In this document: piece after piece, positions 1-64,000 of the stretch
Layout of the letters: each line of letters opens with the position of its first letter
How positions within the stretch are numbered: position 1 is the first letter of the stretch
Assembly (NCBI RefSeq): GCF_000526395.1
Contig: NZ_JAFZ01000001.1
Span: 496,001-560,000 of the forward strand
Length of the DNA: 64,000 nt
Source: Aminobacterium mobile DSM 12262
GTDB lineage: Bacteria > Synergistota > Synergistia > Synergistales > Aminobacteriaceae
Direction of reading: 5' to 3'
Notes under the pieces: model-generated
What the model saw: only the letters and a program-made list of their open reading frames with translations
Told to the model about the DNA's origin: nothing
Database searches by the model: none
Position numbers and translations under genes: made by a program

Positions 1-214
1 TAATTTACTGTATTATACACCTATTCTAGGAATGTCGAAAAGATAATTTTTCTATGATATAATGTTTTGTGTTTTTTAATATTATGATCATTTATGAATA
101 TGTTCGGTGACTTCTTATGATGGATGCCTGTTTTTGTTTACTCCCTTTCTAGGAGCGAGAAGAACAGGTATAATATTTTTATGTCATGATGCCCAGAGGA
201 GGATTACGCTCTTA

Positions 215-1348
215 ATGGAGAATAATAAAGGGAAACGAGCTCAAAGAGAAGTAACAAGAGAAGAACTTTCGAACTATATGTGTAAGGTTCGAGAGCTTAT
301 TCAAGAAGGCCAAAACAAAGGTTTTGTGACACAAAAAGACATAGAGAAATATATCCCCATCGACTTCTGGAATGCAGAGGTATTGGAGAATGTAGTGTCT
401 AATCTTATGGAGTTGGGGATAGAGGTCATTGATGAGGAAGGGAAAGAGCGAGGTAGAGCAGAAGCGGAGGAAGAGGCTCTTCAGCCTGCTGAAGCTGAGA
501 TCGGCAAACTTGACGATATTCCTCTCACTGATCCTGTTCGCATGTATTTGCGAGAGATAGGAAAGGTCCCTCTCCTAGAACCAGAAGAAGAGGTGGATTT
601 GGCGAAGAGAGTAGAGGCTGGGGAGGAAGATGCAAAAAGGCAGATTATAGATGCGAACCTTCGTCTTGTCGTGAGCATCGCTAAAAAATATATTGGGCGC
701 GGGATGCTTTTTCTTGATCTTATTCAAGAAGGCAATTTGGGGCTTATTCGTGCCGTAGAGAAGTTTGATTATCGAAAAGGTTTTAAATTTAGTACCTACG
801 CTACATGGTGGATTCGCCAGGCTATTACTCGAGCTATAGCTGATCAGGCAAGAACTATTAGGGTTCCTGTCCATATGGTAGAGACTATCAATAAGATGGT
901 GCGAGTGTCTCGACAGCTTGTGCAGAAATTAGGGCGGGAACCGACAGACGAGGAAATTGCAGCAGAGATGGAGATAGAACCAACAAAGGTCGAAGAGATT
1001 AGAAGAATTGCTCAACTCCCAGTCTCTCTTGAAACTCCAATAGGAGAAGAAGAGGATAGCCAGTTAGGAGATTTTATTGAAGATAGAGACTTGCCTAGTC
1101 CAGAAGAAGCGGCGGCGAGCCATTTGCTTCATGAACAAATTGATGAGATGTTAGAAGCTCTTTCTGACCGTGAAAGAGAAGTGCTTCAATATCGTTTCGG
1201 TTTAGAAGATGGCCGTTCCTATACGTTAGAAGAGGTTGGCAAGCGGTTTGGAGTAACCCGAGAGCGGATCCGTCAAATTGAGGCAAAGGCCTTGAGAAAA
1301 CTACGCCATCCTAGCCGTAGCAAAAAGCTCAGGGACTTTCTCGACTAA
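215..1348 (+). CDS. rpoD: RNA polymerase primary sigma factor (sigma-70 / SigA)
   Basis: Primary sigma factor that directs core RNA polymerase to housekeeping promoters. About 377 residues, the compact length typical of SigA outside proteobacteria. A short region 1.1-like stretch lies near residues 10-60. Region 1.2 follows ([16 protein letters not shown]), then region 2 with the core-binding and -10 recognition helices ([32 protein letters not shown]), region 3, and a C-terminal region 4 helix-turn-helix ([20 protein letters not shown]). The reading frame is open back to 107, but the start at 215 is preferred because AGAGGAGGA precedes it (gap of about 11 nt) and the protein then begins like other SigA proteins. 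Possible -10 boxes TATAAT lie at 58-63 and 169-174 upstream, with poor -35 matches. The 1-214 region holds no other recognisable gene. Identity is very secure; the exact start less so. Confidence 0.96.
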
Positions 1349-1367
1349 TTGAGAATTTCAGTTGCTG

Positions 1368-1396
1368 AGGCGCGCTTTAAGGGCGCGCTTTTTTTA
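1368..1396 (+). terminator. Intrinsic terminator after rpoD
   Basis: GC-rich hairpin with arms GCGCGC (1370-1375 and 1383-1388), extended by a G-T and an A-T pair, followed by a run of seven T. It lies 20 nt past the rpoD stop codon. Confidence 0.92.
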
Positions 1397-1458
1397 TAAT
1401 ATTTAAGACGTCGAGATAGTTTTTTTAATATAAAAATCTGAAGGAGGAGTGCATAAAA

Positions 1459-1737
1459 TTGGCGGGAAAAATCTTTGAAGCTATTATGATTATTTGTTTT
1501 GGTATGGCGTGGCCAGCTGCTATTTATAAGTCTTGGGCGTCACGAAGTACGGGAGGTAAGAGTCTCTCTTTTTTATGCATCATTTTGATCGGGTACGTTG
1601 CAGGAATATTACATGTTATTTTAGATAGCGAAGGTTTTAGCTGGATTCTGGTTTTGTACATTTTAAATACTCTTATGGTGTCTATCGATACGTGTCTTTA
1701 TTTTAGAAACAGGCGGATTGAGCGAAAACTTAAGTAG
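1459..1737 (+). CDS. Small membrane protein, PQ-loop / SemiSWEET-like
   Basis: A 92-residue protein starting at TTG, with a strong AAGGAGGAG ribosome binding site 9 nt before it. Three hydrophobic segments are visible (about residues 5-22, 37-55 and 60-80). Between segments 1 and 2 sits a P-x-x-IYKSW...RSTGGKSLSF stretch, the pattern seen at the first loop of PQ-loop proteins such as SemiSWEETs. These are three-helix subunits that dimerise to carry small solutes. The classical PQ pair is replaced by PA here, so family membership is an inference from the flanking pattern and topology. The gene lies between rpoD and a sensor gene, 27 nt upstream of the latter, and is probably co-transcribed with it. 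Substrate unknown. Confidence 0.6.
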   Translation: MAGKIFEAIMIICFGMAWPAAIYKSWASRSTGGKSLSFLCIILIGYVAGILHVILDSEGFSWILVLYILNTLMVSIDTCLYFRNRRIERKLK

Positions 1738-1764
1738 ATAGAATAGTTTTTTGCGAGGTGTTTA

Positions 1765-3945
1765 ATGAAAGCCAGAGCGGAGAGCCAACCTCAAAAAGGT
1801 GTAATACTTCTAGTAGGAAAAGACGACGGTACAAGCCAAGAGATAGAGCTCGTTTTTAAAAAAAATGCCTGCCCGTTTTTAGCAGTAACAGGACTTCATG
1901 TTGCTCTCCAGACGGCACGGGACGTTCATCCTTTTTTATCGATCGTAAATCTTTCTCTTGTTACCGATGCTGAGAGTGTAATGCTTGTTCGACGTTTGGA
2001 GGAGTTTTCTGTGGCTGGGGTAGCTTTTTTAGTCGATGTTTTTGAAGAGAGGTCTTACAATTTTGCGCGGGAAGTACAAAGCGCATCTTTTCTTTTCCCC
2101 CCAAGCGACGAAGATAAAGGACGTATACTTGTAAATGGACTTATTTCTTCTATGAACAGGTTTTCTGATGGATGTTGCAGGCATGAGTTCGACACGTCTC
2201 CTAAAGTAGTTCCTATAGCCGTTTGGACTCAAGATTTTTCTGATCAAAGAAAATTTTTACAAGAAATATTCTCCTCTCAAGTTCAAGAAGATATACAGTC
2301 TTTTCTTTTAAAAAATCCACACGTGCTTCGTTCTTGTGTGGCTCTGGGGAAAATTATTGATGCTGATCGTCACACCCTTGATTTTTTTGGAGTCTCTTCT
2401 TTAAAGGAGCTGCAAGGTCTTTTTCAATCCCCCTTCTCGTATGAAGAGGAACTCTTCCTTGCGGACCAATATGAAGCGTTATTGAAAGGGAAAAGATATT
2501 TTGAAAGAGATCTTGTTTTAACGTCCTCAGACGGATCCCCTTCAAATTCTTTTTTAATAAAATGGTCTCTCCCTTGTGGATCTTCCGATTACTCTGCTGT
2601 TCATGTGGTGGCTTTAGACATTTCTTCTATTCGTCGAAGTTTTTTCCAATTGGAGCTAGAGAAGAAAAAATTTGAAAAAATTTTTCAAGATTCTCCTGCA
2701 GGGATTGTTATAGCAGATCCCTTTTTCCGGACCTTGGAAGTAAATGATGCATTTTTGCATATGTTTGGTTTTGAATCCCGGGAAGAAGCCTTATCTTATC
2801 CTATGAGAGAAAGCATCGTGCCGCCTCGTTTCCATGCCCAAGCAGTTTCTATCGGTCGCATGGTCTTAGAAGGGAAGAAGGTTTTTCTTGAGACCCAACG
2901 ATGTAAGAGAAATGGGGAGACAATAGATGTCTTTTTAAACTGCTCTCCTCTCACGATGCCAGGTGGGGTTGCGGCGATCTGTTATCTTTATACAGATATT
3001 TCTGAAAAGAAGCGAGAAGAGAAACTTCTTCGGAGGAAGCTCAAAGTGGAACAAATGATCTCAGAAGTTTCTGCAGATATTTTAAATTATCCCTCTTTAG
3101 AAAAAGCACTAGCGAACTCTCTTCATAAAATGGCCTCTTATATGGAGGTCGATCGTATAACCTATTTATTGAAAAAAGATGGCCAAATGGAATATTTAGC
3201 AGAGTGGTGTGCTCGTTCCGTCCCTTCTCTTCGCCCCAGACTTGAAAGGGAAGAGAGTTTTTCTTTGATGGATGTAGATCCCTGGTTTAGAGGTCAAATA
3301 GAAAAAAGAGATGTAGTTTATATTAAAGATAGAGAACATCTTCCCGTGGAAGCAGAAAAGACAAAGCGGATTCTTGAAGAGTATGAGATTTGTTCTCTAG
3401 TAACGATTCCATATCGATTTCGCGGAGAAATTGTAGGTAGTATCAGTTTTGAGCGCCTTAATTCCAACTTTTCTTGGACTAAAAGTGAACTTGCCCTATT
3501 TGATTTATTTTCAGAGATGCTTTCCAGTTTAAAATCTAGAGATGCGGCCTATGAACTTCTTCGAGAGGATAGGGAGAAATATAGAAGACTATTTATGCAG
3601 ATACAGGAACCTTTTTCTCTATTTGATGTTCTTCTCGACTCTAATGGCAAGCTACATGATCTGCGTTTTATAGAACATAATGAACAGGCATATATATTTC
3701 TTGAGAAGTATGGTTATGGTGATGTTATTGGGCGGACGGTGAAAGAGCTTTTTCCTAAAATAGACAGCTCTTTTGAGGAGATAGCAAGATATGTTGTGAC
3801 AAGTGGGGAACCACGGACTTTTGTTTTTTATAGCCATGTTTTTGCCGTTCCTCTGACGGTGAGCTGCTTTGTGCCTCAAAGAGGACGCCTTGCTCTTCTT
3901 TTTATTTATGACCATAAAATAGAGAAAAGAGAAACACGGGATTAA
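1765..3945 (+). CDS. Multidomain PAS/GAF sensor protein without a visible output domain
   Basis: A 726-residue cytoplasmic protein. Residues about 10-130 resemble a receiver-like fold but lack a clear phosphoacceptor pattern. Residues about 170-300 form a degenerate PAS-like segment. A good PAS domain follows (about 305-420, FQDSPAGIVIADPFF, ending DISEKKREE). Next is a GAF domain (about 430-600, with SLVTIPYRFRGEIVGSISFE near its end), and a final PAS-like domain (about 610-720) ends the protein. No histidine kinase, GGDEF, EAL, HD-GYP or DNA-binding module is visible, so it must signal through a partner or be a stand-alone ligand sensor. No membrane segment. It starts at ATG after GCGAGGTG. 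The upstream PQ-loop gene is 27 nt away. Function cannot be named more precisely. Confidence 0.75.
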   Translation: MKARAESQPQKGVILLVGKDDGTSQEIELVFKKNACPFLAVTGLHVALQTARDVHPFLSIVNLSLVTDAESVMLVRRLEEFSVAGVAFLVDVFEERSYNFAREVQSASFLFPPSDEDKGRILVNGLISSMNRFSDGCCRHEFDTSPKVVPIAVWTQDFSDQRKFLQEIFSSQVQEDIQSFLLKNPHVLRSCVALGKIIDADRHTLDFFGVSSLKELQGLFQSPFSYEEELFLADQYEALLKGKRYFERDLVLTSSDGSPSNSFLIKWSLPCGSSDYSAVHVVALDISSIRRSFFQLELEKKKFEKIFQDSPAGIVIADPFFRTLEVNDAFLHMFGFESREEALSYPMRESIVPPRFHAQAVSIGRMVLEGKKVFLETQRCKRNGETIDVFLNCSPLTMPGGVAAICYLYTDISEKKREEKLLRRKLKVEQMISEVSADILNYPSLEKALANSLHKMASYMEVDRITYLLKKDGQMEYLAEWCARSVPSLRPRLEREESFSLMDVDPWFRGQIEKRDVVYIKDREHLPVEAEKTKRILEEYEICSLVTIPYRFRGEIVGSISFERLNSNFSWTKSELALFDLFSEMLSSLKSRDAAYELLREDREKYRRLFMQIQEPFSLFDVLLDSNGKLHDLRFIEHNEQAYIFLEKYGYGDVIGRTVKELFPKIDSSFEEIARYVVTSGEPRTFVFYSHVFAVPLTVSCFVPQRGRLALLFIYDHKIEKRETRD

Positions 3946-3989
3946 AAATAGAGGAACGGACCCTCTGATTTTTCTTGCGATTATAGTGA

Positions 3990-4023
3990 AATAAGCAGCA
4001 GGGGGAATCCCCTTGCTGCTTAT
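3990..4023. terminator. Bidirectional hairpin between convergent genes
   Basis: Long hairpin with arms ATAAGCAGCA and TGCTGCTTAT extended by GGGG/CCCC. It separates the convergent sensor and chemoreceptor genes. Its right arm overlaps the chemoreceptor stop codon. T-runs are short on both sides, so it may act mainly as a barrier and mRNA end stabiliser. Confidence 0.65.
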
Positions 4024-5783
4024 TCAGCTTTTTTAAACCATTTTTTGAACAATAAGTCACGTTTCTTTATTATTATTTCGTCAAGAAAAGCTTTCATTTG
4101 GGGAGCGATGTCTTTGGGCATCATAACGCCAAAATGTTCTCTAGCAAGTAATCCCCCTACCTGTGTTAAAGTTGGCATTTCTGCAGAATATTGTAAAAAG
4201 ACGGGAGTTTCCAAAATACAGGCATCAATAGCTCCTTTTTTGAGCTTGTTAATGATTTCTCCCCATGTTTCTAAGGGAAAAATTTTATTTTGTGGAAATT
4301 CTTTCTTCCCCACTATCTCACCAGTTTTCCCTTTTAGAACGCCAAGAGAACATCCCCTCAAGTGAGAATGGGCTGTATATTTTTTTTCTGCGAGACTTGC
4401 TGCTACCTGACCGCTAGCGACATACCATGTTGAGAAGGTTACGTGATGTGCTCTTTCTGGCAGTTTCGTAATAGGGGAAATAATAATGTCACATGAAGGC
4501 CAACCTTTTCCTTCCCATATTCCTGTCATTGTTCCTTCTTCGCCTTTTCCCCATTCCAGGGGAACAACTTGAAGGCTAACACCAAGAGCCGAGGCAACAG
4601 CCTGAGCTAAATCTACGTCAAGTCCTTCCACGCGGGTTCCCTTCCAAAAGTGAAAAAGTCCCCAATCAGAATGGTCGATGCCTATTGATATGTATCCCTT
4701 CTCTTTGACTGTGCGGATATGAAGGCTTGAAGAGCTTTCAAGAGCTGAAAGAGCTTTTTTCTGAAGCGTCGTTGCCATAGATTCCAGATTTGTTACTCGA
4801 TCGGTACTTGCGGCTACAGTATTGGTTTGTTCTTGAATAGAGGCATTAATATTGGAAAGCTTATTAGATTGGCTAAGAACAAGGTCTGTAATTTCGCCAG
4901 TAGCTTTTGATACTTTTTCTATAACTGTGGCTTGTTCCAGTACGATACTGCTGGTTTCTGAAAGTTTTTCTAGAACTCCAGTGACAGCGTTTAGCATCGT
5001 ATCCAACCCCTCTCTGCTTCGAAGGGATTGGTCTTGAGCCTGAGTTACGGCCTGTTCTGCCATGTTGATTCTTGTATAGCCCTTTTCTGCTGTGTTCTGG
5101 ATGGCCTGTGCAAGGGAGCCTATTTGCGACGCTGCCTGGGCTGACTGCACTGCGAGTTTGCGAACTTCTTCTGCTACTACGGCGAATCCTCGCCCTGCTT
5201 CTCCAGCTCGGGCTGCTTCTATAGCGGCATTAAGGGAGAGCAGATTCGTCTGGTCAGCTACTCCAGAAATAGCTTTTACGATTTGTCCTATATTTTGGCT
5301 TACAGAAAGCATCTGTTTAATAGCTTCTGCTACAGAGGCTGTGGATTCTACCACTGCTCCAATTGCCTTCTCTGAGTCGGCAGTTAAAGTTCGATTTTCA
5401 TGGGCCTGGTGACGAATCATTTCTCCTTGATTCGCCATATCGCTGATAAGAGTAGCTGTTTCTTTTGCAGAATCGGCCATTTCCTTGAGCTGTTGATCTG
5501 ATTCTTTTGCCAAGTTCCCAAGATTTTGTGCACTTTGAGCTACAGCATTGACATTTTCAGAGATGGCGTTCATGGACGAAACATTATCAGCCATAAGTAT
5601 TTTCATATCTTCTGTGACTACATCGAGGCTAGATATTTCATCCCTAGCTCTGACGAGAAAATCTTTTAAATTTTTTTGAGGATTTAGAGCGGATTGAGAG
5701 GAAGAGCGAAGGGCGGGTAGTTTTTCGTTGGTGTTTTGTGCCCCCAATACTCGTGAGAATAATAGATGGAAACGAGTGGTCAT
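4020..5783 (-). CDS. Soluble methyl-accepting chemotaxis protein fused to a C-terminal solute-binding domain
   Basis: About 587 residues. The N-terminal part (about 35-350) is a chemoreceptor signalling coiled coil with the highly conserved hairpin tip ([20 protein letters not shown], then [15 protein letters not shown]) that contacts CheA and CheW. From about residue 365 to the end the protein matches an SBP_bac_3-type amino-acid-binding fold ([17 protein letters not shown], then [15 protein letters not shown] and CDIIISPIT). There is no signal peptide, no transmembrane helix and no HAMP domain, so both parts should be cytoplasmic. The order is also inverted relative to normal receptors, in which the ligand domain comes first and sits outside. 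Start taken at 5783 because GGGGGA precedes it; an in-frame ATG 15 nt upstream is possible. Inferred role: chemotaxis towards an internal metabolite, probably an amino acid. Confidence 0.88.
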
Positions 5784-5837
5784 ACTTGTTCCCCCCATGT
5801 TAAAATTGAATACACAAAAATTATATCATATTTAACA

Positions 5838-5869
5838 TTAAAAAAGGAGAACCCTTGAGGATCCTCCTT
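5838..5869 (-). terminator. Terminator after the ferredoxin gene
   Basis: On the minus strand, AAGGAG and CTCCTT arms flank a short inner stem and are followed by TTTTTT. It lies about 50 nt past the ferredoxin stop codon. Confidence 0.7.
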
Positions 5870-5916
5870 AATAATTCCCACATATATTTTTGTTGCGTTG
5901 ATACCGTTGCTTTACT

Positions 5917-6090
5917 TTACTGGGAAATAGCGTTTACTGGGCAGACGGAAACGCAGCTTCCACACTCAATGCAGGTATCGGGATCAACTTCAGCTTTGCC
6001 GTCGTTCATGGAGATAGCTTCTACAGGGCATGTCCCTACACATGTTTCACATCCGACACATGCGTCTTTATCTACAACTGCTTTTGCCAT
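5917..6090 (-). CDS. 2x[4Fe-4S] ferredoxin
   Basis: A 57-residue protein of the clostridial ferredoxin type. Two CxxCxxCxxxCP motifs are present: CVGCETCVGTCPVEAI near residues 11-26 and CIECGSCVSVCPVNAI near residues 40-55. They bind two [4Fe-4S] clusters for low-potential electron transfer in the cytoplasm. GAGGGGG precedes the ATG. The gene lies 83 nt downstream of gpsA on the same strand but probably has its own promoter. In a fermenting anaerobe it would serve pyruvate or 2-oxo-acid oxidoreductases and hydrogenases; no such partner is in this window. Confidence 0.95.
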   Translation of the reverse strand: MAKAVVDKDACVGCETCVGTCPVEAISMNDGKAEVDPDTCIECGSCVSVCPVNAISQ

Positions 6091-6173
6091 TATGTATTAC
6101 CCCCTCCGTCAAGATATAAGCTTCACTTAGCGGATTATATAATACTTTAGTACCAGAGGCAACTTAAAGCCCT

Positions 6174-7184
6174 CTAAGACCAGAAAATGGCAGGCGGATA
6201 CTCTGGCTTGGGGTCTCGAGTTAAAAGGTTTTCAAGTTCTTCTCGAGGAGAAGTTCCTTGATAGAGTAGTCGATAAACAGATTCAGCTATCGGTAGCTCA
6301 ACACAATATTTTTGAGCTAGACGTACAACTGCTTGGACAGTAAAGGCTCCTTCCGCCACCTGACCTAAAATGGCTTTTGCTTCGTCGAGATTTTTCCCTT
6401 CGCCTAAAAGTTTTCCAAGTCTGAAGTTTCTCGAATGGAAACTGTAGCATGTTACGACTAAATCTCCAACGCCTGCAAGCCCGGCCAAAGTTAATGGGTG
6501 GGCTCCCATTTTTGCTCCCAGCCTCATTATTTCCGCCAAACCTCGACTGACCAGTGCTGCTGTAGCGTTATCTCCAAGTTCCATTGCCTTCGCAATTCCA
6601 GATGCAATTGCAATAACATTTTTTACTGCTCCACCTATCTCTACTCCTGCCACATCATTGCCAGTATAGACGCGAAATCTATTCCCATTAAAAAAAGACT
6701 GCCATTTTTCAGCTGTGTCCGGGAGAGAGGATGCTACTATCGTAGCGGTGGGAAGGTTTTTTATTACTTCCTCTGCGTGGCTCGGGCCAGAAATAACGGC
6801 ATACTGAGCATTTGGCATTATTTCTGATGAAATTTGGCTAATACGCATAAGCGTTTCGATTTCAAGTCCTTTTGCTGCATTGCAAAGCGAAAGAGGCGAA
6901 TCGAAAATATGAAGATCCTTCAAAAGGCCTCGTATCGTTTGAGTTGGGACGGCGAGAATCCAGTCTTGAGAAAATTCTGCCGCTTCCCGAAGATTCCATG
7001 TGGCATGGATATTATGGGAAAGAGGCGCGTCTTTCAGATAATCAGGGTTGCGCCCATTTATGTTAATAGCTTGGGCCTGAGCCTGCCTACGACACCAAAG
7101 GCAAACGTGGTGCCCGTTTTTTGCCAACACATTAGCTAGAGCAGTTCCCCAGCTACCAGCACCAAAAAGGGTAAGCGTTGCCAC
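6174..7184 (-). CDS. gpsA: Glycerol-3-phosphate dehydrogenase [NAD(P)+]
   Basis: Reduces dihydroxyacetone phosphate to sn-glycerol 3-phosphate for phospholipid synthesis. About 336 residues, normal for GpsA. The N-terminal Rossmann motif is FGAGSWGTALA. Further family marks are AAKGLE, ISGPSHAEEV, the catalytic lysine region GAVKNVIAIASGIA, and the C-terminal GLAGVGDLVVTCYS followed by SRNFRLG. The start is taken at GTG (7184), just after AAGGAGGA; the frame stays open 17 codons further upstream but without a ribosome binding site. It is transcribed away from the divergent diguanylate cyclase gene. Confidence 0.96.
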   Translation of the reverse strand: MATLTLFGAGSWGTALANVLAKNGHHVCLWCRRQAQAQAININGRNPDYLKDAPLSHNIHATWNLREAAEFSQDWILAVPTQTIRGLLKDLHIFDSPLSLCNAAKGLEIETLMRISQISSEIMPNAQYAVISGPSHAEEVIKNLPTATIVASSLPDTAEKWQSFFNGNRFRVYTGNDVAGVEIGGAVKNVIAIASGIAKAMELGDNATAALVSRGLAEIMRLGAKMGAHPLTLAGLAGVGDLVVTCYSFHSRNFRLGKLLGEGKNLDEAKAILGQVAEGAFTVQAVVRLAQKYCVELPIAESVYRLLYQGTSPREELENLLTRDPKPEYPPAIFWS

Positions 7185-7295
7185 GTACCATTCCTCCTTC
7201 TGTAATTTATAAAACAAAACTTTATATCTACTCACAAACTTTTTTCATATTAATGTTACAATACAAAAAGAATATATCACCTTGGAGGTGCTTGG

Positions 7296-9665
7296 TTGCA
7301 GGATTGGTGGGGTGGCGTGCTGCTTCTTGTCTTTTCGACGGCCGGACTCCTTTTAGGGAAGGGGACTATCTACGGAGCGAGTATGTTCCCTATAACCCTC
7401 ATTATCCTCTTCCCAACGGTCTCTATATTAGCATCAAGACGTGCCGGAGCGATTCTTTTGCTTCTAGCTTCGCTCTTCCTTCCTGCGTATGTATATCTAT
7501 CTGGACTTCCTATAGCAACAGCCATTCCATTATATGTCATGATCGGGGCAATGTACGGAATTTCTAAATTTCTATGGCGACGTACTTCTCGAGAGATGAC
7601 AGTTTTTCTTGAATGTATACATCAAGTTGGCGCAGCTTCTGGTATAGAAGAAGCCTGTCTGCCCGCCTTGGATCTTATACATCGCCTTCTGTCTGATAGT
7701 AGCCCTTCTATTGCTCTTTTTGACGAGGAAAAATGTGTTTTTCAATTGTATTGTAAAGAGGAGGAGTATTGTGGAGAGGGGGTAGATCCGGATGGAACGC
7801 TCCCTTTAGGCGATAATGTGTGCTCAAAAGTGTATGAGACAGGGGATCCTATAGTAATAGATGACGTGAAACGTCACCCCCTTTATGTGGAAGGAGTGCC
7901 TGGCGCTCGGTCGGAGCTGGTTGTTCCTATTATATGGCGAGGACAAAAATATGGAGTTATTAATGTAGAGTCGAAAAAACCGGGGTGTTTTTCTAATGCG
8001 GATCTTCGAAGCCTCCGCTTTTTTGCGGCTATTTTAGGAGAAGTTTTTTCTCATTTAAAAGTAGAGAGTAAGCTTGAAAGAAATATTTGTGAATTAGAAA
8101 GAGCGAATACGGCTTTTTCTTCCACTAAAAAAGCCCTGTCTTGTGCTTTAGAAGTTACCAGAGAACAAAAAGAAAATTTAGAAGCCCTTCTTAAAAGGCT
8201 TCGCGATCTCTTCGATATAGTAAAAGCCATGTCTCTTTGCCCTTCTTTGGATTCTCTTTTCCCTCTAATCGCCCAACTTCTTTCTCAAAGGTTAGGGTAT
8301 AAGAATGTTTATGTTTTTTCTCGACGCTCTTTTGGCGGTGAGATCACTCTTCAGTCGTCAGTAGGTAGTTTACCTGAGGAGCTTAAAGATCTTAAAAGCC
8401 TGGGGAGAGGGGTTCTTCGAAAAGTTTTGGAAACTGGGGAATCGTACCTTATGACTGACGTTTTAAAAGATCCCAACTACTTGAATCTCGACAATGAAGT
8501 GCGTTCCGAATTGATTGTTCCTGTGATGTCGAATAATGGTTTATGGGGTGCTATTGCTGTAGATGACGATCATATTGGGGGCATAACTCGACAAGATGAA
8601 GAGTTGCTTGGGGTCGTGACGTCGCATTTAGCGCTGGAGCTTGAAAATAAGGAATCTTTTGCCAGGCTTAGCAGAGAACTGAACAGGTTGAGAGCTCTTT
8701 TGGATATAGTGCAATTTGTATCTGGAGAAAAATTTGATGTAACTCGAGTGGCTAATCAGGTTGTAAAAATGTTTTCTTCAGTTTTTTGTTATGAAAAAAT
8801 AACGTTTTTTTTGGTGGAGGAAGGGGACGAAGGCAAGCCATTCTTTCTCAAGGCTTTGGCGTCTAATTTTGTGGAAACTGAAGCGCTATCGTCTTTTTCT
8901 CAAAAACTTTATGAAAGTGGAGGTGGACAGGTTTCCAAGGCTGTAGAAAGTCAACGGATTATTAATACTCCGAACCTTAAACAGTCACCTTTTTATGTCA
9001 ACCTTTCTACGCGTATTACTACATCTCAGCTTGATATACCTATCTCTTTTGCAGGTAAGGTCTATGCGGTTATTTCTATGGAGAGCAATATTCCTTTCGA
9101 TAGAAGTGATGAAGATTTCTTCCTGATCCTCTCCAAACATTTAGGAGCTCTTCTAGCCTTGCAGTCTATAATAGAAGAAACGAAGAGGAAAGCTCTTGTG
9201 GATGATTTAACAGAGCTCTGGAATCGACGGTACCTGACAATTCGTTTGGCTGAGGAACAGTCTCGTTATGATAGGAATGGAGAGCCTGCTTGCGTTGTAA
9301 TGATCGATATGAGAGATTTTAAACAAGTGAATGATAGGTACGGCCATTTTGTAGGAGATCGAGTTTTGAAGGCTTTTTCTGCTTTCATATCTCATGCAGT
9401 GAGAGCTGAAGACATTGTCGGTCGTTTAGGTGGAGATGAGTTCTTGATAGTTTTACCGGGAACAACTAAAAATCAGGCCCTTCTTCTTATAAAACGACTC
9501 AAGCAGGAAACGGTATCTTTTAGCGTGCCAGGTATAGAATGTCCTATTTGGGCTGATTTTGGCGTCGCGTCAGTGCCGGAGGATACCTTGTCTTTTCACG
9601 AAGCCTTGAGAATTGCTGACCAGAGAATGTATGAAGAGAAAATAAGGCGAAAAGACATAGATTGA
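7296..9665 (+). CDS. Membrane-anchored multi-GAF diguanylate cyclase
   Basis: Makes cyclic di-GMP from two GTP. About 789 residues, starting at TTG after GGAGGTG. The N-terminal 100 residues are strongly hydrophobic (about four helices). GAF domains then appear around 110-250 (ending SELVVPIIWRGQKYGVINVE), 300-455 (SELIVPVMSNNGLWGAIAVD) and 465-620 (LDIPISFAGKVYAVISME), with a coiled coil after the first. The C-terminal GGDEF domain (about 630-789) begins DDLTELWNRRYL and carries an intact GRLGGDEF active site. An RAED lies five residues before GGDEF, matching the RxxD inhibitory site, so the enzyme is probably active and product-inhibited. It is followed 32 nt later by a histidine kinase gene, suggesting one signalling unit. 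Ligands of the GAF domains are unknown. Confidence 0.93.
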   Translation: MQDWWGGVLLLVFSTAGLLLGKGTIYGASMFPITLIILFPTVSILASRRAGAILLLLASLFLPAYVYLSGLPIATAIPLYVMIGAMYGISKFLWRRTSREMTVFLECIHQVGAASGIEEACLPALDLIHRLLSDSSPSIALFDEEKCVFQLYCKEEEYCGEGVDPDGTLPLGDNVCSKVYETGDPIVIDDVKRHPLYVEGVPGARSELVVPIIWRGQKYGVINVESKKPGCFSNADLRSLRFFAAILGEVFSHLKVESKLERNICELERANTAFSSTKKALSCALEVTREQKENLEALLKRLRDLFDIVKAMSLCPSLDSLFPLIAQLLSQRLGYKNVYVFSRRSFGGEITLQSSVGSLPEELKDLKSLGRGVLRKVLETGESYLMTDVLKDPNYLNLDNEVRSELIVPVMSNNGLWGAIAVDDDHIGGITRQDEELLGVVTSHLALELENKESFARLSRELNRLRALLDIVQFVSGEKFDVTRVANQVVKMFSSVFCYEKITFFLVEEGDEGKPFFLKALASNFVETEALSSFSQKLYESGGGQVSKAVESQRIINTPNLKQSPFYVNLSTRITTSQLDIPISFAGKVYAVISMESNIPFDRSDEDFFLILSKHLGALLALQSIIEETKRKALVDDLTELWNRRYLTIRLAEEQSRYDRNGEPACVVMIDMRDFKQVNDRYGHFVGDRVLKAFSAFISHAVRAEDIVGRLGGDEFLIVLPGTTKNQALLLIKRLKQETVSFSVPGIECPIWADFGVASVPEDTLSFHEALRIADQRMYEEKIRRKDID

Positions 9666-9697
9666 AATGTTTTTTCGAAAGGAAGATATGAGAGATT

Positions 9698-10843
9698 ATG
9701 ACTACTGGCCATCTATCAACAGCGCTTAAGAGTATTCAAGAAAAAGTGAGTGAAACTCTTATTGAGAGTTTAGATTATATTGCTACATTACGAGAAGAGG
9801 AGCTGGAACATCTCCATGATACTCGAGAAAGACGAGCACAAGTACAGCGAGATATTGAAGATGTAATTGTTGCTTCTCAAAAGGCAGAAGAAGAGTATAG
9901 ACGATCGAGATTAGAGTTAATGGAGGCATCTAGGTCAGGAGATCAACAGAGAGAGCAAATAGCCTACGATCGAGCAGCCCATCTTATGAAAATACGAGGA
10001 GCTTTTGAAGAAAGAGAAAAGTTTTTATGTCGCCTTCGGGACGATCTTGACAGAGCGGAACGACGGGCAGAGCGTTTTCTGAAGCGCAGCGAACAAATGT
10101 CAGGGCGGTTTAGAATGGCATTGGAATTTATTTCTTCGAATATAGATGAAGCGATAGGTGCCGGAGAGGTTTTTGATATTAAAGGTATGAAACTTGCCTG
10201 CCAGCTAGCAGAGAGAGAGAGTCGAGCTTTGGCTCGAGATCTTCATGATGGTCCAATCCAATTATTCTCAAGTGCGGTATTACAGCTGGAAGCAGCACAG
10301 GAATATTTGAATGGGGGGGATGCTCCTCGTGCCGTAAACGAACTTCTAAAGACGCGAGAGCAGATCCAAAAGGCTTTAGGAGATGTGCGATCTCTTCTCT
10401 TCCAGATTAATCCTTCTGGTTTGGTGGAAGGTCTAAATAAGGCTTTGGATCGCCTTTCTAAAGATGTGTGGAAAGCTGGGGGGCCAGAAGTTCGAATCCG
10501 AATCGAGGGCGATCAGCAGAATATCCCTCTTTCTTTCCGTCGGCCTCTCTTTAAGATTATTCATCAAGCTGTGGCAAACGCATTTCTTCATGGTAAAGCC
10601 AGAGAAGTTTCTGTGCGGCTTGATATATTAAAAGATGTAATGAGAGCCCGAGTTTCCGATGATGGAGTTGGCTTTGATGTGCGAAAAGAGCGAGTACGCG
10701 CTCAAGAGAGAGGTTCATATGGCCTTATCAGTATGGAAGAACGAGCAATGATGATTGGCGGAAATCTTCGCATTGAAAGTGAACCTGGCAAGGGGACTAA
10801 CATTTATCTCAGCATTCCTCTTGTTGGCCATGGGGAAGAATAA
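9698..10843 (+). CDS. Cytoplasmic NarL/DegS-type sensor histidine kinase
   Basis: About 381 residues with no membrane segments. Residues 1-150 are a long coiled coil rich in Glu, Arg and Gln. A HisKA_3 dimerisation domain follows, with the phosphoacceptor motif ALARDLHDGPIQ near residue 180. The ATP-binding domain carries an N-box-like HQAVANAFLHGKA, the G1 box DDGVGFD and the G2 region GSYGLISMEERA. This is the DegS/NarX class that phosphorylates LuxR-type response regulators. No response regulator gene is next to it, so it is an orphan here. It is probably co-transcribed with the upstream diguanylate cyclase gene. The N-terminal coiled coil suggests input by protein-protein contact, which is an inference. 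Confidence 0.9.
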   Translation: MTTGHLSTALKSIQEKVSETLIESLDYIATLREEELEHLHDTRERRAQVQRDIEDVIVASQKAEEEYRRSRLELMEASRSGDQQREQIAYDRAAHLMKIRGAFEEREKFLCRLRDDLDRAERRAERFLKRSEQMSGRFRMALEFISSNIDEAIGAGEVFDIKGMKLACQLAERESRALARDLHDGPIQLFSSAVLQLEAAQEYLNGGDAPRAVNELLKTREQIQKALGDVRSLLFQINPSGLVEGLNKALDRLSKDVWKAGGPEVRIRIEGDQQNIPLSFRRPLFKIIHQAVANAFLHGKAREVSVRLDILKDVMRARVSDDGVGFDVRKERVRAQERGSYGLISMEERAMMIGGNLRIESEPGKGTNIYLSIPLVGHGEE

Positions 10844-10845
10844 AA

Positions 10846-10887
10846 TAAAAGAGGCCGATTTGAAGTAAAAATCGGCCTCTTTTATTT
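10846..10887. terminator. Bidirectional terminator between histidine kinase and typA
   Basis: Stem AAAGAGGCCGATTT paired with AAATCGGCCTCTTT, loop of about six bases, with T-rich stretches on both outer sides. It serves both convergent genes. Confidence 0.92.
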
Positions 10888-10890
10888 TTA

Positions 10891-12756
10891 TTAACTTGCT
10901 TTTTTAGCAGCTTTTTTCCTCTCCTGCTGATCGAGAAGAGCTTTTCTCATCCTAATAGATTTAGGAGTAACTTCTACCAGTTCATCGTCAGCAATCCACT
11001 CCATAGCTTTTTCCAAAGTCATCTTTCTTGGAACATCTAGCTTTATGGTCATATCCTTTGTTGCAGAACGATGGTTGGTGGCTTGTTTCCGCTTCGTTGG
11101 GTTGCATGGAAGATCACCAGGGCGGGAATTCTCTCCCACAATCATCCCGTCATAAACAGAATCGCCTGGATCGATAAATAATGTCCCTCGTTCCTGGAGA
11201 TTTTCGAGCTGATAACTTGTAGCTTCTCCAGTATCTAAGCTCACCATGCTCCCACGGTTTCGAGGGGAAATTTCCCCAACCCATGGGCCATACCCTGAAA
11301 TTGATGCGTTCATAATTCCCAATCCGCGAGTATCTGTCAAGAACTCGCCTCGATAGCCTATAAGCCCTCGAGTAGGGATTTCGAATATGAGACGAATTAA
11401 TCCACTTTTTGTGTTCTCCATGGAAAGAAGCTTTGCCTTTCTTCGAGAAAGTTTCTCAAATATGACACCCTGGTATTCTTCGGGAACGTCAATAGTAAGT
11501 TCCTCCATGGGCTCAAGGAGCTGTCCTTCCTCTTCTTTAGTAATGACTTCTGGTTTGGAGACACAGAATTCCATTCCCTCTCGGCGCATTTCCTCAATCA
11601 AAATAGAAAGCTGAAGTTCTCCCCTTCCAGAGACTTTTACCCCATCTGGCCGACCTAAATCTTCCATGCGGAGGGATACATTCACATGCATCTCTCGCTC
11701 CAGCCGAGCCTTTAACTGCCGTAAGGTGATAGGCTGTCCTTCCTTCCCAGAAAAAGGACCTGTGTTGACAAGGAAAAACATAGATACTGTAGGTTCCTCA
11801 ATAGAAAGAGGAGAAAGAGTTTTTCCCTCTATCTCGGGAGAACAGAATGTATCTCCTATATTTATTTCTTCTGGTCCTGAAATCCACACAATGTCCCCAG
11901 CCGCCACCTCTTCTACTTCTCGGCGATCGAGGCCATGGGTAACCCACATTTGAACTGAACGAGTTTTTTCTTCAGAATAGACTTCCCAACCATCTTTTTT
12001 CTGTCTGTTATTCTTCCAGCGAGTGGAGTATCGTAAAAAATCTTCCCCCTTGTGAAGACTCCCCTGAAGGACCCTTCCGCATCCAATTCTTCCGGTGTAT
12101 TCGTTCCACGCTAATGTAGAGACCTGCATAAGAAACGGAGCTTCTCGATTTACAACTGGAGCAGGTACATATGCAACTATGGTTTGAAAGAGAGCGTCCA
12201 TCCCTTCGTGGGGATCCTTTTCCAAATCTTTTACGGCCCATCCGTCTAAGCCAGAGCCGTAAAGGACAGGAAAATCAGCCTGTTCTTCTGTTGCACCAAG
12301 CTCAATAAAAAGATCAAAAGTTTGATCCAGTGCTTCTGCTGGATTTGCGTTGGGACGATCTACTTTATTGATGAAGACTATGGGACGAAGTCCCATAGCA
12401 AGAGCGCGCATCAAAACGTATCGGGTTTGGGGCATAGGACCTTCGTTGGCATCTACAAGCAACAAAACTGAGTCTACAGTAGAAAGAATACGCTCCACTT
12501 CACCAGAAAAGTCAGCGTGCCCGGGAGTATCTATAATGTTGATCAGATAACCTTGCCATTCTACTGTGCAATGTTTGGCTCGTATTGTGATACCCCGCTC
12601 ACGTTCTATTTCATTATTGTCCATAACACGATCTTCTACCTTTGCTCCCTTTCGGAAGACCTGGGCAGCCCTAAAAATAGAATCGATCAGAGTCGTTTTC
12701 CCATGATCGATATGGGCTATAATTGCAATATTTCGAATTTTATCTGCTGACACCAT
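10891..12756 (-). CDS. typA: Ribosome-associated GTPase TypA/BipA
   Basis: Translational GTPase of the EF-G/LepA family involved in ribosome assembly and stress adaptation. About 621 residues, normal for the family. GTPase motifs: G1 AHIDHGKTT (about 13-21), G2 RERGITI, G3 DTPGHADF and G4 NKVD. These are followed by the beta-barrel domain II, an EF-G-like domain with [18 protein letters not shown], and the family-specific C-terminal part with [18 protein letters not shown] lies 9 nt before the ATG. It stands alone, with a terminator at its end and a long non-coding stretch upstream. Confidence 0.97.
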
Positions 12757-13250
12757 TCATAACAACTCCCTAATAGATGCAAAATACCAAACCCTATATG
12801 ACAACGAAACAAACGAATATAATATGCCAAATTCAAAAAAGTAGCAAGGGCATTACTGAAAAGTTGCCATTAAACGACAATAACAACAACGCGTTGCTTA
12901 TAGACAGTAATACATTATGTCTCATTAAAAGATAGCGAGATAAAAACAAGGATAGGGAAGTACTTCATCGCTTCGTTTTCTTTTCGCAGAAGGCCTCGAA
13001 TGTTTTTGTTAAAATTATTCTAAGTTTAAACGTTCTCTCCCATTAAATATCTGAGTACCACAGCTTACTTTAACAGTATAGCGTATGTTGTCGAAAAACG
13101 ATAATATATTTCGTGAGTCTACTACAAACGGTGTTTTTGTGGGGCAATAACGTGTAGCTTTTTACTCACTATAATACCCCCAGCGAGTGTGTTTATTCAA
13201 TGTTGCCATGAACGAAGCCGATGATATATAGGGTTGTCGTTAAGAAGGAT
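12757..13250. other. AT-rich intergenic stretch, nothing firm
   Basis: About 490 bases without a convincing gene on either strand. It must hold the typA promoter (minus strand) and that of the downstream unknown gene. A TATAAT lies at 13170-13175 but has no good -35 partner. Several short A-rich tracts are present. No stable hairpin with a T-run was seen. Confidence 0.5.
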
Positions 13251-14453
13251 ATGTCAATATTGAGAAGAAGGAAGGAATGGCCGTTGAAAAAGGAAGAAAA
13301 GAACATCATCAATTCAGTAGACGTAGATGATCATTTATGTTTGCAGCTTTGGTCTCGGGGGGCCGTTCCTCGGCTTATTATTTTCAATAAGGGGAGAGGG
13401 AATGGAAGAACAGTTCGTTTCTCATGGCTTGAAGGAGAGAATAAATCTATTTCTCTTAAAAAAAGTGATGGCAAGATTGAGCAATATCCAATTCAAGATA
13501 TCCTTCCTCAAATACATGAGCTCCTTAGAACAGAGGCATCTTATGCTCCTTACAAAGCTCTTTTGTGGAAAACGGCTCTCCTTTTTGTAGAGTATCTCCA
13601 CGAGCCCAAAACTGTACTTTCGAAAGAAGACCTTGCCATGCTTCCTGAGGAAAAGAGAGAGGTTTTGTGGCTGGTAAATATGATTAATGGAGTAGAAAAA
13701 GCTTCTTTTTTCCCCTCTTTCCCTTTGTCAGAAGAAGAGAAGGTTTTGATAGGGGAAGATCTGTCTATTCCGGTAAAAGATGGAGAGCGTTCAGTGTTTG
13801 GGTTACGATCTCTTGGCATTACAAGAAAATTAACGTCTTGTAATCCTGAAAGATGGTATCGTCCCCTTTTCTTTTCAGCAGCAGCTCTTCTTCTCGGTTT
13901 CTCTCTGGCGGAGGAAGATACACAAGATGTTTCTGACTTTTTTTGGCAAGAAGTATCAGAAGAAGGCAAAGTATGGGATACATTGAAACAGCTTCCTTCT
14001 GCGGAGGGCAAGATACGAAAACCTCTTCTTCATTTTCAACGTAAAGTCCGAGGATATGTGAGGCATTGGGCGTTATTAAATGATATTGAAAGAGAAGAAT
14101 CTTATGACGGAGAGAATGCCTTGTTGGAACAGGGTTTTAAAAGAAAGAAACGGATGATTTTTCCTGAAGGGGTTCTTGGGGACGTCCCGTACAAAGTGAT
14201 ATTTTGCGAGTTGGGGGAAGAGGATAAATTGGCAGTATGTCTTTCCCCTGAACAGGCAACACTTCGCCATAAAGGAGATCGAATCTATCGTCTTTCAACT
14301 CTTTCTTTCTCTGAAGCTCAAGAGCGTGATAGCGCAGGGAGTGTAAAGGACGAATTTTTTACTCTCGGAAGTCTCGTAAAAGCTGTAGATTTTAAATGGT
14401 GGCTCTCAGATATACGAAAAATACTAGAGCCAATACTTTCTTCTCCGTTATAA
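13251..14453 (+). CDS. Hypothetical protein of about 400 residues
   Basis: Not recognised. The frame is open from 13221. The ATG at 13251 is preferred over that at 13221 because AAGG lies just before it, though very close. A TTG at 13284 with AAGGA spaced about 8 nt before it is an equally reasonable start. The product is mostly soluble and rich in Lys, Glu, Leu and Trp. A single hydrophobic patch around residue 210 (FFSAAALLLGFSLA) is too short and isolated to prove a membrane segment. No catalytic motif, signal peptide or metal site is evident. It is followed by a peroxiredoxin gene that has its own promoter, so a functional link is not shown. Confidence 0.65.
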   Translation: MSILRRRKEWPLKKEEKNIINSVDVDDHLCLQLWSRGAVPRLIIFNKGRGNGRTVRFSWLEGENKSISLKKSDGKIEQYPIQDILPQIHELLRTEASYAPYKALLWKTALLFVEYLHEPKTVLSKEDLAMLPEEKREVLWLVNMINGVEKASFFPSFPLSEEEKVLIGEDLSIPVKDGERSVFGLRSLGITRKLTSCNPERWYRPLFFSAAALLLGFSLAEEDTQDVSDFFWQEVSEEGKVWDTLKQLPSAEGKIRKPLLHFQRKVRGYVRHWALLNDIEREESYDGENALLEQGFKRKKRMIFPEGVLGDVPYKVIFCELGEEDKLAVCLSPEQATLRHKGDRIYRLSTLSFSEAQERDSAGSVKDEFFTLGSLVKAVDFKWWLSDIRKILEPILSSPL

Positions 14454-14464
14454 GTTTTATTAGT

Positions 14465-14494
14465 CTAACACTTTTTACCCTACTATGGTATAAT
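14465..14494 (+). promoter_or_regulatory. Promoter of the selenocysteine peroxiredoxin gene
   Basis: Perfect -10 TATAAT (14489-14494) preceded by TGG, an extended -10. A partial -35, CTAACA, lies 18 nt upstream (14465-14470). The start codon is about 28 nt downstream. Confidence 0.6.
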
Positions 14495-14521
14495 TTAATT
14501 CTCATTAAGGAGGTGTACTGG

Positions 14522-15244
14522 ATGGTAGAGAAGAAAAAGAGTGGATGTGTTGTTCCTTCAGCAGTGGTAGAGGGACAGGAAATGCCAAAAGAGGATTTGA
14601 GGAGTGTTTCTGAAAAGGAGGCGAAAGGCATGTCCATTATGGTAGGGAGGAAAGCTCCGAATTTTACAGCACCAGCATATTACAATGGAAATTTTACTAC
14701 TGTCAGTTTATCTGATTTTGTTGGCAAATGGGTTTTGCTGTGTTTCTACCCAGGAGATTTTACATTCGTTTGAGCCACGGAAGTGTCGGCAGTTGCTGAC
14801 AGATATGAAGAAATTCATGACCTTGGCGTGGAAGTTATCTCTATGAGTGTAGACAGCCAGTTTGTTCACAAAATTTGGAATGACATGGAACTTTCAAAAA
14901 TGGCAGGCAAAAATGTTCCATTCCACATGGCTTCCGATGGAGGCGGCAATATAGGAAGTGCATATGGAGTGTATGATCCAGAGGCTGGAGTGGATGTTCG
15001 TGGACGTTTTATTATTGATCCCGATGGTGTTGTCCAGGCCATGGAAGTGTTAACTCCGCCAGTGGGTAGAAATGTAGACGAAACAATCCGTCAGATTAAA
15101 GCGTTCCAATTAGTTCGGGAGACAGAGGGGAAACAGGTAACCCCTTCAGGGTGGCATCCAGGAGGGAAGACACTAGAGCCAGGCGTTAACCTGGTTGGTA
15201 AAGTTTGGGAAAAATGGACTCCTCGCGACGAATATAAGAAATAA
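14522..15244 (+). CDS. Selenocysteine-containing peroxiredoxin (in-frame TGA at 14771)
   Basis: AhpC/TSA-type peroxiredoxin of 240 residues when the TGA at 14771-14773 is read as selenocysteine. The active site then reads FYPGDFTFV-U-ATEVSAVADRYEE, with Sec exactly at the peroxidatic cysteine (usual form FTFVCPTE). Homology runs on uninterrupted past the TGA (VISMSVDS, FIIDPDGVVQAM, ending in the Prx C-terminal region PSGWHPGGKTL). The usual C-terminal resolving cysteine is absent: the normal VCPANW-like motif is VTPSGW. It should therefore work as a one-Sec enzyme reduced by an external thiol, unless Cys9 of the 35-residue N-terminal extension participates. Start at ATG 14522 after AAGGAGGTG. 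A stem-loop 10 nt after the TGA fits a bacterial SECIS. Role: peroxide detoxification in an anaerobe. Confidence 0.93.
14784..14801 (+). promoter_or_regulatory. SECIS element of the peroxiredoxin gene
   Basis: Stem TGTCGGC/GCTGACA (7 pairs including one G-T) closed by the loop AGTT. It starts 10 nt after the TGA, and the loop G is about 18 nt from the TGA. Position, size and GU in the loop fit bacterial SECIS hairpins read by SelB. Confidence 0.8.
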
Positions 15245-15270
15245 TATAGCGAGGTCCAATAGAGATAAAT

Positions 15271-15304
15271 AAACAGGGGCTGCTCTAAAGAGCAGCCCCT
15301 GTTT
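15271..15304. terminator. Terminator-like hairpin after the peroxiredoxin gene
   Basis: Very strong stem, AAACAGGGGCTGCT paired with AGCAGCCCCTGTTT, with a six-base loop. It is followed by a T-rich but interrupted stretch. Confidence 0.8.
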
Positions 15305-15432
15305 GTTGCTGTTTGACATCTTCTTCCGTTTATATCAATCGTTTCCTCTTGGTACAATATAAACATAAGAAAGAACTGGAACGTTAGACCTCCCTCAAGG
15401 GTATAGCTAAGAATATATTCGAGGTGATGGCG

Positions 15433-16398
15433 ATGGGAAGAGTTCTTGTTGGTACATGTTCATGGAGCGATCGTTCTCTCGTTGAAAGTGGTTGGTATCC
15501 CAGGGAAGCATCTACTCCCGCTTCAAGGTTGCACCATTATGCTCAGAATTTTGAAACGGTGGAGGTAGACAGTACTTTTTATGCTCTTCCCCAAGAAACC
15601 ACGGTGTTTCGGTGGGCACTTCGAACGCCGCCGAATTTTATATTTAATATTAAAGCCTATGGCTTATTCACTTTTCACAAAATTGCATATGGGAGCCTCC
15701 CTCTTTGGTTGCGTAAAGAATTGCCAGCGCGTTTAAAAAAGGACGATAAAATAGCTCATCAAGCTATCCCTTTTTCTCTGCGTCGAACCTTGTGGAAACA
15801 ATTCATAAACCTTATTACACCGTTACATCAGATGAAGCGTTTAGGCTACCTGCTCTTCCAGCTTCCTCCATGGCTGGGGTATTCCTCATCTTCCATAAAT
15901 TATTTAAAACACGTTGCCTCTATGGCTCCTCCTTTCAAGATCGCTGTTGAGGTCCGAAACGGAAGCTGGCTGAGAGAGGGACGTAAAAGCTTCGAGTCTC
16001 TTTTAAAGGATGGAAATATGGCTTACGTAATGGTGGATGAACCTCAATTGTCTTGGACGGTTCCTCCAGAGATGTTTCTGACGGCGGCATGGGGAGGTGT
16101 TGTCCGTTTTCATGGAAGAAATAAGTCCGCATGGGAGCAAAAAGGAGCTTCAGTTCAAGACCGATTCCGTTATCGTTATAAAGAGGAAGAACTTCTTCAG
16201 TGGAAAGATTCTCTTCTTTGTTTAAAAGATCATGTTCCCTCTCTTTTTATCATGTTTAATAATTGCTATAGGAACTTTGCGGTGAGCAATGCATTGCAGA
16301 TGCAGAAGCTTTTTGAAATAGCCCCTCCTAAAGAAGGCCTTTTTCAAAAGACGTTAAATTTTGAAGGAGAGAAATGTAGATCAAGAGAAAAAATTTAA
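15433..16398 (+). CDS. DUF72 (YecE-like) family protein
   Basis: About 321 residues, TIM-barrel family of unknown biochemical role. Family marks are the N-terminal VGTCSWSD, the NFETVEVDSTFYALP strand, FQLPPW, KIAVEVRNGSW and VRFHGRN near the C-terminal half. The start at ATG 15433 is chosen because GAGGTG ends 6 nt before it; two earlier in-frame starts overlap that site. Single-gene unit. Function unknown for the family as a whole. Confidence 0.9.
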   Translation: MGRVLVGTCSWSDRSLVESGWYPREASTPASRLHHYAQNFETVEVDSTFYALPQETTVFRWALRTPPNFIFNIKAYGLFTFHKIAYGSLPLWLRKELPARLKKDDKIAHQAIPFSLRRTLWKQFINLITPLHQMKRLGYLLFQLPPWLGYSSSSINYLKHVASMAPPFKIAVEVRNGSWLREGRKSFESLLKDGNMAYVMVDEPQLSWTVPPEMFLTAAWGGVVRFHGRNKSAWEQKGASVQDRFRYRYKEEELLQWKDSLLCLKDHVPSLFIMFNNCYRNFAVSNALQMQKLFEIAPPKEGLFQKTLNFEGEKCRSREKI

Positions 16399-16488
16399 AA
16401 ACGTATGATAATTACAGTTTTTATTCGATTTATTGTTGAAAATAAGCTCCTAGAGGCTCTTAACGTCTCGTGAGGCTTGCTAGGCCTT

Positions 16489-16517
16489 TTGATATATGGA
16501 ATAGAGTTTTGTACAAT
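16489..16517 (+). promoter_or_regulatory. Strong promoter of the putative small RNA
   Basis: TTGATA (16489-16494), 17-nt spacer, TACAAT (16512-16517). Both hexamers match the sigma-70 consensus at 5 of 6 positions. No protein gene follows on this strand. Confidence 0.75.
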
Positions 16518-16523
16518 ACAAAT

Positions 16524-16720
16524 GAACAAAAGGATCCACGAAGGAGGGGATGGGAAAATAAGTTCTAGAGAACCTTCCGTGATGGGACAACTGAATAGAA
16601 AACATAATCAGGGAATAATCCCTGTAAGATTCCCGGTAGGGAACCCAGTCCAGCCAGAAAGCTGGAGGGAAAGAAAATAAGAGGGACTTGTAGAAAGGGT
16701 ACAGCCCCTCTTTAAATTGT
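16524..16720 (+). ncRNA. Putative structured small RNA of unknown family
   Basis: A unit of about 195 nt bounded by a near-consensus promoter and an intrinsic terminator. Visible helices in order: CACGAAGG with CCTTcCGTG (16537-16544 with 16573-16581, one bulged C); CAGGGA-ATAA-TCCCTG (16609-16624); TTCCC-GGTA-GGGAA (16630-16643); TCCAGC-CAGAAA-GCTGGA (16649-16666). The terminator stem has AGAGGG/CCCTCT as outer arms (16680-16711), with T-rich sequence after it. AAGGAGGGG near the 5' end could instead pair with CCCCTCTTT at the 3' end, an alternative closing stem. It does not fit the consensus I know for cobalamin, FMN, TPP, SAM or c-di-GMP riboswitches, T-boxes, SRP RNA, RNase P or tmRNA. 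The length would suit 6S RNA, but I cannot show the required central bubble. An open frame from ATG 16522 lacks a ribosome binding site and looks like chance. The stretch just upstream (16449-16488) may hold a weak terminator for the DUF72 gene. Confidence 0.6.
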
Positions 16721-16724
16721 TGTT

Positions 16725-17429
16725 TTATGTAGGTGCTGTATATATAAAGTAGAGTCCCGCAAGAATAATTAAAATACCGCATAAATAGTTAACTCTAGAA
16801 AGTGCACGGGATCTTTCGTCCCACTTTAAAAACTTAGAGACAAAATCTGCGGAAGTTCCTGCAAAAATAATAACAGAGCAGTGCCCTAGAGCATAAAAAG
16901 TTACAAGAAGAAGTGCAAACGGCAGGTTTGTCGTTGCTGTTTTGATAGTAAGAGCCAAAAGTGGAGCCACATAAGCGAAGCTACATGGTCCTAATGCGAG
17001 GCCTGATAAAATTCCCAACACGAGTGCTCCCCCAAGCCCCCCTCTTTTCCCTGGTTTCAAGGCCTTTTGCCCAAACCACGGAAGCTTGATGACATCAAGA
17101 AGATGAAGGCCTATAAGAAAGAATATAGTAGCGACAAAGTAGTTGGAATATTTCCCTATATCTGTCATGAGTAAGCCTGTAGATGTGAGCACCATGCCTA
17201 CGAGGGCAAGGTTGACAAAAATTCCTGCCGAAAAAGCGAGAGAAATAGCGAAGGCACTCGCCCTTTTTTCCCCTCGGGTGCTTTCAATGTATCCAACGAC
17301 AAGTGGTATGGTTACAAGGTTGCATGGACTTAAAAGAATGCTGAAAATTCCCCATATAAAGGCAGCTGAAAGAGCGAAGCCACTTGAACTGTGAAGAGAA
17401 ATATAGATGGTCTCAAATATGTTTCCCAT
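16725..17429 (-). CDS. CcdA/DsbD-type transmembrane thiol electron transporter
   Basis: Carries reducing equivalents from cytoplasmic thioredoxin across the membrane to an outward-facing thiol protein. About 234 residues with six predicted helices. The paired cysteines of the family are present: SPCNLVTIP in the first helix and GPCSFAYVAP in the fourth. It starts 4 nt after the stop codon of the selenocysteine thioredoxin-like gene and is clearly translated with it. The natural substrate is therefore very likely that protein. Its 3' end runs close to the end of the putative small RNA on the other strand. Confidence 0.9.
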   Translation of the reverse strand: MGNIFETIYISLHSSSGFALSAAFIWGIFSILLSPCNLVTIPLVVGYIESTRGEKRASAFAISLAFSAGIFVNLALVGMVLTSTGLLMTDIGKYSNYFVATIFFLIGLHLLDVIKLPWFGQKALKPGKRGGLGGALVLGILSGLALGPCSFAYVAPLLALTIKTATTNLPFALLLVTFYALGHCSVIIFAGTSADFVSKFLKWDERSRALSRVNYLCGILIILAGLYFIYTAPT

Positions 17430-17433
17430 GGTT

Positions 17434-17841
17434 TTATTTCTTCTCGAGATGGATTCCCAGCACGTCTAGTTTCATAAGGAGTTCTTCTAGAGACATGTAA
17501 CCAACCTCTTTTCCGAGTTCTCCTCCCGTACTGTTCAAAAACACAAGGGTTGGTACATACTTGACCTCATATTTGCGGGCCAGGTCGGAGTTTTGCATGA
17601 CATCTATTTTCTCTACTCGAATAGAATCTCCATATTGAGCTGTTAGGTCGTCCAAAACTTTGGACATTTCTGTGCACGCAGGTCATCCCGCTGCGCTAAG
17701 GTCTATAATTAAAGGAAGATTAGTTTTAATTTCTTTGTTGAGTGCGGTGTTTTCCTGTTTCACTTTACTCTCTCTAATGTAAAAAGTTCCAGCTATAGCT
17801 AAGAAGAGGAGAAGGATGATTGTTACCTTTCTTCTATTCAT
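17434..17841 (-). CDS. Membrane-anchored selenocysteine thioredoxin-like protein (UxxC, in-frame TGA at 17683-17685)
   Basis: 135 residues when the TGA (complement of 17683-17685) is read as selenocysteine. From ATG 17841, preceded by AAGGAGGTGGCC, the protein has a single N-terminal membrane anchor (about residues 5-22). It then has NLPLIIDLSAAG-U-PACTEM and continues into a thioredoxin fold (RVEKIDVMQNSDLARKYEVK, then the cis-Pro loop YVPTLVFL). The redox motif is thus U-P-A-C in place of C-x-x-C. With the anchor it should face outside the membrane. A stem-loop downstream of the TGA fits a SECIS. The next gene, 4 nt away, encodes CcdA, the expected electron donor. A normal annotation would see only the 77 residues after the TGA and miss the active site. 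Confidence 0.9.
17650..17665 (-). promoter_or_regulatory. SECIS element of the thioredoxin-like gene
   Basis: On the coding strand, GTCCAA-AGTT-TTGGAC, a six-pair stem with the loop AGTT. It begins 17 nt after the TGA, and the loop G is about 25 nt from it. The loop is identical to that of the peroxiredoxin SECIS. Confidence 0.75.
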
Positions 17842-17868
17842 ATGTGGCCACCTCCTTGTAATGAAACG

Positions 17869-17896
17869 ATTATACGGAATTCATGGTACCCGTCAA
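17869..17896 (-). promoter_or_regulatory. Promoter of the thioredoxin-like/CcdA operon
   Basis: On the minus strand TTGACG (17896-17891), 16-nt spacer, perfect TATAAT (17874-17869), 27 nt before the start codon. Confidence 0.75.
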
Positions 17897-17973
17897 GGGT
17901 ATTTTTGCAAAGGAGCCACAAATATATTGTTCTTCTGATATGATACCTTCATTACGTGTGGGAGGGCGACACT

Positions 17974-19158
17974 ATGAGTCTTGAATTTTTACATGAGATG
18001 GCTAAAAAAAGGTACGAAGAGCTTGTTGCTATACGTCGAAAAATTCATGAGCACCCTGAACTTGATTTTGAGTGTGAACAAACAGCTCTTCTTATAGAGA
18101 AAAAACTTGATGAAGTGGGTATTCAGCATTTTAGAGTTGCCAAAACAGGAGTAGTTGGCGTATTGCGAGGGAGAAAAGAAGGCAAAACCGTTGCTTTTCG
18201 CGCAGACATGGACGGTTTGCCTGTATGTGAAGGAACAAAAGCTCTGTATTCTTCAAAAATAGAGGGGAAGATGCATGCGTGTGGACATGATGTTCATGTG
18301 GCTTCTCTGTTGGGGGCTGCTGGAATATTGGCAGAGTCTCGCAATACCTTCGATGGGACAGTAAAGTTTTTCTTTCAGCCTGCAGAAGAGACAGATGGAG
18401 GGGCTCTTCCCATGATAAGCGAAGGAGTAATGGAAAACCCTCTCGTAGATGGAGTCTTTTGTCTCCATTGCGATCCACAGCTCTCGGCAGGCTCTATTGG
18501 AGTAGGGTATGGTAAGTTCAGGGCGGCTTCTGATATGTTTCATATCACCATTCATGGGAAAGGAAGTCATGGCGCTCAGCCTCATCGTGGAATTGACGCT
18601 ATAGCTATTGGTTCAGAGATGATATCGGCTCTTCAGCAGATTGTAAGCAGAAGAACGTCTCCTTTTGATCCTGTAGTGGTGACAGTAGGTTCTTTCCATG
18701 GGGGGACAGCTGGAAATATTATTGCGGAAGAGGTGGAAATGAGAGGCATTGTTCGTACTATGGATCCCGATACCCGCTTGAAAGTACGAGCTTTAGTCCG
18801 CTGCATAGCGCAGAATATTCCAGATACACTGGGAGCCGTTGGAGAAGTTGTCTTTACTGAAGGATACCCCAGCCTGATTAATGATGAGAGCATGACAGAC
18901 CTCGTTGCAGATGTGGGGAGAGAGGTCCTTGGCCGGGAAAAGGTTTTCATTATGAAAGAGCCGGAGATGGGTGTAGATGATTTTGCTTACTTTTTGCAGA
19001 AAGCTCCTGGTTCATACTTTGTATTAGGGACCGGTAATAAAGAAAGAGACATAACATACCCTCTCCACAGTCCTTTCTTTGATGTAGACGAACAATGTCT
19101 TCCAGTAGGAGCCTCTGTATTAGCGGCTATAGCTCTTCGATTTTTGAGTAAGCCATAA
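17974..19158 (+). CDS. M20D-family amidohydrolase (N-acyl-amino-acid / hippurate hydrolase type)
   Basis: About 394 residues. Zinc-dependent hydrolase that removes acyl groups from amino acids. Family motifs: HEHPELDF near residue 25, RADMDGLPVCEG, HACGHDVHVASLLGAA with metal-binding His and Asp, QPAEETDGGALPMI with the catalytic Glu, and the dimerisation-domain HGKGSHGAQPHRGIDAI. The start at ATG 17974 is preferred because GGAGGG precedes it; an upstream GTG at 17956 has no ribosome binding site. Convergent with the HD-domain gene, only 5 nt between stop codons. One of four M20 genes in the window. Exact substrate unknown. Confidence 0.92.
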   Translation: MSLEFLHEMAKKRYEELVAIRRKIHEHPELDFECEQTALLIEKKLDEVGIQHFRVAKTGVVGVLRGRKEGKTVAFRADMDGLPVCEGTKALYSSKIEGKMHACGHDVHVASLLGAAGILAESRNTFDGTVKFFFQPAEETDGGALPMISEGVMENPLVDGVFCLHCDPQLSAGSIGVGYGKFRAASDMFHITIHGKGSHGAQPHRGIDAIAIGSEMISALQQIVSRRTSPFDPVVVTVGSFHGGTAGNIIAEEVEMRGIVRTMDPDTRLKVRALVRCIAQNIPDTLGAVGEVVFTEGYPSLINDESMTDLVADVGREVLGREKVFIMKEPEMGVDDFAYFLQKAPGSYFVLGTGNKERDITYPLHSPFFDVDEQCLPVGASVLAAIALRFLSKP

Positions 19159-19163
19159 TAAAA

Positions 19164-20387
19164 TTACCAAAAGAAATCGAAGAGCTGTCCTACGGGAAAG
19201 CCATAGAGTTTTTTATTGGCATATCGAGAGTAGAGTTTCCTTTTTGCCTCGTCCAGAGCAGGAGAGGTAATACCGGTGCGCATAGACAGCGAGGCCTCTA
19301 CAAAAGCGGAAAGTTTGTCGCAGGCCTCGATTATTTTCCCATCAATAGGGTTATATTCGTCTTTATTTTGCGAGCTATCCAGCTCCCGATCTTCTAGGTT
19401 CGTGGGAATCTTATCTCCCTCCAGCCATATACGGTTACAAAATTCGTCTTCTGTAAAGTACCTGATTTCAGGCCTCCAGTCTATGGGGATGAGGGGGTAA
19501 ATTTTTTCTTCCATAGCTTGACGCTCATATTCCTTTATGAGATCGTCAAGTCCTTCCACAGAATTTTTTACGGGGGAAATAATGTCTCGAGTTAGAACCT
19601 CGGGGAGATCATGAAACAGCCCTCCATAAAAATTATTATAGAGTCGCCTAGGACATGCACCTATTTCAATAGACATAAAGTAAGATAAAATTGCGACAAT
19701 GAGCAAGTGCCCAAGAACAGATGTTTCAGGAACTCTTGGGGTTTGAGCCCAGCGTTTTTGGAAACGGAGCTGCCCTACAAGAGCTATAAAGCCATAAATA
19801 CCTTTTTGCGAGTCAGGAAGCTCTCGGCCAAGGAGCATGGTTTTTACCGCACCTAAGTCGTCGTGTTCTTTTATTTGTCGGTTAATTTCGTCTCTCGTTC
19901 CTTCTATACCATAAAGAGGACGGCTCCATTCGTAGATATAATCGAATTCCCATTTTGTCGCAAGATAGTGTGCTGCTTTTAGAATGCGGCGCTCGAGATG
20001 TATGGAAGGAGACTCGTCTAAAAGATAATCTCTGAACCGTTCTAGAAGCTGAGGTCTTAAAGATTCCAGCTCATGTTTAAAACGATCTATAACCCAGAGA
20101 TTAAGTTTATCTCTCTCTATCTTATGGCCCATTAATTTATGGAATACAGGTGGTTTAATATCAGTAAGAATAACTCGGTGGAGAAATTCAAATATTCCTC
20201 CCTCTATGAGGGCATGCCATTGTATGGTTGTCCCCTGATCTTCCTCATGCCTTGCAATAACGTAAGCTATAATCATTTTATGAGCCTGTTTAGCGAGTTC
20301 TGTAAATTGAATTGGCCTGGGATGGTCGTTCCATCGCTCGATGCTGGCCGCGGAAAAAATTCTTTCTATGAGAGATCGATTGATCAT
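19164..20387 (-). CDS. HD-domain phosphohydrolase
   Basis: About 407 residues, soluble. The C-terminal half carries the metal-dependent HD pattern: H in VLGHLLIV, HD in GLFHDLPEVLTRDIISPVK, and a later D in EACDKLSAFVEA. The HDxPEVLTxDIxxPVK stretch closely resembles the nucleotidase YfbR, which removes phosphate from deoxynucleoside monophosphates. The N-terminal half has a similar helical pattern (AYVIARHEED) but no clear HD. Nucleotide phosphohydrolase activity is an inference. GAAGGGGTG precedes the ATG. Divergent from the amidohydrolase gene at 20532. Confidence 0.85.
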   Translation of the reverse strand: MINRSLIERIFSAASIERWNDHPRPIQFTELAKQAHKMIIAYVIARHEEDQGTTIQWHALIEGGIFEFLHRVILTDIKPPVFHKLMGHKIERDKLNLWVIDRFKHELESLRPQLLERFRDYLLDESPSIHLERRILKAAHYLATKWEFDYIYEWSRPLYGIEGTRDEINRQIKEHDDLGAVKTMLLGRELPDSQKGIYGFIALVGQLRFQKRWAQTPRVPETSVLGHLLIVAILSYFMSIEIGACPRRLYNNFYGGLFHDLPEVLTRDIISPVKNSVEGLDDLIKEYERQAMEEKIYPLIPIDWRPEIRYFTEDEFCNRIWLEGDKIPTNLEDRELDSSQNKDEYNPIDGKIIEACDKLSAFVEASLSMRTGITSPALDEAKRKLYSRYANKKLYGFPVGQLFDFFW

Positions 20388-20531
20388 AACAGGAGTACAC
20401 CCCTTCCTGATTGTAGGAACATCTAAACAAGCATACTTGAAGGAATTATAACACCTCTTGCTTCCAGAGAATGTCGAAGGTACACTTTTGTGGAGCGTAT
20501 ACAGAAAACGACGTATTTAGGAGGGAATTTT

Positions 20532-21689
20532 ATGAAAGCCATAGTCTCGGCAACTATTGAAACTGTAACAGGAGATGCAATTGAGAATGGAACGATTCTT
20601 TTCGATAACACAGGAATTTTAGCAGTGGGAGAAGGACTTGTCCCGCCAGAAGGAGCGGATGTTATAGATGGGAAAGGTTTGTTTGTTTCCCCAGGTCTTG
20701 TAGATGCTCATACACATCTCGGTGTTTTTGTTCAGGGCTACCCTGAGAGCATGGCTGATGGAAACGAGAAAACCAATCCTCTAACTCCTCAACTTCGAGT
20801 ACTTGATGCAGTGTATCCTCATGATCCGGGATTTGTGGATGCTCTCTCTGGAGGAGTTACCTGTGTCCAAGTGTTACCTGGCAGTGCGAATGTGGTAGGT
20901 GGGCAGGGTGCTATTTTAAAGACCCGTGTCGACGTAGTAGATAAAATGGTGGTACAGGCTCCTTCCGGAATGAAAGCTGCTCTTGGTGAAAATCCGGTGC
21001 GCGTTTATGGAGAAAAATCAAACACACCCATGACCCGTATGGGGAGTGCTTCTCTTATGCGCCAGGCTTTGAATGATGCCTTGAACTATAGAGAAAAAAA
21101 GGAAGAGGCGGAGCGAAAAGGGGATTTTTTTGAGAAAAACTTGGGGATGGAAGCATTGCTTCCTGTTATTGAAAAAAAGATGCCGCTTCGTGTCCATTCT
21201 CACCGAGCCGATGATATTGCTACGGCTATTCGTATCGCAGAAGAGTTTCAAATTCTTTACACCATAGAGCATTGTACAGAAGGCCATCTTATGGCACCAT
21301 ATCTTGCTGAAAAAAATGTAATGGCAGCAGTAGGTCCCACCCTTGTAGGGAGATCGAAGCTCGAGTTGAAAAATAAGAGCTGGGAGACATTGACGGCTCT
21401 TTACAACGCAGGGGTGCATTTCTGCATCATTACAGACCATCCTGTTATTCCTATTGACCAGTTTATAGTTTGTGCCTCTCTTGCCTGCCATGCGGGTCTT
21501 CCTCGTGAGGTGGCGTTGAAGGCAGTGACTCTCTGGGGTGCTGAGCATCTTGGTATTGCAGATAAGGTGGGCTCTCTGGAAGCCGGGAAAGATGCAGACA
21601 TAGTCCTTTGGGATGGAGATCCTTTGGATGCCCGATCTCATGTGCTTAAAACCTTTATTGATGGAGAAGAGGCCTATTCACTCTCATAA
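20532..21689 (+). CDS. Metal-dependent amidohydrolase (imidazolonepropionase-like superfamily)
   Basis: About 385 residues. TIM-barrel amidohydrolase with the N-terminal metal motif VDAHTHLG, further His ligands in RVHSHRADD and IEHCTEG, a later Asp in IITDHPV, and the C-terminal composite-domain signature GSLEAGKDADIVLWDGDPL. This group includes prolidases, imidazolonepropionase and aryldialkylphosphatase-like enzymes; the substrate cannot be told from sequence. The ATG at 20532 follows GGAGGG; an open extension to 20490 has no such site. Shares a terminator with the convergent larB gene. Confidence 0.9.
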   Translation: MKAIVSATIETVTGDAIENGTILFDNTGILAVGEGLVPPEGADVIDGKGLFVSPGLVDAHTHLGVFVQGYPESMADGNEKTNPLTPQLRVLDAVYPHDPGFVDALSGGVTCVQVLPGSANVVGGQGAILKTRVDVVDKMVVQAPSGMKAALGENPVRVYGEKSNTPMTRMGSASLMRQALNDALNYREKKEEAERKGDFFEKNLGMEALLPVIEKKMPLRVHSHRADDIATAIRIAEEFQILYTIEHCTEGHLMAPYLAEKNVMAAVGPTLVGRSKLELKNKSWETLTALYNAGVHFCIITDHPVIPIDQFIVCASLACHAGLPREVALKAVTLWGAEHLGIADKVGSLEAGKDADIVLWDGDPLDARSHVLKTFIDGEEAYSLS

Positions 21690-21700
21690 ATAAAATGCAA

Positions 21701-21732
21701 GGAGAGGCTTATGTTGTACATAAGTCCTCTCC
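21701..21732. terminator. Bidirectional terminator between amidohydrolase and larB
   Basis: GGAGAGGCTTATGT paired with ACATAAGtCCTCTCC, one bulged T, loop TGT. T-runs are weak on both sides. Confidence 0.7.
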
Positions 21733-21761
21733 TGCGGTTTCCCCTGAAAAAGCGGGCAAAG

Positions 21762-22517
21762 CTATTTTTGTGTTGCCTGGAGAACAATGCGCCCAGCGAG
21801 GTAACCGGCACCTAATCCATTATCGATATTAACGACTGCTACTCCTGTGGCGCAAGAATTAAGCATAGTCAGCAAAGGCGCAATTCCCCCTAAGTTAGCA
21901 CCGTACCCAGTACTAGTTGGAACCCCTATGACCGGGCATGAAACTAAACCGGCTAAGACGCTCGGAAGGGCTCCCTCCATACCTGCAACGGCTACGATGG
22001 CCAGGGATGTTTGGAGGGTTTCGATGTGAGCGAGCAAACGATGTAGCCCTGCTATGCCTATGTCGTAAAGTCGTTTGGGAGTGCACCCCATATACTCGGC
22101 AGTAACGGCTGCTTCTTCTGCTACAGGGACATCGCTGCTTCCTGCGCTAATGATAGCGAGCCCTAGTACGGGCTCTATTTTTCGACGTTTTATGCCGATG
22201 ATCCTAGCTTTTTCATGATAATGCGCATCAGGAAGAATGTTGGCTACAACTTTATATTGTTCCAATGTTGCTCTGGAAAATAATATATTTTCATTGCTGT
22301 CAGAAAGGGCCTCAGCAATAGTTTGCAGCTGTTCCTCACTTTTGTTCGGACAATAAACAATCTCAGCAAATCCTTTCCTGAGAGCTCTATGAGTGTCGAG
22401 CTTCACTTCTCCCAAATCTTGAAAAGGCAAGGTTTTTACATGCTGGATAAAAGTATCTGCGTCTAAGGTTCCTTCGCGAAGTTGTTGTATCATTCTTTTC
22501 AGATCGGAGTCATTCAT
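21762..22517 (-). CDS. larB: Nickel-pincer cofactor biosynthesis protein LarB
   Basis: About 251 residues, family length. LarB carboxylates and hydrolyses nicotinic acid adenine dinucleotide to give the first intermediate of the nickel-pincer nucleotide used by lactate racemase and related enzymes. The C-terminal half is PurE-like: GLAIISAGSSDVPVAEEA, AVAGMEGALPSVLAGL, then PTSTGYGANLGGIAPL. The N-terminal part has the LarB-type VYCPNKSEEQL region. The start at 22517 is chosen because GGTGATC sits just before it; an in-frame ATG at 22529 is possible. LarC and LarE genes are not in the window, so this copy is separated from its pathway partners. Confidence 0.93.
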   Translation of the reverse strand: MNDSDLKRMIQQLREGTLDADTFIQHVKTLPFQDLGEVKLDTHRALRKGFAEIVYCPNKSEEQLQTIAEALSDSNENILFSRATLEQYKVVANILPDAHYHEKARIIGIKRRKIEPVLGLAIISAGSSDVPVAEEAAVTAEYMGCTPKRLYDIGIAGLHRLLAHIETLQTSLAIVAVAGMEGALPSVLAGLVSCPVIGVPTSTGYGANLGGIAPLLTMLNSCATGVAVVNIDNGLGAGYLAGRIVLQATQK

Positions 22518-22606
22518 TTTGATCACCATAGCTTTCTTTTGAAAAAATAGTAATTAAGAGCTATTGTACAGACAAGAGAGAGGTAAAAACAAGGAGGCTT
22601 TTCCCC

Positions 22607-23020
22607 ATGGCAGAGACAGTTTTTCGAGCCTTTTCTAAGTTTGACGAGTGGCAAGGCAGGAAATGTGCTTGTATTGTATGGGTTCCCCTTAGAGCAGAGC
22701 GTATTCGTATCGCTCCATATCCTTTTTTGTTACAAAATTATAATGTTATTCCGCGGCACATTGCTTCTATGGCAAAAGGATATGCCGATGAGTTTCTTGG
22801 GCTTGATGAATTTGTTTTATTTAAATGTTTTATGAAGGAAAAACGTGGTATTTTTGTGGAGTCTCTTGAATACAAGCTGCCTCTTCAATGGCAGGATAAA
22901 CGTGGCAATCCTTGCATTCCTCTTCGTTGTGATCCTTCGTGGGAAAAAATTTTTTCGGTCAAGGGCGACGAGGTTATAAATTTGCCTTTTGAAGTGGATG
23001 GATACTGGCATATTCTATAA
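22607..23020 (+). CDS. Hypothetical protein, 137 residues
   Basis: Not recognised. Strong AAGGAGG ribosome binding site, 9 nt gap to ATG, and its own terminator just after the stop codon, so it is a real single-gene unit. The product is soluble, aromatic and Lys/Arg-rich, with cysteines at CACIVW and NPCIPLRC but no pairwise metal motif. Divergent from larB. Confidence 0.75.
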   Translation: MAETVFRAFSKFDEWQGRKCACIVWVPLRAERIRIAPYPFLLQNYNVIPRHIASMAKGYADEFLGLDEFVLFKCFMKEKRGIFVESLEYKLPLQWQDKRGNPCIPLRCDPSWEKIFSVKGDEVINLPFEVDGYWHIL

Positions 23021-23028
23021 AAAGGGGG

Positions 23029-23058
23029 CCGGGGAGTATTTACACTCCCCGGTTTTGT
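23029..23058 (+). terminator. Terminator after the 137-residue gene
   Basis: CCGGGGAGT paired with ACTCCCCGG, loop ATTTAC, then TTTTGTTG. Confidence 0.88.
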
Positions 23059-23063
23059 TGTTG

Positions 23064-23089
23064 GAAGGGCGGTTGGGAACCCGCCCTAA
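23064..23089 (-). terminator. Terminator-like hairpin after the iron alcohol dehydrogenase gene
   Basis: AGGGCGG paired with CCGCCCT around an eight-base loop, positioned 20 nt past the stop codon of the minus-strand gene. Weak T-run, so partly dependent on the neighbouring hairpin. Confidence 0.55.
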
Positions 23090-23109
23090 CTTAATATATC
23101 TTCTGTGCT

Positions 23110-24327
23110 TTATCGAGCAGAATAAGAAGTCATAGATTCTTTATAGATCGTCCGAATAGTGTCTCTGGAAGCAGGCACTGGCGCTACGCTCAATAACCCA
23201 TCGAGAGAAGGGGTGGTCATGGCCAACTCTGTAAGTCGGTCCAAATCTTCTTCCTTATACCCTTCGTCAGCTAATTTAGATGTTACCCCGAGGTCAAAGA
23301 GCCATTTTTCTACTGCTTTTGCCACTTTCTCTGCTTCTGCAGGTTCTCCTTTAAGGATCCCAACGACAGGTGTAAAAAGAGCAGCAAGAACTTCTGGCTG
23401 GGCAGGATAGATTTGCTTTAAAACTGCTGGTAAAAGCATGGCCAGCCCTAACCCATGAGCAAGATTTGGTTTGACAGCGGAAAGAGGGTGCTCCAAAGCA
23501 TGAGTAAAGTGAAGCAACCCGTTATCAAAGCTTATCCCGGCTATAAGGGAGGCATAGAGCAAAAAGTACCGGGCTGTTAAATCTGTAGGATGTTGCAATG
23601 CTTGAGGTAAATATGTAGATACTAGTCGGACAGTTTCCTGTGCGAGAAGGATGGAGTAAGGACTTGCTACAACAGAAGTAGCAGCCTCCACCACATGATT
23701 AACGGCATCAATAGAGACATATCGAGTCTGGTCTGGGGAAAGGCCCGTCATGAGAGCCGGATCGTCAATGGCATAAAGAGGATATATGCAATCATAGGCA
23801 ATAGCTGGCTTATACTCTTTCTCTGGAATGCTCACTACTGCAAAACGATCTACTTCTGTTCCTGTCCCGTGGGTTAAATTGATAGCAACGATAGGCGCTG
23901 CTTTAGCGGGAATAAAAGTAAGTTCAAAAAGCTCCCGTGCCGTTTTATGAGGGTACTCCATAAGAATTGCTGCGCTTTTTCCTGCATCTATGGGGCTTCC
24001 CCCTCCAATGGCAATAACTCCCTGGGCTTTGAATTGAAGTCCCATCTGAGTGGCCTCATCCACCGAATCTGCGGTAGGGTTAGGTGTTACTTTATCGTAT
24101 AGAACATAATCTATGCCGTGTTTTTTAAAGGCAGCTATTACGTAATTCCAAGCCCCTGTTTTCTTATAAGAGCTATGCCCTGTTACGCAGAGAACTCGCT
24201 TTATACCCTGAGAGGCGAGGGCCTCTATAATGTCATCTATTTTTTTAATGGCGCCAACTCCTAAATAGGCTGTGGTTCTCGTTCTGATCTCTCTAATTTC
24301 GTTAATAGCAACTTTATGGTCCCACAT
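23110..24327 (-). CDS. Iron-containing (type III) alcohol dehydrogenase
   Basis: About 405 residues. NAD(P)-dependent oxidoreductase interconverting alcohols and aldehydes, with one iron per active site. Nucleotide-binding stretch AIGGGSPIDAGKSAAI near residue 105. Iron ligands are visible in SIDAVNHVVEA (Asp and His), HALEHPLSA and LAHGLGLA. Good start with AGGGGTG before the ATG. Single-gene unit. In amino-acid fermenters such enzymes dispose of reducing power by making alcohols; the substrate is not determined by sequence. Confidence 0.93.
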   Translation of the reverse strand: MWDHKVAINEIREIRTRTTAYLGVGAIKKIDDIIEALASQGIKRVLCVTGHSSYKKTGAWNYVIAAFKKHGIDYVLYDKVTPNPTADSVDEATQMGLQFKAQGVIAIGGGSPIDAGKSAAILMEYPHKTARELFELTFIPAKAAPIVAINLTHGTGTEVDRFAVVSIPEKEYKPAIAYDCIYPLYAIDDPALMTGLSPDQTRYVSIDAVNHVVEAATSVVASPYSILLAQETVRLVSTYLPQALQHPTDLTARYFLLYASLIAGISFDNGLLHFTHALEHPLSAVKPNLAHGLGLAMLLPAVLKQIYPAQPEVLAALFTPVVGILKGEPAEAEKVAKAVEKWLFDLGVTSKLADEGYKEEDLDRLTELAMTTPSLDGLLSVAPVPASRDTIRTIYKESMTSYSAR

Positions 24328-24458
24328 TCTTTTTCACCCCTTGTGAAAGTTATATTTTTCACCAGCAACGAGAGAAGATTACCATTGCAAAAAAGAGCTG
24401 TCAATGGGACTCAAGATATATATCGTATAAAGAATACATTAAATAAGGAAGAAAAGAG

Positions 24459-24500
24459 AAGAGGGGCTAGAAAGGAAGAAAAGAGTTAGCCCCTCTTTTA
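24459..24500. terminator. Hairpin terminator after the minus-strand M20 gene
   Basis: AAGAGGGGCTA paired with TAGCCCCTCTT around a 17-base loop. It lies 11 nt past the end of the M20 gene, with T-rich flanks. Confidence 0.75.
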
Positions 24501-24507
24501 TTTCATG

Positions 24508-25689
24508 TTAATAAGAGAGAAATTCTTTTTTTATAGCCTCACAAAATAGAGGGTCGGTAAAGCATCGGAGCGCAGCTCTTCCTAATATTTGAGCGCCAAT
24601 TTTCAACATTTCCTTTGCTCGTGGTGTTGTGACTGCTTGTGCGAATTCTCGTGTATGATGAGGTATTTGCATGTCTGTAATAGAGAGTAGAGGTTGCAAG
24701 GCTGGACAATGTTGACTTACATTGCCCATGTCGCTTGACCCGCCAGCGCCGGGAGCTGGGGTTGTAGATATGCCGCATTCGGCAAACACTCCCTCCATCA
24801 TGTCTTCAGCAGCCTTATTGGGACGCATTTCGTGGAAACTAAATTCTACATTCTTCCATTCAACTTCTGTTTCGGTGGCTAGAGCCACTCCTTGAGCACA
24901 TTTAAAGACTTTTTGCAAAACAATGTCTAGATATTTTCTATCTGGAGCTCTGAAATAGAACTTGGCTGAGGCCAAATCTGGAACAATGTTTGGTGCTTCT
25001 CCGCCTTTTGAAACGATGCCATGCATTCTGACTCCTGGCTTTACATGTTGACGTAGCATATCGATACTATGAAAGAAAAGTTGGACGCCGTTAAGGGCAT
25101 TGCGCCCTTCCCACGGAGCTCCAGCGGCATGAGCAGTTTGTCCTGTAAAGGTGAATTCAATGGCATCCATTGCTAGAGACCGATAAGGTACATAACTTAC
25201 ATTATCATTGCAATGGATCATCATGGCTAAGTCCATAGAATCAAAAATCCCCTTTTCTGAAAGAGTCACTTTAGCGCCGTTTGTTTCTTCCGCCGGAGTC
25301 CCTATTACAAAAAGAGTTCCAGTAGAAAGAGATCTCATGAGAGGGGAAAGAGAAAGTCCGGCCAAGAGAGTCATGGAACCATGAAGGCAATGTCCACATC
25401 CATGGCCTATTTCAGGTAACGCATCGTATTCTGCCAGAAGGGCTACGTGGGGCGTCTCCTTCCCTTTTTTGCCACAGAAAGCGGTTGGAATGTCACTGTA
25501 AGGATATTCTGTTTCGAAATGAGCTTGGGCGAGAAGATCGTTCATTTTTCGGCTCGCTTCAAATTCCTGTTCACCTAATTCAGGGTGAGAGGCCATATAT
25601 AGGTTCAATTTCCATACAGTTTCTACGTTTTTCTCTATGGTCGTGTCCAGAGTAGAGATAAGCTCTTTGTATTTATTCAATTCGTTCAA
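24508..25689 (-). CDS. M20-family amidohydrolase (AbgB/PM20D2-like)
   Basis: About 393 residues. Metallopeptidase-like hydrolase of N-acyl or aminobenzoyl-peptide type. Motifs: MASHPELGEQEFEA near residue 32, LLAEYDALPEIGHGCGHCLHGSM with metal ligands, and GTPAEETNGAKV with the catalytic Glu. Later marks are GQTAHAAGAPWEGRNALN and the C-terminal GGSSDMGNVSQ. This subgroup cleaves p-aminobenzoyl-glutamate or dipeptide-like amides in known cases; the substrate here is unknown. Terminator at its end, no close partner gene. Confidence 0.92.
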   Translation of the reverse strand: MNELNKYKELISTLDTTIEKNVETVWKLNLYMASHPELGEQEFEASRKMNDLLAQAHFETEYPYSDIPTAFCGKKGKETPHVALLAEYDALPEIGHGCGHCLHGSMTLLAGLSLSPLMRSLSTGTLFVIGTPAEETNGAKVTLSEKGIFDSMDLAMMIHCNDNVSYVPYRSLAMDAIEFTFTGQTAHAAGAPWEGRNALNGVQLFFHSIDMLRQHVKPGVRMHGIVSKGGEAPNIVPDLASAKFYFRAPDRKYLDIVLQKVFKCAQGVALATETEVEWKNVEFSFHEMRPNKAAEDMMEGVFAECGISTTPAPGAGGSSDMGNVSQHCPALQPLLSITDMQIPHHTREFAQAVTTPRAKEMLKIGAQILGRAALRCFTDPLFCEAIKKEFLSY

Positions 25690-25857
25690 CGAAAAAGCCT
25701 CCTTTTGTTTATATGAAGAATAATCCTATCACATGATGTGGCCTACTCCTACCTCTTCTATTAAGAGATATACTATTTTTGATCTTATTGCTGTTTCAAA
25801 GTAAAATTATCATCGGCCAGTATTTTTGAACTGGACCCTCACTATTTGGAGGAAAGT

Positions 25858-27360
25858 ATGAACACAAAGGCAACAAGGCTAGATCAGGTAATTATGAACA
25901 GGCTGAAAAAAGACTGGGCAGAACCTATCCTTTGGTGGAGCGGTGAGTGGTGGACAGGAGAGGATATTGCATGTTTAGCTGCTCAGTATAGGCAAAGTTT
26001 GGGAGATGCAGGGTTCGGGAAAGGGCATCGATTGGCTGTAATGATGCCTAATTCTCCAGCTGTATTGGCGCTTTCTTTAGCTGCTTGGGCACTGGGTGGT
26101 GCCGTAGCTCCTATCAATACTCGAGCGGGAGTTCCCACGACTCTTGGGATCTTAGAGCTTATTGATCCTTTTGCGGTTATAATGTCTGAAAAGATGGAGG
26201 AATTGGAAGAAGCTCTGGCTTCAAAGGAGATCCCTTTCTTTGTTTCTCCTCTTGATGCGGCCCTTCCGCATATATCGGGACGCCAGTCTGTGGTAGGCGA
26301 TGAAGAATTAGCTGTAATTTTTGCTACGTCTGGCACAACTGGCCGGCCAAAAGCTGTGCCTTTGAGCCACTCTAATTTGATTCATAATGCCACGACGGTA
26401 TTTGAAGAGTTGACGGAGTTGGCCGAAGGGGACGTCTTCCTTAATGTGCTGCCCAACTTCCACTCTTTTGGCTTTACAGTAGCGGGGGTAATGCCCCTGC
26501 TCTGTGGTATGAAACAGACTATTTTGCCCTCTTTTCTTCCACCCCATAAGACGCTAGAGGCTATTTGTGTGTCGAAAACAAATGTTTTGCTTGTAGTTCC
26601 CACAATGCTTTCTTTCCTGCTTTCTTCTATTGACCACGGTGCTCCTAAACCTGATCATGTGAAGCTTATTATAAGTGGGGGAGATAAGCTGAACATACAG
26701 TTAGACTCAAAAATCAAGGAATATTTTGGGGTGGGTGTGCTTGAAGGGTATGGATTGACAGAGTGTTCTCCCGTTGTATGTGTAAATCCGTCTTATGCCA
26801 AGCGAAAACTTGGAACTGTCGGTCCTTTTATTTCTGGATATCAGTGGAAACTTGGAAATGAACATGGGGAAGATGTAAAAACTTCCAAGGAAGGAGTTTT
26901 ATGGGTTCGAGGAAGCTCTGTCGCGGCTGAATATTTTAGAGATCCTGAAAAGTCGGCGGGGCGTTTCGATGGAGGATGGTTCAACACAGGTGATTATGTT
27001 CAGATTGACGAAGACGGGTATGTCAGAATCCTCGATAGGGTGACAGATATTATTATTGTTGGAGGATTTAACGTTTATCCCCAGGAAGTGGAGGCTATAC
27101 TTCAGACCCACCCGGCAATAGAGCAAACTGTTGTAATAGGAATTCCCCATCAGATTAACGGAGAGGTTCCTAAAGCGTATGTAAAAAAAGCGCCAGGAAT
27201 TGCCTTATCTCCAAGAGATGTAATTGATTTCTGCAAAAAACATTTAGCTCATTATAAGGTGCCGCGGAGCGTAGAATTTATAGACGCATTTCCTCTCTCA
27301 AGTACAGGAAAGATACTTCGTCGCCTTCTGAGGAAAAAAGAAGAGGTAAAACACTCATAA
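25858..27360 (+). CDS. AMP-forming acyl-CoA synthetase / acid-CoA ligase
   Basis: About 500 residues, family-typical. Activates a carboxylic acid to acyl-AMP and then to acyl-CoA. Core motifs: FATSGTTGRPKAVPLSHSN (phosphate loop, near residue 150), GYGLTECSPVV, GGWFNTGDYVQIDEDGY, RVTDIIIVGGFNVYPQEVE (hinge), and the C-terminal STGKILRRLLRK with the catalytic lysine. GGAGGAAAG precedes the ATG. Single gene followed by a strong terminator. The chain length of the substrate cannot be judged; aryl or medium-chain acids from amino-acid breakdown are reasonable guesses. Confidence 0.92.
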   Translation: MNTKATRLDQVIMNRLKKDWAEPILWWSGEWWTGEDIACLAAQYRQSLGDAGFGKGHRLAVMMPNSPAVLALSLAAWALGGAVAPINTRAGVPTTLGILELIDPFAVIMSEKMEELEEALASKEIPFFVSPLDAALPHISGRQSVVGDEELAVIFATSGTTGRPKAVPLSHSNLIHNATTVFEELTELAEGDVFLNVLPNFHSFGFTVAGVMPLLCGMKQTILPSFLPPHKTLEAICVSKTNVLLVVPTMLSFLLSSIDHGAPKPDHVKLIISGGDKLNIQLDSKIKEYFGVGVLEGYGLTECSPVVCVNPSYAKRKLGTVGPFISGYQWKLGNEHGEDVKTSKEGVLWVRGSSVAAEYFRDPEKSAGRFDGGWFNTGDYVQIDEDGYVRILDRVTDIIIVGGFNVYPQEVEAILQTHPAIEQTVVIGIPHQINGEVPKAYVKKAPGIALSPRDVIDFCKKHLAHYKVPRSVEFIDAFPLSSTGKILRRLLRKKEEVKHS

Positions 27361-27381
27361 AAATCCGGTCTGAGAAAAGCA

Positions 27382-27407
27382 GGGGCCCCTCCTTTCCGAG
27401 GGGCCCC
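27382..27407. terminator. Bidirectional terminator
   Basis: Ten-pair stem GGGGCCCCTC/GAGGGGCCCC with a six-base loop between two convergent genes. Only short T-rich flanks. Confidence 0.8.
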
Positions 27408-27415
27408 CTTGTTCT

Positions 27416-27889
27416 TTAGAATGCTCGAAATCCTACAACGTCTTCCCGAATAGCCATATACCTTTTCTTAGTAATGTCCATATGACCACTTTCCATATTT
27501 TTGAGCTTGCCAAACATAATAGCTGTTTCGCCAGCGCTCTCTTTCTCGAGGCGTTCATAGAATTCTTTCGCTCTCATTTCCGATAAATATGCAGCAGAAG
27601 CAATGCGTAGAAGGGACGTTACATCTCCGAAGTCTTTGGTCTGTACCTTCAGTTCAGGAGAGACAACCATATGAGGATCTATAGGGCATTCTTCACCATA
27701 CATTTTTAGGTACAGCTTCTTCAGGTCTTCTTCATGCTCTTTCTCCCACTCTGCCAATTCCATCAATTCTTTCTTCTCATGAGGTTTTGTAACACTCTCA
27801 GCCCAGATACGGTAAAAGTTCTTGGCTTCTATTTCAGCATGTATACCATACCTGAGAGCCTCTTTCATTTCAAAGCACTCTGATGTCAT
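27416..27889 (-). CDS. Ferritin-like di-iron protein (rubrerythrin-type domain)
   Basis: About 157 residues, all-helical. Carboxylate/histidine patterns expected for a di-iron four-helix bundle are present: HAEIEAKNFY, EWEKEHEEDLKKL, EMRAKEFYERLEK and MESGHMDI. No C-terminal rubredoxin Cys pair, so it is a rubrerythrin-like domain without its electron-transfer module. Likely role: peroxide or iron handling in an anaerobe. The upstream region carries a promoter that overlaps a 14-bp palindrome. Activity is inferred from the family only. Confidence 0.85.
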   Translation of the reverse strand: MTSECFEMKEALRYGIHAEIEAKNFYRIWAESVTKPHEKKELMELAEWEKEHEEDLKKLYLKMYGEECPIDPHMVVSPELKVQTKDFGDVTSLLRIASAAYLSEMRAKEFYERLEKESAGETAIMFGKLKNMESGHMDITKKRYMAIREDVVGFRAF

Positions 27890-27929
27890 ATTTATCCCTC
27901 CAGTCTCGAATGAACATAGTATTACTTAT

Positions 27930-27961
27930 AAAGTATATACTTTTTGGAAAGGTATTTGCAA
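27930..27961 (-). promoter_or_regulatory. Promoter with overlapping palindrome, ferritin-like gene
   Basis: On the minus strand TTGCAA (27961-27956), 16-nt spacer, TATATA (27939-27934). The -10 sits in the centre of the perfect palindrome AAAGTATATACTTT (27930-27943), which could be a repressor site. Confidence 0.5.
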
Positions 27962-28055
27962 ATATCATTACAGTACTACAATATGAGCTACGAGCTAGAG
28001 AATAGTGTAATATAAAAATTAAAAGGGAGAATCGAGAATTAAGGAGGGGAATTAG

Positions 28056-29054
28056 ATGAGTAAAAAAGAAAATCTTGTTGTAGTTTCATGTGCGCTGACG
28101 CCGGAAGAACGGCGAAAGCTAGAAGCCCCTCTTGAAAGAGTAGCGACAGTGCTTTATTTGGATGATTGCAAAGATAGAGTGTCGCTCTTAAAAGAAGCTG
28201 ATGTTTTAATATCTTTCTTTTTTAATCGTGAAATCCATAAAGAAGAGTACCCCCTGCTCAAAAAATTGCGCTTGTTACAGACTCTTTCTGCAGGTGTAGA
28301 TTATCTTCCCTTTTCTGAAATGCCTCAACATTTCTTTATAGCATGTAATGCCGGAGGGTGGGCCTATCAAATAGCAGAGCATGTTGTAGCTTTGACTATG
28401 GCGCTCGCAAGACATCTCGTTCCTCTTCATTTGAAGTTGGCACAAGGAGAATTCGACAGAGAGAAATATGTCTTAAGAAATCTGAAAGGAATGACGGCTG
28501 GAATCGTAGGCTTTGGAGGAATAGGGCAACGTACAGCAACGTTATTTAAAGCTTTTGGCATGAAAATCATGGCTTTAAATACCAGTGGTAAGACGACAAT
28601 TCCAGTAGATTTTATAGGAACGCTTTATCAGTTGCCTCAAGTCTTAAAGGAATCCGACGTAGTGTTACTGGCACTTCCTCTTACAAAACAAACGAAGGGG
28701 TTTATTGGCACAAAGGAATTGTCGATAATGAAGAAAGATGCCATATTGATTAATGTGGCTCGCGCTCCTCTCATAATAGAAAAAGACCTTTATGAACATC
28801 TGAAAAGAAACCCCAGTTTCCAGGTAGGTCTTGATGTATGGTGGAAAGAACCTACATGGGGCAGAGACAATTTTCATGTGGACTATCCTTTCCTTGAACT
28901 CCCTAACGTTCTTGGCTCCCCCCACAATTCTAATTATGTAGCTGGTGCCATGGCTGAAGCATGCGAAGTGGCGGCTCGAAATATAGCCCTTTTCCTTGAG
29001 GGGAAAAGGTGGCACGGCTCTATAGATCGAGAAGACTATGTTCTTACCGATTGA
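28056..29054 (+). CDS. D-isomer-specific 2-hydroxyacid dehydrogenase
   Basis: About 332 residues. NAD-dependent reduction of 2-oxo acids to D-2-hydroxy acids, or a phosphoglycerate-dehydrogenase-like reaction. The NAD site is VGFGGIGQRTATLFKAFGMKI near residue 152. Further marks are LSAGVDYLPFSE, VVLLALPLTKQTKGFIG, INVARAPLI, and the C-terminal SPHNSNYVAGA carrying the catalytic His. AAGGAGGGG lies before the ATG. Stand-alone gene; substrate unknown. Confidence 0.92.
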   Translation: MSKKENLVVVSCALTPEERRKLEAPLERVATVLYLDDCKDRVSLLKEADVLISFFFNREIHKEEYPLLKKLRLLQTLSAGVDYLPFSEMPQHFFIACNAGGWAYQIAEHVVALTMALARHLVPLHLKLAQGEFDREKYVLRNLKGMTAGIVGFGGIGQRTATLFKAFGMKIMALNTSGKTTIPVDFIGTLYQLPQVLKESDVVLLALPLTKQTKGFIGTKELSIMKKDAILINVARAPLIIEKDLYEHLKRNPSFQVGLDVWWKEPTWGRDNFHVDYPFLELPNVLGSPHNSNYVAGAMAEACEVAARNIALFLEGKRWHGSIDREDYVLTD

Positions 29055-29156
29055 CTAGCAATTGACAAGCTCGAGGAAGGGGAAGTTAAAAGAGAAATAC
29101 TATATGGGAGAGGAGCAGTTTTTGTATTTTAATCCATAGATGGGGGGGGTAATGTT

Positions 29157-31304
29157 ATGTCGTATGGAAGCGTGTCGCGAAAGATTGCGGCGGCTTTCGC
29201 GGCTCTGATCTTTTTTATGGCGGTGGTAGGATGGTTAAGCTATAGGTCCTTGAATCATTCTTCTTTAGGCTTATTACAATATCAGCGTTTAGCTGAAGTG
29301 AGCAATGAAAGTGCAAAAGTACAGGTCGCGCTTATGTCCCTTAAAGCTTCCGCCACGCGGTACATTGAATTCAGAAGAGTTGAGGATCAAATTCAGTACC
29401 GGGATATTCAGGCGGCTTTTGAGGCGGCTCTTTCTCGCCTTGCTTCTAATGTTGAAAAAACAGAACAGAAAGAAAAAATAGATATAATTTCTTCTCTTCT
29501 CGATGAATATAATCAAGCCTTTCAAACAGCAGTTCAATTGAATGACGACATGGAGATTCTTTTTCAGACAGGCTTTCTCAATCAGAGTGAAATTATGGAA
29601 CAGGAGTTAACTGCTCTTATGGTGGAAGCGGAGAAGAATCAAAATGCCAGCCTTTCATATTATGCAGGACTAGGGGTGAGGAGTCTCTTATTGGCCAAGG
29701 CTGACGGAATCCATTATCTTCAAACGGGAGATCAGACTCTTATTGGTAAGTTAAAGCGAGAACTAGTGGATCTCTCGGGGTATATGCCTCTTTTTGATAT
29801 GATGGTTGAAGGTCATGAGGCAGGGCGTGACCACCTCCAGAAGTTTACTGAATCGTTAAAAAATTTTGAAGAACAAATACCTACTATAGTGGAAATAGAT
29901 ACGAAACGTCGGGCTATTCGGTCGGAGACGATAGAGGAACTCGGCTCCAAAATGGAGGAGCAAATAGCTTCTATTCAAAAAGCTTTAGAGTCCTTCCAGC
30001 AAAAATTGGGACCAGAACTTGCAGAACAGAATAATACGGCCCTTCGCTATATTTTCCTTGCGGCTTCTCTTATGGTCCTTTCGTGTGTAGTGACCGGATT
30101 GATTTTGTCTCGTCATATAACAACGCCCCTTCGTCAAGTTGTTTGTCTCGCCCAAAGGGCGGCAGAACGAGACCTCTCTTGGGGAAGAGATGATTTTGGA
30201 GCGGAACGGAGAGATGAGTTCGGCCATATGGCAGATGTTCTTTCTGCCATGATAGATTCTCTTCGGAATGCTTTAGTGGAAGTGCGAGGTAATGCATATA
30301 ATTCCCTTCAGCGAGCAGAGAGTCTTGCTGCCTTGTCTCAGGAAAGCACGGCCTCTATGGAGGAAATTCGGGGTGCTTTAGAAGAGCTCAACACCCTCTC
30401 TGAGGAGAGTGGGCATGCTTTGGAACAAGCTGGAGATGCTGTTAACGTAGTAGCAGAGAATGCATCAGAATCGGCTCATTCCTCTTCTGAAGCGGCAAAA
30501 ACATCGGCTTTCGCCGCTTCTCTTTCAGAAGAGGCTGCGTCAAGAGTTGAGGCCGTTATTAGCTCTATACAACATGTGGAAGATCAGATGAAGGAAACAG
30601 AGTCTAAAATAGCTCGTCTTGGTTCTTCTATTAAGAATATTTCAGGTTTTGTGAATGTAATTACGGCTATAGCAGATCAGACGAATCTCCTTTCGCTCAA
30701 TGCTGCTATTGAAGCTGCCAGAGCTGGAGATGCTGGGCGAGGGTTTGCAGTTGTAGCTGACGAAGTTCGAAAATTGGCAGAGGAGTCGGCTGAAGCTGCT
30801 CGAAATATTGAGTCGCAAATTTCAGAGCTACAAAAAGATGCCTCTGTTTCTATAGATGCTATTCGAGAAACAGGAGAAACCATGAAAAGTACAGTGGTAG
30901 ATGCCCGCCATGCGAGAAAAGGCATGGAAGATGCTCTCTCTGAAACGGCAAAAATAGATGAAATTATCCAGGCCCTTGCTGCTTTGGCTCAGAATCAGGC
31001 TCTGGCTGGTGAAGAAATGAAAGGGACGGTAGAACGTGTTCTTTCTGCGGCTCGTAGCATGAGGCAGATGGTGGCTACTATTCGGCAAGCAGGTGAAGAG
31101 ACAGTAAAGGCTGCTGAGAGTGTGGCACGAGAAGCAGAGGGAGTGAGTCATGGTTCAGAACAGGTGTCCCATTTGATGGATACTTTTACTCTTAAGAGAG
31201 TTTCTACTTCTTCTGGCAATGCTTTGCCGGATAAAGGGGCAGTCCGAGGAGGAGAAAAAACAGCTGTTTTAACTCCACACTCGTCAATTTCAGGAGATCA
31301 ATAA
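29157..31304 (+). CDS. Membrane methyl-accepting chemotaxis protein (4HB-HAMP type)
   Basis: About 715 residues. First membrane helix at about residues 9-28, then a helical ligand-binding region to about 297, second helix at about 298-320, and a HAMP linker ([12 protein letters not shown]). The signalling domain has the conserved tip ([20 protein letters not shown], then [20 protein letters not shown]) near residue 510. No CheR-docking pentapeptide at the C-terminus. The external domain is coiled and Glu-rich, as in 4HB receptors; ligand unknown. A G-rich ribosome binding site precedes the ATG. Standard topology, in contrast to the soluble receptor at 4020-5783. Confidence 0.94.
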
Positions 31305-31351
31305 AAATCTGATTCACAGAATAAAACATAGAGTATAAGGCGGTGAAAAAC

Positions 31352-32140
31352 ATGGCACTATTTCAGGTTGCTACCTTTAATGTAAACTCTGTGCGAAGTC
31401 GCATGCTTGTCCTTTTGCAATGGCTTCAGAAAAACAGAGTTGATGTTCTTTGTCTTCAAGAGACCAAGACGGAAGATCAATTTTTCCCTCAGGAAGAATT
31501 TAAAAAACTCGGTTATTCTCTCATATTTAAAGGAGAGAAGGCCTATAACGGTGTAGCTCTTTTAAGCCGTCATGCAATAGAGAACCCTCAGTTTGGATTT
31601 AATGATGGTGAAGATCCTGATCCTATAACGAGGATAGTGCGAGGAACCATATGCGGTATCCATGTTATTAATACGTATGTCCCTCAAGGCAAGAGCATTG
31701 ATCATCCGGACTATCAGGCGAAACACCGTTTTTTCGATCGTCTCCTCAATCTTTTTCAGAGGGAGTTTTCACCTCATACGCCCCTATTATGGGTTGGAGA
31801 TATGAATGTAGCTCCTACTGATATAGATGTAACGAGCCCTGAACGAAAAGGAGATCACGTGTGTTTTCACAAAGACATAAAAAATAAGTTTGAAGAAGTG
31901 AAAGCCTGGGGGTTTGTGGATGTTTTTCGAAAATATCACCCTCATGTAATAGATTTTTCCTTCTTCGATTATAGGGTAAAAAATGCTTTGGCGAGAAATA
32001 TTGGGTGGAGAATCGACCATGTTCTCGCGACACCCCCTCTTGCTGTCTGTTCTGTTGACTGCTATATAGACAGAGAGCCGCGAAGTTGGGAAAAACCATC
32101 AGATCATACACCTGTTGTCGGTATTTTTGAGCTAAAATAA
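31352..32140 (+). CDS. xth: Exodeoxyribonuclease III (AP endonuclease)
   Basis: About 262 residues, family length. Cuts DNA at abasic sites and has 3'-5' exonuclease and 3'-phosphatase activity in base excision repair. Motifs: ATFNVNSVRSR at the N-terminus, LCLQETKTED with the metal-binding Glu, INTYVPQG, WVGDMNVAPTDID with catalytic Asp and Asn, and the C-terminal KPSDHTPVVGIF with the catalytic Asp-His. Start at ATG 31352 after AAGGCGGTG. It may be transcribed with the upstream chemoreceptor (47 nt gap), but a functional link is not expected. Confidence 0.95.
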   Translation: MALFQVATFNVNSVRSRMLVLLQWLQKNRVDVLCLQETKTEDQFFPQEEFKKLGYSLIFKGEKAYNGVALLSRHAIENPQFGFNDGEDPDPITRIVRGTICGIHVINTYVPQGKSIDHPDYQAKHRFFDRLLNLFQREFSPHTPLLWVGDMNVAPTDIDVTSPERKGDHVCFHKDIKNKFEEVKAWGFVDVFRKYHPHVIDFSFFDYRVKNALARNIGWRIDHVLATPPLAVCSVDCYIDREPRSWEKPSDHTPVVGIFELK

Positions 32141-32177
32141 ATATTTTATGAGCCCAAATGTTTCCAGAGTATTAATC

Positions 32178-32225
32178 GGTGGTAGCCCTAGTTTTGCTAT
32201 TAAGGGGCTACCACCTTGGTCGTTC
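32178..32225 (+). terminator. Terminator-like hairpin after xth
   Basis: GGTGGTAGCCC paired with GGGCTACCACC around a 26-base loop. Short T-run after it. Confidence 0.65.
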
Positions 32226-32236
32226 AACTTTTATTA

Positions 32237-32265
32237 TTGAAATATTTTTTGAAAAACACTATAAT
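32237..32265 (+). promoter_or_regulatory. Promoter of the IclR-panB unit
   Basis: TTGAAA (32237-32242), 17-nt spacer, perfect TATAAT (32260-32265). Confidence 0.75.
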
Positions 32266-32321
32266 ATTACAATATGAGAAGGGCATATCATATTATGAGA
32301 ATCTAAAAAGAGGTGTTGTCC

Positions 32322-33107
32322 TTGAAAAAGACAAAAGCCTCTTCTTCGATGAAGACGTTAGAACGTGCTCTTACTATTCTTCAATGTTTTTCTTTTGACC
32401 GTCCCTCTTTAACAGCAACTGAGATTGCCTCTTTGTCGTCTATTCCCAAATCCACTGTTCATCGCTTTTTGAGAGTATTTGTAGACTATGGTTTTATCGA
32501 GGAAGGAAGAAGTCCAGGAACATTTATTCCAGGGCTAAGGCTTTTTGAGCTAGGTAACATAGTTCGTCAATCGCTAGATGTTCGTCATTGTGCAGAACCT
32601 TTTATGCAACGTATAGCCAATGAATTGAGAATCACGGTTCATCTCGTTATCCGGGATGGGAACGAGGGTATTTACATTGAAAAGGTGGAACCGGAAGGGC
32701 AACATATCCATTACTCCCATGTGGGGAAAAGAATTCCTCTTTACTGCACTGCCGCTGGAAAAGTGCTATTGTCAGAACTTCCTAATATTTTTATCGAAGA
32801 AATGTACTCTTTTCCTCTTTTTCCCTATACAGCTAAAACTATTACAACTAAAAAGGTCCTTTTTGAAGAATTGCGGCGAGTTCGGGATTGTGGTTGGGCG
32901 CAGGACAATCAGGAACTGGAGAAAGGTCTCTGTTGTGTGGGGCTCCCAATCCGAAATGATAGAGGTCATATTATTGCTGCATTAAGCTCTTCGGCGTTGG
33001 CTGTATCTTTTACCTCCTCTCGTACAGAGGAATTGATACAGGCTTTGCAGAGAGCCTCTTTGGAGGTGTCGAGGCGACTGGGTTTTACAGGCGCTGATTC
33101 ATTATAG
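32322..33107 (+). CDS. IclR-family transcriptional regulator
   Basis: About 262 residues, family-typical. N-terminal winged helix (TLERALTILQCFSFDR, then TATEIASLSSIPKSTVHRFL) and a C-terminal GAF-like effector domain (IPLYCTAAGKVLLSELP, GWAQDNQELEKGLCCVGLPI). Start uncertain: TTG at 32322 has AGAGGTG at good spacing, while GTG at 32313 overlaps that site. It sits 15 nt upstream of panB and shares a strong promoter with it, so it may control the panB unit or itself. The effector is unknown; IclR proteins usually bind small carboxylates or aromatic acids. Confidence 0.9.
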   Translation: MKKTKASSSMKTLERALTILQCFSFDRPSLTATEIASLSSIPKSTVHRFLRVFVDYGFIEEGRSPGTFIPGLRLFELGNIVRQSLDVRHCAEPFMQRIANELRITVHLVIRDGNEGIYIEKVEPEGQHIHYSHVGKRIPLYCTAAGKVLLSELPNIFIEEMYSFPLFPYTAKTITTKKVLFEELRRVRDCGWAQDNQELEKGLCCVGLPIRNDRGHIIAALSSSALAVSFTSSRTEELIQALQRASLEVSRRLGFTGADSL

Positions 33108-33122
33108 GAGGAGGCGAGTTTT

Positions 33123-33977
33123 ATGGCAAAGAAGAAAGGACGTTTGGATTTTGTAAAAATGAAGCAGAATGGAGAGAAAGTAGCGTGGGTTACGGCTTAT
33201 GACTTTCCTACCGCATCTTTTGTAGAACAAGCTGGCATGGATATGATTCTTGTAGGGGATTCTCTTGGGATGGTGGTACTAGGCTATGAAGGTACTATCC
33301 CTGTCACTATGGAAGACTGCATCCGTCATTGTCAAGCGGTACGCAGGGGAGCTCCTCATACTTTCTGTGTAGGAGATATGCCCTTTATGTCGTACCAGAT
33401 TTCCGATGAAAACGCTGTCCTCAATGCTGGTCGATTCTTAAAAGAGGCAGATATGGATGCCGTAAAGTTGGAAGGCGGGCGGAGAGTGATCAGCCGTATC
33501 CGATCTATCGCTGACGCGGGTATCCTTGTAATGGGGCACATTGGACTCACACCTCAAAGTTCTGGACAGCTTGGCGGATTTAAAGCACAGGGGAGAGATC
33601 CGGAGAGTGCTCGAGAGCTCATAAAAGATGCTTTGGCTATTCAAGAGGCGGGTGCCTATGCATTGCTACTTGAGGCAGTTCCTCCAGAGTTGACAGAATT
33701 TATAGCTAAAAGACTTGAGATACCAGTATATTCTATAGGAGCAGGAATTCCTTGCGATGGCCAACTACTGATTTGTGGGGATATGTTAGGATTATTTGAG
33801 GCTTTTACCCCCAAATTTGTTAAAAAATATGCTAACCTTGCAGCAGAAGAGATTCGAGCTTTTAAAGAATATGTTGAAGATGTGAAGACGGGACAATTTC
33901 CTACAGATGATCATGTATATCATATTCTGCCTGGGAAAGAAGAAGAATTTGAAGCCATGCTTAAAGAGTTTGAATAG
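33123..33977 (+). CDS. panB: 3-methyl-2-oxobutanoate hydroxymethyltransferase
   Basis: First step of pantothenate synthesis: transfers a hydroxymethyl group from methylene-tetrahydrofolate to 2-oxoisovalerate to give ketopantoate. About 284 residues, as usual. Motifs: WVTAYDFPTASFVEQAGMD, LVGDSLGMVVLGYEGTIPVT with metal ligands, VKLEGG, GHIGLTPQS and SIGAGIPCDGQLLICGDMLG. AGGAGGAGG precedes the ATG. Other pan genes are not in the window. The arrangement regulator-panB-terminator suggests a self-contained unit. Confidence 0.96.
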   Translation: MAKKKGRLDFVKMKQNGEKVAWVTAYDFPTASFVEQAGMDMILVGDSLGMVVLGYEGTIPVTMEDCIRHCQAVRRGAPHTFCVGDMPFMSYQISDENAVLNAGRFLKEADMDAVKLEGGRRVISRIRSIADAGILVMGHIGLTPQSSGQLGGFKAQGRDPESARELIKDALAIQEAGAYALLLEAVPPELTEFIAKRLEIPVYSIGAGIPCDGQLLICGDMLGLFEAFTPKFVKKYANLAAEEIRAFKEYVEDVKTGQFPTDDHVYHILPGKEEEFEAMLKEFE

Positions 33978-34000
33978 TTTTTGTACACAACAACAAAAGC

Positions 34001-34028
34001 AAGGCGGTCCTCTGGGCCGCCTTTTTTT
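34001..34028 (+). terminator. Terminator after panB
   Basis: AAGGCGG paired with CCGCCTT with additional inner pairs, then seven T. It separates panB from the aminotransferase gene. Confidence 0.92.
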
Positions 34029-34050
34029 AAAAGTTGAAAGGAGTAGACGT

Positions 34051-35259
34051 ATGAGATTCTCTGAACGTATCTATGCTATGCAAGCTTCCCCCATTCGTAA
34101 ATTAGCTCCCTACGGGCTTGAAGCGAAAGCGCGAGGGAAAAAAGTATATCATTTAAATATTGGACAGCCTGATATAAAAACTCCTCCCTCTTTCTTTGAA
34201 GCCATACGCCATTTTGATGAGGATGTATTGGCTTATGGCCCCTCCGAGGGGAATCCCAAACTGATCGAAGCGATTATAGAGTACTACAAGGACTATCACA
34301 TAGATCTTGAGAAAGGAAATATTCTCATTACAGCTGGGGCCAGCGAGGCTATAGTCTTCGCATTTACAGCTCTTTGCGATCCTGGTGATGAGATCCTTAT
34401 TCCAGAACCTTTTTACGCAAACTATAATCCTTTTGCTGAGTGGGTCAGCGCTCGAATTGTTCCTATTACAACTAAAGCCGAAGAGGGGTTCCGGCTCCCT
34501 CCGACAGAGACTATAGAGAAGAAAATTACCCCCCGTACGCGGGCCATCGTAATGTGCCATCCAGGCAATCCGACAGGTATGGTCTATTCAAGAGAGGATA
34601 TGGAGCGTATAGGGCATTTGGCCCTTAAACATGATTTTTATATTGTTGCCGACGAAGTATATCGGGAATTTGTTTATGATGGTCTTCAATATGTGAGTTT
34701 TGGAAATCTAGAGGATGTAGAAGATCGAGTTCTCATTATGGACTCTGTTTCTAAGCGATACAGTGCTTGTGGTGCCCGTATAGGATGTATAGTGAGCAAG
34801 AACAAGGACCTTATGGGACAGATAGTAAAATTGTGTCAGAGTCGGACGAGTGCGCCTACTATAGATCAGGTGGGAGCTGTTGCTCTATATGGAACGTCGC
34901 CTTCATATCTTCAAGAGGTCAACAGGGAATATCAGAAACGAAGAGATATTATGTATCAAGCCCTAAAGTGTATGCCAGGGGTTATTTGCGAAAAGCCCAA
35001 GGGCGCTTTTTATATGATGGTTAAGTTGCCGGTGGATGATGCAGAAAAATTTATTATCTGGATGCTAAAAAATTTTGATGGCAATGGAGAAACAGTTATG
35101 GCAGCTCCTGGGGAAGGGTTTTATGCTACACCGGGCCTGGGACAAGATGAGATCCGTCTTGCCTATGTACTTGAAGAAAAGGAATTGGTCCGAGCGATGG
35201 AGGTGTTAAAAGCGGGTCTTGAAGTCTATCCAGGACGTATAGAAGCTATAAAAGCGTAA
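34051..35259 (+). CDS. Class I PLP-dependent aminotransferase (aspartate aminotransferase-like)
   Basis: About 402 residues. Fold-type I enzyme. Marks: HLNIGQPDIKTPPSFFEAI, ITAGASEAIVFAF (PLP phosphate region), HPGNPTGMVYS with the conserved Asn, VADEVYREFVYDG with the Asp and Tyr that contact PLP, and SVSKRYSACGARIG with the catalytic Lys. AAAGGAG precedes the ATG at 34051; the frame is open back into panB but that part is not used. The substrate is probably aspartate or another proteinogenic amino acid. Own promoter presumed, because a terminator separates it from panB. Confidence 0.92.
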   Translation: MRFSERIYAMQASPIRKLAPYGLEAKARGKKVYHLNIGQPDIKTPPSFFEAIRHFDEDVLAYGPSEGNPKLIEAIIEYYKDYHIDLEKGNILITAGASEAIVFAFTALCDPGDEILIPEPFYANYNPFAEWVSARIVPITTKAEEGFRLPPTETIEKKITPRTRAIVMCHPGNPTGMVYSREDMERIGHLALKHDFYIVADEVYREFVYDGLQYVSFGNLEDVEDRVLIMDSVSKRYSACGARIGCIVSKNKDLMGQIVKLCQSRTSAPTIDQVGAVALYGTSPSYLQEVNREYQKRRDIMYQALKCMPGVICEKPKGAFYMMVKLPVDDAEKFIIWMLKNFDGNGETVMAAPGEGFYATPGLGQDEIRLAYVLEEKELVRAMEVLKAGLEVYPGRIEAIKA

Positions 35260-35272
35260 CGAAAAAAGTTTT

Positions 35273-35311
35273 ATGCAACCGCTTGCATTAATCATATTTT
35301 CCTGCTACACT
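35273..35311 (+). promoter_or_regulatory. Pyrimidine operon promoter with LacI-type palindrome
   Basis: TTGCAT (35283-35288), 17-nt spacer, TACACT (35306-35311). The -35 forms the right arm of the inverted repeat ATGCAA-CCGC-TTGCAT (35273-35288). This resembles operators of LacI/PurR-family proteins, which have TGCAA arms around a central CG. A further hairpin (ATTTTCCTG/CAGGAAAAT, 35296-35325) spans the start region. Confidence 0.5.
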
Positions 35312-35397
35312 TCTCTCAGGAAAATGAGGGAGGTTTGGAGAGATGGCGGGAAAAAACGGAAGATTTTTTTGTAGAAAGAATACAGTAAGGAATAACG

Positions 35398-35440
35398 AGG
35401 CCATAAACCGTAAAAAATAGCGGCTTATGGCCTTTTTTTT
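35398..35440 (+). terminator. Transcription attenuator in the pyr leader
   Basis: AGGCCATAA and CCG arms paired with CGG and TTATGGCCT, loop TAAAAAATAG, then eight T. It lies between the pyr promoter and pyrR, about 27 nt before the start codon. The position fits PyrR-dependent attenuation. An upstream GGAGAGATGG stretch (about 35337-35346) only loosely resembles the PyrR-binding loop, so the mechanism is inferred. Confidence 0.8.
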
Positions 35441-35467
35441 CGAATTGGAATGTAGAGGAGGATGGGT

Positions 35468-36025
35468 ATGGCTCTTATCGAGAAAGCAGTGGTTATGACA
35501 GAAGAAGATATGGAGCGTATTCTTCGTCGGATCGCCGTAGAAATAGTAGAACGGAATAAAGGTCTTGAAGATGTGGTGCTTCTGGGAATTCAACGTCGGG
35601 GAGTGTATCTTGCCGGAAGGCTGCGGTCCATATTGAAGGAGACGGAGGGTATTAAAGTTCCTGCAGGAGAGTTGGATATTACCCTTTATAGAGATGACAT
35701 TACAACATTGCAGGAGCAGCCTGTTGTTCATAGTACTTCTATTCCAGTAGATATTGCCGGAAAAAAATTAGTACTTGTTGACGATGTCCTTTACACTGGC
35801 CGAACCATTCGAGCGGCTTTGGATGCTCTTATGGATCTCGGACGTCCGGATCGGGTACAGCTTGTTATCCTTGTAGATCGCGGACATAGAGAACTCCCTA
35901 TCCAGGCAGATTATGTCGGACGTTCTGTGCCTACCTCTAAAAACGAGACAGTAGAAGTGCGAGTCAAAGAATTAGATGGAGAAGATAAAGTAATGATTTG
36001 TGAAAGAAATGGGGGAATGGAGTGA
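35468..36025 (+). CDS. pyrR: Bifunctional pyr operon regulator / uracil phosphoribosyltransferase
   Basis: About 185 residues. RNA-binding attenuation protein that senses UMP and also has weak uracil phosphoribosyltransferase activity. Marks: [23 protein letters not shown], and the PRPP-binding loop [18 protein letters not shown]. The C-terminal [15 protein letters not shown] is typical of PyrR. Start at ATG 35468 after GAGGAGG. First gene of the operon, downstream of the attenuator. Its stop codon overlaps the pyrB start (TGATG), which suggests translational coupling. Confidence 0.96.
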
Positions 36026-36954
36026 TGCAGTGGAGACATCAGCATCTCATCTCTCTGGAAGATTGGAGCAGAGAAGAGCTGGAGTTCTTTCTTGAACAGG
36101 CAGATTATATGGAAGAACTTATGAATCGACCGATAAAGAAGGTCCCAGCATTGCGTGGCAAGCTGATCGTAAACTTCTTTTTTGAAAACTCTACACGGAC
36201 GAGAGTTTCTTTTGAACTGGCCGAAAAGATGCTTTCAGCAGATGTTGTGAACTGGTCGGCATCTGGTTCAAGTGTAAGCAAAGGCGAGACAATGAGAGAT
36301 ACAGCTTGGACACTGGAAGCTATGGGAGCCGATGCTGTTGTAATGCGCCACTCTGCTGTAGGTGCTGCAGACTACTTATCACGAAAACTAAGGAAAGCAT
36401 CGGTTTTTAATGCTGGAGATGGCACAAATGGTCATCCGACCCAGGCCCTTCTCGATCTCCATGCAGCGAGACAGCGTTTCGGTAAGCTTGAAGGACGAAA
36501 GATGACCATTGTAGGTGATGTTTTACACAGCCGAGTAGCGCGAAGTGATATCCAGGCCTTTGGGAAAATGGGAGTACATGTAGTCCTTTCAGGGCCGCGG
36601 ACTCTCATGCCTCTTTTTTATCAAGATTTAGGGGTCGACTATGAGCCTGATCCCCGCAAAGCTATTGCTGGTTCAGATATGGTGTATCTTCTCAGAATAC
36701 AAAAAGAGCGCCAAGAGGAAGGGCTTATCCCTTCCATAGACGAATATCATAGACGGTATGGAGCTACGGAGACACGCGTCTCTCTGGCAAAACCTGAGGC
36801 TATAGTGATGCACCCAGGTCCCATCAATAGAGAGGTAGAAATTGCTTCTTCCGTTGCCGATGGAGAGAACAGCGTTATTTTAAAACAGGTAAGAAGCGGA
36901 GTAGCTGTACGAATGGCATTACTTTACCTTTGCTTGGGAGGTGCTCGTAATTGA
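36025..36954 (+). CDS. pyrB: Aspartate carbamoyltransferase catalytic subunit
   Basis: Condenses carbamoyl phosphate and aspartate, the second step of UMP synthesis. About 309 residues. Motifs: FFENSTRTRVSFELAEK (carbamoyl phosphate site, near residue 55), SSVSKGETMRDT, GDGTNGHPTQALLD, and the C-terminal MHPGPINREVEI. No pyrI regulatory subunit gene in the operon, so the enzyme is probably the unregulated trimer. Its end overlaps the TTG start of pyrC. Confidence 0.97.
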   Translation: MQWRHQHLISLEDWSREELEFFLEQADYMEELMNRPIKKVPALRGKLIVNFFFENSTRTRVSFELAEKMLSADVVNWSASGSSVSKGETMRDTAWTLEAMGADAVVMRHSAVGAADYLSRKLRKASVFNAGDGTNGHPTQALLDLHAARQRFGKLEGRKMTIVGDVLHSRVARSDIQAFGKMGVHVVLSGPRTLMPLFYQDLGVDYEPDPRKAIAGSDMVYLLRIQKERQEEGLIPSIDEYHRRYGATETRVSLAKPEAIVMHPGPINREVEIASSVADGENSVILKQVRSGVAVRMALLYLCLGGARN

Positions 36955-38261
36955 TTCTTTTAAAAAACGCTCAGCTTTTTGATGGGAAAGAATTGAGTGA
37001 GGAACCAATGGATGTCTTGGTGGAAGGTGGGATGGTAAAGAAAATAGCTCCTTCCATTGAATGTAAGGATGGCATAGAAGTTATAGATCTTCAAGGCAAA
37101 GTTCTTTGTCCAGGGTTTATTGACCTCCACGCCCATTTTAGAGACCCAGGTTTTGAGTGGCGAGAAGACATTATAAGTGGTGCTCAAGCTGCAGCGTCTG
37201 GTGGATATACAACAGTTGTGGCTATGCCTAATACCGATCCGGCAATAGATATTCCTTCTCTTGTGACTTACGTTGCAGAAAAAGGGAGACAGGCTGGAGC
37301 TGCCAGGGTTTTACCCAGCGCTTGTGTGAGCCATGGCAGAAAGGGAGAAATTATGGCTGAAATGGGGCTCCTGCGAGAGGCCGGAGCCGTTCTTTTCACA
37401 GATGACGGTGCCCCCGTTCGAACCTCTAAGCTTCTTCGAACAGCTCTTTTATATAGCCGAGATGTAGGGGCCGTGATAATGGAACATCCAGAGGATCCGT
37501 CCCTTACAGAGAAAGGGCAAGTGAACGAAGGGCGAGTGTCGGCGGTTAGTGGTTTAAAAGGTTTCCCCCATTCTGCTGAATATATTGACATAGAGAGAGG
37601 AATAGCTTTATCACGAGAGACAGGAGCACCTATCCATTTTACCCATGTGAGCACGGCACTTTCTTTCAAAGCTATTGCCAGTGCTAAAAAGGAGGGGCTT
37701 CCTGTTACCTGCGATGTTACACCTCACCACGTATCTTTAGACGAAAATAACGTCATTATCAGTCGTTACCACTCTGTTTATAAAGTCAATCCTCCTCTCA
37801 GGAGCCGAGAAGATGTAAAAGCAGCTTGGGAAGCCATTGCCGACGGAACTGTAGATGCTATCGCAACAGATCATGCACCATGGCACCTTAATGAAAAAGA
37901 CCTTCCTTTTCAAGAAGCATCTTTTGGTATCGCTTCTTTAGAGTGTGCAGTAGCAGTTGTTCTTGATACATGGATTAAAATGGGACAACCTGTTGCTTTA
38001 AATCGACTTTTACAGCTCTTTACCTCGGGACCGGCATCTATCCTCCCTGCAGAATGGAGAAAGTTGGGCATTCTTAAAGAAGGAGCTGTTGCAGATTTGA
38101 CTGTTCTGGATCTTGAAGAGTCGAAAGTAGTGGACGTGAATACTTGGAACAGTAAGGCTCGTCTGACCCCTTGGGATGGAGAGGTTCTGACTGGTTGGCC
38201 TGTAATGACCATTCTAGAGGGCCGGGTATGGCATAAAGGTCGTAGTCATGGATCGGATTGA
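36951..38261 (+). CDS. pyrC: Dihydroorotase
   Basis: Cyclises carbamoyl aspartate to dihydroorotate. About 436 residues, class I dihydroorotase. Motifs: FIDLHAHFRDPGFEWREDI with the paired metal-binding His, FTDDGAPV, EHPEDPSL, IHFTHVST, TCDVTPHHVSL and IATDHAPWHLNEK with the catalytic Asp. Starts at TTG overlapping the pyrB stop codon, with GGGAGGTG before it. Third gene of the operon; overlaps pyrK by 14 nt. Confidence 0.96.
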   Translation: MILLKNAQLFDGKELSEEPMDVLVEGGMVKKIAPSIECKDGIEVIDLQGKVLCPGFIDLHAHFRDPGFEWREDIISGAQAAASGGYTTVVAMPNTDPAIDIPSLVTYVAEKGRQAGAARVLPSACVSHGRKGEIMAEMGLLREAGAVLFTDDGAPVRTSKLLRTALLYSRDVGAVIMEHPEDPSLTEKGQVNEGRVSAVSGLKGFPHSAEYIDIERGIALSRETGAPIHFTHVSTALSFKAIASAKKEGLPVTCDVTPHHVSLDENNVIISRYHSVYKVNPPLRSREDVKAAWEAIADGTVDAIATDHAPWHLNEKDLPFQEASFGIASLECAVAVVLDTWIKMGQPVALNRLLQLFTSGPASILPAEWRKLGILKEGAVADLTVLDLEESKVVDVNTWNSKARLTPWDGEVLTGWPVMTILEGRVWHKGRSHGSD

Positions 38262-39024
38262 TCATAACGGGGTAATTTTAAAAATCCATCAACTTTCTTC
38301 TGAAGTTGCAGAAGCCACCATCCATTGCCCATCGGTGGCTTCTGCGGCGAGGCCGGGGCAATTTATAATGGTGAGGCAACAGGGAGTTTTAGACCCCCTG
38401 TTAGGTCGACCCCTAGCTGTAGCGGCAGTAAATGGAGAGACAATCACATTACTATTCCAGATTGTAGGAAAGTTTACCTCTCTTTTCGCTTCTTTGCCTC
38501 CAGGATCAAAGATGAACCTTCGCGGACCAATCGGGAATGGTTATTTATCGCGGCCTTCGCAGAATAAGCATATCCTTCTTGTTGCAGGAACTCTTGGAGC
38601 GGCTCCTCTCCTCTTTGCTTTTCAAAACTTCTCTCTTTGTTCTCGGAGTGATTTTGTTTTAGGCGTTCCAGGGAAAGGCTGGGAAGGCTTCGTTCGTTAT
38701 ACTCGGGAAAAAGTTTCTCGAATGACTGTTTGTTCCGATGATGGGACTTTAGGTATTCATGGCACAGCTTTGGCTGCGTTGCCAGATGCTCTAAACGAAT
38801 GTATGGAAATTTGGGCGTGTGGTCCACTCCCCATGCTAAAAGCTCTTGCATTTAAGTATCCCGACCAAAAACATCAGATACGGGTAAGTCTCGATATGAA
38901 AATGGCTTGTGGTATAGGCGGATGTCTAGGCTGCGTTATAGATACATCTATGGGGCCCAAAAGGGTTTGTGTGGATGGTCCATTTTTCTTGGCAAGCGAG
39001 GTTCAATGGAATGACATGGCATAA
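38248..39024 (+). CDS. pyrK: Dihydroorotate dehydrogenase B electron transfer subunit
   Basis: About 258 residues. Passes electrons from dihydroorotate dehydrogenase PyrD to NAD through FAD and a [2Fe-2S] cluster. The FAD-binding region is GRPLAVAAVN near residue 50. The nucleotide-binding stretch is LLVAGTLGAAPLLFAF. The C-terminal cluster motif MACGIGGCLGCVID plus a later RVCVDGP gives four cysteines. The start overlaps the pyrC end. Its presence means the PyrD here is the NAD-dependent class 1B type. Confidence 0.94.
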   Translation: MDRIDHNGVILKIHQLSSEVAEATIHCPSVASAARPGQFIMVRQQGVLDPLLGRPLAVAAVNGETITLLFQIVGKFTSLFASLPPGSKMNLRGPIGNGYLSRPSQNKHILLVAGTLGAAPLLFAFQNFSLCSRSDFVLGVPGKGWEGFVRYTREKVSRMTVCSDDGTLGIHGTALAALPDALNECMEIWACGPLPMLKALAFKYPDQKHQIRVSLDMKMACGIGGCLGCVIDTSMGPKRVCVDGPFFLASEVQWNDMA

Positions 39025-39946
39025 ATTATCGGAGGAAATAGCGGGTGTTCTTTTGGAAACACCTGTAATCATAGCTTCAGGAGTGTGGCCCTATGACCCT
39101 CAACTCTGGCGGAGGGGTAATCTCCCTGGCGTAGGAGCTCTCTGCACAAAGGCAGTTAGCTGTTCACCTCGCAGGGGCAATAAGGGAATTCGGGTATGGG
39201 AAACCTCCTGTGGCATGTTGAATAGTATTGGTCTCCAAAACACAGGGGTGCAAGATTTTCTTGCTCATAATCTTCCTTCCATTCAAGAAGGAGGCATGCC
39301 TTTTTTTGTAAATGTTGTTATGGAAAGCATAGGGGATACCCAGAAAACCCTTGATGCTTTGGCGGCTAAAAGAGAGATTACTTGTGGGGTGGAACTAAAT
39401 ATTTCTTGCCCCAACGTAGATGGTGATGGTATGGCTTGGGGGTTATCCCCAGAATCTACATTTCAAGCAGTAGCTGCAGCTCGGAAAGCATGGCCCGGTC
39501 CTCTGTTAGTTAAATTGACCCCTCAGGCTCTTGATATAGTAGCAGTTGCTAAGGCTGCTGAGGAAGCTGGCGCTGATGGTCTGGTTGTGGCTAATACGTG
39601 GTTGGGCATGGCTATTGATGTTAATGCGTGCCGTCCTGTATTTGAAAGAGTTTTTGCTGGTTTTTCAGGGCCAGCTGTTTTCCCTCTTGCTCTCCGTCTT
39701 GTGTGGCAAGTATGCGAGGCTGTTTCCTTGCCAGTCGTGGGGTGTGGAGGAGTGACTACATGGCAAGATGCTCTTTCCATGATTCTTGCTGGCGCTAGCG
39801 CAGTAGAGATAGGGACGTCTATGTTTGTTCATGCGGAAACACCAAGGCGGATTTGTGAGGGATTGTTGAAGTATGTAAATGATCGCAATATAGAGCATCT
39901 TCGGGACCTCCGTGGCCAAGCCCGGCGAGAGAAAGGAGAGGTATAA
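39011..39946 (+). CDS. pyrD: Dihydroorotate dehydrogenase B catalytic subunit
   Basis: About 311 residues. FMN enzyme that oxidises dihydroorotate to orotate together with PyrK. Marks: ETPVIIASGVWPYDPQLW, LNSIGLQNTGV, VELNISCPNVDGDG with the catalytic-loop Cys, LLVKLTPQ, VVANTW, VVGCGGVTTWQDALSMILAGAS, and a C-terminal phosphate-binding region. The ATG at 39011 is used because it follows GCGAGG; the frame is open further upstream inside pyrK. Overlaps pyrK by 14 nt. Confidence 0.95.
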   Translation: MTWHKLSEEIAGVLLETPVIIASGVWPYDPQLWRRGNLPGVGALCTKAVSCSPRRGNKGIRVWETSCGMLNSIGLQNTGVQDFLAHNLPSIQEGGMPFFVNVVMESIGDTQKTLDALAAKREITCGVELNISCPNVDGDGMAWGLSPESTFQAVAAARKAWPGPLLVKLTPQALDIVAVAKAAEEAGADGLVVANTWLGMAIDVNACRPVFERVFAGFSGPAVFPLALRLVWQVCEAVSLPVVGCGGVTTWQDALSMILAGASAVEIGTSMFVHAETPRRICEGLLKYVNDRNIEHLRDLRGQARREKGEV

Positions 39947-40666
39947 ATGGTTAATCCTAGTGATAGACTGATCTTAGCTTTGGATGTAGATACTATTGAA
40001 GAAGGCCTACACACAGCCTCTTCCCTCAAAAGTGTTCTACATCGTATAAAAGTGGGGCACCAACTTTATGCCAAAGGTGGGCTTCAGTTTTTACATAGTC
40101 TCATGAAGATGGGATATAAAATATTCTTAGATCTGAAAATGCATGATATTCCCAATAGCGTACGGATGGGAGTAGAAGCGTTGGCTGGAGAAGGAATATG
40201 GGCTTTGACTCTTCATAGCGCAGGAGGACGTGCCATGCTTGAAGAAGCTTTGGAAGGACGAGATAGAGCGGGCAGTTCCATGTTGCTCTTGGGCGTAACA
40301 GTCCTGACGAGTATGAATGAAGAAATGTGGCAGGAAGTAGCTCCGGGTTGCCCATTGCAGGAAGCTTTACGGGCCCGGGCGGAAGTCTGTGCCGAAGTTG
40401 GTATTTCTGGCCTTGTCTGTTCTCCTCTGGATCTTCCTCTTATCAATAAAACTTCAGGGCGAAAACTTATAAAAGTAGTGCCAGGAATTCGTCCTTCAAA
40501 AGGATCTGATGACCAGGTTCGTACGGCAACCCCACGGGGAGCAGTGTCAAGTGGAGCTAATTATCTAGTTGTAGGGCGCCCCATTCTTCGGGCAGAAAAT
40601 AGGCAAGAAGCAGTACGTGCTATATTGAAGGAAATAGAGGGGGCAATAACATGCAGCGAGGATTAG
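39947..40666 (+). CDS. pyrF: Orotidine 5'-phosphate decarboxylase
   Basis: Last step to UMP. About 239 residues. Motifs: LALDVDT at the N-terminus, the catalytic FLDLKMHDIPNSVR near residue 63, TLHSAGG, and the C-terminal VVPGIRPS and YLVVGRPI. Begins immediately after the pyrD stop codon, with AAAGGAGAGG before it. Overlaps pyrE by 16 nt. Confidence 0.97.
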   Translation: MVNPSDRLILALDVDTIEEGLHTASSLKSVLHRIKVGHQLYAKGGLQFLHSLMKMGYKIFLDLKMHDIPNSVRMGVEALAGEGIWALTLHSAGGRAMLEEALEGRDRAGSSMLLLGVTVLTSMNEEMWQEVAPGCPLQEALRARAEVCAEVGISGLVCSPLDLPLINKTSGRKLIKVVPGIRPSKGSDDQVRTATPRGAVSSGANYLVVGRPILRAENRQEAVRAILKEIEGAITCSED

Positions 40667-41229
40667 TGCAAGAACGGATACAAGAAATGATGCGAGATAG
40701 TGGAGCGCTTTTAGAAGGACATTTCCTTCTTTCTTCTGGCCTTCATAGCTCTAATTATTTGCAGTGTGCTCTCTTATTGAGATTCCCCGCATACGCTGCT
40801 TTTGCTGCCCAGGAAATAGCGCGGCTTGCAGAAAAGCTACAGCCTACCATTGTAGTAGCGCCGGCTTTAGGAGGACTTATTATTGGTCATGAAGTAGCTC
40901 GTGCCCTCAATATTCCTTTCATTTTTTGCGAAAGGGAAGAAGGGAAGATGAAACTGCGACGTTTCCCGTTCCCAGAAAAGGCAGGTGCGCTTGTGGTAGA
41001 AGATGTAATCACTACTGGTGGTTCTGTGCAGGAGGTAGGAAATTTCCTCGTGAACGGAGGGGCACGATGGCTTGCTACGGTTTGTATAGTTAACAGAAGT
41101 GGTGGAAAACATATATTACCCCACGAACCGCTCTCTCTCTGGAATGTCTCTTTCCCTGTATATAGACCGGAGGAGTGTCCTTATTGCGCGAAGGGGATTC
41201 CATGGCAAAAGCCGGGGAGCCGAAAATAG
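40651..41229 (+). CDS. pyrE: Orotate phosphoribosyltransferase
   Basis: Adds ribose phosphate to orotate. About 192 residues. Marks: GHFLLSSGLHSSNYLQCALL, VVAPALGGLIIGHEVARAL, FCEREEGKMKLRRF, and the PRPP-binding loop ALVVEDVITTGGSVQEV. Last gene of the operon, which thus contains every step of UMP synthesis except carbamoyl phosphate synthetase. Followed by a strong terminator. Confidence 0.96.
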   Translation: MQRGLVQERIQEMMRDSGALLEGHFLLSSGLHSSNYLQCALLLRFPAYAAFAAQEIARLAEKLQPTIVVAPALGGLIIGHEVARALNIPFIFCEREEGKMKLRRFPFPEKAGALVVEDVITTGGSVQEVGNFLVNGGARWLATVCIVNRSGGKHILPHEPLSLWNVSFPVYRPEECPYCAKGIPWQKPGSRK

Positions 41230-41247
41230 GAAGTGAAAAATATTGTG

Positions 41248-41278
41248 AGGCCTCTTAGAAGGGGCCTTTTTTGTTTTT
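41248..41278 (+). terminator. Terminator after the pyr operon
   Basis: AGGCCTCTT paired with AAGGGGCCT (one T-G pair), then TTTTTTGTTTTT. Confidence 0.9.
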
Positions 41279-41325
41279 GTGGATATACACTACAATATAA
41301 ATATCTAGAGTAGCGGGAGGAAATA

Positions 41326-41703
41326 ATGAAGAAAGTTTATCTCACTACAGCTCTTATTGTCTGTATTGTTGTGTTAGGTTTTGTTATTTTTAAAGAAACG
41401 TCACTATCGACGAAACCTCTCCCTCAAGGTCCTGCTGGCACAGAAGGTCTCGTAGAGGAAGTAGATCGGACTCTTCTTCTTACAGAAGAAGTTATTGCTG
41501 CGGGAGAAGCAAATATGGGGAGCCTCGATAGTGAATCTAAAGCTATTGTAAAATCTGTTATAGAAGATCTTAAAGAGAAGAGAGAAAGACTACGTGCAAG
41601 CCGTCTTAAACTTACCCCTACAGCAGGAGAAGAAACCTTAAAGGAACTGAGACAGAACCTTTCAGATTTGAAGAAAGAACTGGATTTATTAATAACCCCA
41701 TAA
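41326..41703 (+). CDS. Small membrane-anchored coiled-coil protein
   Basis: 125 residues, not recognised. One N-terminal hydrophobic helix (about residues 4-22), a short Pro/Gly linker, then a highly charged helical region rich in Glu, Lys and Leu with heptad character (about 50-123). Probably anchored with the coiled coil outside the membrane, judging from the Lys residues before the helix. GGGAGG precedes the ATG. It is followed 26 nt later by another unknown gene, likely co-transcribed. Confidence 0.7.
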   Translation: MKKVYLTTALIVCIVVLGFVIFKETSLSTKPLPQGPAGTEGLVEEVDRTLLLTEEVIAAGEANMGSLDSESKAIVKSVIEDLKEKRERLRASRLKLTPTAGEETLKELRQNLSDLKKELDLLITP

Positions 41704-41729
41704 ACAGAATGGAAAGGAGATGCTCTTTT

Positions 41730-42179
41730 ATGGAGACAGAGACTCTTTCTATAGCTCAATGTACTCATAAATTATTGCAAGAGTATATGGAAATACAGGA
41801 AGACCTTTTTAAGCCCTCTCTTCGAAAAGTCATTCCTATTCCTGGCATTTTTTGCCCAGTAGATTATAAAGAAACGTGTGGGAGATTAGGGGATATTTGT
41901 CGCCAGCTTGCTGAAGTTCGAGAAAAAATACGAGAACTTCGACCTGATAATAAAACTATCGATGGCCAGTTTCTCATACTCCAGAGGGCGTATATCTCTG
42001 GAATGATGGAGGCTGTCTTTTTCTTAAAAGAGATCTCTCAGCGACTTTATGAGCGGAGCTGTGGAGCAAAGGAATATTCTCGAGTTCAATATAAGGAAGA
42101 TATGGAAATCTTTAAGGAGAAAGAGATTTCTTTCTTGAAAATTGGGTTGAAACTTAACAATATGATCCACAATCGTTAA
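41730..42179 (+). CDS. Hypothetical helical protein, 149 residues
   Basis: Not recognised. Starts at ATG 41730 with GGAGATG before it; an ATG at 41709 in the same frame overlaps the ribosome binding site. Predicted soluble and helical, with four to five cysteines spaced irregularly (AQCTHK, IFCPVD, KETCGR, DICRQ, RSCGAK). No known motif. Probably in one unit with the preceding membrane-anchored coiled-coil gene; the pair may act together but nothing proves it. Confidence 0.65.
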   Translation: METETLSIAQCTHKLLQEYMEIQEDLFKPSLRKVIPIPGIFCPVDYKETCGRLGDICRQLAEVREKIRELRPDNKTIDGQFLILQRAYISGMMEAVFFLKEISQRLYERSCGAKEYSRVQYKEDMEIFKEKEISFLKIGLKLNNMIHNR

Positions 42180-42252
42180 AACTTGTTTTTGTCTTGTTTA
42201 AACTGCTTAAATGTCTATTCTTTAGACTTTAGAATTAAAGGGCATGGGGCGC

Positions 42253-42318
42253 TTGACATAAGGTGAATGGTCGTTGTACATTTTTTAGTGTACAAGTTGT
42301 ATGTTACTTGTATGCAAG
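42253..42318 (+). promoter_or_regulatory. Promoter and probable operator of the GntR gene
   Basis: TTGACA (42253-42258), 18-nt spacer, TACATT (42277-42282). The -10 is inside the inverted repeat TTGTACA-N8-TGTACAA (42274-42295). Further copies TTGTATG (42297-42303 and 42308-42314) and CTTG-TATG-CAAG (42307-42318) follow. The arrangement suggests autorepression by the GntR protein. Confidence 0.65.
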
Positions 42319-42351
42319 CTACAGACTAACCTCATTCTAGGGGGCGTTCCC

Positions 42352-42981
42352 ATGCTCGGGCAACGAAAAAAAGATGTGGCTTACGAAAAAATAAGAAAGT
42401 TACTTCTTGATAAAGAGTATATTCAGAATCATGACATCTCTGAAAACTCTTTGGCCAAAATGTTACATATGAGCCGAACTCCTATACGAGAAGCTCTTCA
42501 GCGACTTCAAATGGAGGGGTATATAGAGATATTTCCGAATCGAGGCATTGTCCTGCGAGATATAACCCTCCTAGAAGCAAATGAAATATTAGACTTGCGA
42601 ATGGCCATAGAGGAATTTGTTATCAGAAACGTACTCCCTTTCCTAAAAAAAGATCATTTCCAGGAAATAGATCGGAATTTAACCCTTCAAAAAGAAGCCA
42701 TGGATAGGAATAATGTGGCTGAATACTTGGTATATGATCGAGCATTTCATGATTATTTCATATCTGTTTATGCCAACTCTCTCATTATTTCCACTTCACA
42801 ACGAGTTCAAGATCGTTTTTTCTCAGTAGGTGTAAATGTTTTAAAGGGACCGGGGACAGTAGAACGGTCTTATCAACAACATTGTGATATTGTGCAAGCT
42901 TTGCGGAATAATAATGGGGATGCAGCAGCAGAAGCCATGCATATTCATATGGTTACTGGGAAGAAAAATCTTCTCTCTTAA
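42352..42981 (+). CDS. FCD-type GntR-family regulator
   Basis: About 209 residues. N-terminal winged helix (VAYEKIRKLLLDKEY, then ISENSLAKMLHMSRTPIREAL) and a C-terminal all-helical FCD effector domain (EANEILDLRMAIEEFVI, YDRAFHDYFISVYAN, HCDIVQALRNNNGDAAAEAM) with the His/Asp pattern that binds metal and carboxylates in this group. Start at ATG 42352 after GGGGGCG. It lies 145 nt upstream of the dehydrogenase/TRAP operon on the same strand and is its likely regulator. The effector is probably the transported carboxylate; this is inferred from position. Confidence 0.92.
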   Translation: MLGQRKKDVAYEKIRKLLLDKEYIQNHDISENSLAKMLHMSRTPIREALQRLQMEGYIEIFPNRGIVLRDITLLEANEILDLRMAIEEFVIRNVLPFLKKDHFQEIDRNLTLQKEAMDRNNVAEYLVYDRAFHDYFISVYANSLIISTSQRVQDRFFSVGVNVLKGPGTVERSYQQHCDIVQALRNNNGDAAAEAMHIHMVTGKKNLLS

Positions 42982-43024
42982 TGAACCTGACAAAGGAAGC
43001 CATGCGGGTTTATATACGGATTTT

Positions 43025-43034
43025 ATGTATACAT
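43025..43034. promoter_or_regulatory. Palindrome ahead of the dehydrogenase operon
   Basis: Perfect palindrome ATGTATACAT between the GntR gene and the E1 alpha gene. It shares the TGTAYA half-site with the repeats upstream of the GntR gene, so it may be a second operator. Confidence 0.4.
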
Positions 43035-43126
43035 TGATATTTAAATAATAATTTTTGTAATGATTCTTATATTTTTTTAAAAATAAAGAATCAATTTAAT
43101 TTATCAATATTAGGGGAGGGCTTGAT

Positions 43127-44131
43127 ATGTGTGCCAAAGCGGTTCGAAAAGAACCATCAATTCCCATTGAAGAATTTGACCGAGACACTCTTCGTTTTTT
43201 TTATGAAACCATGGTAAAAATTCGGCACTTTGAAGAGAAAGTCGAGGAGTTCTTCTTTGCAGGAGAAATTCCTGGTTTTGTCCATTTGTATATTGGGGAA
43301 GAGGCTGTAGCTGCAGGTGTTATGGCAAATCTTCGTAAAAGCGATTATATCCAGAGTACCCATAGGGGACATGGTCATACTATAGCGAAGGGTGCTCAGC
43401 TCAAGCAAATGATGGCAGAGATTTTTGGAAAAAAAGCTGGCTATTGCAAAGGTAAGGGAGGTTCTATGCATATAGCTGATTTTAGCGTAGGGATGTTGGG
43501 AGCTAATGGAGTTGTTGGCGGAGGCTTTGCCCTTGCTACAGGAGCAGCGCTGGCGCAAAAAATGCAGAAAACCCAGGGTGTTTCCGTTGTTTTTTTCGGT
43601 GATGGAGCTTCGAACCGGGGGACTTTTCATGAAGCTGCGAATATGGCAGCAGCTTGGAAGCTCCCGGTTATTTTTGTGTGTGAAAACAACCAATGGGCCT
43701 CAACAACTCCTTACCGCACTACTACGTCTGTGGAAGACATTGCAGATCGTGCTCAAGGGTACTCTATGCCTGGCGTTATTGTAGATGGGAATGATGTATT
43801 TGCTGTGTATGAGGCTGCCAGAGAGTTGGTAGAGCGGGCTAGGAGCGGTGAAGGCCCTTCACTTTTAGAAGCAAAAACGTATCGAATTAAAGGGCACTTT
43901 GTAGGGGATCCAGAAAAATATCGTACAAAAGAGGAAGTACAGAAGGTTTTTGATGAGACTGATCCGATCCCTCGTTTTATGGAGAGGGTTACAAAGTCTG
44001 GATCAATGTCTTTAGAGGAATTAGAGTCAATTGAAGAGTCTGTGGAGCAGTCCATTGCCGAGGCAATTCTTTTTGCCCAAAATGCTTCTGAACCTGATCC
44101 ATCAGAGCTTTTTGAAGATCTTTACGTATAA
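43127..44131 (+). CDS. 2-oxo acid / acetoin dehydrogenase E1 component, alpha subunit
   Basis: About 334 residues. Thiamine-diphosphate-dependent decarboxylating subunit. TPP motif FFGDGASNRGTFHEAANMA followed by VIFVCENNQWASTTP (residues about 158-195). Other marks: HLYIGEEAVAAGVMA, STHRGHGHTIAKGA, GGSMHIADFSVGMLGAN and the phosphorylation-loop-like YRIKGHFVGDPEKYR. Sequence style is closest to acetoin dehydrogenase (AcoA) and related small E1 alpha proteins. GGGGAGGG precedes the ATG. First gene of the operon, 13 nt before E1 beta. The substrate is not fixed by sequence: pyruvate, acetoin or a branched-chain 2-oxo acid are all possible. Confidence 0.92.
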   Translation: MCAKAVRKEPSIPIEEFDRDTLRFFYETMVKIRHFEEKVEEFFFAGEIPGFVHLYIGEEAVAAGVMANLRKSDYIQSTHRGHGHTIAKGAQLKQMMAEIFGKKAGYCKGKGGSMHIADFSVGMLGANGVVGGGFALATGAALAQKMQKTQGVSVVFFGDGASNRGTFHEAANMAAAWKLPVIFVCENNQWASTTPYRTTTSVEDIADRAQGYSMPGVIVDGNDVFAVYEAARELVERARSGEGPSLLEAKTYRIKGHFVGDPEKYRTKEEVQKVFDETDPIPRFMERVTKSGSMSLEELESIEESVEQSIAEAILFAQNASEPDPSELFEDLYV

Positions 44132-44144
44132 GGCGGTGAAGACA

Positions 44145-45116
44145 GTGAAAATGCTCACATTTTCTCAGGCAACTCTGGAAGCAATGGATGAAGAAATGAC
44201 CCGCGACGAGAGGGTCTTTGTTATGGGAGAAGATATTGCCCGTCAGGGAGGAATTTTTGGTCAATTTAAAGGGCTTCCCAACAAGTTTGGCAAGGAGCGA
44301 GTTATCGATACGCCTATTTCTGAAACAGCCATAGTGGGAGCAGCTGTGGGAGCGGCTCTGGCAGGAATGCGTCCTGTAGCTGATATGCATTTCGCCGATT
44401 TTATGGGCGTATGTATGGATGAAATATATAACCAGATGGCAAAAATTCATTATATGTTTGGAGGCCAGAAAACAATGCCCATGGTTCTCCGGGCTCCTGA
44501 TGGCTTGATTAATCAGGCTGCAGCTCAGCATTCTCAGAGTATAGAGGCATGGTTCCAGCATGTTCCGGGGCTCAAAGTGGTAATCCCATCTAACCCAGCC
44601 GATGCCAAAGGGCTTTTGAAAGCTGCCATTCGTGACGATAATCCTGTAATTTATTTTGAACATAAGGCTTTATTCAGTATGAAAGGGGACGTTCCTGAAG
44701 AAGAGTACATTACTCCTATAGGAAAAGCGAAGGTAGTAAAAAAGGGGACAGATCTAACTCTTATATCTTATTCCAACACTATGCATTTAGCAGCTCAGGC
44801 CGCTGAAAAACTCGAGAAAGATGGTATTAGTGTCGAGCTTATAGACCTTCGAACCATTTCTCCTATTGATAAAGAAACGATTCTCAACTCAGTGGCCAAA
44901 ACAAGTCGTCTTGCTATTGCCCATGAAGCCGTGAAACAGGGGGGCGTTGGAGGAGAAATAGCTGCCATAGTAGCGGAGGAGGGCCTAGATTATCTTGATG
45001 CACCTATTGTTCGCATAGGAGCACCTTTTACACCCATCCCCTTCGCTCGGCCGTTAGAACAAGCCTACAGAGTTACTTCAGATAAAATTTATAAAGCTAT
45101 CAAGCAAATATTTTGA
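44145..45116 (+). CDS. 2-oxo acid / acetoin dehydrogenase E1 component, beta subunit
   Basis: About 323 residues. Forms the alpha2-beta2 E1 with the upstream product. Marks: EDIARQGGIFGQFKGLPNKF, RVIDTPISETAIVGAAVGAA, MHFADFMGVCMDEIYNQ, GLINQAAAQHSQSIEAWFQH, PSNPADAKGLLKAAIRDDNP and DLRTISPIDKETIL. GTG start at 44145, 8 nt after AAGGCGGTG. The frame is open further upstream inside the alpha gene, but the protein begins here like other beta subunits. Its stop codon is immediately followed by the next gene. Confidence 0.93.
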   Translation: MKMLTFSQATLEAMDEEMTRDERVFVMGEDIARQGGIFGQFKGLPNKFGKERVIDTPISETAIVGAAVGAALAGMRPVADMHFADFMGVCMDEIYNQMAKIHYMFGGQKTMPMVLRAPDGLINQAAAQHSQSIEAWFQHVPGLKVVIPSNPADAKGLLKAAIRDDNPVIYFEHKALFSMKGDVPEEEYITPIGKAKVVKKGTDLTLISYSNTMHLAAQAAEKLEKDGISVELIDLRTISPIDKETILNSVAKTSRLAIAHEAVKQGGVGGEIAAIVAEEGLDYLDAPIVRIGAPFTPIPFARPLEQAYRVTSDKIYKAIKQIF

Positions 45117-45130
45117 TGGAGGATGATGTA

Positions 45131-45595
45131 GTGAAGGCAGGATCGACGGCTCTTTCGAGGATTGTAGTTGCGCGATTTGGTCCTGGTGAAGATTTTTTTC
45201 AATCGTTGATAGCTTTGTGCGAAAAAATGGAAGTGGAGTCAGGGGCTATTACTTCCATGATAGGCAGTCTTGAGGAAGCTACGATGGTTTGCGTAGCAAA
45301 AGATGAGAAGGGGCAGGCTCGTTATCTGGATCCTCTGTATATAGCAGGACCTCTCGAGTTTATAGGGGCTCAGGGTATTATTGGGAAAAATAAGGATGGT
45401 ACAGTGGCTCTTCATCTTCATGGTTCTGTTGCTGGTTCAGATATGAGACCTCATGCAGGACATTTTGTAGATTCTGGAAGAAACAGGGTCCTTGCCACTA
45501 TGGAAGTGGTGATTAGCGTTTTTGAAACGGTCCGTATGGTTCGGTCTTTTGATGAAGAGACGGGGTTTGTTCTGTTCAAGCTTTTTTCGCAATAG
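45131..45595 (+). CDS. PPC/DUF296-domain protein
   Basis: About 154 residues, a single PPC (DUF296) domain: VVARFGPGEDFFQSLIALCE, VESGAITSMIGSLEEATM, then VALHLHGSVAGSD and MRPHAGHF. In plants the domain occurs in AT-hook proteins; bacterial stand-alone members are of unknown function and form trimers, and several bind metal through a His cluster like that in LHLHG...H. The start at GTG 45131 is preferred because GGAGG lies 8 nt before it; ATG 45116 overlaps the E1 beta stop codon. Position between E1 beta and the TRAP genes suggests a part in the same pathway, perhaps sensing; no direct evidence. Confidence 0.85.
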   Translation: MKAGSTALSRIVVARFGPGEDFFQSLIALCEKMEVESGAITSMIGSLEEATMVCVAKDEKGQARYLDPLYIAGPLEFIGAQGIIGKNKDGTVALHLHGSVAGSDMRPHAGHFVDSGRNRVLATMEVVISVFETVRMVRSFDEETGFVLFKLFSQ

Positions 45596-45731
45596 AAAAT
45601 AAGTGATGGCTATATTCTCCAGCTTAAGGTTGGTAGCGTTTACAGGGGGGGTGAAAGGGGAGAGGAAAATTAAGAGTAGGTGTTTTCTGCTACACAACGT
45701 ATCACAACTTTTATAACAGGAGGGCGTATAA

Positions 45732-46805
45732 ATGCGAAAACTGGTAGCTTTATTAACCCTGGTTGTTCTTGTTTGCGGTCTTGCTGTTCCAGCTCTTGCT
45801 GCGTATAAAGACGAGTATAAAATGAGCGTTAATGTAGCCGCTCAAAGTGCGTGGGGTAAGGGCGCTGGGAAGTTTGCCGAGTTATTGGCAGAAAAGTCCG
45901 GCGGAAAGATAAACGTTAAAGTCTACTATTCAGCCCAACTCATGGCGGGGAAACAGACATCTGAGTTTATGATTGTTCGAAATGGGGCTGCAGATTTTGC
46001 TCTTTCTTCCACCATAAATTGGTCTCCTCAAGCAACAGAACTAAATCTTTTTGCCCTTCCTTTCTTTATTTCCAGCCAACCAAATCCTTATAAAGCTCTT
46101 GATGCCATGGAGGCTGGAGAGTCAGGAAAGATGATAGCTGATGCTTTGGAGAAAAAAGGCGTCACAGTCTTAGGGTGGGGAGAAAATGGGTTCCGAGAAC
46201 TGACTAATGGCATTCGTCCCATAGTAAAGCCTGAAGATATGGCAAGTATGAAAATTCGCGTTGTAGGCAGCCCTCTGTACCTCGATATTTTTAAGGCCCT
46301 GGGGGCCAACCCTATTAATATGAACTGGGGAGAAGCTGTAACAGCATTCCAGCAAGGTGTTGTGGATGGACAGGAAAACCCCATTAATTCAGTTATTCTT
46401 CCCTATAAAGTCAATGAATTCCATAAATATCTTACCGATTGGCACTATGTAGTAGATCCCCTTATGTATGCTGTAAACAACAACATTTGGAAATCTTTCA
46501 GTCCAGAAGATCAGAAGCTCCTTCTGGAATGTGTAGCAGAGGCTTCGAAATATCAGATAGCCTTGTCACGCGTTGGTCTTGATGACGGGGAATCTTATGA
46601 ATATCTCAAGAGTATCAATGAGTTGCCTGAAGTAACAGAGCCTTACAAGCATCTTGAAGGCCTGGGAATGGAAATAGTTCGCCTCAATGCGGATCAGGTA
46701 AAAGCCTTTGTAGAGAAAACACAACCTGTTTTCGATGCCTGGAAGAGCAAAATAGGAGAAGATCTTGTAAAGGCTGCAGAAGAAGACATGGCTTCTGTGA
46801 AGTAA
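45732..46805 (+). CDS. dctP: TRAP transporter solute-binding protein (DctP family)
   Basis: About 357 residues with a clear signal peptide (residues 1-23, ending LAVPALAA). Exported protein that captures a carboxylate and delivers it to the DctQM membrane unit. Family marks: KFAELLAEKSGGKINVKVYY, GAADFALSS, NLFALPFF, and the conserved arginine in SMKIRVVGSPLYLDIFKALG that clamps the substrate carboxylate. NMNWGEAVTAFQQGVVDGQE follows. GGAGGGCG precedes the ATG. It lies inside the dehydrogenase operon. The ligand is inferred to be the substrate of that complex. Confidence 0.94.
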   Translation: MRKLVALLTLVVLVCGLAVPALAAYKDEYKMSVNVAAQSAWGKGAGKFAELLAEKSGGKINVKVYYSAQLMAGKQTSEFMIVRNGAADFALSSTINWSPQATELNLFALPFFISSQPNPYKALDAMEAGESGKMIADALEKKGVTVLGWGENGFRELTNGIRPIVKPEDMASMKIRVVGSPLYLDIFKALGANPINMNWGEAVTAFQQGVVDGQENPINSVILPYKVNEFHKYLTDWHYVVDPLMYAVNNNIWKSFSPEDQKLLLECVAEASKYQIALSRVGLDDGESYEYLKSINELPEVTEPYKHLEGLGMEIVRLNADQVKAFVEKTQPVFDAWKSKIGEDLVKAAEEDMASVK

Positions 46806-46826
46806 GCGTTTTAAAAAGCTTCAAGA

Positions 46827-46870
46827 TTCTTCTTAGAAGAATAGATGGGAGGGGGGTTTTCACCCTCCCA
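46827..46870 (+). other. Hairpins between dctP and dctQ
   Basis: Two stem-loops: ATTCTTC/GAAGAAT (46827-46843) and TGGGAGGG/CCCTCCCA (46846-46870), with no T-run. Such structures often protect the abundant binding-protein mRNA and reduce read-through to the permease genes. Confidence 0.6.
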
Positions 46871-46901
46871 CTCTTTCAGAAAGGAAAGGACTGTTTGCCT
46901 T

Positions 46902-47372
46902 ATGCTGAGAAAAATATGGGATCGCTTTGAAGAAGTTGTAGGGGCTGTAATGCTGATGATTATGGTAAGCGTTGCGTTTCTTAATGTTGTAACACGCTAT
47001 TTTATAAAATATTCTCTTTCATTTACTGAAGAATTGGAAGTCAATCTTTTTGTATGGCTTGTAATGCTCGGAACGTCTTTGGCTTTTAGAAAAGGAGCTA
47101 ATCTGAGCATGACCTTTTTTTATGAACGGTTTTCAGAGAAAAAACGAGCCTTTTTCTTCCTTTGTTCTTCTGTGGCTACAATGCTCTTTTTTGGTATTTT
47201 GGCTTATTTAGGATACATCGAAGTTGTTGATGAAATAGCCCTGAATGTTACTACTGAATCTCTGGATATTCCAGTTTGGATATATACTATCGCAACGCCA
47301 GTTTTTTCAGTGCTCATTGTCATACGAATGGCGCAGTATACCTTAGAAGCTTATAAAAACCACCAATATTAG
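46902..47372 (+). CDS. dctQ: TRAP transporter small membrane subunit (DctQ family)
   Basis: About 156 residues, four predicted membrane helices. Marks: EEVVGAVMLMIMVSVAFLNVVTRY, the family motif FTEELEVNLFVWLVMLG, and LAFRKGANLSM with the usual arginine-glycine pair. Start at ATG 46902 after AAAGGAAAGGA. An open extension upstream reads through the hairpins and is not used. 13 nt before dctM. Confidence 0.92.
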   Translation: MLRKIWDRFEEVVGAVMLMIMVSVAFLNVVTRYFIKYSLSFTEELEVNLFVWLVMLGTSLAFRKGANLSMTFFYERFSEKKRAFFFLCSSVATMLFFGILAYLGYIEVVDEIALNVTTESLDIPVWIYTIATPVFSVLIVIRMAQYTLEAYKNHQY

Positions 47373-47385
47373 GGGGGATTAGAGT

Positions 47386-48684
47386 ATGCATGCTATTTTG
47401 AAAGATCCTGCCTTATGGTCTCTTATCCTTTTTGTTGTTCCTCTTCTTTTTCGTTTCCCCATTGCTATTGCGTTAGGTGGAGCTGCTTTGGCGGTTTCAT
47501 GGTTCTGGGGACTAGGATATCAAATGATTTCCTATAATTTTTTTGCTGGTATTGCTAAATTCCCCTTGTTAGCCATCCCTTTTTTTATTCTGGCTGGCAT
47601 TATTATGGAAAAAGCGGGAATTGCCGAGAGAATTATCCGACTCATTAAAGAACTTGTAGGATCGGTTACTGGCGGTTTAGCAATAGCCACGGTGGGTGTG
47701 GCTACGTTCTGGGGAGCTGTAAGTGGCTCTGGTCCCGCCACGGTGGCAGCCCTTGGATTGATCCTTATCCCGGGAATGGCAATTGCAGGATACGATAAGG
47801 CGTTTGCAGCAGCAGTGGTTTCTGTGGCATCTGGGTTAGCGATTGTTATTCCTCCGAGCATTGCTTTTATAGTGTACGGCGTTGTGACAGAAACATCTGT
47901 GAGTGCTTTATTTGCCGCAGGGGTTATCCCTGGAATTGTTGTGGCTATTTTTATGATGATATTTGTGTATTTTATCAGTAAAAAACATGGTTATAGAGGG
48001 GCTCCGCGGGGTGGCAAAGTAGTTCTCATCCGAGCCTTTAAAGAGTCTTTTTGGGGACTACTTACTCCAATAATTATTCTTGGAGGTATTTACGGAGGAG
48101 TTTTTACGCCCACAGAAGCTGCTGCTGTGGCGGTTTTTTATGGTCTTTTTGTGGGAGTTTTTGTATATAAAACTATTACTATTAAGATTATGTTTGAAAT
48201 TCTTTCTTCTACTGTAATATCTACGGCGGTGGTCATGATTGTTGTAACGTGTGCCGGGTTATATTCCTGGGTAGGAGCAACTGTGGGACTTATCGATAAA
48301 GCAGCCGCTCTTTTGCTTGGCCTTTCAGACAACCCTCTTATTATCCTTCTATTGATAAATGTGATTTTACTTTTCGCGGGAATGATTCTCGATGCAATTT
48401 CTATATATTATGTTTTCCTCCCTATTCTCGTTCCTATAATGGCTCATTTTGGATGGGATCCTATTTGGTTTGGTGTCATTATGACAGTAAATCTTGCTAT
48501 TGGACAAGTAACGCCTCCTGTAGCAGTCAATCTCTACGTGGGCGCAAATATTAGTAATTTAACTATGGAACAGATTAGCAAGCCGGCTTTCCCTCTTATC
48601 TTTGCATCAATTCTTGCCCTTTTAGTTTTAATGCTTTTCCCATCTCTATCTACTTTTTTACCAAAGGCGTTTGGCCTATATTAA
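47386..48684 (+). CDS. dctM: TRAP transporter large membrane subunit (DctM family)
   Basis: About 432 residues with about twelve hydrophobic segments. Sodium-coupled elevator-type permease. Marks: FPLLAIPFFILAGIIMEKAG, TVGVATFWGAVSGSGPATVAALG (substrate/sodium region), VASGLAIVIPPSIAFIVYG, GVFTPTEAAAVAVFYGL and GQVTPPVAVNLYVGAN. GGGGGG lies before the ATG. Together with dctP and dctQ it forms a full TRAP system, located between E1 and E2 genes. Confidence 0.95.
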   Translation: MHAILKDPALWSLILFVVPLLFRFPIAIALGGAALAVSWFWGLGYQMISYNFFAGIAKFPLLAIPFFILAGIIMEKAGIAERIIRLIKELVGSVTGGLAIATVGVATFWGAVSGSGPATVAALGLILIPGMAIAGYDKAFAAAVVSVASGLAIVIPPSIAFIVYGVVTETSVSALFAAGVIPGIVVAIFMMIFVYFISKKHGYRGAPRGGKVVLIRAFKESFWGLLTPIIILGGIYGGVFTPTEAAAVAVFYGLFVGVFVYKTITIKIMFEILSSTVISTAVVMIVVTCAGLYSWVGATVGLIDKAAALLLGLSDNPLIILLLINVILLFAGMILDAISIYYVFLPILVPIMAHFGWDPIWFGVIMTVNLAIGQVTPPVAVNLYVGANISNLTMEQISKPAFPLIFASILALLVLMLFPSLSTFLPKAFGLY

Positions 48685-48705
48685 GGTTCCATAAGGAGGG
48701 TCATG

Positions 48706-50007
48706 ATGGCTACTCTGGTTACTATGCCTAAATTAGGGCTGACTATGAATAGCGGAAGCATTGCGGAGTGGAAGAAAAAAGAAGGGGAATCGATAAAGAA
48801 GGGGGAGCCTTTCTTTGTTGTTGCTACCGATAAACTGACTTTTGACGTGGAATCACCAGAAGAAGGAGTTCTACTAAAAATACTCGTGCACGTACATGAA
48901 GACGTTCCAGTGGGGACACCTCTGGCTGTTGTGGGACAAGTAGGGGAAGATTACACGTCCCTTTTAGAAGAAAAAGATATAGTAAAGAGTGGCTCTCGCG
49001 ATAGTATGGATATATCTTCCTCTGTGTCTACTCGATTAGTAAAAGCTTCTCCCCTCGCAAAAAAAACAGCTCGTGATCTTGGAATTGATATATCAGAGAT
49101 AAAAGGAACAGGACCGGAGGGGCGTGTTGTAAAAAAAGATGTGGTGGCGTTTTCCCAGGCAGTTCCTCTGGTTCGTGGAGCTAAAGCCTCCCCTGTAGCT
49201 TGTAAGATGGCTTCAGATTTAGGAGTGGATTTGGCTACCATAGACAAAGAGGGTCGTATCATGAAGGAGGATGTAGCGGCTGCTCTGCTTTCCTCTCAAA
49301 AATCTCTTGCTTCGGCTCAGATAGGAAAACGGATTCCTCTAACAAATATGCGGAAAGTTATAGGGGAGAGGATGCTTCTTTCCGCTACGACTATTCCTAG
49401 TGTGACCTATAACATGGATGTGGATTTCTCCCAACTCATAACTATGAGGCAGACAATGAATAAGGGAATAGAAAAGAGGGGAATAAAGATATCTTTTAAT
49501 GATATCTTTATGAAAATTTGTGCTCAGGCTCTTTTAGAGTTCCCCATGACAAATGCTAGTTTAGAGGAGCAAGAAGTTGTTCTGCATGAAAATGTGAACA
49601 TAGGTTTGGCTGTTGCCGTGGAGGGTGGACTGGTTGTTCCCAACATAAAGGCAGTTCAAGATAAGAGTCTTCTGCAAATAGCTCTGGAATCTGCCGATAT
49701 TGTGGAGCGAGCGCGATCAAATAGACTTGAGTTAGAGGAGATGCAAGGAGGAACTTTTACAATTACCAATCTAGGGATGTTTGGTGTACATAACTTTACT
49801 CCCATTATTAATCCACCAGAAGCTTGTATTCTCGGCATAAATGCTATTGTAGAAAAAACAGTGGTCGTTGGTGGAGAAATTAAGATTCTTCCTATCTCTA
49901 CCTTATCTGTATCTGCCGATCACCGTTTAGTGGATGGGGCTGATGCCGCGAAGTTTATAGCTCGAATAAAAGAATTAGCGGAGAACCCCTACTTGCTTCT
50001 TTTGTAG
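48706..50007 (+). CDS. 2-oxo acid dehydrogenase E2 component (dihydrolipoyl acyltransferase) with two subunit-binding domains
   Basis: About 433 residues. Core of the complex. N-terminal lipoyl domain (about 1-78) with the lipoylated Lys in ATDKLTFDVE. Then two consecutive peripheral-subunit-binding domains: KASPLAKKTARDLGID...GPEGRVVKKDV (about 110-148) and KASPVACKMASDLGVD...EGRIMKEDV (about 160-196). The catalytic acyltransferase domain follows (about 205-433) with SVSADHRLVDGADAAKF, where His and Asp are catalytic. Most E2 proteins of this size have one binding domain, so the pair is unusual. ATG 48706 is 5 nt after AAGGAGGG. Follows the TRAP genes by about 20 nt. Confidence 0.93.
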   Translation: MATLVTMPKLGLTMNSGSIAEWKKKEGESIKKGEPFFVVATDKLTFDVESPEEGVLLKILVHVHEDVPVGTPLAVVGQVGEDYTSLLEEKDIVKSGSRDSMDISSSVSTRLVKASPLAKKTARDLGIDISEIKGTGPEGRVVKKDVVAFSQAVPLVRGAKASPVACKMASDLGVDLATIDKEGRIMKEDVAAALLSSQKSLASAQIGKRIPLTNMRKVIGERMLLSATTIPSVTYNMDVDFSQLITMRQTMNKGIEKRGIKISFNDIFMKICAQALLEFPMTNASLEEQEVVLHENVNIGLAVAVEGGLVVPNIKAVQDKSLLQIALESADIVERARSNRLELEEMQGGTFTITNLGMFGVHNFTPIINPPEACILGINAIVEKTVVVGGEIKILPISTLSVSADHRLVDGADAAKFIARIKELAENPYLLLL

Positions 50008-50034
50008 GAAATATAAGGAGGCTTATGGCAACTC

Positions 50035-51756
50035 ATGGCATACACAGTGACCATGCCTAAACTCGGCTTAACAATGAATGAAGGTACTATTTTAGAGTGG
50101 AAGAAAAAAGAAGGGGATTGGGTCAAGAAAGGGGAAGTCCTTTTCGTTGTGGGCACAGACAAATTGACTTTCGAGGTGGAAGCTCCTGAAAGCGGTTTCC
50201 TCGCATCTGTTGTAGTTTCATGTGGGGGAGCGGTACCTGTTTCGGCTCCCGTAGCTTTTCTTGCAGACAAAGGAGAAGATATTTCCTCTCTTCACCAAGA
50301 GAAAAAAACGCGGGAAGAAGAGTCTTTCACTCTAACAATCCCTCCTTCATCTTCCGAAAAGGAAGTCGTGGTTATTGGAGGGGGGCCTGGCGGATATGTA
50401 GCGGCTATTCGAGCTGCTCAGCTCGGAGCCCATGTAACCCTCATAGAGAAAAGATATCTTGGCGGAGCATGTCTGAATGTTGGGTGTATTCCTACAAAAG
50501 TGCTACTTCATACAATAGAACTTTATACAGCTTTGCATGACGGAGATATATTGGGGTTGGAAGTAGAGAAGATTTCTGTAAATTGGCAGAAACTTATGGA
50601 AAGAAAAAATCATGTAGTGGAACAACTGGTAGGTGGAGTTAGTGTCCTGCTGAAATCTAATGGGGTTTTTGTTTTAGAAGGGAAAGCGGAATTTATCTCC
50701 CCTAAAGCAGTAGAAGTAACATCTCCTCAAGGGGAAAAATCGATAGTTGAAGGAGATATTTTTATCATAGCAACAGGTTCGGAACCCACCATTCCACCTG
50801 TTCCCGGATTTGACCTCCCGGGAGTAATTACAAGTAACGAGGCCTTACGTTTGGAAAGTGTTCCATCTTCTATGATTGTAGTTGGCGGCGGGGTGATCGG
50901 ACTGGAATTTGCTTCTATATATTCCTCTCTAGGTTGCAAGGTAACGGTGGTAGAAATGTTGCCAGATATTTTGCCTAACATAGACGAAGAAATAGCCGCA
51001 ATTATTAAGGGGGTGCTTGCCAGGGATGGCGTTGTCTTTTATACATCGTCGAAAGTAACAGGCGTTCACAGAGGAACAAATGGGCTTACTGTTTTTGTAG
51101 AAAACGAAGAGGGAATATTGACGATCGAGGCTGAAAAGGTTTTGATAGCAGTAGGGAGACATCCCTTTACCCAAAACCTTGGATTAGAAAAAGCAGGGGT
51201 CTCCTCTGTACGAGGCCGAATAGGTGTAAATGTTTTTCTAGAGACCAATGTCCCCAATATTTATGCGATTGGAGACTGTGCTTCTCCTATTATGTTAGCC
51301 CATGTAGCCTCTCATGAGGGAATGGTAGCTGCTGAAAACGCTATGGGGCATAGAGTTAAAATAGATTATAAAACAGTTCCAAACACTATTTACACGTTTC
51401 CGGAAATAGCTGCAGTAGGCATGACTGAGCGTCAAGCTCGAGAGCAAGGTTTTCAGGTAAAGGTGGGGCGTTTCCCTCTCATTAATAATGGGAAATGTGT
51501 CATAATGAATCAACTTGATGGTCTGGTGAAATATGTGGTAGATGAAAAATACGGAGAAATTTTGGGAGTTCACATTATTGGGCCGCGAGCAACAGACCTT
51601 ATCGTGGAAGGAGCCTTAGCGCTTCGTCTTGAGGCTACTGTGGAGGAAATTATTTCTACTGTCCACGCCCATCCTACCGTCGGAGAAGCTTTGGGAGAAG
51701 GTGCGCTTGCAGCTTTAGGGCGATCGATACATTTGCCTGCTAAAAATAAAAAGTAG
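50035..51756 (+). CDS. Dihydrolipoamide dehydrogenase (E3) with N-terminal lipoyl domain
   Basis: About 573 residues, some 100 longer than a plain E3 because residues 1-78 are a lipoyl domain (GTDKLTFEVE). The E3 part has the FAD site VIGGGPGGYVAAIRAAQLG, redox disulfide GGACLNVGCIPTK, NAD site IVVGGGVIGLEFASIYSSLG, FAD motif NIYAIGDCA, and C-terminal catalytic HAHPTVGEALGEGA. It reoxidises the lipoyl group of E2 and makes NADH. The start is atypical: AAGGAGG lies 13 nt away, with an out-of-frame ATG (50025) between, which opens a 12-codon frame ending at 50060. Last gene of the operon, followed by a terminator. Confidence 0.93.
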   Translation: MAYTVTMPKLGLTMNEGTILEWKKKEGDWVKKGEVLFVVGTDKLTFEVEAPESGFLASVVVSCGGAVPVSAPVAFLADKGEDISSLHQEKKTREEESFTLTIPPSSSEKEVVVIGGGPGGYVAAIRAAQLGAHVTLIEKRYLGGACLNVGCIPTKVLLHTIELYTALHDGDILGLEVEKISVNWQKLMERKNHVVEQLVGGVSVLLKSNGVFVLEGKAEFISPKAVEVTSPQGEKSIVEGDIFIIATGSEPTIPPVPGFDLPGVITSNEALRLESVPSSMIVVGGGVIGLEFASIYSSLGCKVTVVEMLPDILPNIDEEIAAIIKGVLARDGVVFYTSSKVTGVHRGTNGLTVFVENEEGILTIEAEKVLIAVGRHPFTQNLGLEKAGVSSVRGRIGVNVFLETNVPNIYAIGDCASPIMLAHVASHEGMVAAENAMGHRVKIDYKTVPNTIYTFPEIAAVGMTERQAREQGFQVKVGRFPLINNGKCVIMNQLDGLVKYVVDEKYGEILGVHIIGPRATDLIVEGALALRLEATVEEIISTVHAHPTVGEALGEGALAALGRSIHLPAKNKK

Positions 51757-51784
51757 AGAAAACTTATAAGAGGTAGAAAACATG

Positions 51785-51828
51785 GGGGAGGGGAGCTCAT
51801 AAGAAGCTTCCTTCTCCTTTTTCTTTTT
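51785..51828 (+). terminator. Terminator of the dehydrogenase/TRAP operon
   Basis: Thirteen-pair stem with several G-T pairs, GGGAGGGGAGCT against AGCTTCCTTCTCC, loop CATAAGA, then TTTTTCTTTTTT. Confidence 0.85.
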
Positions 51829-52344
51829 TCATCTAGAATGCATTTGTTCCATTTGTTCCAGTTGTTGCAATGGATAAACCTGACGTTTTTTTAATAAAAA
51901 GTCTCCAACGCGCTACACTTTTTGCCTTTCTGTTAGGGCTCTCTAACATTTGACCTCATGCGCTTGTGGTGGTAGATTATATTCCAATCGTGGTCGACCG
52001 GTCGACCACGTTCAAAATCTCACGCATTAGATACAGCATTTTAAGACAAAAGACTCCTTTAAAGAAGTATTTGAAGGCGCCATGTTCTTTTTCATGTCTA
52101 TGTTCAGGCTGTGCCTTTATTAAAAAATATCTCTATATAAAATGTGGATAGCGGCTCAGAGAGAACGGTGCTAAGAGGCGTTGAAGAAAGAAGTTAGATA
52201 ATGGAAAAGCACAGGTGTTTTATATTGCCCCTGTTTCTCGGCGTGGGAAACGAAGAATGCATTCTAAATGTAATGTATAAAATACAGATTATGTTGTAAT
52301 TCCATACACTCTAAAATTATACTTTTAGTGAGGGGTGGTTGTCT
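51829..52344. other. Long non-coding region ahead of the peptide transporter
   Basis: About 515 bases without a convincing gene. It contains a tandem ATTTGTTCC repeat (51842-51859), the operator-promoter unit described separately (51950-52010), a weak ACAGG/CCTGT hairpin around 52213-52232, and a possible second promoter TTGTAA-17-TTATAC (52294-52322) close to the first permease gene. A 61-codon open frame (51966-52151) crosses the operator and looks spurious. Confidence 0.6.
51950..52010 (+). promoter_or_regulatory. Promoter plus double palindromic operator ahead of the peptide locus
   Basis: TTGACC (51950-51955), 17-nt spacer, TAGATT (51973-51978). Starting 13 nt after the -10 are two abutting copies of the palindrome GGTCGACC (51992-51999 and 52000-52007). 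With flanking CGT and ACG the whole 51989-52010 stretch is a perfect 22-bp palindrome. It sits at about the transcription start, where a bound protein would block initiation. The same GGTCGACC core lies ahead of the GntR gene at 63836. Confidence 0.75.
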
Positions 52345-53268
52345 GTGCTTAGGTACGTGATTCGGAGGATGTTGTTACTTATACCTGTAGTTCTGAGCGT
52401 TATGATCATTCTCTTCACAATTCTCTATTTTACTCCTGGAGATCCGGCACGAATTGCTCTTGGTCAGGAAGCAACTCCTGAGACTATAGAAGCGTTTCGC
52501 GCTGAGCATGGTTTGGATGACCCTTTCTTCGTGCAATTGGGGCGCTATCTTTATAAGGCAGTTTTTCACGGAGATCTTGGTTATTCCTATGCAATGAAGA
52601 GCCCTGTCTCCATGGAATTGGCCTCGCGTGTACCAGTTACTATGAAGCTCGCTTTTTGGGCTGTCACTTTTAGTACACTAGTGGGAATTCCATTGGGGGT
52701 TATTTGTGCAATTCGTCAGTATTCTTTGTTAGACAGTATCACGACTCTTGTAACTCTACTCGGTGTTTCCATGCCTACCTTTTGGACGGGCCTTCTTTTT
52801 ATCCTCGCCTTTTCCGTGCATTTGGGATGGCTGCCTTCCATGGGATTTGATTCAGCAAGCCAAATGGTTTTGCCTATCATTACTTTGTCCGGATCGGCAG
52901 TGGCTCTCTTTGCCAGAATAACCAGATCGAGCATGTTAGAGGTTATTCGCTCCGATTATATTCGTACTGCTCGAGCTAAAGGACAAAAAGAAAGCATAGT
53001 CATTATGCGTCACGCCTTGCCCAATGCTATGATCCCAATTCTTACCATTATCAGTATGCAGTTTGGAATGCTTCTGGGAGGCTCTATTGTTACAGAGGCT
53101 ATTTTTTCCATCTCTGGAGTGGGAAGATTGATGCTGGAGGCTATTAACATGCGTGATTACCCTATTATTCAGGGCGGAGTGCTGTTTATCTCTATAGCTT
53201 TCTGTTTTGTTAATTTGGCAGCGGATATCCTTTATGCTTTTGTCGACCCACGGATTCATGTGAAATAG
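52345..53268 (+). CDS. Peptide ABC transporter permease (OppB/DppB family)
   Basis: About 307 residues, six membrane helices. Marks: YFTPGDPARIALGQEATPE, FFVQLGRYLYKAVFHGDLGYS and the EAA-loop region RTARAKGQKESIVIMRHALPNAM that couples to the ATPases. Typical of DppB/OppB. Start: GTG 52345 (reading MLRYVIRRML) fits the GAGGGGTGG site best; TTG 52339 is possible. First gene of the transporter operon. Substrate: di- or oligopeptides or related amides, inferred from family and neighbours. Confidence 0.93.
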   Translation: MLRYVIRRMLLLIPVVLSVMIILFTILYFTPGDPARIALGQEATPETIEAFRAEHGLDDPFFVQLGRYLYKAVFHGDLGYSYAMKSPVSMELASRVPVTMKLAFWAVTFSTLVGIPLGVICAIRQYSLLDSITTLVTLLGVSMPTFWTGLLFILAFSVHLGWLPSMGFDSASQMVLPIITLSGSAVALFARITRSSMLEVIRSDYIRTARAKGQKESIVIMRHALPNAMIPILTIISMQFGMLLGGSIVTEAIFSISGVGRLMLEAINMRDYPIIQGGVLFISIAFCFVNLAADILYAFVDPRIHVK

Positions 53269-53283
53269 AGGTGGAAGAGTCAG

Positions 53284-54135
53284 ATGTTGAAGAATAATTC
53301 TATGATGAAATACACGCTTATAAGGTTGCGGAGGAATTACTTAGCTATTCTTGGCCTCGTTATCCTTCTCATATTAATAGGCATGGCAATATTTGCAGAT
53401 CATCTTGCTCCTTATGGTTACGCTGAACAGGACTACATGATGATCCGAAAACCACCTTCTGCAGCCCACCTTTTAGGGACAGATGAGTTTGGACGAGATG
53501 TGTTGAGCCGGCTTATTTATGGTTCTAGGGTTTCGTTGCAAGTTGGCTTAATAGCTGTTTCCATTTCTTTAATTGCAGGAGGGGCTATTGGAGCTATTGC
53601 CGGATACTTCGGTGGGAAAATAGATAACTTCCTTATGCGTATTATGGATATTCAGCTTGCTATTCCAACTATCCTTTTAGCGATTGTCATATCCGCTGCT
53701 CTTGGGCCTGGCTTGTTTAACCTGATGGTGGCTGTAGGCATAACGTCTATTCCACGCTTTGCTCGTCTCACGAGAGCTTCGGTACTTTCTATAAAGGGTA
53801 TGGAATTTATAGAAGCAGCCCGTGCTATGGGAGCCAGTCATACTCGTATAATTTTGCTCTATATATTACCGAACTGTGCGGCTCCTCTTATCGTTCAGTC
53901 TACTCTCAGTGTGGCGAATGCTATTCTTTTTGCAGCTACTTTGAGTTTCCTTGGCTTGGGTATTCAGCCTCCTTACCCTGAATGGGGAGGAATGCTTTCA
54001 GCCGCAAGGCCATATCTGAGAAACAGTGCGTATTTAAGCATTGCTCCTGGCTTGGCCATTATGATCACCATTATGGCTTTGAATTGTGTTGGTGATGGTC
54101 TGCGGGATGCCCTTGATCCGAAACAGAAACGGTAG
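53284..54135 (+). CDS. Peptide ABC transporter permease (OppC/DppC family)
   Basis: About 283 residues, six membrane helices. Marks: N-terminal RLRRNYLAILGLVIL, PPSAAHLLGTDEFGRDVLSRL, GSRVSLQVGLIAV, and the EAA loop EAARAMGASHTRIILLYILPN. AGGTGG lies before the ATG. Forms the channel with the preceding permease. Its stop codon is 10 nt before the next gene. Confidence 0.94.
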   Translation: MLKNNSMMKYTLIRLRRNYLAILGLVILLILIGMAIFADHLAPYGYAEQDYMMIRKPPSAAHLLGTDEFGRDVLSRLIYGSRVSLQVGLIAVSISLIAGGAIGAIAGYFGGKIDNFLMRIMDIQLAIPTILLAIVISAALGPGLFNLMVAVGITSIPRFARLTRASVLSIKGMEFIEAARAMGASHTRIILLYILPNCAAPLIVQSTLSVANAILFAATLSFLGLGIQPPYPEWGGMLSAARPYLRNSAYLSIAPGLAIMITIMALNCVGDGLRDALDPKQKR

Positions 54136-54145
54136 GTGGACAGAC

Positions 54146-55144
54146 ATGATTGATGATAAATCTCTTCCTCTTCTTGATATACGAGACCTTTCCGTGCGTT
54201 TTAATACAGACTCGGGTGTTGTGGAGGCTGTTAACCATTTGAACCTTTTCCTTCATAAGGGGAAGGCTCTGGGGCTTGTAGGCGAGACAGGAGCAGGTAA
54301 AACTACAACGGCTCTTGCGGTGCTTCGGCTTATTCAGACACCTCCCGGGGAAGTTACAAACGGCGAAATTATTTTTGAAGGTCAGGACATTATGAAGATG
54401 ACTGAAGCTGAAATGCGACATGTGCGCGGCGATCGAATTGCCATGATTTTCCAAGACCCCATGTCATCTCTCAATCCTATTATGACAGTGGAAGAGCAGA
54501 TTATGGAAATGATCTCTCTTCACTCGAATTTATCTAAAGAGGATGCGCACAAACGCACTCTTGAAATGCTTCAGCTCGTCGGGATCAGAACAGAGAGGGC
54601 CAAAGATTATCCGCACCAGTTTTCTGGGGGAATGCGACAGCGGGTGGGTATTGCTATTGCTCTCGCCTGTAAGCCGAGCCTTCTCATCGCTGATGAAGCT
54701 ACTACAGCTCTGGATGTCACTATTCAGGCACAGGTTTTAGAGCTCATAAAAGAGCTTCAATCGGTAGTGAAGACGTCGTTAATCCTTATTACTCACGATT
54801 TGGGAATTGTGTCTGAAATTTGTGATGATGTGGCGATTATGTATGCAGGTCGTCTCGTAGAGTATTCTAATATTCGTCAGCTGTACAGCAAACCGATGCA
54901 TCCTTATACACAAGGTCTTTTTAACGCTGTTCCTAAACTTGATAGCGATATTAGTAAAAAGCTTGCAGTCATACCTGGACTTCCACCTGATCCAACGGAT
55001 CTGCCGAAAGGGTGTTGTTTTTCTCCTCGTTGTCCTTATGCTCAGGATATTTGCCACAAAAAAGCTTGTGGTATGAAAGAGTATGAGCCGAATCATTTTG
55101 TTGATTGTTATTTCCCATTGGGTGTTGAAGGGGGTCGGCGATAG
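54146..55144 (+). CDS. Peptide ABC transporter ATP-binding protein (OppD/DppD family)
   Basis: About 332 residues. Walker [12 protein letters not shown], signature [12 protein letters not shown], Walker [13 protein letters not shown] and H-loop ITHDLG. The C-terminal OppD-type cluster-binding region shows cysteines at [19 protein letters not shown] 54146 follows TAGGTGG; the frame is open further upstream in the preceding gene. Its stop codon TAG overlaps the GTG start of the next ATPase (TAGTG). Confidence 0.94.
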
Positions 55145-56130
55145 TGTGCGGACAGACCGAAACGAATGAAGCTTTTGTTGATATCAAGCATCTTAAGAAA
55201 TACTTCAATGTCCATAAAGGCCTTTTGCATGCTGTGGATGACGTAACACTTACTATCCCTAAAGGGAAGACCCTTGGGCTCGTAGGAGAGTCTGGATGTG
55301 GAAAGTCAACTCTGGGAAGGGTTGTCATAGGCCTTATAGAAGCTACAGGCGGGGAAGTTCTTTTTGACGGGGAGGACGCTCTGAAATTTAATAAAGAACA
55401 AAGAAGCGAGTTCCGTAAAAGAGCCCAGATAGTATTTCAGGACCCCTTTTCATCGTTAAACCCAAGAATGTCAGTGTCGCAACTGATTGCAGAACCCTTG
55501 TTAATCAATAAGGCGTGCTCTGATAAAAAAGAAATGGATGTCAAGATTAAAACATTGATGGATACTGTGGGACTTGCTGAGCGTCTCGCCACATCCTTCC
55601 CTCATGAACTTGACGGAGGGCGACGTCAGCGTATTGGAATAGCCCGAGCTCTTGCTCTTGATCCGGAATTTATTGTTCTTGATGAGCCAGTATCTGCGTT
55701 AGATGTATGTATTCAGGCCCAAATTCTCAACCTTCTTGGTGATTTGCAGAGAGATCGGGATTATACCTATCTTTTTATATCTCATGATCTCAGCGTTGTC
55801 CGTTATGTCTCTGATGAAGTGGCTGTTATGTATCTGGGTCAGGTTGTAGAAAAGGCAGGTAATACAGTGCTTTTTAAAGAGCCTCTTCACCCTTATACAC
55901 AAGCGTTGCTTTCAGCGGTGCCAGTTATAGACTTGGATAACAAGAATAAAAGGATTTTGCTTGAAGGAGATGTTCCTAGCCCGATTAATCCTCCATCAGG
56001 GTGCAGATTCGCAGGTCGTTGTGCCTATCGCCAAGAAATTTGTCAGAAGGAGACTCCAACCCTTACTGAGATTGAGCCAGGGCATTTTGTCTCTTGCCAT
56101 TTTACGCGACATCTGGAACGTCATAAGTAA
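55144..56130 (+). CDS. Peptide ABC transporter ATP-binding protein (OppF/DppF family)
   Basis: About 328 residues, GTG start overlapping the previous stop codon. Walker A GESGCGKSTLG, Walker B FIVLDEPVSALD and H-loop FISHDLS are intact. The signature reads LDGGRRQRIG instead of LSGGQ, so the usual serine is Asp; I recall this variant in other peptide transporters but cannot verify it here. C-terminal cysteines (SGCRFAGRCAYRQEIC) resemble the OppD/F cluster region. Partner of the preceding ATPase. The stop codon overlaps the following start (TAATG). Confidence 0.93.
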   Translation: MCGQTETNEAFVDIKHLKKYFNVHKGLLHAVDDVTLTIPKGKTLGLVGESGCGKSTLGRVVIGLIEATGGEVLFDGEDALKFNKEQRSEFRKRAQIVFQDPFSSLNPRMSVSQLIAEPLLINKACSDKKEMDVKIKTLMDTVGLAERLATSFPHELDGGRRQRIGIARALALDPEFIVLDEPVSALDVCIQAQILNLLGDLQRDRDYTYLFISHDLSVVRYVSDEVAVMYLGQVVEKAGNTVLFKEPLHPYTQALLSAVPVIDLDNKNKRILLEGDVPSPINPPSGCRFAGRCAYRQEICQKETPTLTEIEPGHFVSCHFTRHLERHK

Positions 56131-56732
56131 TGAAAGCTATGGGAAACACGATACGCCAAGAGCCAGAACAATTTTTAGAACACGTACGTTGGTTTGTAGG
56201 TGTGCCTATAGGAACAAATCCTTTAATCCTGTGGGATATAAGTGTTTCCCTGGCTATTTTATGGGGAATCGCGGTCGTTTTCGTTACTTTTGTTCAATCT
56301 TTTTTGGGTGGGGTGACGATTGGAGTCTACGTGAGAACTGCTGTTATTTTTGCCAATTATCTTGTTGCATTTGCAGCAGGAGCCTTTGTGATTGTTGCCT
56401 TTCTACTCTTTCAAAACCATTATATAGTGCTCTATCGTTTTGATGTTGATAGGGTTTACAGTGAAAGTATGAAGGGAAAGTTTTTTTCCCTGAAAGACAG
56501 CGTGCATTGGCGCCCCTTCCCAGCAGATCCCGTTACAGTTACTTCCAAGCGAAATGTAACGAAGGCAGTTTCATGGAACAACGTACGTTGTTATCAGGCA
56601 GTAGATGCTCTTCGAACAATACTTCTTAAGGGGGAACGAGGAACTCTTTTGCGGATTTATTGTCCCAATGAAGGTACATATAGACGGGCTTTAACCTATA
56701 TTCAAAAGCAATTGAAGGACAAAACTGCATAG
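56130..56732 (+). CDS. Unknown two-helix membrane protein in the peptide operon
   Basis: About 200 residues, not recognised. Two strong hydrophobic segments, roughly residues 33-57 and 67-92. A C-terminal cytoplasmic domain of about 105 residues follows (FDVDRVYSESMKGKFFSLKD and onward). The domain is Lys/Arg-rich and could have a small beta-rich fold such as a PH-like domain, but that is only an impression. Its ATG overlaps the oppF-type stop codon, which indicates translational coupling. Its conserved position would show whether it belongs to the transporter. Confidence 0.7.
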   Translation: MKAMGNTIRQEPEQFLEHVRWFVGVPIGTNPLILWDISVSLAILWGIAVVFVTFVQSFLGGVTIGVYVRTAVIFANYLVAFAAGAFVIVAFLLFQNHYIVLYRFDVDRVYSESMKGKFFSLKDSVHWRPFPADPVTVTSKRNVTKAVSWNNVRCYQAVDALRTILLKGERGTLLRIYCPNEGTYRRALTYIQKQLKDKTA

Positions 56733-56764
56733 AGAGGGTCCCTTTGTGGAACGGAGGCCGAGGC

Positions 56765-57961
56765 ATGAAGGAATTTCTTGCACAGAAAGTTCGGGAGATA
56801 TCGGATGATGTTATCCAATGGAGACACAGAATCCATGAAAATCCAGAACTAAGCTTTTGTGAAGTAGAAACGTCTAGGTTGATCGAAGAAAAACTACGTT
56901 CTTTTCATGTGGATGTGGTCCGCAGAATTGGTCGAAGTAAGACAGGTGTTTATGCGGAGCTTTATGGCACAGGAGATGGCCCTAAACGTTGTATAGGCCT
57001 TCGCGCTGATATTGATGCGCTGCCAATCCAAGAACAATCTGGAGTTCCATATGCTTCAAAAAAGGATGGAGTTTTTCATGGTTGTGGGCATGACTCTCAT
57101 GCTGCTATTTTGCTTGGAACAGCTTGGCTTCTTAGCGAGATGAGGGATCAATTTTCTGGGTGCGTAAAGTTCTTTTTCCAACACGCAGAAGAAGTATTAG
57201 GTGGAGGGAAAGAGTTTATAGAGGCAGGCGTAATGGAGAGCCCTCATGTGGATGGGGTTTTGGCCCTTCACGCACTCCCAGATATATATGTGGGAGAAAT
57301 AGGGGTTCGGGATGATTTTATGACTGCTGGTGTAGACGAGTTAAAAATAACAGTAGAAGGGAAACAGGCCCATGGAGGATATCCTCACTATGGAGTGGAT
57401 ACGATTCTTGCAGCCTCTACTATAGTGACCACTCTTCAAAGCTTGGGATCGCGGGAGTTAGCCCCTACTGACTGTGCTTTTGTCACCTTTGGCCGCATTG
57501 AAGGAGGAATATCTAATTCCTATATTGGCGGTCCTGTTGTTCTTGAAGGATCTATTCGTTATCTTCGTAAAACTACGCAAGAGCTATTTCATCGCCGAGT
57601 TTGTGAAATAGCGAAGAGCGTGGGGCAGGGACTTCGTGCAAAAGTCACAGTGGAGATTACGCCTGAAATAATTCCTACATGTGTAGATAAAAAATGGGTC
57701 AATCGTATTCGCCGAGTCTGCCAAAATGTGGAGTCTGTGAACCGCGTGGTGGATTTACCTTCGCCGGCTATGGGGGGCGAAGACTATGCATACTTTTTGG
57801 AAAAAGCACCTGGCGCGCTTTTCCGCTTAGGTGTCAGAACTCCCGAGGGACCGCACTGTCCAACTCACTCAGTTGATTTCTATGTTGATGACAAGGCAAT
57901 TCCTATCGGTATGGAGGTGATGACAGGCGCAGTCCTTGACGCTCTTCAAGAAGATGAATGA
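56765..57961 (+). CDS. M20D-family amidohydrolase in the peptide operon
   Basis: About 398 residues. Marks: HENPELSFCEVETSRLIEEK, RADIDALPIQEQSG, HGCGHDSHAAILLGTA with metal ligands, and FQHAEEVLGGGKEFI with the catalytic Glu. The dimerisation-domain GKQAHGGYPHYGVDTI and C-terminal GGEDYAYFLEKAPG follow. Start at ATG 56765, 8 nt after GGAGG. It lies between the transporter and its binding proteins, so it probably hydrolyses the imported peptide or N-acyl amino acid in the cytoplasm. Confidence 0.92.
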   Translation: MKEFLAQKVREISDDVIQWRHRIHENPELSFCEVETSRLIEEKLRSFHVDVVRRIGRSKTGVYAELYGTGDGPKRCIGLRADIDALPIQEQSGVPYASKKDGVFHGCGHDSHAAILLGTAWLLSEMRDQFSGCVKFFFQHAEEVLGGGKEFIEAGVMESPHVDGVLALHALPDIYVGEIGVRDDFMTAGVDELKITVEGKQAHGGYPHYGVDTILAASTIVTTLQSLGSRELAPTDCAFVTFGRIEGGISNSYIGGPVVLEGSIRYLRKTTQELFHRRVCEIAKSVGQGLRAKVTVEITPEIIPTCVDKKWVNRIRRVCQNVESVNRVVDLPSPAMGGEDYAYFLEKAPGALFRLGVRTPEGPHCPTHSVDFYVDDKAIPIGMEVMTGAVLDALQEDE

Positions 57962-58013
57962 TCTTTCTATTCTACGTGGTAGCACCTATCATATTTTCAA
58001 GGAGTGACGGTAT

Positions 58014-59543
58014 ATGAAGGGAAAGAGCTTTTTAGGTTTATTGTTTGCAGTGGCAATGTTGACAATAGTGGCTACAACTGGCTTTGCAGCAGGGATGGAC
58101 ACGCTTACAGTAGGTTTCCCTGGAGATGCTAAAAGCCTTGATCCTCACAAAGCCACAGATACAATGTCTTTTGCCGTTATTAGACATATTAACGAGCCTC
58201 TTGTTACAGTAGATGGCAAGACAAAAGAACTTGTTCCCGTATTGGCTGAGCGCTGGGAGATATTGGACGACCAGACGTACAAGTTCTATCTCAAAAAAGG
58301 CGTAAAGTTTCACAACGGCGAAGAACTTACTGCCGAGGATGTAGTTTTTTCCCTGAAAAGAGCAGCTTCACCTGAGTCTCTCTTCGCAAAGTCAAGAGGA
58401 GCCTACATTGATCCAGAAGGCTTTGAAATTATTGATAAATATACCTTGATTGTAAAAACTCGTGGCCCTATAGGTGGTTGGCTAGAGTCTATGAAACACC
58501 CCTATGCAAATATTTTTAATAAGAAAGCTGTAGAAGAAGCAGGTGACGAATATTTCAGAAACCCTGTAGGAACAGGTCCCTTTGAATTTAAGAGCTGGGT
58601 AAAAGGCGAACGTATAGAGCTGACAGCCTTTGAAGATTACCATGGTAAGAAACCTAACTTTAAGAACCTGAATATCCTTATCCTTCCTGATGATAGCAGC
58701 CGTGTTATTGCTCTGGAAACAGGGTCTGTTGACATGATCTATGCTGTTCCACCAAGTGATTACGATCGGCTTAAAGATTCTTCCAAGGTAAAGGTTGTCA
58801 ATGCGCCGGGACTTCGTATTCTGTACTTAGGGATGAACAACGATAAGAAGCCTCTGAATGATCCTCGCGTTCGTCTCGCTATTGATTATGCTCTTAACAA
58901 AGATGCTTTCAACGAGATCGTGTATCAGGGTAACTCTGTAAAACCTTATGGACCTCTGCCCACAGCAAGTACCTTTACTCCTGCAAATGCAGAACCCTGT
59001 CCCTATGATCCTGAAAAGGCAAAGGCTCTTTTGGCAGAGGCTGGGTATCCTGATGGAATCACGCTGGAACTTTGGACAGGTAACTTCCGGGATCGTGTTA
59101 GCGGAGCTACAGTCATTCAGTCCATGCTTGCCCAGGTGGGAATTAAAGTTAACATTCAGGTTTTTGAATCTGGAGTGTTGGACGGAAAAGCCAAGGGTAA
59201 GGATCACGACATGGTTATTGCCACATGGGGAATGCAGACAAACCGTGATGCTGGCATGTACTGGGTAGGACTTTTCCACTCTGGAGCTATTGGTTCATCA
59301 AACTGGGCTCGAATGAACGACTCTGTTTTTGAGCCTATTCTTAATAAAGCACAGATTACAGTAAACGCAAAGGAACGTGCCGCTCTTCTGCAGCAGGCTT
59401 GGGACAGGCTCTATGAAGTCCATCCCATCGTCCCTCTCGCAATTGCCGACGAGATATATGGCGGCCGAAAAGATCTTGTAGGCATGGAAGATTTTGCAGA
59501 TGGGCAGCTTAACTATCTTGGAGATCTTTCCATACAAGAATAG
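58014..59543 (+). CDS. Peptide ABC transporter solute-binding protein, copy 1 (SBP_bac_5)
   Basis: About 509 residues with a signal peptide (residues 1-25, ending TTGFAA). Marks: GFPGDAKSLDPHKATD, VPVLAERWEILDDQTYKFYL, KKGVKFHNGEELTAEDVVFS (SBP_bac_5 motif), FRNPVGTGPFEFKSW and PDDSSRVIALETGSVDMIY. No lipobox cysteine, so it is probably a free or otherwise anchored periplasmic protein. AAGGAGTG precedes the ATG. Followed 87 nt later by a close paralogue. Confidence 0.94.
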   Translation: MKGKSFLGLLFAVAMLTIVATTGFAAGMDTLTVGFPGDAKSLDPHKATDTMSFAVIRHINEPLVTVDGKTKELVPVLAERWEILDDQTYKFYLKKGVKFHNGEELTAEDVVFSLKRAASPESLFAKSRGAYIDPEGFEIIDKYTLIVKTRGPIGGWLESMKHPYANIFNKKAVEEAGDEYFRNPVGTGPFEFKSWVKGERIELTAFEDYHGKKPNFKNLNILILPDDSSRVIALETGSVDMIYAVPPSDYDRLKDSSKVKVVNAPGLRILYLGMNNDKKPLNDPRVRLAIDYALNKDAFNEIVYQGNSVKPYGPLPTASTFTPANAEPCPYDPEKAKALLAEAGYPDGITLELWTGNFRDRVSGATVIQSMLAQVGIKVNIQVFESGVLDGKAKGKDHDMVIATWGMQTNRDAGMYWVGLFHSGAIGSSNWARMNDSVFEPILNKAQITVNAKERAALLQQAWDRLYEVHPIVPLAIADEIYGGRKDLVGMEDFADGQLNYLGDLSIQE

Positions 59544-59630
59544 CTTTTAAAGAGTTGACAGCGTTTATTTTGGGTGATTTGTAAAAACTCGGTCGCAACT
59601 CTAACTTCTTCCATAAAGGATGGATATATT

Positions 59631-61160
59631 ATGGGTAAGAAAATCATTTTGCGTGCTTTGTGTGTCGCCTTGTTGCTTATGGTTTTAACGACAATGGGTT
59701 TCGCAGCTTCCATGGATGCATTTACTCTTGGTATTCCAGGAGACGCGAAAAGCCTTGATCCTCAAAAAGCTGTGGATAGTATGTCTTTTGCCGTTATTAA
59801 ACATATTAATGAGCCTCTTGTTACGGTAGATGGCAAGACAAAAGAGCTTGTGCCTGTTTTAGCTGAGCGCTGGGAGATACTAGATGACCAGACTTATAAG
59901 TTTTATCTCAAAAAAGGCGTAAAGTTTCATAATGGTGATGAGCTGACAGCTGAAGATGTGGTTTACTCTTTAAAACGAGCCACATCCCCTGAATCTGTGT
60001 TTGCTGGCTCTAAGGGGAAATTTATCGATCCTGATGGTTTCCAGATTATCGATAAGTATACGGTAATTGTAAAAACTCGCGGACCTGTAGGCGGCTGGCT
60101 TGAGTCTATGAAACATCCTTATGCAAGTATATATAGCAAAAGAGCAGTGGAAGAAGCTGGTTCGGAATATTTCCGGAATCCTATAGGGACAGGCCCCTTT
60201 AAGTTCAAGAGTTGGGTAAAAGGCGAGCGTGTAGAGTTAACAGCATTTGAAGATTATCACGGTAAGAAACCTAACTTCAAGAATTTAACTTTCTTAGTCC
60301 TTCCTGATGATAGCAGCCGAGTGATCGCTCTTGAAACAGGTACAGTTGACATGATCTATGCGTTGCCTCCTTCTGATTGTGCCAGGTTGGAAGGGTCTTC
60401 TAAAGTGAAGGTTGTGGAAGCACCTGGACTTGTGCTTACGTATCTCGGAATGAATACTCAAAAGAAGCCCCTTAACGATCCTCGCATACGCCTCGCTATT
60501 GAGTACGCCTTAAACAAGGAAGCTTATAACGCAGTAGTGTACCAGGATAAATCTGTTGTTCCTGCCGGTCCTCTTCTTGCAGCGAGCACTTTTACTCCAC
60601 AGGGAGTAAAATCTTATTCCTGCGATGTTCAGAAAGCGAAGGAACTTCTGAAAGAGGCTGGTTATGCTGATGGGATGACACTGGATTTGTGGATGAGCAA
60701 CTTCCAGGAACAGGTTAATGGAGCTACTGTCATTCAGTCCATGCTTGCCCAGGTGGGAATCAAAGTTAACATTCAGGTTTTTGAATCTGGAGTGTTTGAT
60801 GAGCAAGTAAAGAAAAATACCCATGATCTTATTATAAGCAGATGGGGCATGCAGACCAACCGAGATGCTGGCCAGTACTGGCTTCCTCTTTTCCATTCAT
60901 CGAGCATTGGGGCTACAAACTGGACAGCGTTGAAAGACGAAACTCTTGATAGCTATATAGATACAGTGAATACCACTGTTGATGAAGGGAAACGAAAGGA
61001 ACTCTTCCAGAAAATATGGGATCGGCTGGATGAACTCCATCCTGTGGTCGTCCTTACAGTGCCCAACGAGCTCTATGGCGCGCGAAAAGACTTGGTGGGG
61101 CTTGAGAACTTTTATGATGGCCGTTTGAATTATTTGGGAGACTTAGCCTTAGAAGACTAG
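59631..61160 (+). CDS. Peptide ABC transporter solute-binding protein, copy 2 (SBP_bac_5)
   Basis: About 509 residues, same length as copy 1, and most residues are identical by eye along the whole protein. Signal peptide ends MGFAAS. Shared marks: GDAKSLDPQKAVDSM, KKGVKFHNGDELTAEDVVYS, FRNPIGTGPFKFKSW. The identical QSMLAQVGIKVNIQVFESGV stretch is also conserved at DNA level. The two differ in the ligand-pocket regions (for example around TASTFTPANA versus AASTFTPQGV), so ligand preference may have diverged. AAAGGA precedes ATG 59631. A terminator follows. Confidence 0.94.
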   Translation: MGKKIILRALCVALLLMVLTTMGFAASMDAFTLGIPGDAKSLDPQKAVDSMSFAVIKHINEPLVTVDGKTKELVPVLAERWEILDDQTYKFYLKKGVKFHNGDELTAEDVVYSLKRATSPESVFAGSKGKFIDPDGFQIIDKYTVIVKTRGPVGGWLESMKHPYASIYSKRAVEEAGSEYFRNPIGTGPFKFKSWVKGERVELTAFEDYHGKKPNFKNLTFLVLPDDSSRVIALETGTVDMIYALPPSDCARLEGSSKVKVVEAPGLVLTYLGMNTQKKPLNDPRIRLAIEYALNKEAYNAVVYQDKSVVPAGPLLAASTFTPQGVKSYSCDVQKAKELLKEAGYADGMTLDLWMSNFQEQVNGATVIQSMLAQVGIKVNIQVFESGVFDEQVKKNTHDLIISRWGMQTNRDAGQYWLPLFHSSSIGATNWTALKDETLDSYIDTVNTTVDEGKRKELFQKIWDRLDELHPVVVLTVPNELYGARKDLVGLENFYDGRLNYLGDLALED

Positions 61161-61183
61161 TTTTCAAATCTATCGACCCTGTA

Positions 61184-61240
61184 GCCCTGCTTCGCCTTTG
61201 GGCCTTTTCTTATACGAGGGTGGAGCAGGGCCTTTTTAAA
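61184..61240 (+). terminator. Terminator after the solute-binding proteins
   Basis: GCCCTGCTTCGCC paired with GGTGGAGCAGGGC (two G-T pairs) around a 22-base loop, then CTTTTT. Confidence 0.85.
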
Positions 61241-61333
61241 ATATATTCCAAACGACGTTGTTGTTTTTATATAGCCTGCATCCTTTCTATAGACACAATC
61301 TCAATATTTAAATGTGAATAACAGGAGGAAAAC

Positions 61334-62428
61334 ATGGTGGATCACGACCGTTTCCAAAAACTGGTAGAGCTGTTAAACCAGAAAGAGCTGGATGCTGTTT
61401 TTCTTGCCCCCTCCTCTGATTTAAAGTATGTAACTGGACTAGATTTCCGACCAGACTCCCGCCTTAAAGGTGCTCTTGTTACAAAGGAAGGAAAAAGTTT
61501 CTTTTTATGCCCCTCTCTTCATAGAGGAGACGTGAAAAGCATTGAGAGAGATATTCCGATCCTAGAATGGAATGATAATGACTGGTTCCAAAATACTTTC
61601 AAAGAGGGGCTCTCTCGCGTAGGGTTGCCCCATTCTCCGCGAATTGCTTTCACGAGAGGTATTGAAGCCGGTGACATGATCGACGCTGTTCAAGGGACGA
61701 ATGTGGAGTGTGTCAATGGCTTTTCACTCCTTGCTCCTATGCGATCTATAAAAAACAAAAAAGAACTCGAGCTTATGAGAAAAGCATCTTCTATGAATGA
61801 CAAAATGATGGAAGCTGTCAAGGCTTATATTCGGCCGGGTATATATGAGAGCGATATTGTTAGATTCGTTATGAATTTCCACGAATCCCATGGGGGGGCT
61901 CCTCGTATTCCTGGCGTTAGTACGGGCCCCAATAGTGGGAAAGCTCACTATGCAAGAGACAATAACCGTGTAGTGCAAGAGAGAGATGTTGTCATGATTG
62001 ATTCAGGGGGATGGTACGATGGATACAGTCATGACATGACGAGAACTTTTTTTGTTGGGACTCCAACAGATGAGCAGAGAAAAGTATATGAAATTGTTTT
62101 AGAAGCGCAGCTTGCGGCAGAGGAGAAAGTTCAAATTGGCGCTATTCCGAGAGATATTGATAGCGTAGCTCGAGATATTATCACAAAACATGGGTATGGT
62201 GAAGCTTTTAACCATCGTCTGGGGCATGGAATAGGCATGGATGGCCATGAGGCTCCTTATATATCCCAAGGAAATGATATTCCCCTTGTTGAGGGGAACT
62301 GTTTCAGCATAGAGCCGGGAATTTATCTTGAAGGTACGTTTGGAGTTCGTATTGAAGATCTTATGATGCTGACAGAGTCAGGTAAAGAAATCATCACATT
62401 ATTCTCTAAAGAACTTACTATCCTATAA
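61334..62428 (+). CDS. M24-family aminopeptidase P (Xaa-Pro type)
   Basis: About 364 residues. N-terminal creatinase-like domain (LAPSSDLKYVTGLDFRPDSR), then the pita-bread catalytic domain. The five metal ligands are visible: Asp in MIDSGGWYDG and SHDMTRTFFVG, His in GHGIGMDGHEAPY, Glu in FSIEPGIYL and VRIEDLM. Releases N-terminal residues from peptides with proline at position 2, or cleaves dipeptides. AGGAGG precedes the ATG. It sits between the peptide-binding proteins and another hydrolase, in keeping with cytoplasmic peptide breakdown. Confidence 0.94.
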   Translation: MVDHDRFQKLVELLNQKELDAVFLAPSSDLKYVTGLDFRPDSRLKGALVTKEGKSFFLCPSLHRGDVKSIERDIPILEWNDNDWFQNTFKEGLSRVGLPHSPRIAFTRGIEAGDMIDAVQGTNVECVNGFSLLAPMRSIKNKKELELMRKASSMNDKMMEAVKAYIRPGIYESDIVRFVMNFHESHGGAPRIPGVSTGPNSGKAHYARDNNRVVQERDVVMIDSGGWYDGYSHDMTRTFFVGTPTDEQRKVYEIVLEAQLAAEEKVQIGAIPRDIDSVARDIITKHGYGEAFNHRLGHGIGMDGHEAPYISQGNDIPLVEGNCFSIEPGIYLEGTFGVRIEDLMMLTESGKEIITLFSKELTIL

Positions 62429-62440
62429 ATCAAATATGAT

Positions 62441-63649
62441 ATGAAGGGACGGCGATCTTTCTTGGCTTCTGAAATTCTTCAGAAATCCTTTGATTTAAAA
62501 GAATATATTGTTCAAGTAAAACGTAAAATTCACCGAGAGCCAGAGCTCAGTATGCAAGAGGTTGCAACTACAGCTTTTGTTCAATCTGAGCTAAAAAAAA
62601 TGGGAATAGAGATGGTTCCTCTTGGTTTAAACGTGGGAGTTTTAGGCATCATTGAGGGGAAGAAAAAAGGGAAAGGAAAGGTTACGGCTCTCCGCGCAGA
62701 TATGGACGCTCTTCCTATCCAGGAGACGGCAGATGTGCCAGATAAGTCTATCGTTCCGGGTGTAATGCATGCTTGTGGCCACGATTGCCATACAGCCATG
62801 CTGTTAGGCGCAGCTAAAATACTTCTAGGTATGAAAGATCACTTTTCCGGAACAGTGAAGCTCCTCTTTCAGCCGGCGGAAGAAAATCTGGACGGCTCAA
62901 AATATATGATAGAGCAAGGTGTTCTTGATAACCCGAAGGTTGATTATATTTTGGGCCTTCACGGGCATTCCTTTTATAACATTGGTGAGATAGCTTTGCG
63001 AGAGGGGGCATATATGGCCTCTTCTGACTTCTTTACCGTTAAAATTACTGGAGCGAGTGGTCATGGAGCGTATCCTCACCGTACAGGTTGTGATCCTATA
63101 TTAGCTGCCTCGAATTCTGTAATGGCCATTCAAAGTATCATCACTCGGCAAATTGATGCCCTCGATAATGTTGTGATCTCTGTTTGTGAAATTCACGGCG
63201 GTACAGCAAAGAATATTATTCCTGAAACAGTAGAATTTTCGGGATCCGTCAGATGCCAGAATATGGAGACGAGAAATACGATAGAAGAACGTATTCGTGA
63301 TGTTGTTCAGGGAGTGGCTTCTAGCTACAAATGTGAAGCGAAACTAGATTATCATTATGGAGTTCCACCTCTGACGAACTCTCCAGAAGTAGCAAAAATT
63401 GTTCGAGAGAGTGCACAGAAACTAATTGGAGAACAGAGCGTAAAGTATATTGATATTCCAGCAATGGGCTCTGAAGATTTTTCTAGATACTTAGAAGTTG
63501 TCCCAGAGGGTGTTTTTGCACGTTTAGGCCTATGTGATCCTCAAAAGGGTGCGCCTGTTTTTCATAATGGCAGCTTTGTTTTCCCAGAAGAGGCCCTTCC
63601 ATATGGCACAGCTTTGTTTGTTCAGTTTGTTCTTGAGGCAAATCAGTAG
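62441..63649 (+). CDS. M20D-family amidohydrolase, second in the peptide locus
   Basis: About 402 residues. Marks: HREPELSMQEVAT, RADMDALPIQETADV, HACGHDCHTAMLLGAAK, QPAEENLDGSKYMI with the catalytic Glu, and GASGHGAYPHRTGCDPI. The C-terminal MGSEDFSRYLEVVPEG completes the set. The start is unclear: ATG 62441 has no obvious ribosome binding site and lies 12 nt after the M24 stop codon, so translation may be coupled; TTG 62462 is a weaker alternative. Likely substrates are N-acyl amino acids or dipeptides brought in by the transporter. Confidence 0.9.
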   Translation: MKGRRSFLASEILQKSFDLKEYIVQVKRKIHREPELSMQEVATTAFVQSELKKMGIEMVPLGLNVGVLGIIEGKKKGKGKVTALRADMDALPIQETADVPDKSIVPGVMHACGHDCHTAMLLGAAKILLGMKDHFSGTVKLLFQPAEENLDGSKYMIEQGVLDNPKVDYILGLHGHSFYNIGEIALREGAYMASSDFFTVKITGASGHGAYPHRTGCDPILAASNSVMAIQSIITRQIDALDNVVISVCEIHGGTAKNIIPETVEFSGSVRCQNMETRNTIEERIRDVVQGVASSYKCEAKLDYHYGVPPLTNSPEVAKIVRESAQKLIGEQSVKYIDIPAMGSEDFSRYLEVVPEGVFARLGLCDPQKGAPVFHNGSFVFPEEALPYGTALFVQFVLEANQ

Positions 63650-63761
63650 AATAAATACGTTACGGAGAAAAATTCTTTTATTGAAATATTCTTATAACCT
63701 ATAATTATATCATGAAAACTGTTATTTATTCGTAATAAAGGTATCAATATGACTTTTTAGG

Positions 63762-63807
63762 TTGACCAGTGTCCTTTTAGATGGTAAATTTCATTTTGGT
63801 CGACCAA
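63762..63807 (+). promoter_or_regulatory. Promoter and operator of the terminal GntR gene
   Basis: TTGACC (63762-63767), 17-nt spacer, TAAATT (63785-63790). The perfect palindrome TTGGTCGACCAA (63796-63807) begins 5 nt after the -10. A near-copy GGTTGACCA overlaps the -35. Same promoter and operator logic as at 51950-52010. Confidence 0.75.
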
Positions 63808-63835
63808 TTAATCGGCCAAGATGGGGGAAATGCGT

Positions 63836-64000
63836 ATGCCAGAAGAGCAGAGGCACAATACCAATCTTCAAGGAAAATTAAAAGACCTTGTTATTCGTCA
63901 TATTCGAGAGCAGGTTTTTGAGAAAAAATCGTTGCGCTGTGGAGATCAAATTAATGAAAGAGAGCTTTCTCGTACTTTAGGTGTGAGCAGGTCCCCTGTT
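63836..64000 (+). CDS. GntR-family regulator, N-terminal part only (cut by window end)
   Basis: The first 55 residues are in the window. They form the start of a GntR winged helix: LVIRHIREQVFEKKSLRCGDQ, then INERELSRTLGVSRSPV, which normally continues VREAL. GGGGGA lies 7 nt before the ATG. The effector domain is outside the window, but the spacing style suggests an FCD or similar member. It ends the peptide locus, and its promoter shares the GGTCGACC operator with the transporter operon, so it is the likely regulator of both. Confidence 0.85.
   Translation, partial: MPEEQRHNTNLQGKLKDLVIRHIREQVFEKKSLRCGDQINERELSRTLGVSRSPV

Follow-up and report, generated by a model that had tools for sequence, protein, structure and literature searches.

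A reading frame interrupted by a single TGA codon in the genome of Aminobacterium mobile DSM 12262 raised the question of whether this codon is read as selenocysteine (Sec) in a membrane-anchored thioredoxin, and which function such a protein would have beside a gene for CcdA. The frame, designated trxU, lies in a window of 64,000 nucleotides (the whole stretch of DNA that was analysed; contig NZ_JAFZ01000001.1, positions 496,001 to 560,000), to which the coordinates given here refer. It had been placed at the correct coordinates in the original prediction, and its strand, left unstated there, is the minus strand. The features of the gene pair are the following:

17869..17896, minus strand: promoter-like site TTGACG-16-TATAAT 5' of trxU (11 of 12 consensus matches)
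17434..17841, minus strand: trxU, with one in-frame TGA, a Thioredoxin domain (E = 5e-14) and Cys/Sec homologues phylum-wide
17770..17826, minus strand: hydrophobic N-terminal anchor of TrxU, residues 6-24 (Kyte-Doolittle 1.87)
17683..17685, minus strand: TGA codon 53, putatively read as Sec (homologues at this position: TGA 30/91, Cys 60/91)
17650..17665, minus strand: SECIS-like hairpin GTCCAA-AGTT-TTGGAC, recognised by its conservation across Sec loci
16725..17429, minus strand: ccdA, a DsbD_TM/CcdA-like membrane electron carrier of 234 aa (PF02683, 9e-12)

With TGA read as Sec, TrxU comprises 135 aa (MNRRKVTIILLLFLAIAGTFYIRESK...LSAAGUPACTEMSKVLDD...), the only TGA being codon 53, within the motif U53-P-A-C56. 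A strong ribosome binding site (AAGGAGGT) ends 8 nt 5' of the ATG; the promoter-like site ends 27 nt upstream of the start codon and is a consensus match only, many of which are expected by chance in the region. C-terminal to the anchor, the thioredoxin domain was matched by PF00085 with 52.5 bits (gathering score 23.5; Pfam), and both the active-site motif (UPAC) and the cis-proline of the VP motif (P97) are conserved. The protein also matched PF13098 (2e-10; Pfam), and scored 53.5 against the NCBIfam thioredoxin equivalog TIGR01068, below the cut-off of 96.8. Only 1 of 5000 dinucleotide shuffles gave a frame as open as this one. The earlier description of the locus, as a frame running from a strong ribosome site and a membrane anchor through one TGA into a thioredoxin fold, agrees with these data, and standard ORF calling yielded, as had been foreseen, a 77-aa tail alone (17667-17434). 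Ordinary gene calling loses the active site of TrxU, and the reading given here thus corrects the annotation.

The genome (2.1 Mb, 99.7% complete) was checked for the selenocysteine machinery, and contains a tRNA-Sec above the Rfam cut-off, with anticodon TCA, as well as SelA, SelB and SelD, each above its curated cut-off; the SelD gene has an in-frame TGA too. A search of 188 Synergistota genomes, 139 of which carry selA, detected relatives of TrxU in 149, and the 91 loci with an alignment score of at least 150 were scored. At exactly the trxU TGA codon, 60 of these loci have Cys, 30 have TGA and one has Glu, a Cys/Sec exchange that upholds the placement of the TGA on the first active-site cysteine. 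All 18 homologues from genomes without selA lack TGA at this position, while 28 of the 30 TGA loci belong to genomes with full selA matches and the other two to genomes with partial ones (Fisher p = 4e-4, a value that overstates independence because the genomes are related). In a 90-sequence tree, for which the Sec/Cys column was masked, the Sec/Cys label needed 11 changes, at least six of them forced by well-supported branches. A contig scan seeded with a five-sequence alignment recovered 26 loci, 19 from Synergistales or Synergistaceae plus one from Fretibacterium, and the remaining ones include distant Melainabacteria/Gastranaerophilales/Cyanobacteria bins, Bacilli and other bacteria; the scan relies on narrow peptide patterns, and therefore absence outside the listed groups is not shown. 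A double-Sec (UxxU) variant in one genome (G038) was considered and rejected, as its second TGA lies past the domain end and looks like an ordinary stop.

In the RNA, the trxU hairpin reads GUCCAA-AGUU-UUGGAC, with the loop 27-30 nt from the U of the UGA and a G second in the loop. It is complete, with all six pairs and in the same place, in 18 of the 30 Sec loci, and a different stem is common to eight Sec loci of one genus. In five sequences the second base pair is changed in a compensatory manner from U-A to G-C, and none of 500 shuffles came as high. Cys loci have a mean of 2.9 of the six pairs; the whole stem is retained in two Cys genes (G033 and G059), and, as G059 is without selA, its stem appears to be a remnant of Sec ancestry. 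Compared with Cys genes, Sec genes had the lower folding energy (p = 2e-7). The free energy of the single trxU hairpin is unremarkable (z about 0) and was dropped as evidence, the comparison across homologues being used instead. Hence, the hairpin predicted after the TGA is present and conserved among Sec genes, and its free energy, taken alone, is ordinary. The comparative data indicate that a SECIS-like hairpin downstream of the UGA is under selection, and its recognition by SelB is predicted.

The machinery, the Cys/Sec exchange, the conserved hairpin and the lack of TGA where selA is lacking strongly support Sec at the first active-site position, and on this genomic evidence Sec decoding of codon 53 appears practically certain. 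The codon could otherwise be a true stop, as the standard code reads it, trxU being then either a pseudogene or two separate products, a membrane peptide of 52 residues and a downstream protein of 77 residues; the ordinary free energy of the hairpin by itself would also agree with a stop. However, 30 loci from many genera have their TGA at this one catalytic codon, none of them in a selA-lacking genome, and this, together with a frame that is intact on both sides and a hairpin that covaries, makes a stop exceedingly improbable. With Sec decoding, SelB and tRNA-Sec would read the UGA, helped by the hairpin just downstream. The 30 Sec and 60 Cys loci, with their repeated switches, also constitute a natural series, in which the gain of Sec over Cys in one thioredoxin becomes directly testable.

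The ccdA gene starts at 17429, 4 nt past the trxU stop, and its product scored 45.2 bits against PF02683 (gathering score 27.1). Cys36 and Cys149 sit in hydrophobic segments and are invariant among the homologues that cover them (37/37 and 36/36, respectively), as expected from the earlier assignment of both catalytic cysteines to this neighbour, and two further cysteines vary. In 25 of the 30 Sec loci ccdA adjoins the Sec gene, directly downstream and on the same strand, some of the others stopping at a contig edge; among the scored Cys loci it is adjacent in only eight. The genome has one other CcdA-thioredoxin pair (L124, C1:1335400-1339600), with the motif CIPC, which lies among efflux-type genes; its cluster includes a permease, a small CxxC redox protein and an apparent part of an arsenite-type transporter (names assigned by eye). 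In the genus coded g10 (L063, L069 and related loci), thioredoxins were observed whose leaders resemble signal peptides and which have no CcdA within the stretch examined; at times they are arranged in tandem with a copy bearing a degenerate CxxC.

Several Cys homologues of TrxU start with leaders that, by eye, resemble cleavable signal peptides, and these would put the domain on the extracytoplasmic side. An extracytoplasmic location of TrxU and its coupling to CcdA, as predicted from sequence, are well supported. From this arrangement we infer the orientation of TrxU, the electron flow and the client. The N-terminal helix would hold the thioredoxin domain at the inner membrane, on its outer face. 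Cytosolic thioredoxin, which is present in the genome, would donate electrons that pass through Cys36/Cys149 of CcdA and reduce the Sec53-Cys56 bond of TrxU; Sec53 would act as the nucleophile on an oxidised sulfur of an exported client, with Cys56 resolving the intermediate. On general chemical grounds, reducing a Sec-Cys bond should be more difficult than reducing a disulfide, which counts against the relay unless CcdA can meet this demand. Most likely, CcdA carries cytosolic electrons to the exported selenothiol of TrxU, and such a relay is considered very probable.

Exported proteins or peroxides had been suggested as the targets of this relay, and a candidate for the latter is encoded nearby:

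14522-15244, plus strand: prxU, Sec peroxiredoxin (NF040737, 388 bits vs 270)

This second selenoprotein gene of the region, with an in-frame TGA at 14771-14773, is also split in two by ordinary ORF calling. It lies 2.2 kb from trxU, and in the three genomes of the genus it stays close to trxU-ccdA, an arrangement that would suit a TrxU that feeds PrxU for peroxide removal. But PrxU, counted from the start at 14522 that its ribosome site indicates, lacks a signal peptide and thus looks cytosolic, a compartment for which the genome already has a thioredoxin; moreover, prxU and trxU are on opposite strands, and in the wider neighbourhoods of other families that were examined no prxU was found beside trxU. 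PrxU was rejected as a client on its predicted compartment, the cytosol, and this role is judged very improbable; the location and coupling of the proposed selenothiol are well supported, and its client, whether exported proteins or peroxides, is hypothetical. An exported MsrB is a better candidate. The only MsrB of the genome has a signal peptide, and therefore the module would serve to repair oxidised methionines of the cell envelope, this MsrB being the likeliest client. Many MsrBs of related genera also have a signal peptide (by eye). At genus level, MsrB tends to occur together with a CcdA-linked thioredoxin (p = 0.0025, genera being counted without phylogeny correction). Against this role, MsrB in the genus coded g27 is fused with MsrA and shows no evident signal peptide.

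Also against it, in Aminobacterium sp. MB27-C1 (G031; L199, G031:C1:1701500-1704000) msrB is broken, its middle part being missing and its frame changed, and the trxU-ccdA pair of this genome is intact. On all of this evidence, confidence in the relay is high, and MsrB as the main client of TrxU stands at about even odds or slightly below. The same Sec-thioredoxin/CcdA relay might serve instead as a general envelope reductant for free thiols, sulfenic acids and other exported proteins, without being an MsrB donor. That broader function would account for the intact pair in G031, for the four genomes with a CcdA-linked thioredoxin in which no MsrB match was found (G021, G022, G024 and G105) and for the lack of an msrB adjacent to trxU in the neighbourhoods examined; the gene-level co-occurrence with MsrB and the export of the sole MsrB by a signal peptide argue against it. 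Searches of the genome for DsbA and VKOR family members found none, so correction of DsbA errors is not an obvious role for TrxU, and a general reductant would have no evident supply of wrong disulfides to correct. We regard this alternative as conceivable but doubtful. For the whole explanation, that is, a Sec-containing TrxU, a CcdA relay and an exported MsrB client, a probability of about 0.6 is estimated.

Other features of the region were observed near the pair. Between the DUF72 gene and ccdA, positions 16525-16715 (plus strand) could encode a non-coding RNA with a folded structure, about 190 nt long, which three genomes of the genus share together with the invariant block CGAAGGAGGGGATGGGAAAATAAGT; five stems are predicted, with compensatory changes in 8 of 40 predicted pairs, and the fold z is -3.6 on the plus strand and -4.6 on the minus strand. 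A promoter-like TTGATA-17-TACAAT lies just upstream, a stem followed by T-rich sequence is present at its end, and no Rfam match was obtained up to E = 1. The product of 13221-14453 (plus strand), 410 aa long, matched nothing in Pfam or NCBIfam; in G038 (L053) a relative, 36% identical, neighbours the Sec-thioredoxin, and in G086 (L069) a protein of similar appearance neighbours the thioredoxin. The ARAGORN call of a tRNA-Pro at 16082-16174 (plus strand), within the DUF72 gene, is probably false, because it has no Rfam match at the gathering score.

Sec-thioredoxins and CcdA-thioredoxin relays are each already known, and Synergistota are known to be rich in selenoproteins; no description of an exported Sec-thioredoxin/CcdA pair was found in the open-access main texts searched. 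What is tentatively proposed is a Synergistota-centred selenium-based transmembrane reducing system, from CcdA through an exported Sec-thioredoxin to the repair of envelope methionine sulfoxide, in anaerobes in which DsbA and VKOR were not found. Sec would be in the exported arm of a CcdA relay, and, as neither DsbA nor VKOR was found in this genome, anaerobes may use selenium for reduction or repair in the envelope. TrxU shares the thioredoxin domain and the Sec at the first UxxC position with the listed Sec thioredoxin family (PF00085, UxxC; PMC13188914, PMC1794560), but differs in being membrane-anchored, exported by prediction and paired with ccdA, and in scoring below the TIGR01068 cut-off (53.5 vs 96.8). 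In Streptococcus pneumoniae, CcdA-Etrx pairs reduce MsrAB2 (PMC3914529); ccdA beside a membrane-attached thioredoxin, in A. mobile putatively extracytoplasmic, is common to both systems, and an MsrB-type client is proposed here, whereas the Etrx proteins are Cys lipoproteins and TrxU is a putative Sec protein with a transmembrane anchor, from a diderm anaerobe and with a putative client. The listed thiol:disulfide interchange selenoprotein (PF13098, UxxC; PMC13188914, PMC1794560) also has Sec in a UxxC thioredoxin-like domain, and TrxU matches that family (2e-10), but it was reported from Thermodesulfobacteriota, such as Geobacter and Syntrophus, and TrxU is from Synergistota. Finally, the rhodanese/DsbD fusion-like selenoprotein TsoB (NF045694) likewise combines a DsbD-like membrane part with a thioredoxin-like part; TrxU (38.4 bits) and CcdA (23.8 bits) gave weak partial matches, far from the cut-off of 805, and the A. 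mobile system differs from it in having two genes, no rhodanese domain and one Sec.
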